Shown piece by piece: positions 1 to 64,000 of a stretch of 64,000 nt of DNA (position 1 is its first letter; each line of letters starts with the position of its first letter). Where the stretch lies: NCBI GenBank assembly GCA_013314735.1, contig JABUFD010000001.1:558001-622000 (forward strand), written 5' to 3'. A model generated the notes under the pieces. It searched no databases. It saw only the letters and a program-made list of their open reading frames with translations, and was not told the DNA's origin. The stretch is from Anaerolineae bacterium. GTDB lineage: Bacteria; Chloroflexota; Anaerolineae; Anaerolineales; Anaerolineaceae. Made by a program: the position numbers and the translations under genes.

Positions 1-324
1 GGCTTTTGCGGCCTCGTACTGTCCCAATTCACGCATCGTATTGGCACGGTTGATCAGATCAATCGATACCTGTGGATCCTTCATACCAAATATCTCTTCA
101 TCAATGGACAATGCCCGGTTAAAGTATGAAAGCGCTGTGTCAAATTCCATAGCCCTGAAGAGTACTGCACCAAGGTTGCGAACGTCCTCAGCCACTTCGG
201 GCGATGATGTGCCGAAAATTTTTTCATTCAAAGAGAGGGATGTTTCCAATGCTCTCCGGGCGCCTTCCAGGTTTCCCTCATCCATCATCCGAAGTGCCGG
301 GTTGTCTGCCGGTTGTTTTGTCAT
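1..324 (-). CDS. TPR-repeat protein, N-terminal part (cut by window edge)
   Basis: This reading frame is open from an ATG at 324 to the window edge, so only the first 108 codons are visible. The ATG is preceded by AAAGGACA at a normal distance and by a promoter at 355-383. The translation contains helical pairs typical of tetratricopeptide repeats of the kinesin-light-chain type. One repeat has the pattern ...AEDVRNLGAVLFRAMEF... followed by DTALSYFNRALSIDEEIFG, and the next begins around PQVSIDLINRANTMRELGQY. TPR proteins are protein-binding scaffolds. No catalytic domain is visible in this part, so whether the protein is a regulator or a plain adaptor cannot be decided here. It is divergent from rnz. 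Confidence 0.75.
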   Translation of the reverse strand, partial: MTKQPADNPALRMMDEGNLEGARRALETSLSLNEKIFGTSSPEVAEDVRNLGAVLFRAMEFDTALSYFNRALSIDEEIFGMKDPQVSIDLINRANTMRELGQYEAAKA

Positions 325-354
325 CAACTGTCCTTTCATCGCATTACGGGACAG

Positions 355-383
355 ATTATAGTAGACTTGCATTTGAAATTCAA
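355..383 (-). promoter_or_regulatory. Promoter of the TPR gene
   Basis: On the minus strand TTGAAT (378-383) and TATAAT (355-360) are separated by 17 bases. This is a good sigma-70-type match 30 bases upstream of the TPR gene start codon. Confidence 0.6.
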
Positions 384-519
384 CTTTTCCCAATTAAGAT
401 TGATGGTTGATCAGGAAGGCTATTCTCCATGTCAGGTATAGGTCGCCCCTTAATCCATCGGCTTCTGTGGTTTGATTCTGGTAAAATTAAGCGGAAATTG
501 AAGTGGCAGGAGCAAATGA

Positions 520-1467
520 TTGTTTGAAATTATCTTTTTAGGAACATCCGCCTCGGCGCCTTCGGTGCGTCGTGGTTTGCCTGCACAGGTAATTAAACAT
601 GGTGAACATCGTTTTCTATTGGATTGTGGCGAGGGAACACAACGTCAAATCCTGACATCTGGGATCGGTTTTAAGCGATTGAACAACATTTTAATCACAC
701 ATAATCACCTGGATCACATCCTGGGGATTGGTGGATTGGTGTCAACCCTGTCACGTTGGGAAACAATGGACGCACTCGATATCTATGGATCCGCCAGCGC
801 GCTGGAACGGATTGACGCGCTGATCCACCAGGTTGTACTGCGCAATGCGCGCCCGGTGATGCCAATTACGCTCTACCCAATTGAACCCGGAATCTTTTTC
901 GAAAAAGATGAACTGATGGTAGGCGCTTTTTCGGTGCAACATCGAGGGGCGGACAGCCTGGGCTACTTGTTTTCTGAAAAGGGAAGGCGTCCATTTCTTC
1001 CTGAAATGGCCGAAGCGCTCTCAATCCCTCCGGGTCCGTGGCGCCGCGATCTTGTCAATGGACAAGCCATTTCACTGCCGGACGGCCGCATCATCCAGCC
1101 GGATGATGTGCTGGGTGAATACCGGCCGGGACTGCGGGTCGCTTTCACCGGGGATATCGGAGACATTGACGCTCTCGGGGAGATCATTGATGGTGTCGAT
1201 CTGCTGGTTTCAGAAGCAACTTACCTTGAGGAAGATGCGGCCATGGCTCAGCAATTTGGTCATTTGACAGCAAAACAGGCAGCTATGTTTGCGCGTGACC
1301 ACCAGATCCGCCAATTGGTCCTTACCCATATCTCCCGGCGTTATCGCGAAAAGGATGTTTTCCGTGAAGCGGCAGCGATCTTCGCAAACACAACGGTGGC
1401 GCGCGATTTTGACGCATTCATGGTCAAACGTGAGGATGACTCTGGCACTCCTGGTGTGGAAGAATAA
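520..1467 (+). CDS. rnz: Ribonuclease Z
   Basis: This is a tRNA 3'-end processing endonuclease of the metallo-beta-lactamase superfamily (ElaC/RNase Z), which cuts pre-tRNA after the discriminator base. The 315-residue length is usual. Visible motifs are the N-terminal FLGTSASAP, the zinc-binding HNHLDH (about residues 61-66), the exosite-type insert that follows, FTGDIGD (motif III region) and the C-terminal LTHISRRY. The start is a TTG at 520: the ATG at 516 runs into a stop after three codons, and GGCAGGAG lies at good distance upstream of the TTG. A TGG-TAAAAT extended -10 element at about 479-487 may drive it. It is convergent with murI, with one base between the stops. Confidence 0.93.
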   Translation: MFEIIFLGTSASAPSVRRGLPAQVIKHGEHRFLLDCGEGTQRQILTSGIGFKRLNNILITHNHLDHILGIGGLVSTLSRWETMDALDIYGSASALERIDALIHQVVLRNARPVMPITLYPIEPGIFFEKDELMVGAFSVQHRGADSLGYLFSEKGRRPFLPEMAEALSIPPGPWRRDLVNGQAISLPDGRIIQPDDVLGEYRPGLRVAFTGDIGDIDALGEIIDGVDLLVSEATYLEEDAAMAQQFGHLTAKQAAMFARDHQIRQLVLTHISRRYREKDVFREAAAIFANTTVARDFDAFMVKREDDSGTPGVEE

Positions 1468-1468
1468 G

Positions 1469-2296
1469 CTAACAGGTTCGTGGTGACGAGGCAATTTGGC
1501 CATCAGGCTGCCATTCAGCCACTTCGATTGTTGCATCACGGAACCCCAGCAGGTGGTGCAGTGCGCTGCCCAGTGTCTGGTTCGGGTCAGTGCTGATATA
1601 TCGATTGTGTATGCCTGACGGGTTGGTATCCACAGATATGCCGGATTCCTGCAGCAGGTACTGAACCCGCCTGGCAATGGCAGGCGCGGGATCGATCAAT
1701 TCAATTTGATCACCGACGATCTCACGGATCAAAGGGCTGACAAATGGATAATGGGTGCAGCCAAGTACGACTTTATCGATCTGCTTGGACAGCAACGGGA
1801 GCAAAGCTGTATTCAAGATGGCACGGGTTGGCTCGGTCGCCAGTTCACCCTTTTCAATTTGTTCCACCAGGCCAGGAACGGTATCCTGGTATACGATCAC
1901 GTTCTGGGCGTGTTTGTTTTTAACCGTGATGTATAATCGGCCGTGAAAGGTGCCCGGGGTTGCCAGGACAGCGATTCTCCCGGTTACGGTGCGTTCTGCT
2001 GCCGGCTTAACCGCCGGCACCAGTCCGACAAAAGGAATTTGTGGATGCTGTTCTCGAACCGTCTGCAAGGCAGCTGCAGAAGCTGTGTTGCAGGCAATCA
2101 CGATCAGTCGGGCACCTTCACGGATGAGAAAATCACAGGCGGCATTGGTGAATTTGCGGATTTGGGGCAGAGGCCGCGGTCCATATGGAACATGGTACTG
2201 GTCAGCGAGGTAGATAAAGGGAACAAGCGGTAATGCTGACTGAATTTCTTTCAGCACTGACAGACCACCAACCCCGGAATCGAAGATGCCAATCAC
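1469..2296 (-). CDS. murI: Glutamate racemase
   Basis: The enzyme converts L-glutamate to D-glutamate for peptidoglycan synthesis in the cytoplasm. Family hallmarks are all present: N-terminal IGIFDSGVGGLSV, the first catalytic cysteine in ACNTAS (about residue 70), and the second in GCTHYPF (about residue 180). The 275-residue length is normal. The start codon is GTG at 2296, preceded by AAAGGA that overlaps the stop of the upstream C26-type gene, so the two genes are probably co-transcribed. Its presence shows that the organism makes D-Glu-containing murein, or at least keeps the gene. The C-terminal tail of about 30 residues past the core is unremarkable. Confidence 0.95.
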   Translation of the reverse strand: MIGIFDSGVGGLSVLKEIQSALPLVPFIYLADQYHVPYGPRPLPQIRKFTNAACDFLIREGARLIVIACNTASAAALQTVREQHPQIPFVGLVPAVKPAAERTVTGRIAVLATPGTFHGRLYITVKNKHAQNVIVYQDTVPGLVEQIEKGELATEPTRAILNTALLPLLSKQIDKVVLGCTHYPFVSPLIREIVGDQIELIDPAPAIARRVQYLLQESGISVDTNPSGIHNRYISTDPNQTLGSALHHLLGFRDATIEVAEWQPDGQIASSPRTC

Positions 2297-2302
2297 GTTA
2301 CA

Positions 2303-3037
2303 TTATCCTTTACGGGCTGCTTCGACGAATGAGATGAACAATTTTTGCATCCGTTCATCTTCCGGCAGGCACTCCGGGTGCCATTGAACCGCAACCCCAT
2401 ACGGATGACCGCGGAGGATGACCGCTTCGATCAGCGCGTCGGGTCCAAAGGCAATTGGGTCAAGGTTTTGTCCCAGGGTTCGGATGCCCTGATGGTGAAG
2501 GCTGTTTACGGGTATTTCGGGTTGTTGGAAGATCGAATCCAACACGCTGCCGGTGGTAATGCTGACATTATGTGCATAGTGGTCACGCGGCCAGTCCGGG
2601 TAATAATCATGCTTAATGGCTGCAGGGTGGTCATCCATCACATCAGCATACAGTGACCCTCCCAGCGCCACATTGATGATCTGGATGCCGCGGCAGATGC
2701 CCAAAAAGGGGATGTTTCGTTCTACGGCAGTTTTCACCAGGAACGATTCCTGCCGGTCACGATCGCGGTCAATGGTGTGAATACGATCGTCCGGTTCTGC
2801 TCCATACCATTCCGGGGCGACATCACCACCGCCAGTCAACACAATACCAGATAATATTTCCAGCTGATCGATAATGATTTCTTCGCGTAAGCCCATTGGC
2901 AGCAAAACAGGATTCCCACCCGCATTCTGGATGGATTTAACATAAGCTTCGCCTAGTGCGAAAGTGGAAGGCTTTTTAGGATCGCCAAGCCGTCCAATGG
3001 TGATACCAATCAAGGGAGAATGGGATTGAGCCTGCAT
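2303..3037 (-). CDS. Gamma-glutamyl-gamma-aminobutyrate hydrolase-family protein (peptidase C26)
   Basis: This is a class-I glutamine amidotransferase-like hydrolase of the PuuD/C26 family, which cleaves gamma-glutamyl amides. The nucleophile elbow GICRGIQIINVALGG carries the catalytic cysteine. HHQGI and the terminal QWHPE supply the catalytic His/Glu pair. I chose the ATG at 3037 (protein MQAQSHSPLIGITIGR...) because family members start just before the GIT strand. A longer frame to 3127 adds 30 residues without similarity. AAAGG lies about 9 bases upstream. The gene is immediately upstream of murI with a 6-base gap, so both may act on glutamyl compounds, but the true substrate is unknown. 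Confidence 0.85.
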   Translation of the reverse strand: MQAQSHSPLIGITIGRLGDPKKPSTFALGEAYVKSIQNAGGNPVLLPMGLREEIIIDQLEILSGIVLTGGGDVAPEWYGAEPDDRIHTIDRDRDRQESFLVKTAVERNIPFLGICRGIQIINVALGGSLYADVMDDHPAAIKHDYYPDWPRDHYAHNVSITTGSVLDSIFQQPEIPVNSLHHQGIRTLGQNLDPIAFGPDALIEAVILRGHPYGVAVQWHPECLPEDERMQKLFISFVEAARKG

Positions 3038-3222
3038 TATACTTTGCCTTTCTTGACGTTGGCAGGACTGTTGCGAGTTGGGGTTCAGGCCGGATTCGAC
3101 ATATTGTATCATTTTACTTTGATTCACTGTAACTTTTTGCCGATGTACGGTGGGTGTGTTGATAAAAAAACAGCGGAAAGTTATCCGCTGTCTGTCTGGG
3201 TTCGATTGCTTTTGGTCAGAAT

Positions 3223-3573
3223 TTATTTGGAAAATTTCTGCTTGAGGCGTGCGTTCTTGCCGGTGCGTTCGCGCAGGTAAAACAGGCGAGCACGGCGAAC
3301 TTTGCTGTGGCGTTCCACTACCACTTTTTCAATGCGGGGGGAACGGGTCAGGAATGTGCGTTCAACACCGATACCATTCGAAGCCATACGGCGTACAGTA
3401 AAGGTTGAGCCAGCGCCATTGCTGTGCTGATAAAGTACAGTGCCTTTGAAGACCTGGATACGTTCACGATTGCCCTCTTTGATTTTCAGGTGGACTTCCA
3501 CCAAATCACCGGTGCGTAAATCTGGAACATTGGGGTTCTCTTGGGGTTCAATCGATTTAATAATGTCATTCAT
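3223..3573 (-). CDS. rplS: 50S ribosomal protein L19
   Basis: This is a large-subunit protein at the 30S/50S interface. The 116-residue sequence shows the full family pattern: DIIKSIE at the start, then LRTGDLVEVHLKIKEGNRER, IQVFKGTVL, RMASNGIGVERTF, and the C-terminal VVERHSKVRRARLFYLRER. The gene is alone here, not in the common rpsP-rimM-trmD-rplS cluster. It has its own promoter(s) and a long leader between 3574 and about 3803. The ATG at 3573 is preceded by AAGGATTGGTTGAAAG. Confidence 0.97.
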   Translation of the reverse strand: MNDIIKSIEPQENPNVPDLRTGDLVEVHLKIKEGNRERIQVFKGTVLYQHSNGAGSTFTVRRMASNGIGVERTFLTRSPRIEKVVVERHSKVRRARLFYLRERTGKNARLKQKFSK

Positions 3574-3815
3574 CTTTCAACCAATCCTTGTAATCTCACG
3601 GAGTTTTCCTGCGATAAGCACAAATTTAATCAGCGTCCCACGCGGGGGCGAAGTTTCAGTATACCATTGTTGGGTAAAAGGGTAAAGGGAATCCACCAAT
3701 TGTCCCGATCATCAGGGGCTTTTCGCTCTAGTGATGGAGAGAGGACCCAAGCGTTTTCCGTTCTGATGAAATCAGTGCCTTCCCAGGCACCCTTAAATTG
3801 CCAAGCACGATTATA
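3574..3815 (-). promoter_or_regulatory. Long rplS leader with upstream promoter and tandem hairpins
   Basis: The 356-base gap 3574-3929 between rplS and the divergent M23 gene contains no supported gene. On the minus strand an extended -10 (TGG-TATAAT, box at 3810-3815) would start a leader of about 230 bases. Just inside it are two abutting hairpins: GTGCC/GGCAC (3775-3790) and CTGAT/ATCAG (3763-3775). The descending arm of the second (UCAUCAG in RNA) is also complementary to CUGAUGA about 60 bases further on (around 3707-3713), so two exclusive folds are possible. L19 leaders with autoregulation are known in other phyla; this being one is inference. Confidence 0.4.
3658..3686 (-). promoter_or_regulatory. 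Proximal rplS promoter
   Basis: TTTACC (3681-3686) and TATACT (3658-3663) are separated by exactly 17 bases on the minus strand, and a TGG extends the -10. The transcript would carry a short leader of about 77 bases before rplS. Confidence 0.6.
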
Positions 3816-3912
3816 CCAGAAAGGCAAATTCTGTGGGAACACTTTCGGCCTTTTCAGGCGGTGGGTGGCCTTTGGATTGATCTTCTACCCATTTTGCTTG
3901 AAGAATATTCGA

Positions 3913-3918
3913 TATAAT
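3913..3918 (+). promoter_or_regulatory. -10 element of the M23 gene (near-leaderless)
   Basis: TATAAT at 3913-3918 puts the transcript start at about 3925, five bases before the ATG at 3930. There is no convincing -35 and no Shine-Dalgarno site. Confidence 0.45.
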
Positions 3919-3929
3919 TGGTGATATCG

Positions 3930-4643
3930 ATGATGAAAAAGCGTTATGGAATCATCCTGCTGTGTGGTTTGCTCGTTGGTTTGGCGATTGCGGTTTTTTC
4001 CGGTCTGCTGCCGTTGAGGGGTTTGCAACTCGCAGCACGGTCAACAACGGTTCGAGGGTACCTTGCAAATCCCGCTCGATACGTTGATCAGGCTGTCACC
4101 GCTTTATCGCAATGCGGAGAGGCTCCATTTCTTATGCCTACCAGTGGGTTAATCGGTTATGTATGGGATGATTCATTTCGGTCCTTGCATCACCACAGCG
4201 GGTTGGATATTTTCGGCCCAACGAGGATTGGTGAAACGCCGGTGTATGCCGCCTATGATGGTTATTTGCACCGCGAACAAGATTGGGAAGCAAGCCTGAT
4301 CTTGCGTATTCCCGAAGATCCGCTCCGCCCGGGCGAACAGATCTGGTTGTACTACAAACACCTCGCCGACGCAGATGGTCTCTCGTTCATTGAACCAGGC
4401 TTCCCGCCAGGTACGCACGATGTCTTTGTGGCGGCAGGGACCCTGCTGGGTTACCAGGGTAATTATTCCGGCGATCCCATCAATCCAGTGGGCGTGCATC
4501 TCCACTTTTCGATTGTCCGGAGCAGTTCTTCGGGCGGGTACTTAAATGAAACCGAGATTCACAACACCCTGGATCCATCGCCCTATTTTGGCTTCGCATT
4601 GAACCAAAAATCGGTGGGTGACCGAATTCCTGTGTGTCCCTGA
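3930..4643 (+). CDS. M23-family metallopeptidase-like exported protein
   Basis: This is a probable peptidoglycan endopeptidase of the lysostaphin/LytM fold. After a short basic start (MMKKRYG) a single hydrophobic segment (about residues 5-25) acts as signal or anchor. The zinc ligands are visible as HHHSGLDIFGP (HxxxD motif) and VHLHFSIV (HxH motif), separated by about 100 residues with a loop carrying YYKHLADADG. The open frame extends to a TTG at 3918, but that codon overlaps a TATAAT box. The ATG at 3930 or 3933 is therefore preferred and would sit only about 5 bases after the predicted transcript start. No cell-wall binding domain is seen. Confidence 0.82.
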   Translation: MMKKRYGIILLCGLLVGLAIAVFSGLLPLRGLQLAARSTTVRGYLANPARYVDQAVTALSQCGEAPFLMPTSGLIGYVWDDSFRSLHHHSGLDIFGPTRIGETPVYAAYDGYLHREQDWEASLILRIPEDPLRPGEQIWLYYKHLADADGLSFIEPGFPPGTHDVFVAAGTLLGYQGNYSGDPINPVGVHLHFSIVRSSSSGGYLNETEIHNTLDPSPYFGFALNQKSVGDRIPVCP

Positions 4644-4685
4644 TTTATGCTATACTGCATGTAACCTATCGGAGGAACATTTATA

Positions 4686-6287
4686 TTGAAGAACCCGAAT
4701 TTGATAGCCGATTCCACCAAATCATTGCAGTTATTGTATGAGCTCAGTGAACAGTTGGCGAGTGCGCTGGACCTGCAGACTACAATTGAGCAGGTGATGG
4801 CTTTGTCGGCACAATATATCGGTGCGGAACGCGGCAGCTTGGTGGTGCTGGATGTTGATCAGGCCCCATTGGATGCGGTATTAATTTATGAGGGGCGGAT
4901 GCAATTTAACAATGCCGCTCAGTTTGCAGATGTGGTAAAACGAGGTCTGATCGCGTGGGTGATCGAGCACCGCGAGGCCGCATTCATCAATGACACCAGT
5001 CAGGATGACCGTTGGTTAAAGCGCCAGGATGATTCTCCGGAACAAACTGGCGCCAAATCTGCCATGTGTATTCCGCTGGAAGCCCGTGGTCAATTGGTGG
5101 GTGTGCTGACAACGGTCCAACCACAGCCCAATCGGTTTACACAGGCTGAATTTGATTTCTTGAAGGCTGTGGCAGATCAGGCCGGTGTCGCCATTCATAA
5201 TGCATTGTTATTTGACAGCCTGGAATCGATGCACCGGCAATATTTTGAGTTGTTTGAAGACAATATTGCATCGATTATCATGACAGACCCGGAAGGGAAA
5301 ATCACAAAAGCCAACAGGGCGGCCTACGCACTCATGGAACGCATCGGCAGGGAGCTTGTTGGCACATATATTTCTGACTTTCATCATATTCCAGTTAATC
5401 TGGTGGGGCACCAGTTTGATAAATTGTATGGCGGCGACGTTGTTACCTACGATTCGGTGCTCGAATTTCTGCACGGCAGTACGATGCCTGTGAAAGTCTC
5501 TGTTCGGATGCTTCCCCGCGATATTAAGGGCAGCATCCAATGGATATTCGAGGATATCTCAAGCCAAAAAGAGTTGGAAACCATGCGCCATGATCTGTTA
5601 TCCATGGTGTATCACGACATTCGCTCACCATTGGCGAATGTGATTTCAAGCCTGGAATTGTTAAGGGTGATGGTTCCCGTTGAGGAAGATCAGAACGTGG
5701 AAGATGTTTTTTCTGTGATCTCGCGCTCTTCCAACCGCATCCAGCGCCTGGTAAGTAATTTGTTGGACATTGACCGACTAGAAACGGGACAGGCAATTGT
5801 CAATGCCAGGATGGTGGATCTGAATGTCCTGGTTGATGTGGTAACCGAAGATGTGGCGCCGTTGATCGAAAGCCGTGACCAACACTTCACCCTGCAGATG
5901 GATGAGGGTGTGGATGAGGTGTGGGCAGATGAAGATATGCTTCGGCGGGTGCTGATTAACCTGCTGGAGAATGCATCAAAATACACCCCGGTGGGCGGTG
6001 ATGTTCAATTTTCGATTGTTCGCGAAGCCGATGGGATGCTGCGGTTTCTCATCGCTGATACCGGATCAGGAATCCCATCTGATATGATCCTGACCATTTT
6101 CGACAAATTTACACGCGTGAATCCAAACCGCGGTCCCAAGGGGATCGGGTTAGGACTGGCCTTTTGCCGGCTGGCGGTGGAAGCCCATGATGGGCGGATA
6201 TGGGTCGAAAGTGAAGAAGGGAAAGGCAGCCAGTTCATATTTGAGCTTCCTTATAATGATGGCTCGATGCTGCATGCAGATGTGTGA
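4686..6287 (+). CDS. Soluble GAF-PAS sensor histidine kinase
   Basis: This 533-residue protein has, in order, a GAF domain (about 20-175), a PAS domain (about 185-290), a HisKA dimerisation helix with the phospho-acceptor His310 in MVYHDIRSPL, and a HATPase_c domain. The ATPase domain shows the N box LINLLENASKYTP, the G1 box DTGSGIP and the G2 box GIGLGLAF. No membrane segment or signal peptide is present, so the input is a cytoplasmic ligand or redox cue. There is no response regulator next to it, so it is an orphan kinase. The start is a TTG at 4686, 10 bases after GGAGG. A TGC-TATACT extended -10 lies at 4648-4656. Confidence 0.9.
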   Translation: MKNPNLIADSTKSLQLLYELSEQLASALDLQTTIEQVMALSAQYIGAERGSLVVLDVDQAPLDAVLIYEGRMQFNNAAQFADVVKRGLIAWVIEHREAAFINDTSQDDRWLKRQDDSPEQTGAKSAMCIPLEARGQLVGVLTTVQPQPNRFTQAEFDFLKAVADQAGVAIHNALLFDSLESMHRQYFELFEDNIASIIMTDPEGKITKANRAAYALMERIGRELVGTYISDFHHIPVNLVGHQFDKLYGGDVVTYDSVLEFLHGSTMPVKVSVRMLPRDIKGSIQWIFEDISSQKELETMRHDLLSMVYHDIRSPLANVISSLELLRVMVPVEEDQNVEDVFSVISRSSNRIQRLVSNLLDIDRLETGQAIVNARMVDLNVLVDVVTEDVAPLIESRDQHFTLQMDEGVDEVWADEDMLRRVLINLLENASKYTPVGGDVQFSIVREADGMLRFLIADTGSGIPSDMILTIFDKFTRVNPNRGPKGIGLGLAFCRLAVEAHDGRIWVESEEGKGSQFIFELPYNDGSMLHADV

Positions 6288-6389
6288 GAAAAATTCCACG
6301 TCGAAGGCAAAGATTATCGTGTAAAATGAATGGCACGGCAAAATATGTGATTGCCATTGCCAAATGATATGCTTCCCATGGAGTTTCTT

Positions 6390-7223
6390 ATGCAGGAAAT
6401 TACCAACAATGTTTTTTTTGAAACAAGTTATCCAGGCGTGACCCTCGGAGCGATCAATACTCCCCAGGGGCTGCTGATGATCGATTCGCCCATTTATGCG
6501 GAGGATGCCCGTTCGTGGCGGTCGGCACTGATGAATTTTAGCAACAACGGCAACCGCCTGTTGGTTGCACTCGATGCCCATCATGACCGCAGTCTTGGGC
6601 TTCGCAATCTGGAATGCCGATTAATCGGTCACGAAAGCCTTACTGATGCCTACGGATCGCGGCCGGTCTCGATTAAAGCACAGGTACAGGAGTCTGGGGC
6701 CGAATGGGAGGCATACGGCGGCCTGGGCAGTATACGCTGGCTTGTGCCGGAAATTACCTTCAGCGATGTCATGATTCTGCATTGGAACGATATGCCAATT
6801 CGGCTGGAGTATCATCCGGGTCCATCCACGGGAGCATCGTGGGTGGTGATCCCGAAATGCGGAATTGCTTTTGTGGGTGATTCGGTCATTTCGGACCAAC
6901 CTCCTTTCCTGGCGGATGCCAACATTCCCATTTGGATCCAGAACCTGAAGGTGCTCTTAACACCGGCTTTTCAGAACTTCACTCTGATCAGCGGCCGGTC
7001 AGGGTTGGTTACAACGAAAGAGGTACAGGATCAAATCCGATTTCTAGAAAGAGTTGATAGTTCACTGCGCAAATACACCCGAAAAAGCCTGACACCAGCA
7101 GAAACCGAAAGCCTTGCCGAGAAATTCATGACCAGTTTCACGGATCGAACCATGTATTTTGACCGATTAAAACACGGCCTGTTCGCATATTATGAAAGGC
7201 ACTTCCCCTCCATGCATGAGTAG
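6390..7223 (+). CDS. Divergent metallo-beta-lactamase-fold protein
   Basis: The fold is recognised from the strand order: NVFFETSYPGVTLGAINTPQGLLMIDSP, then LLVALDAHHDRSLG in place of the usual HxHxDH, then HPGPSTGASWVVIP and IAFVGDSV. The metal site is degenerate: only HHDR is found where HxHxDH is expected, while the HxGxT-like HPGPSTG and the D of GDSV remain. Either one metal is bound or catalysis is altered. I start at the ATG at 6390 (MQEITNNV...), which has GGAG six bases upstream. An upstream extension to 6351 adds 13 residues without similarity. The specific reaction is not known. Confidence 0.7.
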   Translation: MQEITNNVFFETSYPGVTLGAINTPQGLLMIDSPIYAEDARSWRSALMNFSNNGNRLLVALDAHHDRSLGLRNLECRLIGHESLTDAYGSRPVSIKAQVQESGAEWEAYGGLGSIRWLVPEITFSDVMILHWNDMPIRLEYHPGPSTGASWVVIPKCGIAFVGDSVISDQPPFLADANIPIWIQNLKVLLTPAFQNFTLISGRSGLVTTKEVQDQIRFLERVDSSLRKYTRKSLTPAETESLAEKFMTSFTDRTMYFDRLKHGLFAYYERHFPSMHE

Positions 7224-7264
7224 CAGGATGATGTTTACAGGATCACTATTAAAGGGAACCGCTG

Positions 7265-8509
7265 GTGGTAAGAGTACTCCATTTCGCTGATGCGCATATC
7301 GACATGGCCAATTTTGGAAAACGCAATCCGGAAACAGGATTGCCGTTTCGTGTCGAGGATTTCCTGAAAGCTTTGGATACCATTGTTAACCATGCGATTG
7401 AGAAAAGTGTTGACCTGGTTGTTTTTGCGGGAGATGCCTATAAGGATCGTACGCCCGTGCCAACCTTCCAGCGGGAATGGGGGAAGAGGATCATGCGGCT
7501 TTCACGAGCGGAAATTCCCACATTGCTGTTGGTGGGTAACCATGATACTTCACCCGCGCAGGGCAGGGCACACACCTTGCAGGAATTTGACACATTGGAT
7601 ATCCCCTTTGTCCGTGTGATCTCTCAACCGTGTCTGCTGACCCCGGATGACTTATGGGGGAGGCAAATCCAGGTGATCGGGTTGCCATGGATATCGAAAT
7701 CGAGGGTGGAAACGGCCCGTAAGAATTCAGGTAATGACGAACCGGAGGCGTTGGATGATGAGATCAGTACCAGCATTGGTGACTTGATGGAACATTTCCT
7801 AACCCAGGCTGATCCCAATATACCGCTGATGCTGACTGCGCATGCTTCGGTGCAAGGTGCGAAATACGGACGGGAACGGAATGTGATGCTGGGGAAAGAC
7901 CTCGTCATTTCTCGATCACTGGTGAGTGATCCCCGGATCGATTACAGCGCGCTGGGGCACATTCACAAACCTCAGAATTTGAACGAAAATGCCCATCCGC
8001 CGGTAATTTACCCCGGAAGCATTGAGCGGGTAGATTTTGGTGAAGCGGAAGATGATAAATTCTGTATCATCGCGGAGATCGAGCATGGTAGTACGCATGT
8101 GGAATGGATCCCGTTGAAAGGAAGGCGCTTTATTGACCGTTTTGTGAGAATAACCGCAGATGACATATACGTGACACAGAAAATGATCAACGCTCTCCCT
8201 CCGGAAGCAGAAATGGCAGAGGCTGTAGTCCGTCTTACGGTCCAATACCCGGAGGGATTTGAAACTCAGATTGATGAAACTGCTGTCCAGCAGGCTGCCG
8301 AAAGTTGTTTTGATTTCAAGTTTGTCAAACGTCCGCAGCTCGAGGCACGCAGCCGGTTGGGAGTTGATCAAAATCTTGCCAGTTATACCCCGCTGGAATT
8401 ATTGGGATTGTACCTGAAAACGAAAGACACGCCTGCCGAACAATTCGCTGCGCTGCTGGCGCTGGCAGAAGAAGTGTTTACGGCGGATGATGTGGCGGAG
8501 GATGTTTAG
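7265..8509 (+). CDS. sbcD: SbcD-like DNA repair exonuclease subunit
   Basis: This is the Mre11-type nuclease subunit of the SbcCD complex, which opens hairpins and trims blocked DNA ends. All five metallophosphoesterase motifs are seen: FADAHID (DxH), FAGDAYKD (GDxxxD), LVGNHD (GNHD), TAHASVQGA (H) and LGHIHKP (GHxH). The C-terminal 130 residues form the capping domain. The start is a GTG at 7265 preceded by AAAGGGA. The stop is followed directly by the ATG of a CNNM/CBS gene, and sbcC comes after that, so the nuclease and ATPase genes share one transcript but are split by a membrane-protein gene. Confidence 0.9.
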   Translation: MVRVLHFADAHIDMANFGKRNPETGLPFRVEDFLKALDTIVNHAIEKSVDLVVFAGDAYKDRTPVPTFQREWGKRIMRLSRAEIPTLLLVGNHDTSPAQGRAHTLQEFDTLDIPFVRVISQPCLLTPDDLWGRQIQVIGLPWISKSRVETARKNSGNDEPEALDDEISTSIGDLMEHFLTQADPNIPLMLTAHASVQGAKYGRERNVMLGKDLVISRSLVSDPRIDYSALGHIHKPQNLNENAHPPVIYPGSIERVDFGEAEDDKFCIIAEIEHGSTHVEWIPLKGRRFIDRFVRITADDIYVTQKMINALPPEAEMAEAVVRLTVQYPEGFETQIDETAVQQAAESCFDFKFVKRPQLEARSRLGVDQNLASYTPLELLGLYLKTKDTPAEQFAALLALAEEVFTADDVAEDV

Positions 8510-9856
8510 ATGTCAAGCCCAATTGCCCAGGTTGCCATCATTTTTGGCTTGATCGTGCTTAATGGGGTGTTTGCCATGGCGGAAATTGCCCTGGTTTCGG
8601 CGCGTAAGGGCCGCTTAAAACAAAAAGCAGACGACGGGGATCCTGCCGCGCAGTCAGTCCTGCGCTTGCAGGAAAATCCCAACCAGTTTTTGTCAACCGT
8701 GCAGATCGGAATATCTACGATCGGCATTTTATCTGGAGCACTTGGTTCAGCAACCCTGACCAGTGACCTTGCGTCTGTTCTGACGGGATGGGGGCTGGGG
8801 GCGGCTGCTTCTGAACAGGTTGCTTTTGTTATCATTGTACTGCTGACCACTTACTGCTCACTGGTGATTGGCGAATTAATTCCCAAGCGGTTGGGCATGC
8901 ACAATCCTGAGATCATCGCCCAACGAGTAGCTGCCCCGATGGGTTTCATTTCCAAAATCACCTCGCCGATCGTGAAGTTCCTGGGTTTTTCGACAGAACT
9001 GGGCTTGCGAATTTTAGGTGTAAAACCATCTACGGAACCGGACATTTCCGAGGAGGAAATCCGGATGATGCTCACCGAGGGAACCGAAGTGGGGGTATTT
9101 GAGGAGTCAGAACATGACCTGGTGGAAGGTGTGTTCCGGCTGGGCGACCGCCGTGTTGACATGATCGTTACACCCCGCACAGAATTAGAATGGCTTAACC
9201 TTGAAGATACCCTGGAAACATGGGATCAAGTGATTTTCAACACAAGGTTTAACCAGTTGCCGGTCGTGGAGGGCGAATTGGATCAGGTTATTGGCGTGAT
9301 CCGTACCCGTGATCTTCTGAAAAAACGGCTGACCGGTGAAAATTTTGATCCCCGAGAGATGATCCTTCCGGCGGTTTTCATCCCGGAAAGCATGCCTGCG
9401 GTGACCGCATTGAACTTGATCAAACAACAAAGCTCAAATATGGCCATGGTAATTGATGAGTTTGGAGGTTTGTTGGGGATCGTTACCCTGTTCGATATCA
9501 TGGAATCAATAATGGGCGATATTGCGGTGAGTGACGTACCGGGAGAGGGCTCTGTTGTTGAACGAACAGATGGTTCATGGCTGGTGGACGGCTTGTTGGC
9601 TGTGGACGAATTGAAAGAATTGTTATCTCTCAACCAACTCCCAGATGAATCGGCGTATGGCTATCAGACACTGGGGGGGATGATTATGGCACATATGGGG
9701 AAAATCCCACGAGTCGGGCAGCATGTGGAACTTGGTGATTACCGATTTGAAGTGGTCGATATGGATGGCCGCCGTGTTGATAAAGTGCTGGTCAGTCGGC
9801 ATGGAAACCCCTCAGGCTTGTCAGGAAGCACAGGAAAGGGTGGTACTTCAGCATGA
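8510..9856 (+). CDS. CNNM/CBS-domain membrane protein (HlyC/CorC family)
   Basis: This 448-residue protein has an N-terminal DUF21/CNNM transmembrane domain (three to four hydrophobic segments within about 1-150; signature AEIALVSARKGRL), a CBS pair (about 200-345, containing RFNQLPVVEG and FGGLLGIVTLFDIME), and the C-terminal CorC_HlyC domain (about 360-440, GYQTLGGMIMAHMGKIP). Family members are linked to Mg/Co transport or to sensing nucleotides through CBS domains. The ATG directly follows the sbcD stop, and the TGA overlaps the sbcC ATG (ATGA). Translation is therefore coupled to both SbcCD subunits, an odd neighbour for a transporter. Confidence 0.88.
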   Translation: MSSPIAQVAIIFGLIVLNGVFAMAEIALVSARKGRLKQKADDGDPAAQSVLRLQENPNQFLSTVQIGISTIGILSGALGSATLTSDLASVLTGWGLGAAASEQVAFVIIVLLTTYCSLVIGELIPKRLGMHNPEIIAQRVAAPMGFISKITSPIVKFLGFSTELGLRILGVKPSTEPDISEEEIRMMLTEGTEVGVFEESEHDLVEGVFRLGDRRVDMIVTPRTELEWLNLEDTLETWDQVIFNTRFNQLPVVEGELDQVIGVIRTRDLLKKRLTGENFDPREMILPAVFIPESMPAVTALNLIKQQSSNMAMVIDEFGGLLGIVTLFDIMESIMGDIAVSDVPGEGSVVERTDGSWLVDGLLAVDELKELLSLNQLPDESAYGYQTLGGMIMAHMGKIPRVGQHVELGDYRFEVVDMDGRRVDKVLVSRHGNPSGLSGSTGKGGTSA

Positions 9857-12423
9857 TACCGATCACGCTTGATCTGAAAGGTTTCCTTTCTTACCGTGAA
9901 GCTGTGCAATTGGACTTCACCCACTTCGATATGGCCTGCATCACCGGGCAGAACGGCGCAGGGAAATCATCATTACTCGATGCGATGACCTGGGCTTTAT
10001 TCGGCAAAGCGCGCAGTACGGATGATGACTTGATCCATATGCAGGAATCAGAGACCGAGGTCTGCCTGGTGTTTGATTATGAAGGGCAACGGTATGCGGT
10101 TACAAGGCAAAAAAAGCGTGGTGAATCAAAAACCATGCGGCTTGAAATATGGGGGGATGACAACCAGAAGTGGGTCAATTTCTCTGAAGCAACCATGACA
10201 GCTACCCAATCCAAGCTCGAACGTATCTTGCGTATGGATTATGACACGTTCATCAACGCCTCTTTCTTCCTGCAAGGAAAAGCTGACCATTTTGCCCAGC
10301 AGCGTCCGGCTGACCGGAAACAGACCCTGGCAAAAATCCTGGAACTGGAAATTTGGGATGAGTATCAGAAACGAACTGCAGCCTTCAGGAGGCAGCTGGA
10401 AACCCGCATGAATACCGTCAACACCCAGTTGGGATTGATTCGGGATGAACTCGCAAAAGAAAAAGACCTGGTTGAACGCCGTGATTTGTTGCAAATGAAG
10501 TTAGTTCAGTTGGAGGCAACAGCTCGGGCACAGGAAGAAGTCGTATTACAATTTCGGCGCCAACAGGAACAGGCTGGAAGACAGAAACAGCAAGTCGAGT
10601 TGTTGAGGCGGAATCTGGAAAACGCACAAAAGCGTGTCAACGATCTGACAGAATCGTTGCAACGATACCAGGCTGAACAAGAAGACCTCGTCCATTTGCT
10701 CGCGGATGAAGAACGTATTCGCGAGGGCTATTTAAAATGGCAGCGGGACCAGGCTGAATTGGAGTCTTATGATCAGATGGCCGGGCAGTTTGAACAAATC
10801 CGCGCAGAACGTGAAGCCCCGTACCAGATCCTGACTGGGGAGGAGGCGAAACTACAGGCACAATGTCAACAATTACAGGCCCAGGCTGAAAAAATTTCGG
10901 AGATGAGGAATAATCTCACCCAACTTCAGACCAAACTGGCAGACACTGAAGAAGAAGAAATGGCAGTGGAAGCCGAATGTTCCCGGTATGTTGTTCTCGA
11001 AGAGCAATTTGATGATCTGGGTGTTTCCATCCGGCAGGTTGAAATGGAACGTTCTCGCATGCTCCGTGATATGCAAACCCTGAAGGAACGTATTGCCAGG
11101 CTGGAATCGGTGGAATCGGCGGAATGCCCGACCTGTGGTCAACCATTAACGAAAGAACACCGCGCCGATATCCTCCGCGAGATGAAAGTACAGGGACAGG
11201 CGCTGCGCGACCAATTCGAGACGGGCAGTGCAGACCTGGATGCTCGAAAGATGGAATACCAATCGTTGGATGCGGAAATTAAAAGACTGCACCGCCTGGA
11301 AAAGGACCAGTTGCTCAAGGGGTTGCGGCCCAAACTGGATTCTCTGCGCCTGACGATCGGCAATCTGACGCGTGACATTGAAGAATGGGAACATACTGGC
11401 CAGCCATCACTGGTAACCATTGAACAAGCCTTGCAAACGGGTACATTCGCAATGGAGGCGCGCCAGGTGCTGGACGATATCGACCAACGGCTGCGGGAAT
11501 TGGGATATGATGCCCGTGCACATGATCAAATGCGCCAACGAGTGCGTGCAGGAAGGGAGATTCAACAAACATGGGAATCTCTCGGAAAAGCACGAGCGAC
11601 ACTCGAAACGGTGCAGCGGATGATGATCGAACAACAAAGCCAACTCACAGCAGCCGGCATGGAATTGGAAACCGCAAAGCTGGCGTATGATACCGCGCAG
11701 GACCAATACGAGGCCTTGTTGCAGGGGGCAAATGGATTCACGGAAGCCAACCGGCAATGGCTGGAGATGCGCAATGCTGTCAGCCAGACCAGCCGTGAAC
11801 TTGGCGGTGCGGAACAACAGGTAAACTCGCTGCAGGGGTATCGTGACCAACAAACGATGTATGCCAACGAAAAACAAACTCTCTCATCGAAAATAGACCT
11901 TTACCGCCAGTTGGAAGATGCTTTCAGTAAGAATGGTATCCAGGCATTGATGATTGAACAGGCTATTCCTGAAATAGAGGAACAGGCCAACGACCTCCTA
12001 AGCCGGTTGTCATCCACCGGTATGATGGTTCAATTCAGAACACAGGAAGCTTACAAAGATAAGCGGCGCACCGACATGCGGGAAACACTCGATATTGTGA
12101 TCAGTGACAATGCTGGCGTCCGCAGTTATGAAATGTACAGCGGTGGCGAAGCCTTCCGGGTGAATTTTGCCATTCGGCTGGCATTGTCGCGCATGCTGGC
12201 AGGGCGTTCAGGCGCGCGGCTGCAAACATTGGTGATCGATGAGGGATTTGGCAGCCAGGATGCTGAAGGGGTCCAGCGTTTGGTTGAAGCCATCAATGCG
12301 ATCCAGGAGGATTTTTCCAAGATTCTCGTGATCACACACATGGAAACATTGAAGGAGTCATTCCCGGCGCAAATCGAGGTGGTGAAAACCCCGTCTGGTT
12401 CCCAGTTCCAGGTATTGGTATAA
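9853..12423 (+). CDS. sbcC: SbcC-like SMC-family ATPase
   Basis: This is the Rad50-type partner of SbcD. Features are the Walker A GQNGAGKSS (residues 32-40), the Q-loop region FFLQGKADHFAQ, two long coiled coils, and a zinc hook CPTCGQ (cysteines 425 and 428) in the middle. The C-terminal ABC signature YSGGEAFRVNFAI lies at about 761-773, followed by the Walker B/D-loop LVIDEGFGSQDAEG near 796. At 856 residues it is shorter than E. coli SbcC (about 1,050), the coils being shorter. It starts in an ATGA overlap with the CNNM gene, which suggests balanced expression with sbcD. Confidence 0.92.
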   Translation: MIPITLDLKGFLSYREAVQLDFTHFDMACITGQNGAGKSSLLDAMTWALFGKARSTDDDLIHMQESETEVCLVFDYEGQRYAVTRQKKRGESKTMRLEIWGDDNQKWVNFSEATMTATQSKLERILRMDYDTFINASFFLQGKADHFAQQRPADRKQTLAKILELEIWDEYQKRTAAFRRQLETRMNTVNTQLGLIRDELAKEKDLVERRDLLQMKLVQLEATARAQEEVVLQFRRQQEQAGRQKQQVELLRRNLENAQKRVNDLTESLQRYQAEQEDLVHLLADEERIREGYLKWQRDQAELESYDQMAGQFEQIRAEREAPYQILTGEEAKLQAQCQQLQAQAEKISEMRNNLTQLQTKLADTEEEEMAVEAECSRYVVLEEQFDDLGVSIRQVEMERSRMLRDMQTLKERIARLESVESAECPTCGQPLTKEHRADILREMKVQGQALRDQFETGSADLDARKMEYQSLDAEIKRLHRLEKDQLLKGLRPKLDSLRLTIGNLTRDIEEWEHTGQPSLVTIEQALQTGTFAMEARQVLDDIDQRLRELGYDARAHDQMRQRVRAGREIQQTWESLGKARATLETVQRMMIEQQSQLTAAGMELETAKLAYDTAQDQYEALLQGANGFTEANRQWLEMRNAVSQTSRELGGAEQQVNSLQGYRDQQTMYANEKQTLSSKIDLYRQLEDAFSKNGIQALMIEQAIPEIEEQANDLLSRLSSTGMMVQFRTQEAYKDKRRTDMRETLDIVISDNAGVRSYEMYSGGEAFRVNFAIRLALSRMLAGRSGARLQTLVIDEGFGSQDAEGVQRLVEAINAIQEDFSKILVITHMETLKESFPAQIEVVKTPSGSQFQVLV

Positions 12424-12428
12424 AGAGG

Positions 12429-13541
12429 ATGGAGCCTTTGCTGCCGTACCGGGTTGGTCTTCAGCAGCGGATGGTACCGATCTATCGCGCTCCATTTTTT
12501 GATTACCTGGCACAGATATTTACGAATGGTCTTTCGGTATTTGCTGGAAAACCCCGTCCATCCGAATCTGCGACCCTGGCAGAGGCATTGCAACATGCGC
12601 AATTCACAAAGGCAAACAATATTCACCTCTTCAATGGCCGTTTTTACCTGTGCTGGCAGGTTGGATTATTGCGGTGGTTGGGGGAGTGGGATCCAGATGT
12701 GCTGGTGATGGAAGCAAACCCACGCTACCTGCACAGCCGTGCTGCTGTACGGTGGATGCGGGAACGGCACCGTCCGGTGGTGGGCTGGGGTTTGGGCACA
12801 GGCGGCGTTTTGTCGGGAAAGATGGAGCAGGCTGTATGGCATGCTTTTCTGAGCCAGTTTGATGCCATCATATCGTATAGCCAGACAGGTGCTGATCAAT
12901 ACCAGTCAGCCGGGATCGAGCCTGAGCGGATTTTCATTGCACCCAATGCAGTACAACCAGCGCCAAGGGATATGGTAAGGCGTCCGGATGGATTTCATTC
13001 CAGCGGAGCTGTGATTTGTTATGTCGGCCGGCTGCAAGCCCGAAAACGAGTTGATCGATTAATCAAGGCATGCGCTGCTGTGCATGCGTCCACGCCGCTA
13101 CAGTTATGGATCATAGGCGATGGTCCGGAATATTCATCATTAATCAACCTCGCCAAAGAAATACTGCCCACGACCCAATTTTTTGGCGCAGTGCATGGGG
13201 AGGGCGTAGGGGAATTGCTTAAAAAGGCTGATCTGTTTGTTCTTCCGGGAACGGGAGGCCTGGCGGTGCAGGAAGCGATGTCTTATGCATTACCGGTCAT
13301 TGTGGGAGAGGCGGATGGTACACAGAGCAACCTGGTTCAGGATAGGAATGGTTGGCTGCTCCCGGATGACAGCGTTGAAAGCCTGGCACAGGTGATCATA
13401 GCGGCACTTGCTGACCCGGCAGGCCTGCGGTTGAAGGGGGAGCATTCTTTTGCAGTTGTCAAACAGGAAGTCAACCTGGAACGGATGGCTGAAGTTTTCC
13501 TCCAGGCGCTTGCATTTTCTGTTGAGGGAAAACAACCATGA
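12429..13541 (+). CDS. GT4-type glycosyltransferase
   Basis: This 370-residue protein is a GT-B fold glycosyltransferase. The C-terminal Rossmann half is clear: VICYVGRLQARKRVDRLI, LWIIGDGPEYSSL, then the donor-binding region PGTGGLAVQEAMSYALPVIV with the expected ExxxxA pattern (QEAMSYA). The N-terminal half (FNGRFYLCWQ, PDVLVMEANPRYLHSR) is less typical and should bind the acceptor. No signal peptide or membrane segment is present, so it works at the cytoplasmic face on a lipid or polysaccharide precursor. It begins 5 bases after sbcC and overlaps the next glycosyltransferase by ATGA. Sugar and acceptor are unknown. Confidence 0.83.
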   Translation: MEPLLPYRVGLQQRMVPIYRAPFFDYLAQIFTNGLSVFAGKPRPSESATLAEALQHAQFTKANNIHLFNGRFYLCWQVGLLRWLGEWDPDVLVMEANPRYLHSRAAVRWMRERHRPVVGWGLGTGGVLSGKMEQAVWHAFLSQFDAIISYSQTGADQYQSAGIEPERIFIAPNAVQPAPRDMVRRPDGFHSSGAVICYVGRLQARKRVDRLIKACAAVHASTPLQLWIIGDGPEYSSLINLAKEILPTTQFFGAVHGEGVGELLKKADLFVLPGTGGLAVQEAMSYALPVIVGEADGTQSNLVQDRNGWLLPDDSVESLAQVIIAALADPAGLRLKGEHSFAVVKQEVNLERMAEVFLQALAFSVEGKQP

Positions 13542-14767
13542 AGATACTGGTGGTAGCGGATGGGAGAAGCCCGATCACACGCGGCTGGGTGCGCGATCTG
13601 CTGGAAACAGGGCATAAAGTTATCCTGGTTTCCAGTTTCCCGTACCAGGCGATTCCAGGTGTAACAGAATCTCATGTCATTCCGATTGCTTTTTCGCAGT
13701 TCGCCGGAAGCCAGGCGGGACAAGGACAGTTCTCGCAGCGAGCATCTGTTATGAGACGGCTGCTAAAACGGTTTCGCTCAACGTTCCAATCGATGCGTTA
13801 TTTCCTGGGACCCCTTACCCTGGTGTGGTATCGCCCGCGGTTTCGGCGGTTGGTCAGTCAGGTCAAACCAGACCTGATTCATGCCCTTCGCATCCCTTTC
13901 GAAGGCATGTTGGCAGTGTCCACCGCACACCAGGTCCCTCTGGTGATTTCAATCTGGGGAAATGACCTGACATTGCATGCGCCAAAAAATATCCTGATGC
14001 GAATCCTTACCCGGCATGTACTCAAACGTTGTGCCGGACTGATCACAGATGTAGAACGCGACCTGACCCTGGCGGAACGCTGGGGCTTCCAGCGGACTGT
14101 GAAACCGGCGATGGTGGCATTGACTTCTGGTGGGATTGATGTTGATGCTGTTCAAGCAGCCGGCACAGGTCAATCTCCCCTTGACCTTCCTGACGGCACT
14201 GCTCTGGTTATCAATCCCAGGGGAATCCGCCCTGGGTATGTGCGTAACGACACCTGGTTCGAAGCTATTCCACTGGTGCTGGCACAGTGGAACCAACCGA
14301 TACTGTTTGCCTGTCCTTCCATGGCGGGACAGCCAGAGGCACTTGAGGGGGTGACTCGTTATGGCGTCGAACAGTATGTGCATCTGCTCCCGTTTCTCAG
14401 CCAGCAAGAGTTATGGCAGTGGTTTAACCGGTGCCAGGTGATGGTTTCGGTAACCGAGCATGACGGTACCCCGAACTCTTTGTTGGAATCGATGGCTGCG
14501 GGAGCCTTCCCCATTGCAGGTGATATTGCTTCATTGAGAGAATGGATCACGCCCGGGGTCAATGGGACCCTCATTGACCCATCATCTGCACCGGCGTTGG
14601 CTGAAGCCATTGTTGAAGTCTTACGGAATCCTGTGATGCAACTCAAGGCAGCAGAAATCAATCGAACGCTTGTTCGTGAACGGGCAGACCGGAGGAAAAT
14701 CCGGCTGATGCGTGAGGATTTTTACTCCCAGATACGGAACCAGTCGGAGGCTGAACCTTCTGCCTGA
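13538..14767 (+). CDS. GT4-type glycosyltransferase, second of a pair
   Basis: This 409-residue GT-B protein has an N-terminal LVVADGRSPITRGWVRDLLETGH, a middle ISIWGNDLTLHAP (the HGND/WGSD-like loop common in GT4 enzymes) and a C-terminal donor site VSVTEHDGTPNSLLESMAAGAFPIAGD. It is translated through an ATGA overlap with the preceding glycosyltransferase, so the two probably act in sequence on one glycan. Its last 46 bases overlap the end of the convergent lipoprotein gene. The target is unknown; exopolysaccharide or glycolipid synthesis is a guess. Confidence 0.83.
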   Translation: MKILVVADGRSPITRGWVRDLLETGHKVILVSSFPYQAIPGVTESHVIPIAFSQFAGSQAGQGQFSQRASVMRRLLKRFRSTFQSMRYFLGPLTLVWYRPRFRRLVSQVKPDLIHALRIPFEGMLAVSTAHQVPLVISIWGNDLTLHAPKNILMRILTRHVLKRCAGLITDVERDLTLAERWGFQRTVKPAMVALTSGGIDVDAVQAAGTGQSPLDLPDGTALVINPRGIRPGYVRNDTWFEAIPLVLAQWNQPILFACPSMAGQPEALEGVTRYGVEQYVHLLPFLSQQELWQWFNRCQVMVSVTEHDGTPNSLLESMAAGAFPIAGDIASLREWITPGVNGTLIDPSSAPALAEAIVEVLRNPVMQLKAAEINRTLVRERADRRKIRLMREDFYSQIRNQSEAEPSA

Positions 14768-15735
14768 TCTGTCAGGGCGATAGCCTCTATGGTGATGATA
14801 TCATTGGGCTTTAGTTCGCGTGCGGCAAATCCCATCATTGGAAATGAAGTGATCCCGTTCTGGTCGGTACTGGCAGGACGGTATTGCTGGCGGGATTGAT
14901 CCGGATATATGGCGTATACGGTGACGGAAGCTGACTGCACTGGCTGACCGCTTGCGTCAATCACCTGGATATAAACCTGTTGAATCTGGTCTTTGGGGCA
15001 GAATGGCTCCTCAAAAGCAATGTACACTTGCAGGCTTTCCTGTGGATGTTGGATGTGGGTCAGTGGTTGGATCGCTTCGGTCTGGGTGATGGATTCACGG
15101 TATGGTTCCTGGCTGAGGAGATACATTTCGCCGAGATTGGCCAGGCTTACCTGTCGTCCTTCTGGGGCGGCAGGATCCCATATCAGGCACGCGTTCTCAA
15201 AATATTGGAAGAACCGATCTGTTGTCTGATACACATTGGACACCGGCGCGCCAAACAACTCGTTACCTCGATGACTTTCGTAATACATCCGAAATGCTGC
15301 GCATACCTGGTACGGATTTTCGGGAAACTGTATACAATCCTGGTCAATAATGACTTCAGTCCCAGACGCCTGGTCAAGGAACCATTTGCCCAGCGGAGTG
15401 ATGGACACTCCGGTCGTGTTTCCCTGATCACTGACAGTCTCGAGGCGGGCTTTCTGGAAATATTGCACGGTACTGCCAGTCGCTGGATTGGTGTAGGGAA
15501 GGCTGACGGGTTCACCAGCGAAGGATGCATCTTTGGATAACGATGAGAACCATGATAGAAATACCTCTGGTACCGGGTATTCTGCATCACGGTACAGGGC
15601 GATTTGCGCTGTTTGCGTTGTTTGCAGGCGATATTCCAGCAACGGGGGATAATTGCATGAAGCCAGCAACAATACAGCAAACAAAGTTGATATGGCAAGG
15701 ATTCGCTTGAACCTGATTACATTTTGTTGAGACAT
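14722..15735 (-). CDS. Lipoprotein with LGFP-like repeats and an Ig-like domain
   Basis: The N-terminus has a basic start, a hydrophobic stretch and the lipobox LLASC, so it should be a membrane-anchored lipoprotein on the cell surface. Two copies of a repeat with a VQYFQKAR/FFQYFENA core plus a trailing LG motif are seen (about 65-120 and 150-205); such repeats are common in secreted Anaerolineae proteins. The last 90 residues look like an Ig-like sandwich (QVIDASGQPVQSASVTVYA, TDQNGITSFPM). I start at the ATG at 15735; a TTG at 15747 is possible. Its 3' end overlaps the convergent glycosyltransferase by 46 bases. Binding partner unknown. Confidence 0.75.
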   Translation of the reverse strand: MSQQNVIRFKRILAISTLFAVLLLASCNYPPLLEYRLQTTQTAQIALYRDAEYPVPEVFLSWFSSLSKDASFAGEPVSLPYTNPATGSTVQYFQKARLETVSDQGNTTGVSITPLGKWFLDQASGTEVIIDQDCIQFPENPYQVCAAFRMYYESHRGNELFGAPVSNVYQTTDRFFQYFENACLIWDPAAPEGRQVSLANLGEMYLLSQEPYRESITQTEAIQPLTHIQHPQESLQVYIAFEEPFCPKDQIQQVYIQVIDASGQPVQSASVTVYAIYPDQSRQQYRPASTDQNGITSFPMMGFAARELKPNDIITIEAIALTDQAEGSASDWFRIWE

Positions 15736-15796
15736 GACCCTCTTCAATTAATCCACAAAGGTGAAATTATGTCCCCTCTCAGGGTATCCATTTTTG

Positions 15797-15824
15797 ATTA
15801 TACACATTATTTTCCTATACGCAA
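15797..15824 (-). promoter_or_regulatory. Promoter of the lipoprotein gene
   Basis: TTGCGT (15819-15824) and TATAAT (15797-15802) are separated by 16 bases on the minus strand, upstream of the lipoprotein start. The rest of the 208-base gap to nurA holds a nurA -10 box (TATAAT, about 15911-15916) and nothing else I can support. Confidence 0.5.
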
Positions 15825-15943
15825 GAAAAACCATGCCATCAAACCCTTGGTGGGTTCCTTACCGCATGCAGTTACCTGCATTGTAGCCCTCGTGGTGTCC
15901 CCGGTAGGTGTATAATAACGCCATTGAACAGGAGGAGTGAATC

Positions 15944-17191
15944 ATGCCGATCAACCATCTGGAAATTCGCCCGCAGGTACAGCGCCTGGCAGCAGAAGCT
16001 GCCCGTTCCATCAAAGAGTCGGTAAGTTTCCTGGCAGAGCTGCGGGCACAACTGGCATCCCTACAGGATCAGGTGGATACCGTTGATCAGCATATCAAGT
16101 TGGCAGAGGAGAAATTGCCCATGCTGCGCTGTGCAGCCCCTGTTATGCCGGGGGACAGGTTGTTCACGGTAGTTCCCGCACCTGACCAGAACAAACCACT
16201 GCCCGATATGATCCTGCTTGCCTCAGATGGATCGCAGATCAATCCTTCGCGGCATGATGCGGTGGAAGTGGGTTTGATTAACCTGGGGTTGATCCGCATG
16301 CTGCCGGGAACGGGAAGAACACCGGATGTGGTAACCCGCAGCCGTCTGTTGTACCCGGGAATGGAAGGCATTCTGGATGATTCCCTCTCCGAAGATCTCG
16401 TGGCAATCATGCGGGATGTGGAAGAGCGCAAGTTCCTCGCTGAAACAGCAGCAGCGGCTGTGCATGAACTGGCTGGTGATTATGCGGGAGAAATTTTGCC
16501 AGTGGTTGCCTGTACGGATGGCCCATTGGAATTGTTTCGCGAACCGCGCGGCGGAGAGCAACAACGTAAGCGCTTCGACCAGTACCTTGAAGCCCTCAAT
16601 GGAATGGCGAAAATTGGGGCGATTCCCGCTGGTTATGTTGACAAACCCCGTGCCAACCTGTTGGTTCGGATGCTGGAAGTGATGACCAGCAAGCCGGCGG
16701 ATCTGGGTGAAGCAGGGACGGAGCGAAAATACCCAGGGGTGGACGATACCACACTGTTGCAGCCCTGGCTGGAACCGGGTTGCCGTACCAATGTCTTTCG
16801 GCTGGTATCCCGTTCTGCCACCCAATTTTCTCAAAAGGCTGTCAAACTGACATTGTACTTTTTCTATCTTAATGTCGGTTACCTTCTCCCCTCAGGTGAA
16901 AGGCGCGACCTGTATGCACGCGTCGAGGTGCCTGGCTGGGTGGCCCACAATCCCGCACAGTTGTCTTTGCTGCATCAGGTATTGCTTGATCAGTGCCGGA
17001 TATTGGGAACAAACCCCTACCCCTATGTCCTGCATCGTGCCCATGAGATCGCCCTCGTGCAACTACAGGAGAAGGAGGAGTTAATGCGGATGGTGATGGC
17101 TGAGTTGTTGAGCCTGGGATTACCGGTTCCAGCAGCATCGATGAAAGGTGAGAACAAAGCTGTCGGGTACAACCACGGGAGGTCAAGATGA
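15944..17191 (+). CDS. nurA: NurA-domain 5'-3' nuclease
   Basis: NurA is an RNase H-like nuclease that works with the HerA translocase to resect DNA ends. This 415-residue protein has an N-terminal coiled coil (about 10-60), then the first metal-binding motif ASDGSQI (Asp95), the second acidic motif VVACTDGPLELF (about 187-198) and the C-terminal family block YPYVLHRAHEIALV near 360-375. The ATG has a strong AGGAGG upstream. It overlaps the next gene by ATGA, and herA follows, which strongly supports the assignment. HerA-NurA pairs are best known from archaea and also occur in some deep-branching bacteria. Confidence 0.87.
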   Translation: MPINHLEIRPQVQRLAAEAARSIKESVSFLAELRAQLASLQDQVDTVDQHIKLAEEKLPMLRCAAPVMPGDRLFTVVPAPDQNKPLPDMILLASDGSQINPSRHDAVEVGLINLGLIRMLPGTGRTPDVVTRSRLLYPGMEGILDDSLSEDLVAIMRDVEERKFLAETAAAAVHELAGDYAGEILPVVACTDGPLELFREPRGGEQQRKRFDQYLEALNGMAKIGAIPAGYVDKPRANLLVRMLEVMTSKPADLGEAGTERKYPGVDDTTLLQPWLEPGCRTNVFRLVSRSATQFSQKAVKLTLYFFYLNVGYLLPSGERRDLYARVEVPGWVAHNPAQLSLLHQVLLDQCRILGTNPYPYVLHRAHEIALVQLQEKEELMRMVMAELLSLGLPVPAASMKGENKAVGYNHGRSR

Positions 17192-17805
17192 TTGAAATCG
17201 GCAGACTGTTAAGGAGCAGTATCACCGGGTGTGTGTTCGGTACCTGGGTGGATCAAGTGCGTGCTCCTTACCTGGGGGGGATGGTCAGGATCGCCCTTGA
17301 TGAGGATACTTGTATCATTGGCATTGTTTATGATATACAGGTGGCAGATGACGGACTCGTACAACAAATTCTCAGTGCCCAGTCGATCCGTCCGGAGATC
17401 ATTGAAGACAATCGCCGCAACCGGAATGTACCGGTGGAGATCAGTGTGTTGTTCATTGGTTATGAAGATCGACAGACAATCTCGCATTTGCTTCCCCCGC
17501 GTCCACCGCTCTCTCTGGATGAGGTACATGCCTGCAGCAGCCAGGAGATGGATCGTTTCACCAGGCATGGGTTGGGATACTTCCGCCACATCCTGCGTGA
17601 CCCGCTCCTGACGGCGGGAGAAATTCTGGCCGTGCATTTGAAAGACCTTGCAAGGATCAAAGACTGCGCATGGTTGCGGTCCGCTGTGCAGGAATTGATC
17701 ACCCTGCTGCGGGATGATTACCCGCGCCTGATGGCATTGATGAGTGCGCTGGCAGACGCCGGACTAAATTTGCGGCTGGATGCAAACGGTGAACACGGAG
17801 GATAG
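17188..17805 (+). CDS. Stand-alone HAS-barrel-like protein between nurA and herA
   Basis: This is a 205-residue protein with no Walker motifs. Its N-terminal half looks like the HAS barrel found at the front of HerA and rotary ATPases: EIGRLLRSSITGCVFGTW, then MVRIALDEDTCIIGIVYDIQV, then VEISVLFIGY and the LPPRPPLSLDEVHACS segment that closes such barrels. The C-terminal half (about 115-200) is helical and unfamiliar. The downstream HerA has its own N-terminal barrel, so this is an additional copy rather than a split HerA. It overlaps nurA by ATGA and stops one base before the herA ATG. A role as adaptor between nuclease and translocase is inference. Confidence 0.65.
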   Translation: MIEIGRLLRSSITGCVFGTWVDQVRAPYLGGMVRIALDEDTCIIGIVYDIQVADDGLVQQILSAQSIRPEIIEDNRRNRNVPVEISVLFIGYEDRQTISHLLPPRPPLSLDEVHACSSQEMDRFTRHGLGYFRHILRDPLLTAGEILAVHLKDLARIKDCAWLRSAVQELITLLRDDYPRLMALMSALADAGLNLRLDANGEHGG

Positions 17806-17806
17806 C

Positions 17807-19507
17807 ATGGACCTGGAGAAAAGCATTGGCTACATCGTCGGCGGCTCCTTGCGGGGCAATCTGCGCGCGCGCCTGACGCGGAAACCAGAGGAGGTGCAGG
17901 AAGGCAGTTTTGTGGTGATTGATGGTGTACCCTGGATTTTTTACGGGCTGGTAACTGATTTGCAGCTGGGTTCAACCGACCCTCGATTTGCGGATGAATA
18001 CCTCGAATCCCGCATTGACCTGGACCTGGCGAATATGCTCCAGGGGCAAACCCTGTACACAAACCTGGAAGTGATGCCGGTTTTGATGCAGGAAACCTAT
18101 CCCGAAGGGAGCTTGCCGACGGGGGCAGAAGCCACTGCTCCCGGTCCGGTGAAAACGATTCCCCAACACCACACACCGCTGCGGCTGGCAGAGGCGAATG
18201 ATATTGAAGCTATTTTTGGCAGTCCACAAGATCCCGGCAATTTTGTCGTGGGAAGCACGCGAGAGCAAGGACATCCGATTTGCATTGACCTGAACAAATT
18301 TGTCAAGCGTTCCTCTGGCATCTTTGGCGCAACCGGTACCGGGAAATCGTTCCTGACCCGGATGATCCTGGCTGGTCTGGTGAACTACAATGCAGCCTCG
18401 GTGCTGGTGTTTGACATGCACAATGAGTATGCCTACACCGATATTGATGCCGATAAAGGCAACCAGGTGTACGGTCTATATGATAAATTCGGTGAAAAAG
18501 TACAGGTGGTCGGGCTGGGAGCCGATGCCACCATCCACGGCAAGAAACCCATCAGCCTGGAAATCCGCGAAAGTGATATTCAACCGGAAGATATTCTCTT
18601 GCTGACCAAGGAGTTGAACCTGCGGGAAACCACCGAAACCACGCTTTCAGCGCTGGTAACCAGCTTTGGGCGTGAGGAGTGGTACAGCAAATTCAAGGCC
18701 ATGAAGCCCGGTGAGAAAATTGTGGCAGCAGATGAGAACGGCGAGAAAACCATCTTTGCTCCCAGCAGTGTGGAAGGATGGGCTGACAGTGTGGGAGTCA
18801 ATCGTACTGCTGCGCTTGGTCTGCACAGTAAGCTGCGGCGGTTGTTTGACCAGAACTATATCAAACCTGCTGACCGGATTGCATCGGATGGCTTATCGGT
18901 AATGATCGATAACCTGAAGAACAAGCGGCATGTGGTGTTGTCTTTTGGGAAATATGAGAATGACCTGGATTACCTGCTGGTGACCAACCTGATCACACGG
19001 CGAATACGGGAGCAATGGGTGGAGCAATCGGAAAAATTCCGTACAGACCGCACCAAATTTCCTGAGCCACGCCCGTTGGTGATTGTGATTGAAGAAGCGC
19101 ATAAACTGTTGAGCGCAGAGATGGGATCCCAGACCATTTTCAGTACCATCGCGCGTGAACTGCGCAAGTATTTTGTGACCCTCCTGGTGGTCGATCAACG
19201 GCCTTCTCAAATTTATGATGAAGTGATGTCGCAGCTCGGTACGCGAATTTCCGGTTGGCTGGGCGATGATGCCGACATCAGTGCGGTCCTTTCCGGATTG
19301 GCGAGTAAAGACCAGCTGCGCGGGATGCTTTCGCACCTGCAAGAAAAAGAGGAGGTGCTGCTGCTGGGGTGGGGGGTTCCGATGCCGTTGCCGGTGCGTT
19401 CCCGCCGCTACGATGATGATTTCTGGCAGGAACTGCTGGGGAGCAAGGACCGGAAACAAGGCACGAAAAAGTCAGAAAGTGACCTGATCAACTTGCTGGG
19501 ATATTAA
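17807..19507 (+). CDS. herA: HerA-type DNA translocase ATPase
   Basis: This FtsK-HerA superfamily hexameric ATPase pumps DNA for end resection. The 566-residue protein has an N-terminal HAS barrel (about 1-105), the Walker A GATGTGKS (174-181), the Walker B/glutamate LVIVIEEAHK (about 420-430), the sensor region LLVVDQRPSQI, and a C-terminal arm. I start at the ATG at 17807, which has CGGAGGATAGC directly upstream; an in-frame start at 17780 lies inside the previous gene. Genes nurA, HAS-barrel and herA overlap or touch, so they should form one operon under the TATAAT near 15911. Confidence 0.9.
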   Translation: MDLEKSIGYIVGGSLRGNLRARLTRKPEEVQEGSFVVIDGVPWIFYGLVTDLQLGSTDPRFADEYLESRIDLDLANMLQGQTLYTNLEVMPVLMQETYPEGSLPTGAEATAPGPVKTIPQHHTPLRLAEANDIEAIFGSPQDPGNFVVGSTREQGHPICIDLNKFVKRSSGIFGATGTGKSFLTRMILAGLVNYNAASVLVFDMHNEYAYTDIDADKGNQVYGLYDKFGEKVQVVGLGADATIHGKKPISLEIRESDIQPEDILLLTKELNLRETTETTLSALVTSFGREEWYSKFKAMKPGEKIVAADENGEKTIFAPSSVEGWADSVGVNRTAALGLHSKLRRLFDQNYIKPADRIASDGLSVMIDNLKNKRHVVLSFGKYENDLDYLLVTNLITRRIREQWVEQSEKFRTDRTKFPEPRPLVIVIEEAHKLLSAEMGSQTIFSTIARELRKYFVTLLVVDQRPSQIYDEVMSQLGTRISGWLGDDADISAVLSGLASKDQLRGMLSHLQEKEEVLLLGWGVPMPLPVRSRRYDDDFWQELLGSKDRKQGTKKSESDLINLLGY

Positions 19508-19526
19508 TGGCCAGAGGTCAGAGCTC

Positions 19527-19979
19527 TTACCAGGTAAAGTGGTAGAACAAGGCGACCAATCCGCCGAGGATGATCCCACCCAGCACCTGGGTCGGAGTGT
19601 GGCCGATCACTTCTTTCAGCTTGTCCTGGTTCAGGTGGTGTCCGTCAAAGATTTCCGAAAACAATAAATTTAGGCGTTCCGCGTGGATGCCCGCTTCACG
19701 GCGGACATGGGTTGCGTCATAGATCACGATCACGGTCATGGTCAGTGCCACTGCAAAGATCGGAGAATCCAACCCATCTCGCAGAGCAATCAGTGTGGAT
19801 GTGCAGGTTGCCAGGGTGGAATGGGAACTGGGCATACCGCCGCTTTCAAGGAATAAGTCCCAGCGCCATTTGCGGGTACTGAGGTAGTGGATCGGCACTT
19901 TGAGGCTTTGTGATAACAGCCATGCAGTCAGAATGGCGAGCAGGTATGGGTTAAGGAGTGTGGTCAAGAAACCATTCAT
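19527..19979 (-). CDS. Divergent PAP2-family (DUF212) membrane protein
   Basis: This 150-residue protein with about four hydrophobic segments belongs to the DUF212/YuiD group related to PAP2 phosphatases and vanadium haloperoxidases. The conserved GGMPSSHSTLA and AGIHAERLN motifs are present, and GHTPTQVLGGIILG carries the last conserved histidine. The likely reaction is dephosphorylation of a lipid or isoprenyl phosphate at the membrane, but no member is well characterised. It lies just downstream of xseB with a 6-base gap, so it is probably the last gene of the xseA-xseB transcript. It is convergent with herA. Confidence 0.85.
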   Translation of the reverse strand: MNGFLTTLLNPYLLAILTAWLLSQSLKVPIHYLSTRKWRWDLFLESGGMPSSHSTLATCTSTLIALRDGLDSPIFAVALTMTVIVIYDATHVRREAGIHAERLNLLFSEIFDGHHLNQDKLKEVIGHTPTQVLGGIILGGLVALFYHFTW

Positions 19980-19985
19980 GGATTT

Positions 19986-20207
19986 TTAATCCTGGGAGAT
20001 ATCTTCGTTGTAAGTCAGAGTCTGGATCTTTATCTCGGCATTTTTCAGCAATTCAGCGCAGTAACGAGCCAAAACCTGACCGCGTTCATACAATGCCAGG
20101 GACTTCTCCAGGGGGTTGGTTTCATCTTCCAATGATTGGATCACTAGTTCCAACGCATTGATTGCTTCTTCATAACTCATTTCAGTGATCGATTTCTCTT
20201 TTTCCAT
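19986..20207 (-). CDS. xseB: Exodeoxyribonuclease VII small subunit
   Basis: The 73-residue protein shows the full XseB pattern: MSYEEAINALELVIQSLED, LEKSLALYERGQVLARYC, then a short tail. Several copies wrap one XseA to give the single-strand exonuclease. Its start lies inside the end of xseA (26-base overlap), so translation is coupled. Confidence 0.93.
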   Translation of the reverse strand: MEKEKSITEMSYEEAINALELVIQSLEDETNPLEKSLALYERGQVLARYCAELLKNAEIKIQTLTYNEDISQD

Positions 20208-21450
20208 CGGGCTGCTCCTGTTGATCGAAAATTTCCGTGATCAGGCTGGCGAACCGGCCATCGGAAAGTGTGACATGCATTGGTTGGCCGGTGTGAACAT
20301 CGGTGATGCTGCGAATAAGGCTGCCATCTTCAGAATGGATGATGGCATATCCCCGGGCGAGGATGCCGGCAGGATTCATCGAATGCAGCCGGCTCAGGAT
20401 TGATTCAAATTTCATCCGCTGCTGCCGAAAATATACCCTTGTAGCAGTTTGAAATCGGCGTTCCCATTCATCAAGGCGCTGAATCTCATTCTGAATGCGG
20501 AAGGCAGGCGAAACCAGCTTCAGGTGCTTCGTGAGATTGTTGAACATAAGGAACGCATGCTTGAGTTGTTCCTGCATCAAGCCATTTAACTGTCCCAACT
20601 GCGCTCCCAACTGATCGGCGAGATCATTGATGTTAGGAACCGCCATCACAGCAGCACCGGTTGGGGTTGGCGCGCGGCGGTCGGCGGCGAAATCACTCAA
20701 GGTGAAATCGGTTTCGTGACCTACTCCACTGATTACCGGGGCGGTGGAAGACGCCACTGCCCGCACCACCCGCTCATCATTGAAGCACCACAAATCCTCC
20801 AGGGAGCCGCCGCCGCGTCCGACCAGGATCACATCCGGGTGAATGCGTGTGTTCAGGGCATTCAGCGCGCGAACAATTTCGAGCGGGGCATTCTCTCCCT
20901 GTACTGCTGCCGGGGCAATGACCACTTCAATCATCGGACAGCGCTGCATCAGGGTGTTGATCATATCCTGGACGGCAGCTCCGGTGGCAGAGGTTACAAT
21001 ACCGATGGTTTTCGGAAGGAAAGGCAAGGGACGTTTGCGTTCCTCCTCGAACAATCCTTCTGCTTCGAGTTTTTCTTTTAGCGCGATGAATTGCTGATAC
21101 AGGTTGCCTTCACCGATCGCCCGGACCATGTCAACATATAGCTGGTACCGGCCGCCCTGTTCATACACACTGATCGATCCGCGCACTTCGGCAGACATGC
21201 CGTTTTGCGGTAGATATTTTAACCGCTCAGCGGTGGAACGCCAGATGACACAGTTCAGGGTGGCGGTATCATCTTTGAGGGTAAAGTAAATATGACCTGA
21301 ACGCGGTTGCGAAACATTCGAAACTTCACCCTGAACCCATATTTTTTGTAGGAGGGGATCGCTCTCGAGCAGTTGCCGTAGATAATGGTTCAACTGCCCG
21401 ACTGTCAGGATCGGCGGTTCGAGGCTCTGGAAAAGGTCAGGCTGGATCAT
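20182..21450 (-). CDS. xseA: Exodeoxyribonuclease VII large subunit
   Basis: This is the catalytic subunit of ExoVII, which degrades single-stranded DNA from both ends. It has an N-terminal OB fold (about 10-105; IWVQGEVSNVSQPRSGHIYF), a catalytic core with TSATGAAVQDM, VGRGGGSLEDLWCFNDE and SGVGHETDFTLSDFAADRRAPTPTGAA, then a coiled coil and a short C-terminal domain with the SDGR motif. I start at the ATG at 21450 (MIQPDLFQ...), eight bases after AGGA; a frame to 21522 adds unlike residues. It overlaps xseB downstream. At 422 residues it is of usual length. Confidence 0.94.
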   Translation of the reverse strand: MIQPDLFQSLEPPILTVGQLNHYLRQLLESDPLLQKIWVQGEVSNVSQPRSGHIYFTLKDDTATLNCVIWRSTAERLKYLPQNGMSAEVRGSISVYEQGGRYQLYVDMVRAIGEGNLYQQFIALKEKLEAEGLFEEERKRPLPFLPKTIGIVTSATGAAVQDMINTLMQRCPMIEVVIAPAAVQGENAPLEIVRALNALNTRIHPDVILVGRGGGSLEDLWCFNDERVVRAVASSTAPVISGVGHETDFTLSDFAADRRAPTPTGAAVMAVPNINDLADQLGAQLGQLNGLMQEQLKHAFLMFNNLTKHLKLVSPAFRIQNEIQRLDEWERRFQTATRVYFRQQRMKFESILSRLHSMNPAGILARGYAIIHSEDGSLIRSITDVHTGQPMHVTLSDGRFASLITEIFDQQEQPDGKREIDH

Positions 21451-21609
21451 GGGGTGGTTCCTGTATTCATGCTGTTCCAATTGTACCCGAAGCGCAGCTT
21501 CACGAAGAGGGGAATGCCCCATTTTCCATGGAACAAACCGTCGCTGCCACGAGAGTACGATTCAACATCCTTGGTGATAATGCAAATTTCCTGCCTATTT
21601 GCCCTGAAC

Positions 21610-23184
21610 TCAAGGGGTGATCGGGCGGTAGATGCCATATTCATCCGTATGGGCTATTTCCTCCAGGCAGGATTGGTGATTCCCTTCAGCCAATGGCACA
21701 ATGATGTGAGTCACACCATAACGTTGCACCAGTTCCGGCAGGCGTTGGCAGGCTTCACCCCACGGTAAACCACTGTAGAAATGGTCCACTTCCTGGACAC
21801 GCTCATACCATTCGAGGACACCCTGTGAACTCTGCGGAGCGGCTTTATATTCGACCACGATCGGCATGCCAGTTTCCAACCGAAAATCTTGCATTTTCAG
21901 CGGAATCAAATATACCTGACCCTCGTAGGGGATGGCTTTCACCGCGGCAAATAAAGCGCTTTCGGAGGATTGCTGGCGAGACTGATAGGCGGCAGCGAAT
22001 TTATAGGCCCCGACCCCTGCCAATACTACCAGACCAGCGGTTGAAAGGGTTTTTACCCAGAGGGATTTCTGCCGGAAAAAAGCTGTGCGGGTTGTCAACC
22101 ATTGCACTATTGCAGCGGCGAGGATGGTGGTAGAGAGGGGAACAAGGATCACCGAGAATCGCCAGGGGAAAAGCATTGCAAGGGTGTTGGATTGAGTGAC
22201 GCCCTGGACTGTGGTCAGAAAAATTGTGGCAGCTCCGGTTATCCATAACACAGGAAAAATCGGTCGGCGACGGGTCACCCACAGTGCACTGCCAAACAGT
22301 AACAGCTTCACCAATACCCGGGCATCGAGCCAGCTGCCAATGATCATGTGGTGCGGCTGGCGGTAATCCACCACGATTGCCTGCCCGGCAGCATTTATCT
22401 CTGAAGGGATGCCGGAAAATTGGAGAGCGGTGTACACCACAATCGGCAGCACCAGGATCAAGGCAAGCAATCCCAGACGGATGGAATGTCTGTATCCTGC
22501 AGTCTCCCGCCAGCGGATGATCATATAGGTCAGGGTCAGTACTGCACCGCTCAACAGGTAGGTGGGATGGACGAGAGCCGATGCAGCCAATGACAGGATG
22601 GCAGGAATATCGCGCCTCTGCAGAAAGAAGGAAACCGATAACAGCAGGAACACACCAAACACACTCGGTTGGAATACATCCCCAAGCAGCCTCTGGCCGG
22701 CGACGCCGCCTTCGATCAGGTATTCCCAGTCGGGATGAACCAGGCGTGTGATTAAAAAACGAAGCGCTGCAGAATGAGTCAACGTCACGAAAAACCCAAA
22801 TAAAAAAATTCCCCTGCTTTCATTCAGTGCCGGAAAGATTTTAAGGCATATGCTATATAGGCTGTATAGATACAGCGCGAAAATGAGAAAATAGGCCAGG
22901 TAGAAAATGACTGGTGAATGGAACAGGCGCACGGCAATGGTGACCAACCAGGAGAAGACAGGTACCAGGTCGGTGGTCGAAAACAGCCAATCATTGCGCA
23001 AAGCGGGCAAGGAAGCACGGGCAAGGCCGAAGAAAAAATACTGGTTCTGGTTGGAGGTGAACAGCGGGGATTGCGCATAGGCGATCCCAAAAAGGATGGT
23101 CCATAAGACCATGCCCGTCGCCTGCCTCCAATCCTTTTTTGTTCTCACAGGTTGTTGTTGGTCTGCCATGGGCCGTGTTTCCAT
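21610..23184 (-). CDS. Multi-pass membrane protein of unknown function
   Basis: This 524-residue protein has about 11-13 hydrophobic segments followed by a C-terminal soluble part of about 110 residues (AVKAIPYEGQVYLIPLKMQDFRLETG...). The architecture resembles GT-C-type glycosyltransferases or the uncharacterised polytopic proteins common in Chloroflexota. An acidic residue pair sits in the first outside loop (RASLPALRNDWLFST). I chose the ATG at 23184 (METRPMADQQ...) because a TGT-TATAAT extended -10 lies exactly six bases upstream, which predicts a leaderless mRNA. The upstream frame to 23271 would overlap that promoter. No gene name can be given. Confidence 0.6.
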   Translation of the reverse strand: METRPMADQQQPVRTKKDWRQATGMVLWTILFGIAYAQSPLFTSNQNQYFFFGLARASLPALRNDWLFSTTDLVPVFSWLVTIAVRLFHSPVIFYLAYFLIFALYLYSLYSICLKIFPALNESRGIFLFGFFVTLTHSAALRFLITRLVHPDWEYLIEGGVAGQRLLGDVFQPSVFGVFLLLSVSFFLQRRDIPAILSLAASALVHPTYLLSGAVLTLTYMIIRWRETAGYRHSIRLGLLALILVLPIVVYTALQFSGIPSEINAAGQAIVVDYRQPHHMIIGSWLDARVLVKLLLFGSALWVTRRRPIFPVLWITGAATIFLTTVQGVTQSNTLAMLFPWRFSVILVPLSTTILAAAIVQWLTTRTAFFRQKSLWVKTLSTAGLVVLAGVGAYKFAAAYQSRQQSSESALFAAVKAIPYEGQVYLIPLKMQDFRLETGMPIVVEYKAAPQSSQGVLEWYERVQEVDHFYSGLPWGEACQRLPELVQRYGVTHIIVPLAEGNHQSCLEEIAHTDEYGIYRPITP

Positions 23185-23190
23185 GTGGTG

Positions 23191-23196
23191 ATTATA
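23191..23196 (-). promoter_or_regulatory. -10 box of the membrane protein gene (leaderless)
   Basis: TATAAT preceded by TGT (extended -10) on the minus strand, six bases before the ATG at 23184. A divergent TATAAT (23214-23219) serves the phosphorylase-family gene on the plus strand. Confidence 0.55.
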
Positions 23197-23248
23197 ACAC
23201 CGGGGTTTCCTTGTATAATGAGGGGAGCATGTTGATGAGAGGTCAGTT

Positions 23249-24037
23249 ATGTTGATGTCAGAATTTCCCATTCTGGAATTTGATCCTGAGAAGAAAGCGA
23301 ATATCGAACCCCGGCACTATGCCACCCAGTCGCCAATCCCACCCGGTGTGGTGTTGTGCTTCTTTCATGAAGTGCTGCGTGAGCTGGTAGATGCGGGAAC
23401 TTTGCAGACAGTAGGGCATTTCGGTACCGAGAATGGGCCCATGCCGATCTATGAACTGGAATTCCAGGGTGGCAAAGTAACCGTGATGAATCCCTTCGTT
23501 GGTGCGCCGATTGCGGCCGGCATCCTGGAGGAATTGATCGCTCACGGCGGACAGTACTGTATTGCTGTTGGCGGGGCAGGTGCGCTGAAAAAAGAACTGG
23601 TGGAAAGTACACTGGTCATTCCGACAGCCGCTGTACGGGATGAAGGGGTGTCCTACCACTACCTGCCTCCTTCGCGGGAGGCGACTCCCCATCCGACAGC
23701 GGTCCAGGCGATTGTGGACACCTTGAAGGAGCACCAGATACCTTTCCATTTTGGGAAAACCTGGACCACCAGTGCCTTCTACCGGGAAACCGTCGCCCGG
23801 CGAGACCAGCGTTTAGCGGAAGGATGCGAGGTGGTTGAAATGGAAGCCGCTGCCTTTTTCGCCGTGGCGCAGTTCCGGGGTATTCCGATGGCGCAGTTCT
23901 TATATGCCGGTGACCTGGTAGTGCCGGAAGGATGGGATGGGCGCGCCTGGAACAACCGCCTGGACCACCGCCGCAACCTGTTCTGGTTGGCTGTGGAAGC
24001 GTGCATACGGCTGGGCAGGCTGCTGACGGATGCATAA
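23249..24037 (+). CDS. Nucleoside phosphorylase-family protein
   Basis: This 262-residue protein belongs to the PNP/UDP phosphorylase superfamily of nucleoside or nucleotide-salvage enzymes. Supporting motifs are GKVTVMNPFVGAPIAAG, the glycine-rich phosphate loop VGGAGALKK, and the substrate-binding block VVEMEAAAFFAVAQFRGI with the diagnostic MEAAA. The conserved acid after the last strand is present in LYAGDLV. The ATG at 23249 follows AGAGGT by five bases; an ATG at 23255 is also possible. Substrate choice (uridine, purine or AMP-type) cannot be told. It overlaps the downstream MFS gene by 8 bases. Confidence 0.82.
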   Translation: MLMSEFPILEFDPEKKANIEPRHYATQSPIPPGVVLCFFHEVLRELVDAGTLQTVGHFGTENGPMPIYELEFQGGKVTVMNPFVGAPIAAGILEELIAHGGQYCIAVGGAGALKKELVESTLVIPTAAVRDEGVSYHYLPPSREATPHPTAVQAIVDTLKEHQIPFHFGKTWTTSAFYRETVARRDQRLAEGCEVVEMEAAAFFAVAQFRGIPMAQFLYAGDLVVPEGWDGRAWNNRLDHRRNLFWLAVEACIRLGRLLTDA

Positions 24038-25289
24038 ACATCTCCTTTCGGCCAGGACGGTTTACCTTGTCGCTTCTGGCGGTATGTCCTTCTTTCTGAC
24101 ATTGATATTCACATTAAACCTTGTCTATCATGTGAAGAGTGTCGGATTGAACGCATTACAGCTGGTGCTGGTGGGTACGGTGTTGGAATTATCGACCTTT
24201 CTGTTTGAAATTCCAACCGGTGTAATTGCTGACCGCTACTCCCGTCGCCTTTCCACGATTATAGGATTTTTTGTCCTCGCCGCTGGCTTCCTGATCGAAG
24301 GCGCATTCCCAACATTTGGCTCGCTGCTGCTGGCACAAGTGGTGTGGGGCCTGGGATACACCTTCATCAGCGGCGCGTTTGATGCCTGGGTTACAGATGA
24401 GGTGGGTGCCGAAGCGGTAGGGGAGATATTCATTCGCGGTGGACAGGTGGGAACCGTTTTGAGCCTGTTGGCGATTCCTTTAAGCATCCTGTTGGGGAAC
24501 ATATCGCTGAACCTCCCCATCCTGGTAGGCGCCGGGTTGCTGGCTGTGATGGGGGGATGGCTGGCAGTCGTGATGCCGGAGAATCACTTTACTCCGACTG
24601 CCGGCGAGGAGAAGGGATTTACGAGGCTGTGGGAAGGATTCCGGGATGGCTTGAGCAGCCTGCATGGAAACCGGGCTGTGCTCCAATTCATGGGGGTAAT
24701 GTTGTTTGTAGGGCTGGCTTCAGAAGCTTATGACCGCATGAATTCTGCCCATTTTCTAACCAATTTTCACTTTCCACAACCATTCACTTTTACCATCAGT
24801 GATGAAACATGGTTCGGGATCCTCGGGCTGGTATCAGCGGTTCTGACATTAAGCATTGCTGAATGGGTCCGCAAGTGTTTGGATTTGCGGTGGCACCAAA
24901 AGGTGCTGGGTTGGCTGATCACTGTCAGCATGGTGACGGCATTGGCAATCCTGTGGTTTGCGCTGGCACGGTCGGTGCTGGCGGCGATGGCTGCGTTCTT
25001 GCTGATTTCTGTTTCGCGAAGCGTGCTGCCGCCGATCCAAAATGCCTGGATCAACCAGCATATTGAATCCCGTCACCGCGCAACCACGCTATCCATGAGT
25101 TCCCAGATGAACGCGTTGGGCCAAATTGCCGGCGGCCCTATATTGGGGTGGGTCGGGAAACAGGTTTCGATTGTTGTGGCGTTGGCAGTATCGGGAATTC
25201 TCCATTTCGGGCCGGCGGTTTTGTTTGGCGCAAGTTATCGGGATTCCATTGATAATGGCCATACACCGGTCAAGGAATTCGATGATTGA
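24030..25289 (+). CDS. Major facilitator superfamily transporter
   Basis: This is a 419-residue membrane protein with about 12 transmembrane helices. The MFS signature between helices 2 and 3 is recognisable as GVIADRYSRR, and EIPTG precedes it. It overlaps the end of the phosphorylase-family gene by 8 bases, so the two are co-translated. A nucleoside or purine analogue substrate is possible, but only context suggests it. Its stop codon overlaps a strong promoter that drives the small transcription unit downstream. Confidence 0.82.
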   Translation: MHKHLLSARTVYLVASGGMSFFLTLIFTLNLVYHVKSVGLNALQLVLVGTVLELSTFLFEIPTGVIADRYSRRLSTIIGFFVLAAGFLIEGAFPTFGSLLLAQVVWGLGYTFISGAFDAWVTDEVGAEAVGEIFIRGGQVGTVLSLLAIPLSILLGNISLNLPILVGAGLLAVMGGWLAVVMPENHFTPTAGEEKGFTRLWEGFRDGLSSLHGNRAVLQFMGVMLFVGLASEAYDRMNSAHFLTNFHFPQPFTFTISDETWFGILGLVSAVLTLSIAEWVRKCLDLRWHQKVLGWLITVSMVTALAILWFALARSVLAAMAAFLLISVSRSVLPPIQNAWINQHIESRHRATTLSMSSQMNALGQIAGGPILGWVGKQVSIVVALAVSGILHFGPAVLFGASYRDSIDNGHTPVKEFDD

Positions 25290-25314
25290 CAAAGCATACT
25301 TCTCTTGATATAGT
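25286..25314 (+). promoter_or_regulatory. Near-consensus promoter of a mini transcription unit
   Basis: TTGACA (25286-25291) is a perfect -35 and TATAGT (25309-25314) differs from consensus by one base; the spacer is 17 bases. The -35 overlaps the stop of the MFS gene. Predicted start of transcription is about 25321. It is the best match to consensus I found in the window. Confidence 0.8.
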
Positions 25315-25351
25315 TTTGGTATTGTTCTGTCTGAATTTTGAAAGGAGGTTT

Positions 25352-25414
25352 ATGATGTTGAAAATGGAAAATAACGATATCAACAACACAAATCCTCCCT
25401 GGGCAAACGGATAA
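25352..25414 (+). CDS. Small ORF, 20 codons, unknown peptide
   Basis: A short reading frame starts with tandem ATGs (25352 and 25355) directly after AAAGGAGG (25341-25348), an almost perfect Shine-Dalgarno site, and ends with TAA at 25412. The peptide is 20 residues: a short hydrophobic/basic head (MMLKM), an Asn-rich middle (ENNDINNTN) and a PPWANG tail. It sits alone between a near-consensus promoter and a strong terminator. I do not recognise it. It could be a small regulatory or signalling peptide, a RiPP-like precursor, or a decoy ORF inside a small RNA. No modifying enzyme sits adjacent; lipA, a radical SAM protein, is about 1.3 kb away but has its own role. Confidence 0.5.
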   Translation: MMLKMENNDINNTNPPWANG

Positions 25415-25425
25415 CCAATTCCTGT

Positions 25426-25454
25426 CCACGGAGAAATTCTCCGTGGATTTTTTT
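25426..25454 (+). terminator. Intrinsic terminator of the mini transcription unit
   Basis: CCACGGAGAA and TTCTCCGTGG form a perfect stem (25426-25446, central A) followed by A and seven T residues (25448-25454). It is the most canonical intrinsic terminator in the window. Confidence 0.9.
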
Positions 25455-25468
25455 GTTAATACAGGGCT

Positions 25469-25494
25469 GCCGCGGGATGAATGATCGCCGCGGC
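25469..25494 (+). repeat. GC-rich hairpin in the RIO kinase leader
   Basis: GCCGCGG (25469-25475) pairs with CCGCGGC (25488-25494) across a 12-base loop, followed by TTTATC. It lies between the terminator and the RIO kinase ATG and could be a weak second terminator or a leader structure. Confidence 0.4.
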
Positions 25495-25528
25495 TTTATC
25501 ACTTCGATGAAAACGAAAATGAGCAGTC

Positions 25529-26596
25529 ATGAAGGTAAAGACTTTAAATCACTATTTTAATGAATACGATATGGATGATGCGAGCCTGGCAAAATTGAAG
25601 GTTCGCAATGTTGAACCAGCCGAAAAGAATCAAAAAGCATCGCGGTTGGTGGTCCACACCGGGCAGGATGATCTTCTTGTCAATCGTGCGGATGACCTGG
25701 AACTGGTTGAGTCGGGTTTCCAATTTTGTTATAAACCCGCGTTGTATGAATCCAGCTGGTTATTTTCCTCTTTGAGCGGTTTTTATGCCGACCAATGGTT
25801 TACAGATATCCTGCGCAAGGTGAAGGGAGGGAAAGAAGCCTCGGTGTATTTATGCAGTGGCGGGCCGCATGTGGACGCAGAATTCCTGGCAGCCAAGGTG
25901 TATCGCCCACGCCAATTCCGCAACCTGCGCAAAGACCATATTTACCGGGAAGGCAGGAGCCTGCTGGATGGCGACGGCCATCCGATCACGGATGATGGTA
26001 AACTGCACGCCATCCGCAAGAAAACGGACTATGGGAAGGAACTGATTCATTCCTCATGGATTGAGCACGAAGTGCAGGCGATGAAAGTATTATCGGCGGC
26101 TGGGGCTGATGTGCCGCGAGTGTATACCAGCGGGGGGATGGCAATCCTGATGGATTTTCTGGGCGACGAAAACGGCGGTGCGCCAGCGTTGGTGGAAGTC
26201 AACCTCTCCCGCAAGGCTGCCCGGCGGTTGTTTGACCAGGCAGTCCACAATATCACTTTGATGTTGAAAAACGGGGTAATCCATGGTGACCTCTCTGCTT
26301 ACAATATTCTGTATTGGAATGACACCATTACCCTGATCGATTTTCCCCAGGTTGTCTCACCCGGGCAGAACAACGCTGCCAAAGAGATCTTTTTCCGTGA
26401 TGTGCAGCGGGTTTGCGAGTATTTTCAGGCACAGGGGGTGCCAGGCGTCCATAGCGATCGGCTGGCAAAAGACCTGTGGCGCCAATATGGGGTATCGCAA
26501 GCCGTGTTGATAGACCCGGCGCTGCTGGACCCGGATGACCCCCATGATGTGGACTTTTGGGAAAACAAGCGTACAGAGCAAGGGCTCGATGCCTGA
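25529..26596 (+). CDS. RIO1-type atypical serine kinase
   Basis: RIO kinases act in small-subunit ribosome maturation in archaea and eukaryotes; bacterial members are less studied. This 355-residue protein has the RIO nucleotide loop VKGGKEASVYL (about 100-110), the lysine in AAKVYRPRQFRNL, the long insertion with REGRSLLDG, the catalytic VIHGDLSAYNIL (about 250-261; Asp and Asn present) and the metal-binding LIDFPQVV. All catalytic residues are in place, so it should be active. The ATG at 25529 has only a weak ribosome site. A bidirectional terminator follows at 26635. Confidence 0.88.
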   Translation: MKVKTLNHYFNEYDMDDASLAKLKVRNVEPAEKNQKASRLVVHTGQDDLLVNRADDLELVESGFQFCYKPALYESSWLFSSLSGFYADQWFTDILRKVKGGKEASVYLCSGGPHVDAEFLAAKVYRPRQFRNLRKDHIYREGRSLLDGDGHPITDDGKLHAIRKKTDYGKELIHSSWIEHEVQAMKVLSAAGADVPRVYTSGGMAILMDFLGDENGGAPALVEVNLSRKAARRLFDQAVHNITLMLKNGVIHGDLSAYNILYWNDTITLIDFPQVVSPGQNNAAKEIFFRDVQRVCEYFQAQGVPGVHSDRLAKDLWRQYGVSQAVLIDPALLDPDDPHDVDFWENKRTEQGLDA

Positions 26597-26634
26597 TCTG
26601 AAAAACCTGGCTCGACCGCAGGTAAGACAAAAGG

Positions 26635-26666
26635 AAAACGGACCGCAATTTTGGCGGTCCGTTTTC
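26635..26666. terminator. Bidirectional terminator between the RIO kinase gene and lipA
   Basis: ACGGACCGC (26638-26646) pairs perfectly with GCGGTCCGT (26654-26662) over a 7-base loop. A-rich bases precede and TTTT follows, so it can end transcription from both sides. Confidence 0.85.
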
Positions 26667-26689
26667 ATGAATGTGTTTAACTGATATGT

Positions 26690-27616
26690 CTAAGCTTTCC
26701 GTTCATTCAAAATCCGCGCCATTTCCGCCGCATGGTACGAAGATCGTACCAGCGGTGCGCTCTCTACCGCGAGAAATCCCAATTGCAAGCCATAGGCTTT
26801 CAAGGCCTGGAATTCTTCCGGCGTGTAATAGCGGTCAATCGGCCAATGCTGGCGGCTGGGCTGCAAATATTGCCCGATGGTCAGCAAGTCAACATCCCAG
26901 GATCGTAAATCCTGCATCGCTTGCTGCACTTCATCGATGGTCTCTCCCATTCCGACCATGATGCCTGATTTCGTCAGCACATCGGGAAGTAGTTGTTTGG
27001 CATTCACCAGGGTGTCCCGTGACCATTCCTTGCGTGATTGAGGCTGAATCCATTTGGAGAGGCGATCCACTGTTTCCAGATTGTGGTTTAACACATCCGG
27101 CCGGGCGTCCATGACGATTTTCAAGGCTTCAATGCTGCCCTTAAAATCCGGGATCAGGACCTCAACCGTGCAGCCGGGTCGCACTTCACGGATGCGTTGG
27201 ATACATGCTGCGAAAATGGGTGCACCGCCATCATCCCGTTCGTCGCGGTTGACGCTGGTGATCACTGCATGGCGCAGGTTCATCTGTTTGACCGTCTGGG
27301 CCACCCGTTCCGGTTCTTCCCAGTCCAATTCACCTGGCATGCCGTGCTTGATATCACAGAAGCGGCAGCTGCGGGTGCACACATCCCCCAGGATCAGGAA
27401 GGTGGCAGTGCCGCTATTGAAGCATTCCCCCATATTGGGGCACCCGGCTTCTTCGCACACGGTGTGCAGGTGCGCACCCCGCAGCATATCTTCAATGCGT
27501 TGATAACCTTCGCCTGTTGGCGCTTTAACCCTGATCCAATCAGGGCGACGTTTGGGAGTAATGTCGATTGTTACTTTTTCCGGGTCAATCCGGCCACGGG
27601 TTGGTTCTTTTGCCAT
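26690..27616 (-). CDS. lipA: Lipoyl synthase
   Basis: LipA is a radical-SAM enzyme that inserts two sulfurs into octanoyl groups on lipoyl-dependent proteins. The auxiliary cluster motif (C, C and C in CEEAGCPNMGEC), the radical-SAM CTRSCRFCDI (CxxxCxxC) and the late RSSYHAAE serine motif are all present, so both iron-sulfur clusters should form. The 308-residue length is normal. ATG with GGAGGTAATCA upstream. No lipB is visible in the window, so octanoate may come from another locus or from a lipoate ligase. Confidence 0.96.
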   Translation of the reverse strand: MAKEPTRGRIDPEKVTIDITPKRRPDWIRVKAPTGEGYQRIEDMLRGAHLHTVCEEAGCPNMGECFNSGTATFLILGDVCTRSCRFCDIKHGMPGELDWEEPERVAQTVKQMNLRHAVITSVNRDERDDGGAPIFAACIQRIREVRPGCTVEVLIPDFKGSIEALKIVMDARPDVLNHNLETVDRLSKWIQPQSRKEWSRDTLVNAKQLLPDVLTKSGIMVGMGETIDEVQQAMQDLRSWDVDLLTIGQYLQPSRQHWPIDRYYTPEEFQALKAYGLQLGFLAVESAPLVRSSYHAAEMARILNERKA

Positions 27617-27739
27617 TGATTACCTCCATGGGAAACAAGCGTGGAGCTTGGTGAATGCGGATATCATGCGCTAAAATTATACCTGAAACAACACCGCCTC
27701 GGATGGGGCTGGCAGTTATACGAAACGAAAAGGATTCTC

Positions 27740-28414
27740 ATGTTATACCTGGTTTCCACCCCGATCGGTAACCTTGGCGATATTACCCTCCGCGCCCTGC
27801 AAGTGTTCAAGGACGCGGATTTTGTGGTCAGCGAAGATACCCGTCATACAGGAATCCTGCTGCAGCATTTTGAGATCAAAAAACCCCAGATTTCCTTTTA
27901 TGAACAGAACAAGGAAAAAGCGCTGCCACGGATCCTTTCGCTGTTGCAGGAAGGCAAAAATGTGGCGATGGTGACAGACGCCGGCTCTCCGGGGATCTCT
28001 GACCCCGGTTATCTGCTGGTGCGCGCGGCGGTGGAGGCAGGGATTGAAATGACCGCCATTCCGGGCGCCACCGCGGTGATCCCTGCCCTGGTGCTTTCTG
28101 GATTGCCAGTGCATTCCTTCACATTCCGCGGTTTCCCCCCCCATAAAGGAGGACCCCGCAAACGTTTTCTGGCGGTGGATGCGGAATCACCACATACACT
28201 GGTGTATTACGAAAGCCCATACCGGCTTGTCAAAACCCTGGGGGATGCCATGGCTGTGTTCGGCGACCGGCCGGCAGCGATCGCCAATGACCTCACGAAA
28301 AAGTTCGAATTGGTGCGCCGGGGAATGTTATCGGAACTGATCAAATGGCAATCCGGTGAAACACCGCGAGGAGAATACACAATCGTGATTGCCGGGAAAG
28401 ATGCCCGTTTATGA
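27740..28414 (+). CDS. rsmI: 16S rRNA 2'-O-methyltransferase RsmI
   Basis: RsmI methylates the ribose of C1402 in the decoding centre. The tetrapyrrole-methylase fold is clear: [28 protein letters not shown] (the ribose/SAM-side motif), [30 protein letters not shown], and the C-terminal [10 protein letters not shown] use the ATG at 27740, which has AAAAGG upstream; a frame to 27641 adds 33 unlike residues. At 224 residues it lacks the C-terminal extension of the E. coli protein. It overlaps rsmE by ATGA, so two 16S methyltransferases are co-expressed. A diverged paralogue lies at 58277. Confidence 0.92.
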
Positions 28415-29151
28415 TCCACCGTTTTTTTTTACCGGCTGAGGCATTTCAGAAAGAGCGCATTGTGTTTCCTGGAGAAACCGCGCGCCAGATTGAGCGAGTA
28501 CTGCGGTTGCGCGAGGGCGACCATGTCATCGTGTTAAACGGCCGGGGAGATGAATATGTGGCACGCCTGTCGCTTGGCGATGTCGTGTCGGGAGAGATAT
28601 TGAATCGGCAACAAGCTGCAGGCGAACCGATGGTATCAGCCTGGTTGTACCTGAGCTTAAGCCAGCGAGAGAAGGTCGAGTGGGTGCTTCAAAAGGGGAC
28701 GGAACTGGGGTGTGCCGGCTTTATCCCAATAGTTACCAGCCGGACGCTGGTACAGGACGCATCTGCGGTTGAGAAAAAACGTGCACGTTGGGAGACGATC
28801 TTGCGGGAAGCTGCGGAGCAAAGCGGCCGCGGAAAAATCCCCCAGTTGGCGAGAGTTTTTCCCTTCGCACAGGCACTTGGCGACGGCCAACAACGCTGTG
28901 AACTGGTATGCCTTCCGGATACCGGGCATGAATATCCATCGTTGCAGAGTGTGGTAAAACAGGTAAAACCGCAATCGGTGGCGATTTTTATCGGTCCTGA
29001 GGGCGGTTTCTCGCCAGAAGAGGTTGCGCTTGCCCTCGAATCGGGTGTATATTGTGTTACATTAGGACCGCGAGTTTTACGAATGGAAACTGCAGCCCTG
29101 GCGGCCTTAACCCTGACAATGTGTGGATTGGGCGAGATGGGAACGGATTAA
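28411..29151 (+). CDS. rsmE: 16S rRNA m3U1498 methyltransferase RsmE
   Basis: RsmE methylates N3 of U1498. The SPOUT-fold protein shows an N-terminal PUA-like part ([20 protein letters not shown]) and the C-terminal knot with [12 protein letters not shown] and [16 protein letters not shown]. The length of 246 residues is usual. A run of nine T residues (28422-28430) forms codons 5-7, close to the start. Its TAA overlaps the TAA of ftsK on the other strand (TTAA at 29148-29151). Confidence 0.95.
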
Positions 29152-31544
29152 TCCAGGTCAAGTGGTGGGCCAGCCGGTCCGAAATCCAGCACTTCGCGCA
29201 CCTGGGTGGTCGGATGTGGTTCTCCTACGATTCCTTTTTGTTCAAGGGAGTCGATCAGACGGGCAGCGCGTGTGTAGCCGATGCGGAGCCTGCGCTGCAG
29301 CATTGTAGTAGATGCGCGGCCTTCTTTGCGCACCAGGTCAATGGCTTCATCTTCCAGTGGGTCGATCTTATTGTCGATATCCCACAGGCTTTCCTGATGC
29401 ATTGGCATGGATGGGGTGATGGCTGGTGTCGTACCGGTTGTACCCTTTTTCCTGGATGCCAGGGCTTCCTGTGCCGTGGTCTGCCAATACCTCACAATGG
29501 ATTCAATTTCATCATCTGAAAGGTATACCCCCTGCAGGCGGAACGGTGCGGGTGCATCAGCAGGTTTGAACAGCATATCGCCGGAACCTAGTAAACGTTC
29601 TGCGCCGTTCTGGTCCAGGATCACACGGCTGTCGATACCGGTCGCGACATTAAAGGCAATCCGCGAGGGGAAGTTTGCTTTGATCAGTCCGGTAATTACT
29701 TTTGTGGATGGCCGCTGTGTCGCCAGGATCAGGTGAATCCCGGTGGCACGGGCGAGCTGGGCAAGGCGTGTAATTGCAGCCTCGGTTTCACCAGGGGCGG
29801 TCATCATCAAGTCGGCCAATTCATCGATCACTACAACAATATGCGGAAGGTATTCTTCCGGGCGTTTCTGGTTAAAACCCACCAGGTTGCGCGCGCCGAC
29901 CTTGGAGAATTTGTGGTAACGGGTTTCCATTTCGCGCAATATCCATTGCAAAGCGTTGACCACCTTGTCCATATCGACTACGACCGGCGTGAGTAGGTGG
30001 GGAATACCATTGTAGCCTGTTAACTCTACCCGTTTGGGATCTACCAGCAGGAGGCGCAGATCACGCGGGCTGTTAAAGAGCAGGAAGTTGCACAAGATGG
30101 CATTAATGCACACCGATTTCCCTGCACCCGTTGTTCCGGCGATCAGGAGGTGCGGCATACTTTTCAGATTCGCGGCCACCGGCCGCCCGGTAACATCCTT
30201 GCCGAGTCCGAAACGCAGCGGTGACCGCAGATCGCGGAAAGCCTGACTCTCAATGATCTCAAGCAACGTCACCGGTTGTGCTTTGGTATTGGGCACTTCG
30301 ATGCCGATATAGCTTTTTCCCGGGACTGGCGCCTGGATGCGAACACTTTGTGAAGCAAGCGCCATCGTCAGGTCATCGGCGAGTGATACCACCTTGTTGA
30401 CACGCACCCTGACCTTGTCGCCGGAGCGCTTCTCGTTAAAGTCCGGTTCGATCCCAAATTGGGTCACGCGTGGGCCATGAGCAATTTCAACCACATGCCC
30501 GGGTGCGCCCAGGAGGTCAAGTGTTTCCTCAATGATCCTGGCCTGTTGTTCCACCTGTGAATCATCGTCTTCAAATTCCGGGATTGGTACAAGGTGTTGG
30601 GTTACCTCCGGCAATGACCAATCAATATCCGGCGGAGGGGCGGTAATGGAGTCCTCAAACAGATCGTCATCCACGTTGCCGTGCGGCTTATGGGAGCTGA
30701 TCGATGACTCATGCGTTTCACCGTTGACTTTACGGCCATTTGTCTCCGGTTGTGTTTCGCCGATGCTGGTAATGGGTTTAAACACTTCGGGAAGTTCGAC
30801 TCTGTCATCCTCATCAGTTTCTTGCATTTCGGTTTCTGATGGCAGTGGTTGACGGAAAAGTTGATGAAACCTTTCGATTGCTGCGATCCGCAGGGGTTGG
30901 GTTTTCAGCCAAAGACGGGCGAAGGTGATGTCGAAAGTAAACATGATCCCCATCCACAGCAGGAAGAGGTTGATGAAAACGCCCCCCGTAAAGCCAAACC
31001 CCGATACCATTGGTAAAGTGAGAAGACGGCCGAAGGCACCGCCGCCCTGCCGGTCAGCAACTTCAACCAGGAATAGCATGGCACCCATCTGCATCCAGAT
31101 CAGCAGGCTGAGATACAGGATAATTACCCCGAGGATACGTTCCAGGGTGATAGCCGGCATCACTTCTATCCTGCGGAAAACAAGCCAGAGGCCGATCAAT
31201 ATCAAAAACACTGGAACAGCATAACCAGACCAACCGGTAACCCGCAGGATGAAATCGGACCATTGTCCGAAGATGTTCTTGCCATCTTCCACCAACATTC
31301 CTATCAATGATATCGCCCCCAAGACGGCGATCAGGATGCCAACAATGTCAAGGCGTTGGTCTACTGTGAGTGCGTGAAGGCGTTCGGAGATGCGTGTGAA
31401 CGCTTGTACCACCGGATTGGTTGCTGGAGAGGATTTGCTGCCGGACCGTGCGCCAGCGCCGTGTTGACCGGAACGGTTTCGGCTGCTGGTTGTGCTTCGT
31501 GTACTCCCGCGGGTAGATGAAGTAGGGCGTTTTCTGGTTGCCAT
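29148..31544 (-). CDS. ftsK: DNA translocase FtsK/SpoIIIE
   Basis: FtsK pumps chromosomal DNA through the division septum. The 798-residue protein has a Ser/Thr/Arg-rich head (1-45), four transmembrane segments (about 65-225), an acidic linker, and the motor with the Walker A GTTGAGKS (about 470), VDPKRVEL, the Walker B VVVIDELADLMM and LILATQRPS. The C-terminal gamma winged helix (EDEAIDLVRKEGRASTTMLQ) reads orientation sequences. TATACT lies six bases before the ATG with TGA in front (extended -10), so its mRNA looks leaderless. It shares a TTAA with the rsmE stop. Confidence 0.95.
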   Translation of the reverse strand: MATRKRPTSSTRGSTRSTTSSRNRSGQHGAGARSGSKSSPATNPVVQAFTRISERLHALTVDQRLDIVGILIAVLGAISLIGMLVEDGKNIFGQWSDFILRVTGWSGYAVPVFLILIGLWLVFRRIEVMPAITLERILGVIILYLSLLIWMQMGAMLFLVEVADRQGGGAFGRLLTLPMVSGFGFTGGVFINLFLLWMGIMFTFDITFARLWLKTQPLRIAAIERFHQLFRQPLPSETEMQETDEDDRVELPEVFKPITSIGETQPETNGRKVNGETHESSISSHKPHGNVDDDLFEDSITAPPPDIDWSLPEVTQHLVPIPEFEDDDSQVEQQARIIEETLDLLGAPGHVVEIAHGPRVTQFGIEPDFNEKRSGDKVRVRVNKVVSLADDLTMALASQSVRIQAPVPGKSYIGIEVPNTKAQPVTLLEIIESQAFRDLRSPLRFGLGKDVTGRPVAANLKSMPHLLIAGTTGAGKSVCINAILCNFLLFNSPRDLRLLLVDPKRVELTGYNGIPHLLTPVVVDMDKVVNALQWILREMETRYHKFSKVGARNLVGFNQKRPEEYLPHIVVVIDELADLMMTAPGETEAAITRLAQLARATGIHLILATQRPSTKVITGLIKANFPSRIAFNVATGIDSRVILDQNGAERLLGSGDMLFKPADAPAPFRLQGVYLSDDEIESIVRYWQTTAQEALASRKKGTTGTTPAITPSMPMHQESLWDIDNKIDPLEDEAIDLVRKEGRASTTMLQRRLRIGYTRAARLIDSLEQKGIVGEPHPTTQVREVLDFGPAGPPLDLD

Positions 31545-31550
31545 GTGAGT

Positions 31551-31556
31551 AGTATA
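31551..31556 (-). promoter_or_regulatory. -10 box of ftsK (leaderless)
   Basis: TATACT with a TGA extension on the minus strand, exactly six bases before the ftsK ATG at 31544. No Shine-Dalgarno site fits in that space. Confidence 0.55.
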
Positions 31557-31604
31557 TCATCAAGGGATGGAAAGGATATGCGTTGAACCTGCATGAATGC
31601 TCGC

Positions 31605-31633
31605 TTGTGCCAGTACCTTCCTCATGATAAACT
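31605..31633 (+). promoter_or_regulatory. Promoter of polA
   Basis: TTGTGC (31605-31610), 17 bases, then TAAACT (31628-31633) preceded by TGA. Divergent from the ftsK promoter. Confidence 0.5.
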
Positions 31634-31666
31634 GGTTAAGCTGGCTTGCGTCAACAAGGAGGTCGA

Positions 31667-34483
31667 ATGCCTGAAACTTTATACCTGATCGATGGGCATG
31701 CCCTGGCTTACCGGATGTACTTTGCGCTGATGAGCGTGGGTGGTGAACGCTTTACGACCAAATCCGGTGAACCAACGGCCGGAACTTATGGGTTTACCCA
31801 GGCGGTGATGCGATTGCTGGAACAGGAGAAACCGGAATACCTGGCAGTTGCATTTGATGTGGGGAAAACCTTCCGTGATGATCTCTTCCCGGAGTATAAA
31901 GGAACGCGGGAAAAAATGCCGGATGATTTGCGATTGCAGATCGAACGCATTCAACAAATTGTGGATGCCTTTGGGTTTCCCCGGCTCGAGGTGGCAGGTT
32001 TTGAGGCAGATGATGTGCTTGGCAGTGTGGCCCGGTATGCGGTGTCTGAAGGTTTAGGGGTAAAGATCATCACTGGCGACCGTGACCTCCTGCAACTGGT
32101 CGATGACCGGGTGATTGTGAACCTGCCGGGCCGCAAGACCTCGGACACCATCGATTACACTGCCCACCAGGTAAAAGAGTATATGGGAGTCCGCCCCGAC
32201 CAGATCGTTGACTACAAAGCGCTTGCCGGCGATTCATCCGACAATATACCCGGTGTGCCAGGCGTGGGTGATAAGACCGCCAAAAACCTGCTGGAGCAAT
32301 TTGACTCCCTGGATGGAATCTATGCCCACCTTGATGATGTTCCCGCCCGGTATCGGGCAAAGCTGGAAGAGGGAAAACAATCTGCTTACTTGAGTTATGA
32401 CCTCGCCCGTATCCGCACCGATGTAACAGTCAGTATCGACCTGGAGGCTGCCCGTACGAACCGCATCAATTTTGATGCAGTGAAAAAGTTATTCCATGAA
32501 CTGGAATTCCAGTCACTAATGCAGCGGTTGGAAAACCTGCCCACGTTAGAAAACCCTTATACGGAATCCCGCACGCCCATGCGGCCCGGGCAGCTTTCGT
32601 TGTTTGAAGAAACGCCCAGGACTGACCGGATTGGGGTGGCTGCTCCGGGGGGGGGGGACACAATTGTGGTGCAGGACCTGACAGCACTTGACGCACTGGT
32701 ACAGGTTCTGAACGCGTCGCAACAAATCAGCCTGGATACCGAAACAACCAGCACGGATCCAATGCTGGCAGAGCTTGTGGGGATTTCATTGTCTGTAACG
32801 CCCGGTGAAGGCTATTACATTCCTGTCGGCCATCACGGGAGTGGGAAGCAATTGTCGATCGAAACCGTGCGAAAAGCATTACAGCCATCACTAACAAATC
32901 CTGGTATTCAAAAAGTTGGCCATCACCTGAAATATGACGTGCTGGTGCTGGAACGCCATGGTTTTACGGTTTCACCGCTGTCATTCGACACAATGCTCGC
33001 TCAATGGATTCTGACACCCGCCATCCGCGGCCTTGGTCTGAAAACAATGGCTGAGGAAATTCTGGGTGTCCAGATGACACATATCGAAGATTTGATCGGT
33101 TCGGGAAAAGACCAGAAGAACATGGCGGATGTCGCGATTGAGGAGGTTGCCCCTTACGCCGCTGCCGATGCGGACATCCCGCTGCGGCTGCGTGAAGTGC
33201 TTGAACCCCAATTGCGGGAAGCGAATGCGGTCCAGGTGTTTGAAACTATTGAAATGCCACTGATCCCGATTCTGATAGAGATGGAACGGGAAGGCATTTT
33301 ACTGGATGTGGGTTTTCTTAAGCAAATGGACCAGGAGCTGGCGGTTCGCCAGGCGGAGCTTACAGAAAACATTTTCCGGGCGGCGGGGTTTGAATTTAAC
33401 CTGAACTCAACCCAACAGCTTGCCGATGTATTGTTTGACACTCTCGGATTGACCCCACCGCCACGCACCAAGAAAACCAGCAGCGGTAAGTATTCGACCA
33501 ACGCGGGTGTGCTGGAAGCGATGAGCGGGAAGCACCCGGTGGTGGATTGGGTCTTGGAATACCGTGAGTTGTCGAAGTTGAGTTCCACGTATCTGCAAGC
33601 CCTTCCGCAAGAGGTTAATCCAACTACTGGCCGGGTGCATTCTTCATTCTCGCAGACGGTAGCGGTTACCGGGCGCCTCAGCTCATCCAATCCCAACCTG
33701 CAAAACATCCCCACCCGCACCGACCTGGGGCGGCAGGTGCGTAAAGCATTCATTGCCGGCCCAGGGAAATTGCTGCTGGCAATGGATTACTCACAGATTG
33801 AACTGCGGATTGTTGCCCACCTGGCACAGGATGAATCCATGCTGCGTGCATTCCGCGCCGGCCAGGATATCCACGCGGCCACAGCGGCGGCGGTGTACGG
33901 GGTGCCCTTGAAGGATGTAAACCCCGATATGCGCCGGCATGCCAAGGCGATCAATTTTGGCTTGATTTATGGGATGAGTTCGTTTGGGTTATCCCAATCC
34001 ACCGGACTGACCGTGGGTGAGGCCGACACCTTTGTCAATGCGTATTTTAAGCAATTCCCCGGTGTGAAGCGCTATCTGGATGGGATCCGGGAATCGGCGG
34101 CGATGAAGGGTTACGTGGAAACGATGTACGGACGCCGCCGTTATTTCCCGAATCTTAAAAATGAACGCAACTCAGCACTGCGCAATCGCGAAGAGCGCGA
34201 GGCGATCAATGCCCCCATCCAGGGGACTGCTGCCGACATTATCAAGGTTGCCATGATCCGGCTGCTGCCGGCGTTGGGGAAAGCAGGATTAAAGGCACGC
34301 CTCTTGCTCCAGATTCACGATGAGCTGTTGTTGGAATGCCCCGAAAGTGAGGTGAATCCGACGCTTGATTTATTACGTGAAGTAATGGAAAATGCTATAG
34401 AATTACCTATACCCCTGACCACGGAAGCAAAAGTTGGCTTGAACTGGGCGGAAATGGAAAAAGTCCAGGGTAAGACGGCGTAA
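31667..34483 (+). CDS. polA: DNA polymerase I
   Basis: This is a 938-residue three-domain polymerase. The 5' nuclease is at about 1-300 (LIDGHALAYRMYFA, VSEGLGVKIITGDRDLLQLV). The 3'-5' proofreading domain is at about 335-510 and looks active (DTETTSTDP, HHLKYDVLVLERHGF, YAAADADIPLRL). The polymerase is at about 540-938 (SNPNLQNIPTRT, LLLAMDYSQIELRI, the O-helix RRHAKAINFGLIYGMS, and LLQIHDELLLE). ATG at 31667 with AAGGAGG upstream. A run of 11 G (32647-32657) lies in the linker before the proofreading domain. It is followed after 12 bases by a TPR gene and then a sigma factor. Confidence 0.97.
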   Translation: MPETLYLIDGHALAYRMYFALMSVGGERFTTKSGEPTAGTYGFTQAVMRLLEQEKPEYLAVAFDVGKTFRDDLFPEYKGTREKMPDDLRLQIERIQQIVDAFGFPRLEVAGFEADDVLGSVARYAVSEGLGVKIITGDRDLLQLVDDRVIVNLPGRKTSDTIDYTAHQVKEYMGVRPDQIVDYKALAGDSSDNIPGVPGVGDKTAKNLLEQFDSLDGIYAHLDDVPARYRAKLEEGKQSAYLSYDLARIRTDVTVSIDLEAARTNRINFDAVKKLFHELEFQSLMQRLENLPTLENPYTESRTPMRPGQLSLFEETPRTDRIGVAAPGGGDTIVVQDLTALDALVQVLNASQQISLDTETTSTDPMLAELVGISLSVTPGEGYYIPVGHHGSGKQLSIETVRKALQPSLTNPGIQKVGHHLKYDVLVLERHGFTVSPLSFDTMLAQWILTPAIRGLGLKTMAEEILGVQMTHIEDLIGSGKDQKNMADVAIEEVAPYAAADADIPLRLREVLEPQLREANAVQVFETIEMPLIPILIEMEREGILLDVGFLKQMDQELAVRQAELTENIFRAAGFEFNLNSTQQLADVLFDTLGLTPPPRTKKTSSGKYSTNAGVLEAMSGKHPVVDWVLEYRELSKLSSTYLQALPQEVNPTTGRVHSSFSQTVAVTGRLSSSNPNLQNIPTRTDLGRQVRKAFIAGPGKLLLAMDYSQIELRIVAHLAQDESMLRAFRAGQDIHAATAAAVYGVPLKDVNPDMRRHAKAINFGLIYGMSSFGLSQSTGLTVGEADTFVNAYFKQFPGVKRYLDGIRESAAMKGYVETMYGRRRYFPNLKNERNSALRNREEREAINAPIQGTAADIIKVAMIRLLPALGKAGLKARLLLQIHDELLLECPESEVNPTLDLLREVMENAIELPIPLTTEAKVGLNWAEMEKVQGKTA

Positions 34484-34495
34484 CTGAGGAGCAAC

Positions 34496-36808
34496 ATGGC
34501 TGAAAATCGGCAAACTTATCAAAAGGCAATGAGCCGCGGAAATTCGGCAGCCTGGGACCTGGATTGGGCCAGCGCGGCGGAATTTTACCAGCAGGCCTTG
34601 GATGAATTTCCGGAGAATCCCATGGCGCTGGTCAGTATGGGCCTGGCACTCTATGAACAAAAGAAGTATGATCAGGCGCTGGTATATTACAAAAAAGCAG
34701 CGGTTGCCAACCCGGAAGATCCGGCATCTCCAGAGAAAATTGCCGATATTTTTGAACGCCAGGGCCGCTTGAAGGAAGCTGTTCAATCCATCATCCATGC
34801 TGCTGAGCTGCACCTGAAAGCACATGACGCCCAAAAAGCGATCAGCTGTTATGAACAGGCGATCTCACTCGACCCGGCGAACCTGCATGCCCATACCCGC
34901 CTGGCGTTAATTTTTGAGCGTATGCAAAAGAAAGACCGTGCTGTCCAGGAGTACCTGGCGGCGGCGAGTGTGCTGCAGCGAAGCGGTAACCTAGCCAGGG
35001 CAGCTCAAACGGTCGATCATTGTATTGCCATTGATCCAGAGAACCCTGACGTGATCGCCGCCAGGGATTGTCTAAAAAACCGGCAGATGCTGCCGGAACC
35101 CAGACGTCCCAAGAATGTGAGTGCATCCCTCCGGATGGCTGAGGTGATGGAGCCGAAAAAGGATCCCACGACCAAACAACTGATCCGGACTGATGATACT
35201 CTGCCTGTTGATTATTTCCGCCAAAAGTCACTGGTAGTTCTTGCTTCCTTCCTGTTTGAATCGCCAGCCAGCATTACCTTCACGAACAATAAATCGCATA
35301 GCCTGAGTGAGAGCCAGCGCAATGATGTTTCGGTTCTGCTCAATAAAGCGGTCGATGCCATGACCCACCAGCAGGACCGGGAAGCGGTTGATGCGATGGA
35401 AGCACTGGTGCGGATTGGGGTCAACGAAGGGGCGATTTTTTACAACCTGGGGTGCCTGTTGATCGATACCCAGCCACGAAAAGCTGTTGAATATCTGGAG
35501 CATTGTGTGCGCAGAGATGATTATGCGCTGGGTGCTTTTTTGCTGTTGGGCCGCTTTTTCTACCAGCGGGGTGGCCTGAGCAATTTGCGCCGGGCGGCGA
35601 CCTTTTACATCCGTGCCCTGGGAATCGCAGATTTGTATACGGTCGATACCACCAAACATGCCGCGTTGCGTGAAGCCTATACCCCCATTTTGGATACACC
35701 ACAGCAACTCCAGGATGAAAAAGAACTGAAGAGCTTGTGTGAAACCATAGAAACCCAGGTGAACCGGAAGGATTGGATGCGGTACCTGTCGAAGATTCGG
35801 ACCCAACTGCCGGAAACAGACCCCAAAAATCCGGCACCGCTCAGTGATTTAATGCTGAAAACCAGCAACGGACAGGTGCTGGAGGCCATTGCCTACATCC
35901 AGGGATTGGTTGCAAAGCAGAAGTATGATTCTGCCATGGAAGAGGCTTTTTATGCCTTGAATTTTGCCCCGAGTTATTTACCGCTGCAAATCGAACTCGC
36001 CCGTTTGCTGGCCTTGCGAGATGAAGTCCCTTTGGCAGTACAGAAATACCGACTGATCAGCCGTTTGTATCTGCTGCGAGGCGAACATCGCCAGGGTGCG
36101 CGCATGCTGGAAGAAGCACTGGCACTGGCACCATCAGATTATGCTCTGCGGACCACGCTGATCGAACTGTTGATTGACCAGGAGCGGTTGGAAGATGCCC
36201 TGGGACAGTATTTAAAGCTGGCAGAAACGTATGAGATTTTTGCGAATTTTGACCAGATGCGAAAAGTTTTATTTGATGCCTTGCGCCTGGCGTCAAGGAT
36301 GGATCGGTCGCGTGACTGGAGCCTGCGAATTCTGAACATGATTGCTGATATTGATATGAAGCGATTGGATTGGCACCGTGCCCAACGAGTTTATGAACAG
36401 ATCCGCACCCTTGCGCCAGATGACCCATCGGTGCGGCAGCAGTTGATCGGGGTGCACTACCGTCTGGGGCAGGATCAAAGTGCCGAACACGAAATTGATG
36501 ACTTTATCACGACGGTACGCAACACCCGTCAATTGGAGAGCGGGGTGGAATTCCTCAACGGGTTGATTGAAACCTGGCCGCATAAGTATTTTCTCAGGGT
36601 AAAGTTATCTGAAATTTATGGCAGGCTCAACCGAAAGGAAGAGGCATTGGACCAACTGAACATTGTGGCAAGTGCCTATCTTGATGAAGGAGATACTCCC
36701 AAAACAGTTGAGGTACTCCAACGCATGATGACGATTGACCCGGAACATGCCGGTGAATACCAGCTGGTAATTGACCGGGTTCGCAAACAGGGAAAATTGG
36801 ATGGGTGA
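34496..36808 (+). CDS. Large TPR-repeat protein
   Basis: This 770-residue, largely helical protein has TPR units in the first 190 residues (for example AAEFYQQALDEFPENPMALV, KAISCYEQAISLDPANLHAH) and again from about 455 to the end. A less regular middle region (about 200-300) contains the linker with KKDPTTKQLIRTDD. There is no signal peptide or membrane segment, so it is a cytoplasmic scaffold. It lies between polA and an ECF sigma factor with gaps of 12 and 6 bases, so it may serve either replication/repair or, more likely, the sigma/anti-sigma pathway. The partner is unknown. Confidence 0.8.
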   Translation: MAENRQTYQKAMSRGNSAAWDLDWASAAEFYQQALDEFPENPMALVSMGLALYEQKKYDQALVYYKKAAVANPEDPASPEKIADIFERQGRLKEAVQSIIHAAELHLKAHDAQKAISCYEQAISLDPANLHAHTRLALIFERMQKKDRAVQEYLAAASVLQRSGNLARAAQTVDHCIAIDPENPDVIAARDCLKNRQMLPEPRRPKNVSASLRMAEVMEPKKDPTTKQLIRTDDTLPVDYFRQKSLVVLASFLFESPASITFTNNKSHSLSESQRNDVSVLLNKAVDAMTHQQDREAVDAMEALVRIGVNEGAIFYNLGCLLIDTQPRKAVEYLEHCVRRDDYALGAFLLLGRFFYQRGGLSNLRRAATFYIRALGIADLYTVDTTKHAALREAYTPILDTPQQLQDEKELKSLCETIETQVNRKDWMRYLSKIRTQLPETDPKNPAPLSDLMLKTSNGQVLEAIAYIQGLVAKQKYDSAMEEAFYALNFAPSYLPLQIELARLLALRDEVPLAVQKYRLISRLYLLRGEHRQGARMLEEALALAPSDYALRTTLIELLIDQERLEDALGQYLKLAETYEIFANFDQMRKVLFDALRLASRMDRSRDWSLRILNMIADIDMKRLDWHRAQRVYEQIRTLAPDDPSVRQQLIGVHYRLGQDQSAEHEIDDFITTVRNTRQLESGVEFLNGLIETWPHKYFLRVKLSEIYGRLNRKEEALDQLNIVASAYLDEGDTPKTVEVLQRMMTIDPEHAGEYQLVIDRVRKQGKLDG

Positions 36809-36814
36809 CCTGGA

Positions 36815-37426
36815 ATGGATGAACTGGCGATTATACAACGGGCACAGCAAGGTGACCTGGACGCTTTTAATCAGCTTGTCCTGACCTACCAGTCGCTGGC
36901 ATTTAATGTCGCTTTCCGCATCCTCTCCGATCGGGCTGAGGCGGATGATGCCACGCAAACTGCGTTCATCTCCGCCTTCACAAAAATCGATCATTTTCAG
37001 GGTGGGTCCTTTCGGGCATGGCTGATGCGGATCGTAACCAATGCCTGTTATGATGAACTTCGCCGTAAAAAGAGGCGTCCCACTGTTGAACTGGAACCGA
37101 CCGATCCTGAGAGCGGAGAGGAATTTGACTCACCTTCCTGGCTGGCAGATGACAGTGTATCTCCCGAAGAAGCAGCCGAATTGACGGAGCTGGACCAGGC
37201 GGTGCAGCATTGCCTGGAAAATTTGCCGGAAGATTTCCGGGTTGTGGCAGTGATGGTGGATATCCAGGGAATGGATTACCAGGATGTATGCGAAATTGTC
37301 GGTACCCCGCTGGGCACCATTAAAAGTCGGGTATCGCGTGCCAGGCAGCGTTTGCAGCAGTGCTTGCAACAGTTTCAGGAACTTTTGCCGCTGAAATTTC
37401 GTTTCCAAAGTAACAAGGTGATATGA
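36815..37426 (+). CDS. ECF-type RNA polymerase sigma factor
   Basis: This 203-residue sigma-70-family group 4 factor has region 2 (about 8-75: DLDAFNQLVLTYQSLAFNVAF, DDATQTAFISAFTKI, FRAWLMRIVTNACYDELRRKKR) and region 4 (about 130-190: CLENLPEDFRVVAVMVDIQGMDY, IVGTPLGTIKSRVSRARQRL). They are joined by an acidic linker. It overlaps by ATGA with a membrane protein that looks like its anti-sigma factor, the standard arrangement for envelope-signal ECF systems. Target promoters are unknown; no obvious repeated ECF-type motif is visible upstream of its own operon. Confidence 0.92.
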   Translation: MDELAIIQRAQQGDLDAFNQLVLTYQSLAFNVAFRILSDRAEADDATQTAFISAFTKIDHFQGGSFRAWLMRIVTNACYDELRRKKRRPTVELEPTDPESGEEFDSPSWLADDSVSPEEAAELTELDQAVQHCLENLPEDFRVVAVMVDIQGMDYQDVCEIVGTPLGTIKSRVSRARQRLQQCLQQFQELLPLKFRFQSNKVI

Positions 37427-38379
37427 TGGATACGAAACGGCTCACATACAGGGAATGGCAGCTTCTTTCGGATTTTCTCGATGGTAATTTGTCCGAAACG
37501 AGGAAATTGGAAGTTGTTGAAAAGATGAAATCCGATTCCGGGTTCCAGGAGGCGTATCAGCAATTGGTGTGGACGCGCCACCTGCTGCGTAACGCGCCTG
37601 AACATCGTGTGCCCCATCATTTTACACTCACACGGCAGATGGCAGCTGAAGCACAGGCGACGGCCAGGCCAGTCAACATCACCCGGTTTTCATTGCGTTA
37701 CAGCCTGGCTTCGGGCTTTTTTGCCTTGATCTTCGTGGTTTTATTGGGTGTACGCCTGCTGCCGATGTTTAACCGCACTGCACAGACCGCCATGATGGAA
37801 AGTGTTCCCGCGGCTGAAAGCGAAATGGCGGAAGAGGCTGCCGAAGACACCATGTTGGAAGCGATGGCGCTGCCAGCAGATGCGGAAATTGCGGAGGAAG
37901 AAGCATTGGTGGAAGAGGAGCCCATGATGATGATGGAGGCTCCCGAGTTGGTTGAGGAATACACCCAGACGGCGACCCCGGAGGCCGCACCAACACAAAC
38001 ACCTCAGCCGGAAGGGTTGGGCGGATTTGACGATCCTTCCGGCAGCGGCGGTCAGGCTGCGACTCCAACATCTACGAACACCAGCATTCCAACCCCAACG
38101 CTGACAGAAACAATTCCTCCCACGCTGACACCAGAAGCGGATAGGCCAACGGCGAAGATGGAGGAGGATGAGGCTGGAGGTGATCAGGCAGAAGCTCCCC
38201 AGGCTTTCCTGGAGGAAATGGACACATTGCCAGACCATCCGGAAGATCCGTTTGGCGATACTCAGGGACGGAGAGTGCCCAGGGGCACCAATACCTGGCT
38301 CCAGGTGGGAATCATCAGCAGCGCTGCGATATCCGTCCTGTTTCTCACCCTGGCTTTTGTCCGCAGAAAACACCGTTGA
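37423..38379 (+). CDS. Probable anti-sigma factor, two-TM with acidic Thr/Pro-rich loop
   Basis: This 318-residue protein is coupled to the ECF sigma gene. Residues 5-60 (LTYREWQLLSDFLDGNLSET and following) fit a cytoplasmic anti-sigma domain without a zinc HxxxCxxC motif. A first transmembrane helix is at about 93-113 and a second at about 293-311. The 180 residues between them would lie outside and are highly acidic and Met-rich (EEEPMMMMEAPELVEE), then Thr/Pro-rich and mucin-like. That loop is unusual for a sensor and could be a stalk, a glycosylation zone or a proteolysis site. Function is inferred from position and topology, not from clear homology. Confidence 0.6.
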   Translation: MMDTKRLTYREWQLLSDFLDGNLSETRKLEVVEKMKSDSGFQEAYQQLVWTRHLLRNAPEHRVPHHFTLTRQMAAEAQATARPVNITRFSLRYSLASGFFALIFVVLLGVRLLPMFNRTAQTAMMESVPAAESEMAEEAAEDTMLEAMALPADAEIAEEEALVEEEPMMMMEAPELVEEYTQTATPEAAPTQTPQPEGLGGFDDPSGSGGQAATPTSTNTSIPTPTLTETIPPTLTPEADRPTAKMEEDEAGGDQAEAPQAFLEEMDTLPDHPEDPFGDTQGRRVPRGTNTWLQVGIISSAAISVLFLTLAFVRRKHR

Positions 38380-38392
38380 TTGGATTTTATGG

Positions 38393-38429
38393 TATACTTA
38401 CACCTTGCGCCCAACGGCGCAAGGTGTTT
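38393..38429 (+). promoter_or_regulatory. rplY promoter overlapping a terminator-like hairpin
   Basis: TGG-TATACT (box 38393-38398) is followed by a perfect 12-bp stem (ACACCTTGCGCC 38400-38411 with GGCGCAAGGTGT 38416-38427, loop CAAC) and TTTC. Read-through RNA from the sigma operon forms the whole stem. RNA started at this promoter (about 38405) would keep only seven pairs at its 5' end. Confidence 0.55.
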
Positions 38430-38515
38430 CGTTGATTCCGTAAGGGAAAAATCCAAATTCTATTATGAGCGAGGGTAACCTGAAAGAAGGTGAGAGGCGC
38501 TCGAAGGAAGGTATC

Positions 38516-39169
38516 ATGGAAAAAGTGGTATTACAAGCCACCAAACGTAATGTAACCGGACGTAAGGTCGGTGCGCTGCGGCGTGAGGGGAAACTCCCCG
38601 CAGTGATGTATGGCAGCAAATTCGAGTCAGTGCCGATTTTGCTCGATCTTCACGATGCCACCCTGGCATTGCGTAATGTTTCTTCGTCAACCATTGTCTA
38701 TATCAACCTGGATGGCAAGGAATTTGCGACCCTGGTACAGGACAAGCAGCGCAACTATATCATGGGCAGCCTGATGCACCTGGATTTCCGTGTGGTCGAT
38801 ATGAATGTTGCGGTGAATGTCATGGTTCCCATCGAATTGGTGGGTGAAGCACCTGCGATTCACTCCATGGGTGGTATGTTGATGCATGAAATGATCGAAG
38901 TTGAGGTCCAGGCATTACCCGGTGACCTGCCGGAATCCTTCCAGGTGGATCTCTCCACCCTGGTCGATTACGACGCCAGGATTACTGTGGCTGACCTGAC
39001 GGTTGGTAGCATGGTGACTGTGCTAACAGACCCTGAGCATATTATCGCTTTCGTGGCGCCTTTGGCTGAGGAAGAAGAGGCGGAAGAGGTCGAAGAAGAG
39101 CTGTTCGCCGAAGAATCCACTGAGCCTGAAGTGATCGAAAAAGGCAAGAAGGAAGAAGAAGTCGAATAA
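38516..39169 (+). CDS. rplY: 50S ribosomal protein L25/general stress protein Ctc
   Basis: This is a 5S rRNA-binding protein of the long Ctc type. The 217-residue protein has the L25 domain (KRNVTGRKVGALRREGKLPAV, YGSKFESVPI, DLHDATLALR), then the TL5 C-terminal beta domain (VAVNVMVPIELVGEAPAI, MLMHEMIEVEVQALPGDLPE) and a strongly acidic tail rich in Glu. I start at the ATG at 38516, which has AAGGAAGG upstream; a frame to 38465 adds 17 unlike residues. The usual neighbour pth is absent. Confidence 0.94.
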   Translation: MEKVVLQATKRNVTGRKVGALRREGKLPAVMYGSKFESVPILLDLHDATLALRNVSSSTIVYINLDGKEFATLVQDKQRNYIMGSLMHLDFRVVDMNVAVNVMVPIELVGEAPAIHSMGGMLMHEMIEVEVQALPGDLPESFQVDLSTLVDYDARITVADLTVGSMVTVLTDPEHIIAFVAPLAEEEEAEEVEEELFAEESTEPEVIEKGKKEEEVE

Positions 39170-39195
39170 TATTCGATTTCATGAACCGATATATG

Positions 39196-39226
39196 ATGAG
39201 GGTTGGCACTCACTGCCAACCCTCAT
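39196..39226. terminator. Perfect 13-bp hairpin between convergent genes
   Basis: ATGAGGGTTGGCA (39196-39208) pairs with TGCCAACCCTCAT (39214-39226) around CTCAC. It separates the ends of rplY and the oxidoreductase gene. There is no T-run on either side, so it may be a Rho-aided terminator or an RNA 3' stabiliser. Confidence 0.55.
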
Positions 39227-39229
39227 TGA

Positions 39230-40339
39230 TTAGCCCAATACCTGTTTCACAGCAACTTGCCTGTCTTCTTTCCAGCGGCATCGTGTTCCCTGGTTCATCT
39301 CTTTTGCAAAGCAGCGATTGCATGAAATGCAATCGGCGGTATCTTTTTCCTTGTTTTGGAATTTATGAATCAGGTCTGGTTCACAAATTAATGGCCGGCA
39401 GAGCGATATCATATCTGCATCACCGCTCTGCAAGGTGTCATTCATTTCTGCCAACGAACGGAATCCACCCACACAAAAAACCGGCAGATTGGTGAATTTC
39501 TTTGCCATTCGTGCCCACGGACGAAAATAGGCTTCATCTTTTGGTTTACTGACCGTACTCATGGCGTTGAACCGAAATCCCCCGCTGATTTCAACCCCGT
39601 CAAACCCCCAGCCTTCCAGACGTTCGACCACCCGCATTCCTTCTTCAAGGCTCAACCCTCCGGGGACACCATCCTGTACCCCCAGTTTGATGAAAAGAGG
39701 AAAATGCCCGGTGACCGCGGTTCGTACGGCTTTGGCGACTTCGCTGAGGAAGGTCAGGCGTCGGTCAAATGAACCGCCCCAACGGTCGGTACGGCGGTTC
39801 ACTGCAGGGGAGAGCATTTGGGAGATAAAGTATCCGTGCGCTCCATGCAGCATCATTCCATCGAAACCAGCCTTTTGCACACGCAAGGCGGCTTGCGCAT
39901 AAGCATCTATCAACTGTTCCAATTCATCCGCAGTGATCTCACGGTTATCTGCGGTTGTGTTTCCGTGATCAGCGAAGGCAGATGGTGCGAGGTTGATTGT
40001 GTTTACGCCCATGGCGCATTGTAATCCGCCGAAATTGATCTGCGCAATGATGCGAGCGCTCGTGTGGTGTACCATTTCAACCACATCCTGCAGTACGGGA
40101 ATTACCTCATCATTATCAATCGCGGTCATCTCCGGATGACATTGTCCGCGTCGGTCCACATACATATGTCCAGTCACGATCAAGCCTACACCGCCTTCGG
40201 AGAGCGCCCGGTAATGCCCGGCATACGATGGCGTTGGAATGCCGGTAGTGTCATCCGCCATTCTTTCAGCGGTGGCGCTGCGCATGATCCGATTCTGGAT
40301 TGCCAATTGTTTGATTTGGATCGGGCTATAGATATCCAT
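39230..40339 (-). CDS. Old-Yellow-Enzyme-type NADH:flavin oxidoreductase
   Basis: This 369-residue protein has the FMN-binding TIM barrel of the OYE family. Landmarks are QIKQLAIQNRIMRSATAE, the FMN/substrate motif MLHGAHGYFISQMLSPAVNRRTD, and the phosphate site VFCVGGFRSLAEMNDTL. The C-terminus has CISCNRCF, resembling the start of the cysteine cluster of 2,4-dienoyl-CoA reductase-like members, but the extra NADPH domain is missing. It should reduce activated alkenes. AAAGGATACC precedes the ATG at 40339. The physiological substrate is unknown. Confidence 0.87.
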   Translation of the reverse strand: MDIYSPIQIKQLAIQNRIMRSATAERMADDTTGIPTPSYAGHYRALSEGGVGLIVTGHMYVDRRGQCHPEMTAIDNDEVIPVLQDVVEMVHHTSARIIAQINFGGLQCAMGVNTINLAPSAFADHGNTTADNREITADELEQLIDAYAQAALRVQKAGFDGMMLHGAHGYFISQMLSPAVNRRTDRWGGSFDRRLTFLSEVAKAVRTAVTGHFPLFIKLGVQDGVPGGLSLEEGMRVVERLEGWGFDGVEISGGFRFNAMSTVSKPKDEAYFRPWARMAKKFTNLPVFCVGGFRSLAEMNDTLQSGDADMISLCRPLICEPDLIHKFQNKEKDTADCISCNRCFAKEMNQGTRCRWKEDRQVAVKQVLG

Positions 40340-40435
40340 GAGGTATCCTTTCTGTGTTCATGATATGTGTTGGATGTTCATTTCATCATCATGCACCGGT
40401 TTTGTCAATTCAAAGGCAATTCCTTAAGGTTGTGT

Positions 40436-40441
40436 TACAAT
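40436..40441 (+). promoter_or_regulatory. -10 box of fmt (leaderless)
   Basis: TACAAT with a TGT extension, six bases before the fmt ATG at 40448. There is no Shine-Dalgarno motif. Confidence 0.5.
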
Positions 40442-40447
40442 CCCAGT

Positions 40448-41386
40448 ATGTGCAATCGAGGGAGTCGTGTTGTATTTATGGGTTCGCCTGCTTTCAGTCT
40501 ACCCATCCTGTCCATGCTGGCTGCCGAATTCGATGTGGTTGGCGTGGTTACCCAGCCGGATCGTCCCCGGGGTCGCGGCAAGCATCTGCAACCATCGCCG
40601 GTGAAGGTGCTGGCGCAAGGATTGGGGCTTCCAATAATCCAACCAGCCAAATTGAGAAACGACATCCAGGCAAAAAAGCAACTCGCATCGTGGCAGCCAG
40701 CAGTGATTGTGGTGGCTGCGTTCGGCCAAATTCTGAAAACAGATGTATTAACCCTGCCCACCTTTGGTTGTATCAATGTCCATACCTCGCTGTTACCTCG
40801 CTGGCGGGGAGCTTCACCGATTGAGAGTGCAATCCTGTCCGGCGATACTGTTACAGGGGTTACAATCATGCAGATGGATGAAGGTATGGATACGGGACCG
40901 ATCCTGGCACAACAATCCATAGCCATTGATCCGGAATGGCGGGCGAGTGAACTTGAATCGGCATTATCCAACCTGGGGGCGTCGTTGTTAAAAAAAGTCC
41001 TGCCCGACTATCTCGCCGGGCAGATTTCTCCTGTTCTACAACCTACGGATGGCGCAACCCATGCTCCACTGCTGCGGAAAGAAGACGGGAAGATTGATCC
41101 AGATCAATGTCTTGCGGTTATCATGCGGCAAATTCGGGCGTATTATCCATGGCCTGGGGCCACAATTCCCTTTGGTGGACAACCGCTGAAAATTATCCGA
41201 GCTTCTGGTATTCTTGATGACGGTGCCATTGCTGGCTGCCGTGCGATTCGAGAAAATTTACCGGCCATCGGTTGTGCAGACGGGTGGATTCTCTGCGAAG
41301 AATTACAACCGGCGGGGAGGACAGTGATGTCCGGTTCAGTTTTTCTGCGGGGTTACCGTGCGAAATGGCTGGAGGGACAATTGTAA
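40448..41386 (+). CDS. fmt: Methionyl-tRNA formyltransferase
   Basis: The enzyme formylates Met-tRNAi for translation initiation. In the N-terminal domain VVFMGSPAFSLPIL, QPDRPRGRG, the catalytic region VVAAFGQIL, INVHTSLLPRWRGASPIESAIL (with the active-site His) and MDEGMDTGPIL are present. The C-terminal OB domain follows (about 200-312). The open frame goes back to 40367, but I choose the ATG at 40448 (MCNRGSRVVFMG...), which gives the usual family length and lies six bases after a TACAAT box. No def gene is adjacent. Confidence 0.94.
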   Translation: MCNRGSRVVFMGSPAFSLPILSMLAAEFDVVGVVTQPDRPRGRGKHLQPSPVKVLAQGLGLPIIQPAKLRNDIQAKKQLASWQPAVIVVAAFGQILKTDVLTLPTFGCINVHTSLLPRWRGASPIESAILSGDTVTGVTIMQMDEGMDTGPILAQQSIAIDPEWRASELESALSNLGASLLKKVLPDYLAGQISPVLQPTDGATHAPLLRKEDGKIDPDQCLAVIMRQIRAYYPWPGATIPFGGQPLKIIRASGILDDGAIAGCRAIRENLPAIGCADGWILCEELQPAGRTVMSGSVFLRGYRAKWLEGQL

Positions 41387-41389
41387 ATC

Positions 41390-42463
41390 ATGCCGACGCG
41401 TTCACATCCGAAATTTCGCTTTCTATGTTTTGGGGTGGGGGCGGTAGGAATCTATCTTGGCGTGAGCCTGTTGCAGAACGGGCATTCCGTGGTGTTTGTC
41501 GATCGTCCAGAAAGTGCGGAACTGGTGCGAAAAAAAGGGTTGATGCTGTTCACTGGGGACCGGCGGTATTTTTTTGCCAAACCCGATGTACAACCAACGA
41601 TTGAGGATGCATTAACGCATGGGCCATTCGATGCTGCCATCTTCGCCGTCAAAGGGTACGACACCGACCGGGTTTTACGTTACCTCCAACCGTATCAGGT
41701 CGCTTTGCCTGCATTTGTTTGTATTCAAAATGGCGTTGGTAATGAGGCGAAATTGGTGGACCTGTTCGGTCCTGATAAGGTCATACCAGCCGTGATGACG
41801 ACTTCGGTGCGGCGGTATGAATCGGGTGTCGCGGAAGTGACAGCCAGCCGAGGAATTGGTATTGCCGGAAGGCATCAATTGATAGACGCATTGATCCATG
41901 CATTTAATATGGCTGGCTTGAACGCGCGCCTGTACCATGATCCGGCAAGTATGAAATGGTCAAAGCTGCTTTTAAACCTGATGACGAACGCGAGCTGTGC
42001 CATTCTCCAGATGTCACCCGAAGAGATTATCCGTGATCCCGAACTGCGCATTGTTGACATCCGGGCAATTCAAGAAGGTGTTGATGTCATTAAAAAACAA
42101 GGCTTGAAATTACGAAATCTTCCAGGGTATCCCATCCGGTGGATTAATATGATCATGAGAGATGGTGTGTCCGAGGTGCTGCGTGACAGGATCCTGTCCC
42201 AGATGGTATCAGAAAGTTGGGCTGGCGCGAAACCGTTATTAGCGGTTGACCTGAAACAAGGGAAGACTGAAAGTGAAGTAGAGTGGATTAACGGAGCAGT
42301 GGTACGGCATGGATTACAAAGTGACATTGCGACCCCGGTTAATTACGCCTTGACGCAAATCCTCAAAGGCGTTGCAGCTGGTACGCTCGAAGCTGAGCGG
42401 TTTGCTGGGAATAAAGCAGCATATCTCTCGTATATTTCGAATCAACAAAACCAATGGAAATGA
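41390..42463 (+). CDS. panE: Ketopantoate reductase-family protein
   Basis: The PanE/ApbA family reduces 2-dehydropantoate to pantoate with NADPH for CoA synthesis. The N-terminal Rossmann fold shows FLCFGVGAVGIYLGVSLLQNGH (GxGxxG), with AVKGYDTDRVL and the conserved IQNGVGNE. The C-terminal helical domain has the catalytic Lys region MKWSKLLLNLMTNASCAI and late SEVEWINGAVV (with Glu and Asn). At 357 residues it is about 50 longer than E. coli PanE. It begins four bases after fmt, so it probably shares its transcript. No other pan genes are nearby, so a different 2-oxo acid is possible. Confidence 0.85.
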   Translation: MPTRSHPKFRFLCFGVGAVGIYLGVSLLQNGHSVVFVDRPESAELVRKKGLMLFTGDRRYFFAKPDVQPTIEDALTHGPFDAAIFAVKGYDTDRVLRYLQPYQVALPAFVCIQNGVGNEAKLVDLFGPDKVIPAVMTTSVRRYESGVAEVTASRGIGIAGRHQLIDALIHAFNMAGLNARLYHDPASMKWSKLLLNLMTNASCAILQMSPEEIIRDPELRIVDIRAIQEGVDVIKKQGLKLRNLPGYPIRWINMIMRDGVSEVLRDRILSQMVSESWAGAKPLLAVDLKQGKTESEVEWINGAVVRHGLQSDIATPVNYALTQILKGVAAGTLEAERFAGNKAAYLSYISNQQNQWK

Positions 42464-42479
42464 TCATAGGAGAAACAGG

Positions 42480-43877
42480 ATGTCAGGAACACCAGAATGG
42501 GTACAGGATGCGGTTTTTTATCAGATATTTCCCGACCGCTTTGCCAACGGAGATCCGGCTAATGATCCGTTTAATGTGAAACCATGGGATGCCTTGCCAA
42601 CGATCAAGGGCTTTCACGGTGGTGACTTGCAGGGTGTGATCCAAAACCTGGATTACCTGGTTGACCTTGGGATTAATGCCATTTACTTCAACCCCATCTT
42701 TCAGGCGGCTTCCACCCACCGGTATGATACCTATGATTATTTGAAGATCGACCCCAAATTGGGGACGATGAAAGACTTCTCCGCCATGGTTGAAGCATTG
42801 CATGCACGTGGAATCCGGATAGTGATTGACGGTGTTTTTAACCACTGTGGGCGCGGTTTTTTTGCCTTCAATGATATTATGGAAAATGGGACAGATAGTC
42901 CGTACATCAACTGGTTCCATGTAAAACAGGTACCGCTGGACGCATACAGTGAAGGGGAAGCGGAACATTACCTGGGCTGGTGGGGTTACAAAAGTCTGCC
43001 GAAGTTTAATACAGACGAACCGGATGTACGGGAGTACTTGCTGCGCGTAGCCAGGTTTTGGATTGACGCGGGGGCAGATGGTTGGCGGTTGGATGTTCCG
43101 AATGAGATTGACGATGATGCCTTTTGGGCAGACTTCCGCCACGTGGTCAAGACAGCCAATCCTGAAGCCTACATTGTCGGAGAAATTTGGGATGGCAATC
43201 CGCGCTGGGTGGGGGAAAGTCACTTTGATGGATTGATGAATTACCCGGTGCGTGATGCCGTTTTTGATGTGCTGTCTGGTGAAAATAATGCCAAAGAATT
43301 CGCCGGTCGGGTAGAAAAATTATTGACAATGTATCCTGATGAATACGTGCGGTCGATGCTGGTTTTATTGGGCAGCCATGATACCCGGCGGATTTTGCGC
43401 AAGTTTGAGGGGGATAAAGCAAAAGTAAAATTGGCCTACTTATTTCCGTTTGCCTATCCGGGCGCGCCGTGTGTGTATTATGGCGATGAAATTGGCCTCG
43501 ATGGCGGAAAGGATCCGGATTGCCGCCGGACATTCCCCTGGAATAGGGAGGCCTGGGATGATGATTTACGGAGTTGGATAAAACAGTTGATCCAGATGCG
43601 CCATGATGTACCAGCCCTGCGGCGTGGTGAAATGAAGCAAGTTTTTGTGAGCAAGTCCTGTTATTCGTTTACGCGCACCTACCAGGGGGAAACCGTTCTG
43701 GTTGCTTTCAACTTCAGTGGAAAGCAGCACCTGATCGAGTTTGACGCTCATCTGGTATCTGATGCTCCGTTACTGGGGCTCAAGGATATACTTACAGGCG
43801 AACAAATTTCGGTTATCGGTGGAAACGTTCAACTGGGACTGCCGGCGCTGGGTGGGATGGTGTTAAAACCGATCTAG
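42480..43877 (+). CDS. GH13 alpha-amylase-family glycoside hydrolase (neopullulanase/cyclomaltodextrinase-like)
   Basis: This 465-residue barrel enzyme should cleave alpha-1,4 and perhaps alpha-1,6 glucan bonds. The four GH13 regions are seen: GVFNHCGRG, GADGWRLDVPNEI (nucleophile Asp205), GEIWDGNP (acid/base Glu235) and LLGSHDTRRI (Asp301). There is no signal peptide and no separate N-terminal starch-binding domain, so it acts on cytoplasmic maltodextrins. The ATG at 42480 has TAGGAGAAACAGG upstream. The TAG stop shares a CTAG palindrome with the mutS stop on the other strand. Confidence 0.9.
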   Translation: MSGTPEWVQDAVFYQIFPDRFANGDPANDPFNVKPWDALPTIKGFHGGDLQGVIQNLDYLVDLGINAIYFNPIFQAASTHRYDTYDYLKIDPKLGTMKDFSAMVEALHARGIRIVIDGVFNHCGRGFFAFNDIMENGTDSPYINWFHVKQVPLDAYSEGEAEHYLGWWGYKSLPKFNTDEPDVREYLLRVARFWIDAGADGWRLDVPNEIDDDAFWADFRHVVKTANPEAYIVGEIWDGNPRWVGESHFDGLMNYPVRDAVFDVLSGENNAKEFAGRVEKLLTMYPDEYVRSMLVLLGSHDTRRILRKFEGDKAKVKLAYLFPFAYPGAPCVYYGDEIGLDGGKDPDCRRTFPWNREAWDDDLRSWIKQLIQMRHDVPALRRGEMKQVFVSKSCYSFTRTYQGETVLVAFNFSGKQHLIEFDAHLVSDAPLLGLKDILTGEQISVIGGNVQLGLPALGGMVLKPI

Positions 43878-46456
43878 GATTCCTTCTCACGGTGGGTAAA
43901 AAACTTCTGCCATTCGTAAAGTTTGTTTAAAGCTTCGATCGGTGAAAGGGTATTAATATCCATCGATTCCAGTTCTTGCAGCAGTGGGTTTGTTTCCGGG
44001 AAGAGTGCCAACTGATGGACCTGGGTCTCCTCAATCCTGACTGCGCTGCCGGAGGAGGCTTCCAGTTGTGTCAATATTTCAGAGGCCCGTTGGATTACCG
44101 GGCGGGGCAGGCCAGCCAATTGGGCGACATGGACACCATACGAACGATCGGCTGCACCTGCGACGATTTTGTGCAGGAAGACCGGTCTTCCATCGGCTTC
44201 ACTGACGGCGACATTGTAATTACGCACGCCGGGGAGTATTTCACTCAACTGGGTCAGCTCATGGTAATGGGTGGCGAATAATGTTCGGGCGCGGAGTGCG
44301 GGGTGGTTATGGATGTATTCGATGATCGCCCAGGCAATCGACAATCCGTCATAGGTGCTGGTGCCGCGCCCGATCTCATCAAGGATCAGGAGAGATCGGT
44401 GAGTAGCATTGTGGAGAATATTGGCAGTTTCCACCATTTCCACCATAAAGGTGGATTGCCCGGCATGAATCTCATCCTGGGCGCCGATGCGGGTAAATAT
44501 TCGGTCAACCACGCCAATTTCCGCCTTCTTTGCCGGAACAAAACTGCCCAGTTGTGCCATTAACACGATGATCGCTACCTGGCGCAGGAAGGTGCTTTTC
44601 CCTGACATATTTGGGCCAGTGATGATGCGGATGTACTCACCATTCTCGAGTACGGCATCATTGGCAACAAAACGTTCACTGGAAAGCGATTGTTCCACAA
44701 CGGGGTGGCGACCCTCAATGATATCAATGTGGAGCGAATCCGTCACCGTCGGACGGACATAATCGTGAATGGCAGCGGTATCAGCAAGTGAATTGAGCGC
44801 ATCCAGCTCCGCCAACGCCCTGGCAGTGCGCAGTAATAATTCAGCGCTGGCGCCAATCGTCTGGCAAATCTGCTTAAAGACGCGGTTTTCAATCGCACGA
44901 ATTTGTTCTTCCGCATTGAGCACCAGGGTTTCGTACTCTTTCATTTCGGGTGTAATGTAGCGTTCCGCATTGACAAGGGTTTGTTTGCGGATATACTCCT
45001 CCGGGACGTTCACCGCCTGAGCGCGTGATACCTCTATGTAGTAACCAAATACCTTGTTGTAGCCCACTTTGAGTTTGGCAATTCCTGTACGTTGGCGTTC
45101 CACCATTTCGAGGTTGTCGATCCAATCACGGGCATGTGTAGAAGCCTCAACAACATGGTCCAGTTCCTCGGAATATCCGGGGCGGATGACACCGATGTTT
45201 TGCAAGGTCGCCGGTGGATCATCACTGATGCTTTCATTGAGCAGCGTCAGTTCAGCCTTGCAGATGGAAAAATCAGCCAGGATATGTGACAATGCCGGAA
45301 GTGGTTCTGAAAACAGTGCAGAAATGGATGGCAGGTCAGCCAGGCTGCTGCGAATGGCGACCAGGTCGCGGGGAGAAGCAGTCCCAGAGGCGACGCGGTT
45401 GGTCAGCCGCTCCAGATCACCCAGTGCTTTCAAACCATCCGCGAGCTCAGCACGCAGCAATCCTCGGGTAAACAATGCTTCTACCCCATCCTGGCGCTTT
45501 TGGATTTCGTTGACATCTAAAAGCGGCTTACTGACCCATTGCGCCAGGAGCCGCCTGCCCATCGGAGTGCGGGTGCGGTCAAGTACATGCAACAAGGAGC
45601 CTTTGCGTTCCCCTTTTCTCAGGGTTTCGGTGAGTTCAAGATTGCGGCGGGTTACCGCATCGATCGCCATGAAGTCGCGGGCATGGTAGGTTGACAGTGT
45701 GGTCAGCAATTGCAATGCGGCAGGTTGGGTTTGCTGCAGGTATTGCAGAATAGCACCAGCTGCCTGGACAACCACGCCATGTGACGACAGGCCAAAGCTA
45801 TCCAGCGAGGCAGCGCCGAAATGCTGCAGGAGCACTTCACGGCAACGTCCGCTCTCAAAATGCCAGGCTGCCCATTGGGTCTTATGGCCCCGCAGGCCAT
45901 CCATTGGCAGGAAATCATCTGCAGCGAGGATTTCCGCAGGCTGCAGACGGGTTGCTTCAGCACGCAGTAAATTGGCAATATTTGGCCCGTCAAAGGAGGT
46001 CGCGGCGAATTCGCCCGTTGTGATATCGACATAGGCGAAACCAGCCTGTTTGTCATCACGCCAAACTGCTGCCAGGTAATTGTTGCGTTCACTTTTCAAC
46101 AATTCCGGCTCCAATACTGTCCCCGGGGTCACCACACGAACCACTTCGCGGTGAACCAAACCTTTTTTTGGTGGGTCACCGATCTGTTCGCAAATGGCAA
46201 CATGGTATCCTTTATCGATCAAACGGGCAAGATAGGTTTCAGCCGCATGGTAAGGAATCCCAGCCATGGGAATTCGAACCCCTTTCGCGACATTGCGTGA
46301 GGTCAGGACAATCTCCAACTCACGTGAGGTGGTTTCTGCATCTTCATCAAAGGTTTCGTAGAAATCACCGAGGCGGAAAAACACGATGGTATGGGGATAT
46401 TCCCGTTTTATGTCAAGGTACTGCTGCCGAATGGGGGTTACGTTGTCATCAACCAT
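43874..46456 (-). CDS. mutS: DNA mismatch repair protein MutS
   Basis: MutS recognises mismatches and starts repair. The 860-residue protein has the mismatch-contacting FYETF (Phe-x-Glu) at about 30, connector and lever/clamp domains, and the ATPase with the Walker A GPNMSGKST (about 615), LILDEIGRGTSTYDGLSIAWA and the ATHYHEL switch. A TAGAAT box with TTGCGA 17 bases upstream ends six bases before the ATG at 46456, so the mRNA should be leaderless. No mutL is present here. The stop lies in CTAG with the convergent GH13 gene. Confidence 0.96.
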   Translation of the reverse strand: MVDDNVTPIRQQYLDIKREYPHTIVFFRLGDFYETFDEDAETTSRELEIVLTSRNVAKGVRIPMAGIPYHAAETYLARLIDKGYHVAICEQIGDPPKKGLVHREVVRVVTPGTVLEPELLKSERNNYLAAVWRDDKQAGFAYVDITTGEFAATSFDGPNIANLLRAEATRLQPAEILAADDFLPMDGLRGHKTQWAAWHFESGRCREVLLQHFGAASLDSFGLSSHGVVVQAAGAILQYLQQTQPAALQLLTTLSTYHARDFMAIDAVTRRNLELTETLRKGERKGSLLHVLDRTRTPMGRRLLAQWVSKPLLDVNEIQKRQDGVEALFTRGLLRAELADGLKALGDLERLTNRVASGTASPRDLVAIRSSLADLPSISALFSEPLPALSHILADFSICKAELTLLNESISDDPPATLQNIGVIRPGYSEELDHVVEASTHARDWIDNLEMVERQRTGIAKLKVGYNKVFGYYIEVSRAQAVNVPEEYIRKQTLVNAERYITPEMKEYETLVLNAEEQIRAIENRVFKQICQTIGASAELLLRTARALAELDALNSLADTAAIHDYVRPTVTDSLHIDIIEGRHPVVEQSLSSERFVANDAVLENGEYIRIITGPNMSGKSTFLRQVAIIVLMAQLGSFVPAKKAEIGVVDRIFTRIGAQDEIHAGQSTFMVEMVETANILHNATHRSLLILDEIGRGTSTYDGLSIAWAIIEYIHNHPALRARTLFATHYHELTQLSEILPGVRNYNVAVSEADGRPVFLHKIVAGAADRSYGVHVAQLAGLPRPVIQRASEILTQLEASSGSAVRIEETQVHQLALFPETNPLLQELESMDINTLSPIEALNKLYEWQKFFTHREKES

Positions 46457-46462
46457 GGTTTT

Positions 46463-46491
46463 ATTCTATAAGTCCCTGCCAGTTTTCGCAA
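46463..46491 (-). promoter_or_regulatory. Promoter of mutS (leaderless)
   Basis: TTGCGA (46486-46491), 17 bases, TAGAAT (46463-46468); six bases separate the -10 from the ATG at 46456. Confidence 0.6.
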
Positions 46492-46566
46492 GGGCTCAGG
46501 TTGGGGTTGGGGCGGTTTCGGGTATAATTGGCGCAGCCATCGCATAAAGCAAGCAAGGAGGCATCG

Positions 46567-46998
46567 ATGAGCCGAGTGATCAATCCAGAAACCGCGGGGA
46601 AACAACGCAAAATTCTGCTGCGTGGGGTGGTGTTGGCCATCCGCACATTAATGCAGCAGAAGGTACAGGATGAATTAAGCCGCGATTTGGCAGCCTTTAT
46701 TGGTCTTGCGCTGTTGGAGATATACGAAACAGTGAATGCCTCTGTCGCCGCGTGGGAAAAACGTGATTATTGGGTGAAGGCGGACCGGTACCGGATGGAA
46801 TGGCGTTGGACAGAGCAATATGGCAAGCCTTTATGCGAAGCGGTTCTGCAGGAAGATTGGGCAGTGATTCCCGGTTTGATTGCGCAAATTGCCCAACGGG
46901 TGATGACTGTGGATTTACCGCAACGCCACCGCCTGGGAGAACCATGGATTGGGGCGTGGGAACAGCTGCAGGATACTTATCCATCTTCAGCGCGCTGA
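46567..46998 (+). CDS. Hypothetical small helical protein
   Basis: This 143-residue protein is mostly helical with many Trp and Arg residues in the second half (KRDYWVKADRYRMEWRWTEQYG). There is no signal peptide, membrane segment or recognisable motif. The ATG at 46567 has a strong AGGAGG six bases upstream and a TATAAT box at 46523-46528, so it is very probably expressed. It is divergent from mutS and followed by a PspC gene. I cannot assign a function. Confidence 0.75.
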   Translation: MSRVINPETAGKQRKILLRGVVLAIRTLMQQKVQDELSRDLAAFIGLALLEIYETVNASVAAWEKRDYWVKADRYRMEWRWTEQYGKPLCEAVLQEDWAVIPGLIAQIAQRVMTVDLPQRHRLGEPWIGAWEQLQDTYPSSAR

Positions 46999-47064
46999 TG
47001 AGGTTTGCGACTTTCTGCATTCAATTTCGTTAATTAATTGAGTCAAACGAAAGGAATTCAGAAA

Positions 47065-47262
47065 ATGGAAGGTAACTCGAAAAAACTGCGTCGTTCAAGG
47101 CATAACCGTGTTGTCGCTGGTGTGTGCGGCGGCCTGGCCGAATTTTTTGGCATCAGCTCATTCTGGTTTCGGCTGCTATTTTTCATTCTTTTAATCCCGG
47201 GCGGCCTGCCAGGCATAGTCCCTTACATGGTCCTGTGGATTGTCATTCCCCGGCAACGATAA
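47065..47262 (+). CDS. PspC-domain small membrane protein
   Basis: This 65-residue protein shows the PspC family signature: KKLRRSRHNRVVAGVCGGLAEFFGI, then a hydrophobic region of one long or two short segments, ending VLWIVIP. PspC-type proteins sense envelope stress in the phage-shock response or serve as small membrane regulators. No pspA or pspB is nearby. AAAGGA lies upstream of the ATG at 47065. A strong terminator follows. Confidence 0.88.
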   Translation: MEGNSKKLRRSRHNRVVAGVCGGLAEFFGISSFWFRLLFFILLIPGGLPGIVPYMVLWIVIPRQR

Positions 47263-47302
47263 ACCTGGTCGAAATGACGACCTGCCTTGCGAGATGAGAA
47301 AA

Positions 47303-47329
47303 AGCGGCTGCCCAGAATGGGCAGCCGCT
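47303..47329. terminator. Bidirectional terminator between the PspC and acyl-CoA synthetase genes
   Basis: AGCGGCTGCCC (47303-47313) pairs perfectly with GGGCAGCCGCT (47319-47329) over AGAAT. AAAAA precedes it (a T-run for the minus strand) and TGTTTCTT follows. Confidence 0.8.
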
Positions 47330-47351
47330 GATGTTTCTTCGAACCGGTGGA

Positions 47352-49460
47352 TTATTTTTTAAGGATCATTCGCGCATCAACAACCGATACGCCCTGACCT
47401 TCTTCGTAAACAATTACCGGGTTGGCATCCGATTCGCTGACCTCATCGATCAGGTCGAATACCATGTTGGAATAATTGGCAATGGTCTTTGCCAGCGCGG
47501 CACGGTCCTTGGGTTCTTCACCGCGCACACCTTTGAGGATCGGGGCGCTTTTGATCTCATTGACCATCACATTGGCCCGTTTTTCACTGATCGGTGCGAC
47601 ACGGAAGGTGACATCTTTGAGGACTTCGACGAAGATACCGCCCAGGCCGAACATAACGGTCGGACCGAAAGTCGGGTCGTTGATGGAGCCCAGGATGACC
47701 TCTGTTCCCCAGGGTGCCATTTCCTGGATCACAACACCATGCAAATTGGCAGCAGGATTGTAATTTCGGGCGTTTTCCATGATGGTGTTGAAGGCCTGGC
47801 GGCATTCTTCAGCATTCTTGATATTCACTTTAACACCGCCGGCATCGCTTTTGTGGAGGATTTCGGGGGAAACAATCTTCATCACAATCGGATATCCGAT
47901 GGTATTTGCCATCTGGATTGCTTCTGCCTCTGTAGCAGCAAGATCACATTTGGGAACAGGCAGTCCGTATGCTTCGAATACCTTCTTGGCTTCAATCTCT
48001 GTAAGGGCATCACGTCCATCAGCCCGGGCGGCGGCGATGATCTTCATTGCTTTTTCCTTGGCGCTGCTCGTGTCGGCCTTGGTGAAGGTCGCATCATGTT
48101 CGCGCATCAGGGCATATTCCCGCAGGGCTGCCATGGCATTGACAGCAGAGTCAGGATCATCATAGGCGGGAATGCCTTGTTCCACCAGCCATTGCATGGC
48201 GGCTTCTGTTTTCTCACCACCCACAAATGAAACGGTGAGAGGCTTTCCTTTCACACCGGATTCATCAATAGCCCGTTTAATCCCTACGGCTACATCCATC
48301 GGGTCCGTAACAGCCACTTCACAGTATAAAACCGTGAGTCCATCCACCCAGGGATGGGCGAAGGAATTGCGGACCGAATTCTCGTACCATTCTGCAGATG
48401 CCTGACCGGTGAGGTCGGCAGGATTCTTGGCAGAACCAAACTCAGGCATGTGCTTTTTCAATTCTGCCTGCACATCTTCCGGCGCGAATTTGAGCGGAAT
48501 ACCGTAACGTTCCGCCGCATCGGTCGCAAGCACACCGACACCACCACCGTTGGTGATGATCAGCAGATTTTCGCCGTTCATCGGGGGTTGCAGGGAAAGC
48601 GCCAGTGAGCGATCAAACAGGTTATTAAGGTCTGACGCCTGGATCACGCCCGCCTGTTCGAAGGCTGCGCCATACACTTTGGCTGCACCAGCCAGAGAAC
48701 CGGTATGGGAGGCGGCAGCAGCAGCACCATGCGCAGACACGCCCGATTTCAAAGCAATAATCGGTTTGGTGGCTTTTTGGGAAACTTCCATAAACTTGCG
48801 GCCGTTTTTCAAGCCTTCGATATAGAGGGAGATGGATGTTGTATCATCATCCTGATCGAACCATTCAATCAGGTCCGCGAATTCGATATCCGACATATTC
48901 CCGATGGAAACCAGTTTGTCAAAACCAACACGACGCGTGAAAGTTGACATATCAATCGCGATCAGCAAAGCACCGCTTTGCGATACGAGGGCACCCTTTC
49001 CGGGCAATGGCAGGGTGGGCGCAAAGGATGCGTTCATTTTCATTGAGTTGGACAGAACGCCGACAATGTTCGGGCCAAGAATGCGCATCCCATATCGATG
49101 TGCGATTTCGACCATTTCGCGTTCCAGGTCTGTTTTACCAACTTCACCAAAACCCGATGTGATTACGACCAGGCCTTTGACCCCTTTCTTACCGCATTCT
49201 TCAATTGCGTTCAGCACCAGTTTGGCTGGAATGGTGAAGACTGCCATGTCCACTTCACCAGGCACTTCCAGGATGCTCGGGTAAGCCTTAAAACCCAGAA
49301 TTTCACTGGCACCGGGATTGATCGGGTAGACCGCGCCTTCGTATTGGCTGGTTACCAGGTTGTCCACCACGGTATACCCAATTTTGCCAGGTGTGGCAGA
49401 TGCGCCGATCACCGCGATACTTTTCGGTTTCAATACAGCATTCAAGACATCAAGTTCCAC
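47352..49460 (-). CDS. ADP-forming acyl-CoA synthetase (acetate-CoA ligase type), fused alpha-beta
   Basis: The family makes ATP and acid from acyl-CoA, or the reverse. The 702-residue protein has the CoA-binding Rossmann domain (KSIAVIGASATPGKIGY), two succinyl-CoA-ligase-like domains with the phospho-histidine in ASHTGSLAGA (about 255), and a C-terminal ATP-grasp domain (EIEAKKVFEAYGLPVPK, IVMKIVSPEILHKSDAGGVKV). The single-chain arrangement is common in archaea, Chloroflexota and anaerobes living on fermentation. The start is GTG at 49460, seven bases after AGGAGG. It fits substrate-level ATP production from acetyl-CoA or other acyl-CoA. Confidence 0.93.
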   Translation of the reverse strand: MELDVLNAVLKPKSIAVIGASATPGKIGYTVVDNLVTSQYEGAVYPINPGASEILGFKAYPSILEVPGEVDMAVFTIPAKLVLNAIEECGKKGVKGLVVITSGFGEVGKTDLEREMVEIAHRYGMRILGPNIVGVLSNSMKMNASFAPTLPLPGKGALVSQSGALLIAIDMSTFTRRVGFDKLVSIGNMSDIEFADLIEWFDQDDDTTSISLYIEGLKNGRKFMEVSQKATKPIIALKSGVSAHGAAAAASHTGSLAGAAKVYGAAFEQAGVIQASDLNNLFDRSLALSLQPPMNGENLLIITNGGGVGVLATDAAERYGIPLKFAPEDVQAELKKHMPEFGSAKNPADLTGQASAEWYENSVRNSFAHPWVDGLTVLYCEVAVTDPMDVAVGIKRAIDESGVKGKPLTVSFVGGEKTEAAMQWLVEQGIPAYDDPDSAVNAMAALREYALMREHDATFTKADTSSAKEKAMKIIAAARADGRDALTEIEAKKVFEAYGLPVPKCDLAATEAEAIQMANTIGYPIVMKIVSPEILHKSDAGGVKVNIKNAEECRQAFNTIMENARNYNPAANLHGVVIQEMAPWGTEVILGSINDPTFGPTVMFGLGGIFVEVLKDVTFRVAPISEKRANVMVNEIKSAPILKGVRGEEPKDRAALAKTIANYSNMVFDLIDEVSESDANPVIVYEEGQGVSVVDARMILKK

Positions 49461-49565
49461 GACAACTTCCTCCTGCGGGAATAGAAAATAGTAATGATTC
49501 CAGGCATAGCCCGCCTGTTCTCCCGAGATTCGGTGTCTCCCGGGATATAATGATTGTGTATTTCT

Positions 49566-49594
49566 TCAATACTATTGTAGATTAAGATTGTCAA
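49566..49594 (-). promoter_or_regulatory. Promoter of the acyl-CoA synthetase gene
   Basis: A perfect TTGACA (49589-49594), 17 bases, then TATTGA (49566-49571) on the minus strand, giving a leader of about 100 bases. Confidence 0.55.
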
Positions 49595-49672
49595 ACAAAT
49601 GTACTGAACATGCGAAACAAAAATCACAAATCACCTGTATGATACCAGAGAAACATTAAGAAGGAGCCATCC

Positions 49673-51019
49673 ATGACAAATGTGCAAAATCATCTACAGG
49701 AAATCAAAAATAGTTTGATCTCATCTGTTTTTCAGGCAGCTAATCCATTTCTTGCCGTCTGCCGCACACTGCACCGGGATGGAAATTTGCTCAATGCTGG
49801 CGGCCATATCTACCAGCTGGACCAATACCGGGAGATTGTGCTGGTTGGCTTTGGAAAGGCTGTGATCAATATGACATTGGGGACTGTGGACGTGCTGGGA
49901 GAATGCGTTAAGAAAGGTTTTTTAATTACCAAGCATGCAAGTGATGAAGAAATTGGCCGGCTGCCGGAAGGATTCATTGTGCGTACAGGGAATCACCCGG
50001 TGCCGGGAGCAGACTCCTTTGAGAGTACACGTCAACTCTGGGATTTTCTCGGGGAAATTGATGCGCGTGACCTCGTGCTATGCCTGATCTCTGGCGGTGG
50101 TTCAGCGCTGTGTTCACTGCCTGCAGCGCCTGTCACCACCACTGAGATGCAGGAGATGACACAACTGCTGCTTTCCTGTGGAGCGGAAATCGACGAGATG
50201 AATGTGCTCCGCAAGCATATTGATGAGGTGAAAGGCGGCGGGATTGCCGCCAGGGTGGCTCCTGCTGAAATGATCACCCTGATCCTGTCGGATGTCATTG
50301 GCAGTCCATTGGATATCATCGCCTCGGGACCAACCGTGCCTGATTCCAGTACCTATGAAGACATGGCTGGCATTCTCGCAAAGTATAGCCTGTCCAATGC
50401 GGTGCCGGCGACGATAAATGAACTGCTGGCTGCTGGCCTTGATGGAAGGCGGTTTGATACACCAAAAGCCGGGGATCCGGTGTTTCATCATGTCAACAAT
50501 CTGTTGGTCAGCAGCAACCTGGCTGCCTGCCAGGCGGCTGTGGCTACCGCTGAAGATTTGGGGCTCAATGCAATGCTGCTTACAACTTCGCTGCGCGGTG
50601 AGGCTCGGGTGGCAGGCCGATTTCTGGCAGGGATTTTACAGCAAATTCATGCCACCGGTCAGCCGATTCCCAGGCCGGCTTGCGTTGCCTTGGGGGGAGA
50701 AACGACAGTGATCCTTCGGGGGAACGGCCTGGGTGGACGCAACCAGGAACTCGCGTTGGCAGCAGTTCGTGACCTGGCTGCCGTTCCGGATATTCTGCTG
50801 TTCACCCTGGCAACGGACGGAGAAGATGGCCCAACCGATGCTGCAGGGGCGTGGGTCGATGGCGATACCCTTGCCAGAGGTCTGTCTTTGGGCCTGTCAC
50901 CGGAAACATATCTCGACAATAATGACGCCTATCATTACTTTGAAGCGCTTGGGCAGTTGATAATGACCGGCCCCAGCGGGACCAACGTGAACGACTGCGC
51001 ATTCCTGCTCGCTGGTTAA
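49673..51019 (+). CDS. Glycerate 2-kinase (DUF4147/MOFRL type)
   Basis: This 448-residue protein of the class II glycerate kinase family phosphorylates D-glycerate to 2-phosphoglycerate. Landmarks are the N-terminal VLVGFGKAVINM, the glycine-rich LISGGGSALCSLPA, the MNVLRKHIDEVKGGGIA block, the LSDVIGSPLDIIASGPTVPD signature, and the C-terminal MOFRL domain with GGETTVILRGNGLGGRNQELAL and ATDGEDGPTDAAGA. AAGAAGGAGCC precedes the ATG. Its product feeds lower glycolysis, where the window also encodes pyruvate kinase. Confidence 0.92.
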   Translation: MTNVQNHLQEIKNSLISSVFQAANPFLAVCRTLHRDGNLLNAGGHIYQLDQYREIVLVGFGKAVINMTLGTVDVLGECVKKGFLITKHASDEEIGRLPEGFIVRTGNHPVPGADSFESTRQLWDFLGEIDARDLVLCLISGGGSALCSLPAAPVTTTEMQEMTQLLLSCGAEIDEMNVLRKHIDEVKGGGIAARVAPAEMITLILSDVIGSPLDIIASGPTVPDSSTYEDMAGILAKYSLSNAVPATINELLAAGLDGRRFDTPKAGDPVFHHVNNLLVSSNLAACQAAVATAEDLGLNAMLLTTSLRGEARVAGRFLAGILQQIHATGQPIPRPACVALGGETTVILRGNGLGGRNQELALAAVRDLAAVPDILLFTLATDGEDGPTDAAGAWVDGDTLARGLSLGLSPETYLDNNDAYHYFEALGQLIMTGPSGTNVNDCAFLLAG

Positions 51020-51042
51020 GCTTTTTTGTAAAAGAAGGCCCC

Positions 51043-51083
51043 AAAAAAAGCTGTCCTCAATCTAGCACGAGAACAGCTTTTTC
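51043..51083. terminator. Bidirectional terminator between the glycerate kinase gene and htpG
   Basis: AAAAAGCTGT (51045-51054) and ACAGCTTTTT (51073-51082) pair, extended by CTC/GAG after one mismatch. The A-run and T-run at the two ends suit both directions. Confidence 0.8.
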
Positions 51084-51109
51084 AGGCGAACATTTACGAA
51101 CGGTACCGG

Positions 51110-52963
51110 TTATTTATCCATTAATGCTTCCATGATCTTCTGAATGCGGTCAATCATCGAGACCGGATCCGGGTGCAGACCTTCCTGCAGCAAGCAGTCT
51201 TCATATACCTGACGAATGATCATGTGGGCGAGGGGATCATTGCGGTCCTGCTCCGAGAGTTTTTTCATCAGCGGGTGTCCGGGGTTGATTTCCAGGATTT
51301 TCCCGGTGCGCTCATATTCACGGTCGAGCATTTCATACACTCGCTGCATTTCCTGTGTCATGGAGCCTTCGGGGTCTACCAGCCGGGCCGGCGATCGTGT
51401 CAGGCGGGTGGTTACTTTGACATCAATAACTTTATCAGCGAGGACATCGCGGATGAAATCCACCAGGGGATTGACCTGATCTGTTTCTCTGGCTTCGTCT
51501 TTCTTTTCCCCATCATTATCAGGCTGGTTTTCCCGTCCTTCATTGGCGATATTGACCAGGGGTTTGCCTTCGAATTCCTTCAGGCGCAACAGGACGAAAG
51601 GATCAATGTCATCGGTCATGAATAGTACATCAAACCCATCCGCTTCGATTAACTCCAGGTGAGGGCTGTTTTTGATCGAGTGTTCATCGTCCCCCAACAA
51701 GTAATAGATTTTTTCCTGGCCTTCCTTCATTTCCGCAATATAAGTGGACAGCTGCAGAAAATCATCAGGATGATGCAGGCTGCGGAAGCTGAGCAGGCTC
51801 TGCAACTGCTCGTGGTTATCTTCATCGGTGGCCACACCTTCTTTGATGAAGTTGCCATAGGTTTGCCAGACCTTCTTAAATTTTTCAGGCTCTTTCTCTG
51901 CCATCCCCTGAAGATGACTGACCAGCCTGCCGCTGAGCAACTTTTGTATTTGACGCATCACGCGCGAAGATTGGATCGTTTCCCGGGACACATTCAACGG
52001 AATATCTTCGGAATCCACGACACCTTGCAGGAAGCGGAAAGCGCGCGGGAGCAGGTCGACATTGTACTCCTGGATCAAGACCTTACGGGCGTACAATTCC
52101 AGACCTTCCTGTTGGCGCGGTGAAAACATCTGGCGTTCTGGATGTTCTGGTAGATAAAGGAGTGCATACAGTTGAACCGGGGCGTCAATCACCATGTGCA
52201 GGTGAGTGATCGGTTCGTAAAAATCGAGGGTGTATTGACGGTAGAAATCCTCGTATTCCTTGTCTTCGGTGGACATCGGTGATTGGCGCCACAGTGCTGT
52301 CCGGCGGTTCACCGGTTCTTCACCGTCATTCAAGAAGATGGGAAAGGGGATAAAATCGGAATGTTTCTTGATGATGGTTCGAATGCGCTGTTCTTCAAGA
52401 AATTCATCCGCAGTGTCATTCAGATGCAAAATGATGTCGGTGCCGCGGTTGGCTTTGTCGGAATCGCCCAGAGTATACGTTTCATTACCATCCGATTGCC
52501 ACAATACAGCCTGGTGCTCTGGTGAAAAGCCGTGGGAATGAACATCGATGTGGTCGGCGACCATGAACGCCGAATAAAAGCCGACACCGAATTGGCCGAT
52601 GATGTCCGGCAGGCTGCTGTTACTTTCCTGTACTGCGCTTAAAAATTGCTTGACACCGGAGTGGGCGATGGTGCCCAGGTTGTCGACAATTTCTGTCCGG
52701 CTCATTCCTATGCCGTTATCACTGATAGTGAGTGTGCGTTTTTCCTTATCCAGTTTGATGCGTATGTTGGGTTCGGCTTCCGGCTCAAGGATATTTTTCT
52801 CGGTCAACATCAGAAATTCCAGACGGGTGAGGGCATCTGATGCGTTTGAAATTAATTCCCTCAAGAATACCTCGCGTTCGGCATACAGCGAGTGGATCAG
52901 GATTTGCAGCAGCTGACGGGTTTCTGCTTTAAATGGGATGTTTTGATGATTTTCCTCTGTCAT
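51110..52963 (-). CDS. htpG: Molecular chaperone HtpG (Hsp90)
   Basis: HtpG is the bacterial Hsp90. The 617-residue protein has the GHKL ATPase domain (LRELISNASDALTRL, TISDNGIGMS, IGQFGVGFYSAFM), the middle domain (LYLPEHPERQMFSPRQQEGL, VSRETIQSSRVMRQIQ) and a C-terminal dimerisation domain ending in a basic helix. AGGAGG lies eight bases before the ATG. No CIRCE-like inverted repeat is visible upstream. Residues 490-510 form a short charged linker (ENQPDNDGEKKDEARETDQV). Confidence 0.95.
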   Translation of the reverse strand: MTEENHQNIPFKAETRQLLQILIHSLYAEREVFLRELISNASDALTRLEFLMLTEKNILEPEAEPNIRIKLDKEKRTLTISDNGIGMSRTEIVDNLGTIAHSGVKQFLSAVQESNSSLPDIIGQFGVGFYSAFMVADHIDVHSHGFSPEHQAVLWQSDGNETYTLGDSDKANRGTDIILHLNDTADEFLEEQRIRTIIKKHSDFIPFPIFLNDGEEPVNRRTALWRQSPMSTEDKEYEDFYRQYTLDFYEPITHLHMVIDAPVQLYALLYLPEHPERQMFSPRQQEGLELYARKVLIQEYNVDLLPRAFRFLQGVVDSEDIPLNVSRETIQSSRVMRQIQKLLSGRLVSHLQGMAEKEPEKFKKVWQTYGNFIKEGVATDEDNHEQLQSLLSFRSLHHPDDFLQLSTYIAEMKEGQEKIYYLLGDDEHSIKNSPHLELIEADGFDVLFMTDDIDPFVLLRLKEFEGKPLVNIANEGRENQPDNDGEKKDEARETDQVNPLVDFIRDVLADKVIDVKVTTRLTRSPARLVDPEGSMTQEMQRVYEMLDREYERTGKILEINPGHPLMKKLSEQDRNDPLAHMIIRQVYEDCLLQEGLHPDPVSMIDRIQKIMEALMDK

Positions 52964-53038
52964 GTGGTTTTCCTCCTGGTTTTTTCAATAGGGCAGTAAA
53001 ACCCTCCAAGAGAATTTTAAGCCCTCTTTATAAAATTT

Positions 53039-54043
53039 TTATAAACGCGGTTCACCAGTGAAGTGGTTGGCGGTACCGTACTGGATAAATTCATCGCATG
53101 CAATCTGCTGCCAGTACGGGTCCAATCCGATCGATTCGTTATCGGTGTAGTATCCGGCAATGAATCCACCACGCCCGTCCCACAATTTTTCCAACATTTC
53201 ACGCGCCTTGGCACGGATGACTTCTTCTGACCGGGTCTGCAGGGTGGTCTGGATATCCACCGGGCACCAGTAAGTGATTCGGGCTTCTGCCTGGTGAGCT
53301 GCCAGCTGGTCAATGCCATGCAGGTCAGGCTGATCGAATTGGAGCACGTCAATACCGGCCCGGACCAGGTCTGGCACGATCGCGCTGATCTGTCCGCAGG
53401 AATGCATGAAAACCTTCAGGTTTAATTGGTGTGCCAGTCCGCAAAGGACTTCAAAACGAGGCAGGAATTCCCGCCGCCACATCCGAGGGCTGATCAGGGT
53501 TTGCAGTTGGGTTCCCCAGTCCTCCGGGAACATCACGCAATCCACCCCGGCGGCGGCATAATTTTGGATCATGTCATACAATACCTGGTCAACCCGGTCA
53601 TTGAGGCGGTGGATGTTCGCCGGATCAGCTGCCAGTTCCAACAGGTAATGGTCCAACCGCCGGAGTTTACGGGCAATATTGAAGGTGAAGCCCGGCAGCC
53701 CGCCGATCAGCCAATGGTCGGGAAACCGTTTCCGCATCTCTCTGACATCACCATAATCCTCCGGGCGTGAGAAATCCGGGAACTGGTACTGATCAATCAG
53801 GTCCAAAGATGGAAGGACGCCTTCCACCACCTCTCCCTTTGAGGTTTCATCAATCCTTCTCCATCTGTTTCCCCATTCATCCAGGCGCACCCAATTGCCC
53901 GCGGCATCCTTGGACCAGTCCGTTGCAAATGTGACAGCATTTACAGAAGCCCAAACGAAGTCTGATTCACCAAAAGACCGGGCTACGCGTTCCGGTGATT
54001 GAAAATTCAGGGTTTGGGCTACGATCTCAAGTGATGTAGGCAT
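53039..54043 (-). CDS. Uroporphyrinogen decarboxylase-family protein (probable corrinoid-linked methyltransferase)
   Basis: This 334-residue protein has the UroD/MtaA barrel: LPGFTFNIARKL, CVMFPEDWGTQLQTLISPRMW, KVFMHSCGQISAIVPDLV and VLQFDQPDLHGID. True UroD keeps an N-terminal RQAGR motif, which is absent here, and the HSCG motif is typical of methylcobamide:CoM-like or O-demethylating relatives. It is divergent from a cob(I)yrinic acid adenosyltransferase, which supports a corrinoid-related role. SD GAAGGAGTGCC. The methyl donor is unknown. Confidence 0.75.
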   Translation of the reverse strand: MPTSLEIVAQTLNFQSPERVARSFGESDFVWASVNAVTFATDWSKDAAGNWVRLDEWGNRWRRIDETSKGEVVEGVLPSLDLIDQYQFPDFSRPEDYGDVREMRKRFPDHWLIGGLPGFTFNIARKLRRLDHYLLELAADPANIHRLNDRVDQVLYDMIQNYAAAGVDCVMFPEDWGTQLQTLISPRMWRREFLPRFEVLCGLAHQLNLKVFMHSCGQISAIVPDLVRAGIDVLQFDQPDLHGIDQLAAHQAEARITYWCPVDIQTTLQTRSEEVIRAKAREMLEKLWDGRGGFIAGYYTDNESIGLDPYWQQIACDEFIQYGTANHFTGEPRL

Positions 54044-54158
54044 GGCACTCCTTCATTGTCTCTGATGTTAGAAATCTGTTAATTGTTGGTACACAAGATT
54101 ATAATGGGGTTTAGATAGGTCAATACTGAACAGTGGTATGCGAAAGGTGAACTCGCTA

Positions 54159-54680
54159 ATGAAAAAAGGATTGTTGATCGTGAATACAGGGAACGGAAAG
54201 GGGAAAACGACCGCCGCCCTGGGTACATTGGTACGCGCTTGGGGGCATGGCATGAAAGTGGCGATGATTCAGTTTATCAAACATGAGAATGCCCACTTCG
54301 GTGAAATCAAAGCAGCACGGAAAATAGGAATTGAATGGCATGTTACCGGGGATGGTTTCGTAATGCCCGGACAGGACCCAACCGAAGCGATTCGGCGGGT
54401 GAAAGAGGGTTGGAAGATGGCCCAGGAACGGATCGTTTCCGGTGAATATGATGTGATTGCGCTTGATGAGTTCACCTACGCGCTTCATTTTGGCTGGTTG
54501 GACACCGGAGAAGTGCTGGAGTGGATTGATCAGAATAAGCCGGCAGAACTGCACTTGATCATAACCGGACGGAACGCGCCTCAGGCATTAATCGATGCCG
54601 CCGACCTGGTAACAGAAATGAACCCGATCAAACATCCATTTGACAAAGGGATCAAGGCGCAGGTGGGGGTGGAATTCTAA
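54159..54680 (+). CDS. cobO: Cob(I)yrinic acid a,c-diamide adenosyltransferase
   Basis: This CobO/BtuR-type enzyme attaches the adenosyl group to corrinoids using ATP. Features are the P-loop NTGNGKGKTTAALG near the start, MIQFIKHENAHFGE, VIALDEFTYAL (Walker B-like) and LIITGRNAPQALIDAADLVTEM. The length of 173 residues fits. I choose the ATG at 54159 (AAAGGTG nine bases upstream); an ATG at 54138 is in frame and would add seven residues. Four bases separate it from the LysM gene. Confidence 0.92.
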   Translation: MKKGLLIVNTGNGKGKTTAALGTLVRAWGHGMKVAMIQFIKHENAHFGEIKAARKIGIEWHVTGDGFVMPGQDPTEAIRRVKEGWKMAQERIVSGEYDVIALDEFTYALHFGWLDTGEVLEWIDQNKPAELHLIITGRNAPQALIDAADLVTEMNPIKHPFDKGIKAQVGVEF

Positions 54681-54684
54681 GCCA

Positions 54685-56256
54685 ATGAAACTTCCGCCGA
54701 AAGCCTGGCTCGGGTTACTGTTCCTGGCTGTTTTTGTGTTAATCGCGGGAGTAATCCTGCTGTTTGCCTTTTTGTTATCGGGGGAAAGGAACCCTGGTGG
54801 GATTAACGCAACCCTTTCGGCATTGTTGACACAGGATGCGATAGCTGAAGCCGTGGCTACGCGGGTGGCAGAAGAAGTCGCTGTAAAACCACAGCCAGCA
54901 CCGACCACCCCCCAGGTTTCTTCCGGTACCCAACTGGCAGAACCCACGCAGGGAGTCCAACCATCTTCATTCAACTACACCAGCCAGCCCGGTGACAGCC
55001 TTGAAGGCATCGCAGGTCGGTTTGATGTGTCTGTGAATGAAATTTCGCTCGAAGGGTCATTCTCGGATACGGCATTTCTTCCATCCGGGCGGGAACTACG
55101 ATTCCCATATCGGCAGCAAGACTTCAGCCCCGCTATACTGATCTTCCCGGATTCTGCGATTGTCTATGGTTTGCAGGATGTTGATTTTGACCTCCCTTCT
55201 TTTGTGGCTGCGGCCGGCGGTTTTCTGGCGGAATATGAAGGTGATGCGCGCGGAGTAACGATGAACGGGGTTGAGATTGTCCGGCGTGTTGCATTGGAGC
55301 ACTCGATCAGTCCCAAACTGTTGCTGGCTCTGCTGGAATACCGCAGCGGGTGGGTGTATGGAAATACACCTGCCATGGCAGGGGATCGTTATCCCATTGG
55401 ATATTCAGCTACCAACGCGGAAGGCTTGTATGAAGAACTCTATATCTCAGCCCGGCTGTTGGGCTATGGATACTATGGATGGCGTGACGGCAGCCGTACC
55501 AGTGTAAAATTGCCGGATGGGGAATCCATTCGCCTGCACCCGGCCCTTAATGCAGGAACGGCTGCGATTGCCAATGTGTTTGCCGGGTTGGAAAAGCGTG
55601 CAATGTGGGAACAAAGCCTATATTCATCGGGTTCAATTGTTACACTCTACACCGAAATGTTTGGCGACCCCTGGCTGTTGCAGACGCCGCAAATTGCGGA
55701 CTGGCTCACGCAACCCGAATTCCAGTTGCCCTTTGAATCGGGCGACCCGTACCACCTGACCAGTGGTCCACACCGTGCCTGGGGTTTGGGGTCGCCCTGG
55801 GCGGCAGTGGATTTCGCCCCGCAGGACGATGTTCCCGGCTGCGCTGTTTCGCCTTTTTGGGTTACTGCCGCCGCCGCAGGACGGGTGGTCCGTTCTGAGA
55901 ATGGGGTGGTGGTGATTGACCTGGATGGTGATGGTTTGGAACAAACGGGTTGGGTGATATTTTATTTGCATATAGCAGAATCAGACCGTGTTCAAAGTGG
56001 TGACTGGTTGGAAATGGGCGGACGGGTCGGTCATGCTTCTTGTGAAGGCGGTTCAGCCACAGGCACCCATCTTCATATCGCCCGAAAATACAACGGAGAA
56101 TGGATCCCCGCCGATGGAGCGATTCCATTCATGATGAGCGGTTGGAGGGTGGTATTTGGTGAATCGGAATACAAGGGAAGCATGGTACGGGGAGAAGAAA
56201 CAGTCACTGCTCATCTGCCGGTCAATGACCAATCGCGGATTATGCTGGAACCCTGA
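54685..56256 (+). CDS. LysM protein with degenerate M23 peptidase domain
   Basis: This 523-residue envelope protein has one N-terminal transmembrane anchor (about 8-32), a spacer, a LysM-like module (about 95-150: YTSQPGDSLEGIAGRFDVSVNEI), a lytic-transglycosylase-like helical region (ALEHSISPKLLLALLEYRSGWVY, about 210-235), and a C-terminal M23-like domain. The HxH motif is kept (THLHIA), but the first zinc ligand is missing: where HxxxD is expected the sequence reads WAAVDFAP, with Trp for His. Peptidase activity is therefore doubtful; it may bind or scaffold murein, or activate other hydrolases. It is read through from cobO after four bases. Confidence 0.8.
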   Translation: MKLPPKAWLGLLFLAVFVLIAGVILLFAFLLSGERNPGGINATLSALLTQDAIAEAVATRVAEEVAVKPQPAPTTPQVSSGTQLAEPTQGVQPSSFNYTSQPGDSLEGIAGRFDVSVNEISLEGSFSDTAFLPSGRELRFPYRQQDFSPAILIFPDSAIVYGLQDVDFDLPSFVAAAGGFLAEYEGDARGVTMNGVEIVRRVALEHSISPKLLLALLEYRSGWVYGNTPAMAGDRYPIGYSATNAEGLYEELYISARLLGYGYYGWRDGSRTSVKLPDGESIRLHPALNAGTAAIANVFAGLEKRAMWEQSLYSSGSIVTLYTEMFGDPWLLQTPQIADWLTQPEFQLPFESGDPYHLTSGPHRAWGLGSPWAAVDFAPQDDVPGCAVSPFWVTAAAAGRVVRSENGVVVIDLDGDGLEQTGWVIFYLHIAESDRVQSGDWLEMGGRVGHASCEGGSATGTHLHIARKYNGEWIPADGAIPFMMSGWRVVFGESEYKGSMVRGEETVTAHLPVNDQSRIMLEP

Positions 56257-56372
56257 CACAGATATCACTGATACATCACTTCAATATGCGGGGAAGCTGG
56301 TCAAACCAGCCAAGGCTCTCTATAATTGTCTATATGATATCAATGCCCGGCATTGAATGAGAGGACCGCAGA

Positions 56373-58274
56373 ATGAAGGAAAAACTACTGAATATTGGCG
56401 AATATCGCCCTATTTATCTTTGGGGCGGACCCGGAACGATCCGTATGAACCGGGTGAAATTCATGAACCAGCCGGTTGATGAATTCACCCACCTCGAAGC
56501 CCATGAGAAAAGCGGCGCTCAGCGGATTGTGGATAACGTCTATTCCAATTGGGTCCATCTGATGTATGATTGGGGATTCCCACCGGAAATTGAGCAGGAA
56601 GATTTTGAAAGTTTCTCTCATGGTGCCGAAGCATACCATCAATTAGGGGTGAAAGTATTCGCCTACATGCAGACCAGCAACTGTGTCTTTATGGACAGCT
56701 ATACCGACAAGGATTGGTATGCGCTGGATGGTCATGGCAGGAAAATTTACTATTACACCCAGCGGTACATGGTGGATCTGTTGAACCCGGAGTGGCAGGA
56801 ACACCTGCGGGAAATGATCCGGGGAGCCATTGAACGCGGGGCAGATGGCATCTTCTTTGATAATCTGTGGTTTGGTGCCATGCCTGTTTCGATGATGGGG
56901 GCCTGGTTGGGAGAAGCAGGTTGTTTCACCAGGATCAACCGGGAACTGTACCGCACGGAGACTGGAATGGACATTCCGCAGGACGTGAACAACGATTCTC
57001 CGGACGTGCGCATGTTCATTCACTGGCGGGCGCGAAAATTAACCGGTGTTTTGGCGGAACTCGCGGGGTATGCCCGCACCTTGAAACCTGATGTGTTGAT
57101 CGGTGCGAATGATTTTGATGTCGTAATGCGCAGTGCCACCATGATCTATGGTATGAACCTGTCCCAACTGGCTGGTGTACAGGATATCACCATGATCGAA
57201 AATTACGCCATCCCGAAATGGGTTGATGGTACCCGGCCCAAACTGGTCAATAACGCACTTACCATCCGTGTGGCCAGGGAATGGGTAAAAGACCAGGCTC
57301 ATCTCAGCGTACTGTCATATGATGATGGGATTGGATGGGATGGAATGTACCCGCCGCGGCGCTTTTTACAAACGATGGCAGAAGCAGCGGCTTGCGGGGC
57401 CAGCAACACAGTCAAAGGTACGGAGTTTTACCATGATGGCCGACACACCGTGTTAAGTGCCGAAGAATTTCGCAGGGAACAACTAGCCATTGGTGAGTTC
57501 CAACGCTGGCTGGAAAACCACACCCACTGGTTCTCGGGTAAGAGGGAGAATCTGGCGGAGGTGTTCCTTTCCATGCCGGAAGACGCATTGGTGTTCCACT
57601 GGCACGAAACCGCCCCAGTATTTTTTGGCGTCGCGCAAACCTTGACTGCTGCAGGAATTCCCTGGCGCTGTGTTAACGATCCGGCGGAGATTAAGGATGG
57701 ATGCACCGTGTTCGGATTCACCCCACTTTGCCGGGAGCGGTTTAACGGTCGGAATGGATACCAATACCTTCACATCCCTGATTTGCAGGGTTGGGAGAAA
57801 ATGGGCAAGAAAAGCCTGGTGAAACGACATCGGTGGCTGCGGAATCTGCTTCGTCTGGGGATTGAACCGTTATGGCATGCCTACTTTTCCTCCAAATTGG
57901 TGCGGAAGGTGATTGACGGTTTACGGCTGTTTCGGTTATTCACCGGCACGCCCTACTTTAACCTGCCCGCCCCTGATCAACAGCACGCTTTATTGGCGCA
58001 GATAACAACCTCATCACCGATCGTTTCCAGTTCCCAACCGATGCTGATTGAGAGCTGGCAGTCTGGCGATGAATTGCAGGTTCACCTGGTCAATTACAGC
58101 CAGGAGCCGCAGGAAGTAACTGTTGATTTCCGATGTGACCTGGATGGGTGCTATGAGATGTATCCCCCACATACCGGGCAAGGAGCAGTCCTTAACCAAC
58201 AATTCTCTGGCAGCACTGTGACCGTAGTCGTGGATCTTTATGTGGTCTTTACAGGTAAGAAAATTTTGAGGTGA
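56373..58274 (+). CDS. TIM-barrel glycoside-hydrolase-like protein, function unknown
   Basis: This 633-residue cytoplasmic protein has no signal peptide. The first 330 residues look like a barrel of the hypothetical glycosidase type: VHLMYDWGFPPEIEQE, VKVFAYMQTSNCVFM, GADGIFFDNLW (candidate acid), GANDFD, ITMIENYAIPKW (second candidate). The next 180 residues could be a flavodoxin-like trimerisation domain as in GH42 enzymes (PVFFGVAQTLTAAGIPWRCVND). A beta domain ends the chain (LQVHLVNYSQEPQEVTVDF). SD GAGGACC before the ATG. I know no name for it. Confidence 0.6.
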   Translation: MKEKLLNIGEYRPIYLWGGPGTIRMNRVKFMNQPVDEFTHLEAHEKSGAQRIVDNVYSNWVHLMYDWGFPPEIEQEDFESFSHGAEAYHQLGVKVFAYMQTSNCVFMDSYTDKDWYALDGHGRKIYYYTQRYMVDLLNPEWQEHLREMIRGAIERGADGIFFDNLWFGAMPVSMMGAWLGEAGCFTRINRELYRTETGMDIPQDVNNDSPDVRMFIHWRARKLTGVLAELAGYARTLKPDVLIGANDFDVVMRSATMIYGMNLSQLAGVQDITMIENYAIPKWVDGTRPKLVNNALTIRVAREWVKDQAHLSVLSYDDGIGWDGMYPPRRFLQTMAEAAACGASNTVKGTEFYHDGRHTVLSAEEFRREQLAIGEFQRWLENHTHWFSGKRENLAEVFLSMPEDALVFHWHETAPVFFGVAQTLTAAGIPWRCVNDPAEIKDGCTVFGFTPLCRERFNGRNGYQYLHIPDLQGWEKMGKKSLVKRHRWLRNLLRLGIEPLWHAYFSSKLVRKVIDGLRLFRLFTGTPYFNLPAPDQQHALLAQITTSSPIVSSSQPMLIESWQSGDELQVHLVNYSQEPQEVTVDFRCDLDGCYEMYPPHTGQGAVLNQQFSGSTVTVVVDLYVVFTGKKILR

Positions 58275-58276
58275 GA

Positions 58277-58966
58277 ATGACAACGCATACTGCGAAACTA
58301 TATATTGTGGCAACGCCGATCGGAAACATGGAAGATATCACGCTGCGCGCGATCAGAATTTTGAAGGAATGTGATGTGATCATTTGCGAAGAATTCAAAC
58401 CTGCCCGTCGGCTGTTGAAACGACTGGAGATTCCCGACAAGGAACTGCTGGCGATCAATGAGCATAACGAAAAGGCAGAGGCTGATGCAGTTCTGTACCG
58501 AATGCTGCAAAACAATGAGAGTGCGGCATTAATTTCTGATTGCGGCACCCCGGTCTTTTCCGACCCCGGGGCGACCCTGATCGCACGGGCGGTTGAGTTT
58601 GGCATCACGGTGATTCCGATCCCGGGGGTTTCGTCGTTGATGACGACACTCAGCGTTCTGGATTTCAATCCGGATTCTTTTTTATTTGGCGGCTTTCTTT
58701 CCCGTGACAGCGCGGAGCGCCAGCGGGAGTTGTTCCGATTGAAAAAAGCCAACTTGCCGGTGGTCCTGATGGATACTCCTTACCGGCTGGGTGCTGTGTT
58801 GGCAGACGCTGCCAAAGTATTTGGCAAAGGCCGGCAGGCTACCCTGGCATGTGATCTGACCACCCGGCAGGAGCGCATCCTGCGCAGCACGTTGGGCGAG
58901 TTGTTGACCAGGATGGACGGGAAGAAGGCTGAGTTCATGCTGGTGATTCACCCCTACCTGGGGTAG
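58277..58966 (+). CDS. Diverged RsmI-like methyltransferase paralogue
   Basis: This 229-residue tetrapyrrole-methylase-fold protein resembles the RsmI at 27740: YIVATPIGNMEDITLRAIRIL, ISDCGTPVFSDPG, IPGVSSLMTTLSVL, MDTPYRLGAVLADAAKVFG. The RsmI motif SEDTRHTG is replaced by CEEFKPARRLL, so the substrate side has changed. It may modify a different nucleotide or small molecule, or have lost activity. It overlaps the end of the preceding glycosidase-like gene by a few bases if GTG 58271 is used; I prefer the ATG at 58277. Confidence 0.78.
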   Translation: MTTHTAKLYIVATPIGNMEDITLRAIRILKECDVIICEEFKPARRLLKRLEIPDKELLAINEHNEKAEADAVLYRMLQNNESAALISDCGTPVFSDPGATLIARAVEFGITVIPIPGVSSLMTTLSVLDFNPDSFLFGGFLSRDSAERQRELFRLKKANLPVVLMDTPYRLGAVLADAAKVFGKGRQATLACDLTTRQERILRSTLGELLTRMDGKKAEFMLVIHPYLG

Positions 58967-59159
58967 AGGTTTCACTGGTTGCTGGCCATCAAGGGGGGCA
59001 AGTTGGCTTTTTCTTATCTGTGATATACTTATGAAACCCTGATCACCTGAACAATCGAGGTATTGATTTTGTGCGTGTATGCTGTTTTACGCGGCGAATC
59101 CGTGTGCACAGGTGACCGGGAAAATGACCTACCTGACACATCTATTCACGAGGAGACCT

Positions 59160-60080
59160 ATGAAAAAAGATTTCTTGGCGATTACTGATTTTTCTTCTTC
59201 AGAACTGCAATACATGCTGGAACGTGCTGTCATTTTGAAGGAGGAATGGAAACAGGGCGGTAACGCACCGATTCTGAAGGGGAAGACATTGGGGATGATC
59301 TTCCAGAAACCCAGCCTGCGGACAAGGGTCAGTTTTGAAATGGGGATGAATCACCTGGGTGGGAATGCCATGTACCTGTCACCTTCCGAAATCGGTTTGG
59401 GACAGCGTGAATCAGTGGCTGATGTGGCCCGGGTGTTGTCGGGTTATGTTGATGCCATCATGGCGCGTGTATTCTCCCATCAACACATCCTGCAGCTGGC
59501 GCAGTGGTCATCCGTCCCTGTAATTAATGGCCTGAGTGATTACAACCATCCCTGCCAGGGTATGGCAGATGCCCTGACGATCATCGAGGAATTTGGATCC
59601 CTCAAAGGAAGGAAGGTTGTGTTCGTTGGTGACGGTAATAATGTGGCTGTCTCGTTGATGTTCATCAGTGCCAGGTTGGGCGCTGATTTTGTGATCACCG
59701 GACCGGAAGGCTATGATATGCGTCAGGCGGATATTCTCAAAGCGAGGGCACTCTGCGCGGAAAGCGGAGGTTCAGTGACCGAAGTCCGTGATGTTCAAGA
59801 GGCTGTCATTGGGGCAGATGTGATCTATACAGATACCTGGACCAGTATGGGGCAGGAAGAAGAAGCCCGGAAACGTGAGATGGTTTTCCCACCCTACCAG
59901 GTGAATGAAGCGTTGGTTAACCTGGCGGCGAAGCATGTGATTGTGATGCACTGCCTGCCTGCACACCGCGGACAGGAGATTACGGACGATGTGGCGGATG
60001 GCAGCCACTCGCGCTTGTTCCCACAAGCCCATAACCGGATGCATGCGCAAAAGGCAATCCTTGAATATGTATTCAAATAA
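59160..60080 (+). CDS. argF: Ornithine carbamoyltransferase
   Basis: The enzyme joins ornithine and carbamoyl phosphate to citrulline. SLRTRVSFE (STRTR-type phosphate loop), [28 protein letters not shown] (ornithine specificity) and MHCLPAHRG are all present. It has 306 residues. I start at the ATG at 59160 with ACGAGGAGACC upstream; a frame to 59079 adds unlike residues. TATACT at about 59020 is the likely promoter. The next gene uses ornithine as well, so the pair sits at the ornithine branch point, for synthesis or catabolism. Confidence 0.95.
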
Positions 60081-60100
60081 AGCATAGCAAGGAGATGCTG

Positions 60101-61303
60101 ATGGATTCACAATACTATATCGACCTCGAGAATCAATTCGGAGCCCAGAATTACCATCCTCTGGATGTGGTGCTGACACGTGGAGAAGGCGTGTGGGTGT
60201 ATGACGCTGAAGGAAACCGTTACCTGGATTGCCTGAGCGCGTATTCAGCGGTCAGTCAGGGGCATGTTCATCCCAAAATCCTGGATACCCTGGTGTCCCA
60301 GGCCAGGCAACTTACTCTGACATCCCGCGCATTCCGCAATGACCAGTTTTCGCTGCTACTGAAGGAAATTTCCCAGCTGACCGGTTATGAGATGGCGCTG
60401 ATGATGAACAGCGGAGCAGAGGCGGTAGAAACCGCGATTAAGGCAGCCCGTAAATGGGGCTATGTTACCAAAGGAATTCCCCGCTACCAGGCCGAGATCA
60501 TTGTGGCAGAAGGTAATTTTCACGGTCGCACGACCACTGCCATCTCGATGTCAACCGAACCCGCGTACCGATTTGATTTCGGGCCATTCACCCCGGGTTT
60601 TGTGACTGTGCCATACGATAATCCTGAAGCGCTGCGCAGTGCAGTCAACGAGAACACCGCAGCGATTTTAATTGAGCCGATCCAGGGCGAGAATGGGATC
60701 AACATCCCGCAGCCGGGCTACCTGCGGTTTGTGCGGAATTTTTGTGACCAGAACAACATCCTCTTCATTGCGGATGAGATCCAGACCGGCCTGGGAAGGA
60801 CCGGGACGTTATTCGCCTGTGACCATGAAAACGTCCGCCCGGACATCATGATTGTGGGAAAGGCATTGTCCGGTGGTTTCTACCCGGTTTCGGGGATCCT
60901 GGCGGATCGCCCGGTACTGGGTTTGATCCAACCCGGTGAGCATGGATCGACATTTGGTGGCAATCCACTGGGATCGGCAATCGCTAGAACAGCATTGCAG
61001 GTCCTGGTAGATGAGGATATGGTTGGCAATTCGCAACGGTTGGGTGAGTATTTCCTTGGACGGTTACAACGGATTGAATCAGGGCATATCCAGGAAGTGC
61101 GCGGTAGAGGACTGTTTATCGCGGTGGAATTAAAAGAGAGTTCCGGCGGGGCGAGGCGTTTTTGCGAAGCACTGCAAATGGAAGGTATCCTCGCCAAGGA
61201 AACCCACTCCACCGTGATCCGTTTTGCACCACCGCTGATCATTGATCAAGCCACAATAGATTGGGCGGTCCCCCGTATTGATAAGGTGCTGATGATGGAT
61301 TGA
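60101..61303 (+). CDS. rocD: Ornithine aminotransferase
   Basis: This PLP enzyme of aminotransferase class III moves the delta-amino group of ornithine to 2-oxoglutarate, giving glutamate semialdehyde. NYHPLDVVLTRGEGVWVYD, MMNSGAEAVETAIKAARKWGY, NFHGRTTTAISMS, LFIADEIQTGLGRTG, the PLP lysine in IVGKALSGGFYPVSG and STFGGNPLGSAIA all fit RocD rather than ArgD. It has 400 residues. The ATG at 60101 has AAGGAG six bases upstream; 60095 is an alternative. Gap to argF is 20 bases, so co-transcribed. Confidence 0.92.
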   Translation: MDSQYYIDLENQFGAQNYHPLDVVLTRGEGVWVYDAEGNRYLDCLSAYSAVSQGHVHPKILDTLVSQARQLTLTSRAFRNDQFSLLLKEISQLTGYEMALMMNSGAEAVETAIKAARKWGYVTKGIPRYQAEIIVAEGNFHGRTTTAISMSTEPAYRFDFGPFTPGFVTVPYDNPEALRSAVNENTAAILIEPIQGENGINIPQPGYLRFVRNFCDQNNILFIADEIQTGLGRTGTLFACDHENVRPDIMIVGKALSGGFYPVSGILADRPVLGLIQPGEHGSTFGGNPLGSAIARTALQVLVDEDMVGNSQRLGEYFLGRLQRIESGHIQEVRGRGLFIAVELKESSGGARRFCEALQMEGILAKETHSTVIRFAPPLIIDQATIDWAVPRIDKVLMMD

Positions 61304-61318
61304 GATTTGATCCTCATT

Positions 61319-61362
61319 TAGACGAAATCGAACCGGCTACGAACGCGGTTCGATTTCGTCTA
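61319..61362. terminator. Perfect 17-bp hairpin between convergent genes
   Basis: TAGACGAAATCGAACCG (61319-61335) pairs with its exact complement at 61346-61362 around a 10-base loop. Its right arm contains the stop codon of the minus-strand gene (61360-61362). There is no T-run, so it is either a Rho-aided terminator or a 3'-end protector. Confidence 0.6.
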
Positions 61363-62079
61363 GCATTGGGGGGGCCGGTTTGAGTGATTCGCTTCTGGAT
61401 CATACAACATTTCGATCTGTTCCATAATGTGGCGTACCAACCGTTTTTTTTCCTGCTCATAAGGTTGGTTTGGATCGAATTGGACTGCCGCACCAACAGC
61501 TATTGCAGGCAGGTTGGGATTGATAGCTACCGGTACGATACGCAGGGACTCCCGCAATTCCCGGAAATATTGCCGGGCGAGGTATAAAAACCCGGTGTTT
61601 AATGTAAATATGTGCTGAAAGCCTTCTGCCGTTACTCCTTTCTGTTCCGGGAAGATTAACAGGTTCTGGCGGTTTTTCAGTGCTTGCATGCTGAGATGAA
61701 AGGTATCTTTGATCCGGTACTGATTCTGGTAAACCGGGATTGGATCAGTACTGTTCATTACATTTTCGATCAGCGGTGCCAATAAACTCGCATATAAACG
61801 GCTGAGCCTGGTGTCCAACTGGAGCCTTCCTGCAAAAAAAGTTTCTGCCACGTACTCAATGATCGCATCTTTTTCCAGCATTTTATCGATGATCCAGGGC
61901 CTGCAAGGGACGGGGAAGTAGGTATCCATCAGGATCGGCCCGGCCAGCCGTTCATGGTTGGCAACAAACAACTGTGGCGTTTCGGTTTCAAATTCAAATC
62001 CGTCAGGCAGGTAAATGCGTGGTTTTTTGGAAAATAGCCGGATCAGGGTGGAGACTATTTTGTAAGCCAGAGTTTTCAA
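61360..62079 (-). CDS. PlsC-like acyltransferase-fold protein
   Basis: This 239-residue protein resembles glycerolipid acyltransferases: QLFVANHERLAGPILMD (NHxxxxD motif, but without the Asp in place), LLIFPEQKGVTAEG (the FPEGTR region, altered), and LRIVPVAINP (the VPVxI block). The degenerate HX4D motif casts doubt on normal catalysis. I chose a TTG at 62079, five bases after GGAAAGGAG. A longer frame to 62112 overlaps a TATAAT box. Function in phospholipid synthesis is plausible, not proven. Confidence 0.62.
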   Translation of the reverse strand: MKTLAYKIVSTLIRLFSKKPRIYLPDGFEFETETPQLFVANHERLAGPILMDTYFPVPCRPWIIDKMLEKDAIIEYVAETFFAGRLQLDTRLSRLYASLLAPLIENVMNSTDPIPVYQNQYRIKDTFHLSMQALKNRQNLLIFPEQKGVTAEGFQHIFTLNTGFLYLARQYFRELRESLRIVPVAINPNLPAIAVGAAVQFDPNQPYEQEKKRLVRHIMEQIEMLYDPEANHSNRPPQC

Positions 62080-62183
62080 TGCAGCTCCTTTCCATAAAGC
62101 CAATCTTCCCAATAAATTATAAAGGCATGGACGATCGTTACCAACAGGAGGAAAGCTTGAAAATGAGGGTCAAGCAGATTCGT

Positions 62184-62211
62184 TTGAGCTCTGAAAAGAA
62201 AAAGGTATACT
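62184..62211 (+). promoter_or_regulatory. Promoter of pyk
   Basis: TTGAGC (62184-62189), 16 bases, TATACT (62206-62211), about 27 bases before the Shine-Dalgarno site GGAGGAG. Confidence 0.6.
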
Positions 62212-62244
62212 TAATCCAATGCGAGTCTTTCGGAGGAGTACGCA

Positions 62245-63705
62245 ATGCAAAGAAAAGCGAAAATCGTAGCTACCATCGGGCCAGCCAGTGATACACCCGA
62301 ACGGTTGAAGACATTGATCCATGCTGGAATGGATGTTGCCAGACTCAATTTCTCACATGGCACCCACGAAGAACATGCCCAGAAAATTCATTTGCTGCGG
62401 CAGCTCTCGGAAGAGACACACAAACCCATCACTATTTTGCAGGATTTGCAGGGTCCCAAACTACGGGTAGGCAGATTGCCGGTGGGTGGGATAGAGCTGA
62501 TCGCAGGACAGACGGTGGTCTTGAATTCGATTGACCCGGATGATGAAGCAGAACTTATGTACAGTCAGGAACGGGTAGTGATACCGCTGACAGTGCCTGA
62601 CCTGGCCAGTGCTGTCAGCCCTGGCAACCGGATTTTAATGGATGATGGTAACCTGGAATTGGTTGTCACCGGGACTGAAAAGGACGATGTTTGGACACAG
62701 GTGGAAGTGGGTGGTTTGTTGACCTCGCATAAAGGGGTGAATTTACCCGGCGCGAAGTTGAGTATCCCCAGCATCACCGACAAAGATAAGGCTGATCTGC
62801 GCTTTGGCCTGGCCGAAGGCGTCGACCTTGTGGCGATTTCTTTTGTGAGTACTGCGGAAGATATCCTGGCGGTCAAAGCCCTGGTAAAGGAATATGCACC
62901 TGACCGGCAGGCGGTGCCGATTGTGGCAAAGTTGGAGCGGCCGGAAGCGATTGACCATTTGGAAGAGATCATGAAAGTAACCGATGGGGTGATGGTGGCA
63001 CGCGGCGACCTGGGGGTGGAAACGTCAGCTGCCTCCGTGCCAATCATGCAGAAACGCATTATCGAGATGGCTGCCAAGTACAATCGGTTCGTGATCACAG
63101 CCACCCAGATGCTGGATTCGATGATCCACAATCCACGGCCAACACGCGCAGAGGCGTCTGATGTTGCCAACGCCGTGTTTGATGGAACCGATGCCGTGAT
63201 GCTCTCCGGTGAAACCGCAACAGGGAAATTCCCTGTGAAAAGTATTCAGTATATGGATGAAATCGTGCGGGAAGCAGAGCTGAACTACCAGCGGTGGGGC
63301 CATGCTGTCAATCAGCAGCCAGCCAGTGAACTGGATGCGCTGGCCCTGGCTCGCGCCGCACTTGCTCTGGCACGTGACACGAATGTCTCCGCGATCGCGG
63401 TTTTCACCCGCTCAGGCAAAACGGCCTTACTGGTTTCCAAGGTCCGTCCGGATGTTCCGATCTTCGCTTTCACCCCGGACCCGCAGGTGTACCAGCGCAT
63501 GGGAGTGTATTGGGGCATCAAGCCATTCTTGATCCCATTTGCCACCAGTGTCAAATCGATGGTTTCCTACGTGGAAACGAGCGTCATTGCGCAGACATCA
63601 TTAACCCCCGGACAACAAATGGTGATCATTTCAGGTTACCCGGTCGGTGCATTTAAGCCCGCCAACCTGGCACTGTTGCATACCATTGGAGAAGAATTGG
63701 GATGA
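62245..63705 (+). CDS. pyk: Pyruvate kinase
   Basis: The enzyme converts phosphoenolpyruvate and ADP to pyruvate and ATP. It has 486 residues with all family blocks: KAKIVATIGPASDTPERL, GMDVARLNFSHGTHEEH, DLQGPKLRVG, the B-domain, the catalytic region ISFVSTAEDIL, MVARGDLGVE, the ATQMLDSMIHNPRPTRAEASD signature and the C-terminal allosteric domain (NVSAIAVFTRSGKTA). SD CGGAGGAGTACGC. It stands alone; glycerate kinase at 49.7 kb feeds the same part of glycolysis. Confidence 0.96.
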   Translation: MQRKAKIVATIGPASDTPERLKTLIHAGMDVARLNFSHGTHEEHAQKIHLLRQLSEETHKPITILQDLQGPKLRVGRLPVGGIELIAGQTVVLNSIDPDDEAELMYSQERVVIPLTVPDLASAVSPGNRILMDDGNLELVVTGTEKDDVWTQVEVGGLLTSHKGVNLPGAKLSIPSITDKDKADLRFGLAEGVDLVAISFVSTAEDILAVKALVKEYAPDRQAVPIVAKLERPEAIDHLEEIMKVTDGVMVARGDLGVETSAASVPIMQKRIIEMAAKYNRFVITATQMLDSMIHNPRPTRAEASDVANAVFDGTDAVMLSGETATGKFPVKSIQYMDEIVREAELNYQRWGHAVNQQPASELDALALARAALALARDTNVSAIAVFTRSGKTALLVSKVRPDVPIFAFTPDPQVYQRMGVYWGIKPFLIPFATSVKSMVSYVETSVIAQTSLTPGQQMVIISGYPVGAFKPANLALLHTIGEELG

Positions 63706-63719
63706 TTCCTGCCTGAGGC

Positions 63720-64000
63720 TCAGGCAGACGCTTTTAGAATTGTAACAGCGGCATTGGCCAGAACGGCTGCGCCGATGGGAAGCGCGTCCTCGTCAAAATC
63801 GAAGCGTGGATGATGGTGCGGGTAATTTACCCCTTTATCCGGGTTGGCTGAACCCAGGAAGAAGAAGCATCCTGGTGCTTCATTGAGCCAGATCGACATA
63901 TCCTCAGACCCCATGGTCTGGTGTTTTTGGTCAATGATTGCGTCCGGGAGTAATTCCAGTGCAGCATCACGCGTGAGACGGGCGATGCGTTCATCATTCG
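63720..64000 (-). CDS. M20-family amidohydrolase/peptidase, C-terminal part (cut by window edge)
   Basis: The minus-strand frame is open from the window edge to a TGA at 63720. The residues fit the end of an M20D/aminoacylase-type protein: TMGSEDMSIWLNEAPGC (the MGSEDF metal-binding block), FFLGSANP, then HHHPRFDFDEDALPIGAAVLA (the last catalytic His and the typical tail). About 93 residues are visible. A short hairpin (63709-63726) spans the stop codon and separates it from pyk. The substrate is likely an N-acyl or aminobenzoyl amino acid. Confidence 0.82.
   Translation of the reverse strand, partial: NDERIARLTRDAALELLPDAIIDQKHQTMGSEDMSIWLNEAPGCFFFLGSANPDKGVNYPHHHPRFDFDEDALPIGAAVLANAAVTILKASA

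Follow-up and report, generated by a model that had tools for sequence, protein, structure and literature searches.

Organization of the nurA–herA locus

The window, that is the whole 64,000-nucleotide stretch of Anaerolineae DNA analysed here, carries on its forward strand the genes of a NurA nuclease and a HerA ATPase, separated by a gene for a protein that we refer to as MID. Two possible partner genes lie upstream. The features are as follows:

7265–8509, + strand: mre11/sbcD-like phosphoesterase gene, a possible partner by proximity (PF00149, E = 3.9e-14)
9853–12423, + strand: rad50/sbcC-like ATPase gene, a possible partner (PF13476, E = 1.9e-17; Rad50 zinc hook, E = 4.1e-7)
15944–17191, + strand: nurA, nuclease of 415 residues (PF09376 NurA, E = 7.9e-17, residues 92–370)
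17188–17805, + strand: MID, the middle gene, open reading frame of 205 residues
17191–17463, + strand: MID N-terminus, HAS-barrel-like (about residues 2–92; from PF09378 matches of family members and hhalign to HerA)
17485–17565, + strand: HerA-like linker of MID following the barrel (about residues 100–126; conserved in the family profile A1)
17566–17802, + strand: MID C-terminus, helical (about residues 127–205; helices in a low-confidence model)
17807–19507, + strand: herA, ATPase/translocase of 566 residues (PF01935, E = 4.9e-30)
17825–18016, + strand: HAS barrel of HerA itself (HerA residues 7–70; PF09378, E = 2.3e-6)

The three central genes overlap or touch, as a sequence-only reading of this locus had described: the nurA stop and the MID start share an ATGA, and the herA ATG at 17807 stands one base past the MID stop. 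An alternative, longer herA frame opens at ATG 17780, and a GGAGG lies directly 5' of 17807. NurA scored 62 bits against PF09376 (cut-off 21) and is the single match to this family in its own genome. HerA scored 105.7 bits against PF01935 (cut-off 23.2), found the solved HerA structure 4d2i by phmmer (E = 2.1e-16) and was matched by several PADLOC HerA models (best E = 7.8e-33), while no PADLOC model matched the window NurA or MID at E = 1. The HerA N-terminus reached 28 bits against PF09378 (cut-off 25.2) and was the single match to that family in the genome, which confirms that HerA retains a barrel of its own.

The middle protein resembles the front end of HerA

The window MID had no significant sequence match in Pfam, NCBIfam, PADLOC or the PDB; its matches to FMR1 (E = 0.99) and NinF (E = 0.25) were taken as chance. 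PF09378 was not found in it even at E up to 10, nor in a search of its own genome, and its 205 residues gave no match to an ATPase domain with Walker motifs. The barrel pattern that had been read into this protein is therefore not detectable in the window sequence alone, but it holds at the family level, where PF09378 was matched at E up to 10 by 19 of the 44 aligned members (profile A3), the best of them at 1.4e-15. When ten members were searched singly, seven gave a PF09378 match with E no higher than 1 (five at 0.003–0.009, one at 0.2), and only L090 (E = 1.7e-7, residues 4–101) exceeded the curated cut-off. The same 44 members gave no PHROGs or PADLOC match better than 0.009, and NCBIfam matches in single members only (best 0.033).

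Profile comparison by hhalign aligned the barrel and the following linker of MID (A3) with HerA (profile A4) at 81.5% (E = 1.1e-5), against 0.2% for the control of MID with NurA. The linker of MID falls on the P-x-H..V..A...D linker of HerA, and the MID family was also aligned, linker included, with residues 7–139 of TdpA (E = 0.094). Narrower comparisons were weak: 3.7% for the profile of close relatives against HerA, 3.6% for type-2 MID against type-2 HerA and 15.2% for A3 against type-2 HerA N-termini. AlphaFold models of MID, built from four sequences each, were of low confidence (pLDDT 48.7 and 52.3). Foldseek with the low-confidence N-terminal model returned HerA entries at ranks 1–34 (best E = 0.008), and with the equally low-confidence full-length model HerA entries at ranks 1–5 (E = 0.087 or worse) and mixed entries below; by VIA Z of the low-confidence model, HerA (at most 5.8) and LSm folds (5.2) were tied within 1 Z.

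Because the family matches the HAS barrel and its profile aligns over barrel and linker, MID appears, by sequence, to resemble the front end of HerA, followed by a small helical domain where HerA has its ATPase. The description of MID as a barrel protein thus stands but falls short, as the protein also has the HerA-like linker and a conserved helical C-terminus, in which R133, H150, E169, L173 and L181 are invariant in A1. D55, D74, R76 and R79 of MID are conserved as well. In the window and at type-1 loci, a HerA barrel split off into a separate gene can be ruled out, as HerA retains its barrel there. The idea that MID took NurA docking over from HerA found no support: mean entropy of the MID barrel insert, the one that would face NurA, was 1.09 versus 1.06 in the rest of the N-terminal part, whereas the insert of HerA's own barrel is kept and somewhat more conserved (0.92 versus 1.05). 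As the MID insert is no more conserved than its surroundings and that of HerA is more so, MID need not have assumed docking.

Distribution of the trio in Chloroflexota

Among 400 Chloroflexota genomes, all three proteins were detected in 212, none in 154 and a mixture in 34, with NurA and HerA lacking a detected MID in only four; the genomes are related, and these counts are not independent. The A3 profile placed MID in 221 of the 400, and 184 of the 298 genomes from the class contain MID relatives. With A1, the first MID profile and one built regardless of NurA, NurA was present in 144 of 145 MID genomes. At the places listed, every one of the 71 linked NurA–MID pairs had NurA upstream and each of the 89 linked MID–HerA pairs had HerA downstream, and since the same gene order repeats across the phylum, the layout is well beyond chance. 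In 13 of 81 genomes there was no partner within 3 kb of MID, yet the genes co-occur, for example in G444, a single contig of 5.8 Mb.

NurA was found in 19 genomes without detected MID; a re-search with the type-2 profile of the 25 genomes in which NurA or HerA but not MID had been detected, these 19 included, recovered none (0/25) in a search run without a positive control. Thirteen genomes with weaker or odd MID matches were re-checked: MID stood directly upstream of a HerA frame in 11, and nurA lay within the 1.5 kb flank at one locus only. The G435 match is a fragment with no HerA within the 1.8 kb stretch searched; that of G330 lies inside a frame of 494 residues, neither NurA nor HerA was matched in the stretch searched around it, and it is probably a false positive still contained in the counts. 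A survey of the phylum, which the sequence-only reading had proposed, hence finds the gene widespread beside nurA and/or herA and co-occurring with both.

A second lineage includes haloarchaeal plasmids

A type-2 lineage of the trio forms one branch in each of the NurA, MID and HerA trees (100% SH-aLRT in all three), a deep split common to the three proteins. It includes four haloarchaeal plasmids with nurA–MID–herA, and the trio therewith reaches beyond close relatives to much of Chloroflexota and to these plasmids. Searches outside Chloroflexota covered plasmids, phages and viral contigs. The L072 MID retrieved four plasmids, the L126 MID the same four and no phage, and the L119 MID no plasmid; the window NurA found one of the four (E = 0.04), and viral contigs had no match with A1 or the L126 MID. 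The plasmid MID is annotated as 'hypothetical protein'.

None of 14 type-2 MIDs matched PF09378. Type-2 HerA has an N-terminal region equal in size to that of type 1. In six of 13 cases this region matched PF09378 (E up to 10, best 0.003), and it aligned with type-1 HerA N-termini at 25% by hhalign. By these sequence comparisons, rejection of a split-off barrel is less sure for type-2 than for type-1 loci.

A putative third component of the NurA–HerA machine

MID is found with NurA and HerA in much of the phylum as well as on some archaeal plasmids, and is therefore probably a real, previously undescribed working part. Our preferred explanation, at a probability of roughly 0.6, makes MID an obligate third part of the NurA–HerA machine in Chloroflexota and some haloarchaeal plasmids, of the HAS-barrel type and ATPase-less. 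That it is a physical member of the complex, which we infer from genomic linkage only, seems quite probable; for a position at the HerA crown/NurA face the odds are about even, and it may act in coupling or gating. The HerA hexamer would pump double-stranded DNA, the MID barrel would dock onto the HAS crown of HerA and/or onto NurA, and the helical domain would shape the hold on the NurA dimer or its activation. The PF09378 family matches, the HerA Foldseek matches of the low-confidence model and the co-occurrence support the earlier proposal that an extra barrel protein makes this a variant of the known machine, for which adaptor, stoichiometry changer and loading factor would be candidate roles. 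Neither of the outcomes named as contrary to the proposal, a fold other than a HAS barrel or absence of the gene beside nurA–herA in relatives, was found.

Other roles for MID seem less probable. In the crown of ATP synthase, alpha and beta barrels both contribute, and MID could likewise join the HAS crown, so that MID and HerA barrels form a mixed or second ring and change the stoichiometry or open the ring. Homology of MID to the HerA barrel and linker favours such an arrangement, as does MID directly before herA in those 11 of 13 re-checked genomes with nurA in the flank at one locus only; the 2:6 NurA–HerA stoichiometry described for Deinococcus and archaea in the part of PMC9960219 available to us speaks against it, and we consider it unlikely. 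About as doubtful is a role in loading or recruitment, with MID transiently joining NurA–HerA to Mre11–Rad50 or to DNA ends while staying outside the working complex. It would suit the mre11- and rad50-like genes upstream in the window, the mre11 and rad50 matches upstream at L083, the rad50 match at L066, and three haloarchaeal plasmids on which metallophosphoesterase and SMC genes precede nurA in a contiguous set. However, the window Mre11 and Rad50 as queries (1e-6) matched the locus flanks searched at only four loci (five matches), none of them haloarchaeal, so the mre11/rad50-like identity of the haloarchaeal genes is taken from annotation and Pfam.

As an inhibitor or safety clamp, MID would hold NurA inactive as long as no DNA had entered the HerA channel. 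Such a role would agree with a gene placed between those of nuclease and motor and overlapping nurA, but the account of the Deinococcus complex in the same portion of PMC9960219 includes no third protein, and this role is more improbable still. Least credible is that MID simply lies next to the machine and has no function in it: adjacency alone may be historical, but co-occurrence also holds for unlinked genes, and both the 212/154/34 distribution in 400 genomes and the concordant deep split in three trees argue against it.

Comparison with known systems

HAS domains contact NurA in the complexes whose structures have been solved (PMC9960219, PMC12977600, in the sections available), and the Deinococcus radiodurans and archaeal machine is given as NurA2–HerA6, with no third protein described in the accessible part of PMC9960219. 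The notion of a two-protein machine in which the HAS barrel contacts NurA fits those organisms; here a third protein accompanies both. The window and its relatives share with them the NurA nuclease and a HerA with HAS barrel and RecA-like domain, and differ by the added HAS-barrel-type protein. The archaeal mre11–rad50–nurA–herA operon (PMC7776575, citing Constantinesco, as excerpted) comprises the same four kinds of gene, found within 12.2 kb in the window and contiguously on three haloarchaeal plasmids; unlike it, the set here has a fifth gene, MID, placed between nurA and herA. The Thermus tdtA operon likewise has, among its four genes, a NurA-like nuclease gene directly 5' of a HerA/FtsK-family ATPase gene, but the text available from PMC5365140 deals with an integrative element that donates DNA and with a restriction enzyme, and mentions no MID-like gene.

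The HAS barrel and linker of TdpA (8wet) and of anti-phage HerA, whose partners include SIR2 and DUF4297, resemble MID; in contrast to MID, with no ATPase domain and a best PADLOC match of 0.009 among its 44 family members, they are full ATPases. HAS-type barrels outside HerA ATPases are already known, since the BREX helicase BrxHI carries a HAS-barrel-like domain (PMC12839542, in part). No paper on a third gene with nurA–herA was among the matches listed from open-licence literature searched by title and start of abstract. It is an evenly balanced proposition that a large share of NurA–HerA machines outside model organisms have three components, with an obligatory ATPase-less HerA paralogue that adapts or gates NurA on the crown, in two old lineages exchanged as a unit between bacteria and archaea. 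Should such an ATPase-less barrel subunit prove normal across much of the phylum and for archaeal plasmids, the view of a two-protein machine, drawn from Deinococcus and thermophilic archaea, would be incomplete. The mutual dependence of NurA and HerA is still debated according to the available part of PMC12977600, and reconstitution with and without MID would then be a direct test of how motor and nuclease are coupled.

Gene layout and window proteins

The genes nurA, MID (the middle gene, encoding 205 residues) and herA lie head to tail in this order in the window sequence:

15944-17191, + strand, nurA
17188-17805, + strand, MID
17807-19507, + strand, herA

The end of nurA and the start of MID have an ATGA in common, and herA starts 1 base past the MID stop. 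NurA and HerA were firmly identified by Pfam; for the window MID, searches of Pfam, NCBIfam, PADLOC and PDB sequences gave no significant match. The same strand carries mre11/sbcD-like and rad50/sbcC-like genes upstream of nurA (7265-12423), with a gene for a CNNM/CorC-type membrane protein (8510-9856) between them. Together with nurA and herA, these genes span 12.2 kb.

Sequence and fold of MID

The Pfam model of the HAS barrel, the N-terminal domain of HerA (PF09378), matched 19 of the 44 members of the broad MID profile A3 at E-values up to 10 (best, 1.4e-15) and none of the 14 members of type 2, one of two MID lineages. With ten members run singly, seven matched at E-values up to 1, and one was above the curated cut-off. 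In hhalign comparisons, A3 scored 71% (E 3.6e-5) against the N-termini of type-1 HerA, 81.5% (E 1.1e-5) against full HerA in an alignment spanning barrel and linker, and 0.2% against NurA. Weaker scores were obtained for a profile of close MID relatives against HerA (3.7%), type-2 MID against type-2 HerA (3.6%), and A3 against type-2 HerA N-termini (15.2%, with the last strand and linker aligned). Profile comparison links the two MID types (96%, E 4.2e-9). The top PDB sequence match of the MID profile was the first 139 residues of TdpA (E 0.094), which is another HerA-like ATPase.

AlphaFold models of MID had pLDDT values of 48.7 and 52.3. Among 350,542 chains, Foldseek ranks 1-34 of the low-pLDDT N-terminal model were all HerA, as called from title, length and PDB sequence matches (probability 0.51-1.00, best E 0.008). 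VIA Z values of this model for HerA were at most 5.8, tied with LSm folds. In our reading, MID resembles the front end of HerA, carries a helical tail and lacks the motor.

Distribution, co-occurrence and linkage

In the class, a single-sequence search recovered MID relatives from 184 of 298 genomes. Removal of the source genome, present twice (L001, L005), and of the repeated contig L017 reduced 34 MID loci to 31, of which 28 had a NurA match and 22 a HerA match within flanks of only ~1.5 kb for most. Among 400 Chloroflexota genomes, the 24-row profile A1 found MID in 145 and the NurA domain model PF09376 found NurA in 236. Of the NurA genomes, 92 had no A1 match; among 20 loci sampled from these, a divergent MID lay within 1 kb of nurA at 12 and no MID was visible at eight. 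Extending A1 with these and other distant members gave A3 (44 rows), which found MID in 221 of the 400 genomes; HerA was found in 225 (profile A4, 1e-30 or better).

All three genes occurred in 212 genomes and none in 154, the remainder having NurA only (15), HerA only (6), MID only (1), NurA and MID (5), NurA and HerA (4) or MID and HerA (3); these counts are drawn from related genomes, some incomplete, with unequal profile thresholds. Some members of A3 were drawn from loci with NurA and so match by construction; the presence of NurA in 144 of the 145 A1-positive genomes is independent of them. Five genomes had weak HerA matches (G037, G387, G485, G463 and G309; 2e-31 to 8e-54), three of them making up half of the HerA-only class, and the match in G330, the sole genome with MID only, is probably false.

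Among the places listed, NurA and MID were on the same strand and no more than 3 kb apart in 71 of 90 genomes, with NurA upstream in all 71; the same held for MID and HerA in 89 of 144, with HerA downstream in all 89. For the 81 genomes with places listed for all three, 30 had all linked, 32 NurA-MID only, six MID-HerA only and 13 neither, the unlinked classes being inflated by fragmented assemblies. One of these 13, G430, has NurA 4.8 kb from MID; on the single contig of G444, MID (0.74 Mb), NurA (1.82 Mb) and HerA (2.09 Mb) are dispersed. MID immediately precedes a HerA frame in 11 of 13 re-checked weak-match genomes; the 1.5 kb flank contains nurA at one locus only (L143). The genome G337 carries both this trio and a MID-herA pair (L131). 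In a large-genome family (f76; L069, L073), the neighbours of nurA differ and other genes replace MID and herA; we take these to be a zinc-finger-like (CpXC-like) protein, a MoaB/Mog-like gene and WD40-like frames.

Haloarchaeal plasmids and trees

A type-2 MID query matched four haloarchaeal plasmids (27-35% identity, E 1e-23 to 3e-10), where the matches are labelled 'hypothetical protein'. Three (L125-L127) have the order metallophosphoesterase, SMC ATPase, NurA, MID, HerA; the fourth has MID and HerA annotated at the record start, preceded by the last part of a NurA-like frame. Pfam matches support the L126 metallophosphoesterase as Mre11-like (Metallophos, 1.1e-11) and the SMC ATPase as Rad50-like (AAA_23, 2.2e-19; Rad50 zinc hook under its cut-off); tblastn with the window Mre11 and Rad50 did not reach the plasmid loci at 1e-6. 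A DEAD/DEAH helicase gene precedes the row on L125 and L127, and one for a phospholipase D family protein on L126. The row is possibly a mobile repair or defence cassette.

In quick trees of MID, HerA and NurA (49, 49 and 48 rows, all without the repeat L017, and the NurA tree also without the fragment L128), the type-2 set split off alike with SH-aLRT 100, the HerA tree being flagged for long branches. Type 2 had been assigned by eye on HerA and MID sequences, NurA playing no part, and comprised 13, 13 and 12 rows (nine from Chloroflexota and four haloarchaeal, three in the NurA tree). This common branch is consistent with the trio having been inherited or transferred together.

Proposed place of MID in the machine

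We consider MID a third subunit of the NurA-HerA machine, with a probability of roughly three in four; a location at the HerA/NurA face, where it might couple, gate or load, is about an even bet. Six HAS domains form a crown holding the NurA dimer in solved complexes (PMC9960219, PMC12977600), with contact in T. kodakarensis through HAS alpha-1 helices and the loops preceding them. Judged by strand order, an insert at the corresponding place in MID, where D55, D74, R76 and R79 are invariant in the 24 close relatives of A1, would be the counterpart of alpha-1. Over 19 loci, this insert is no better conserved than the residues around it, while HerA's own is somewhat more conserved. If located there, MID would thus probably supplement HerA's contact with NurA and not substitute for it.

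In the open-licence literature searched, seen in part and including PMC9960219, PMC12977600, PMC7776575, PMC5365140 and PMC12839542, we found no report of a third NurA-HerA gene.
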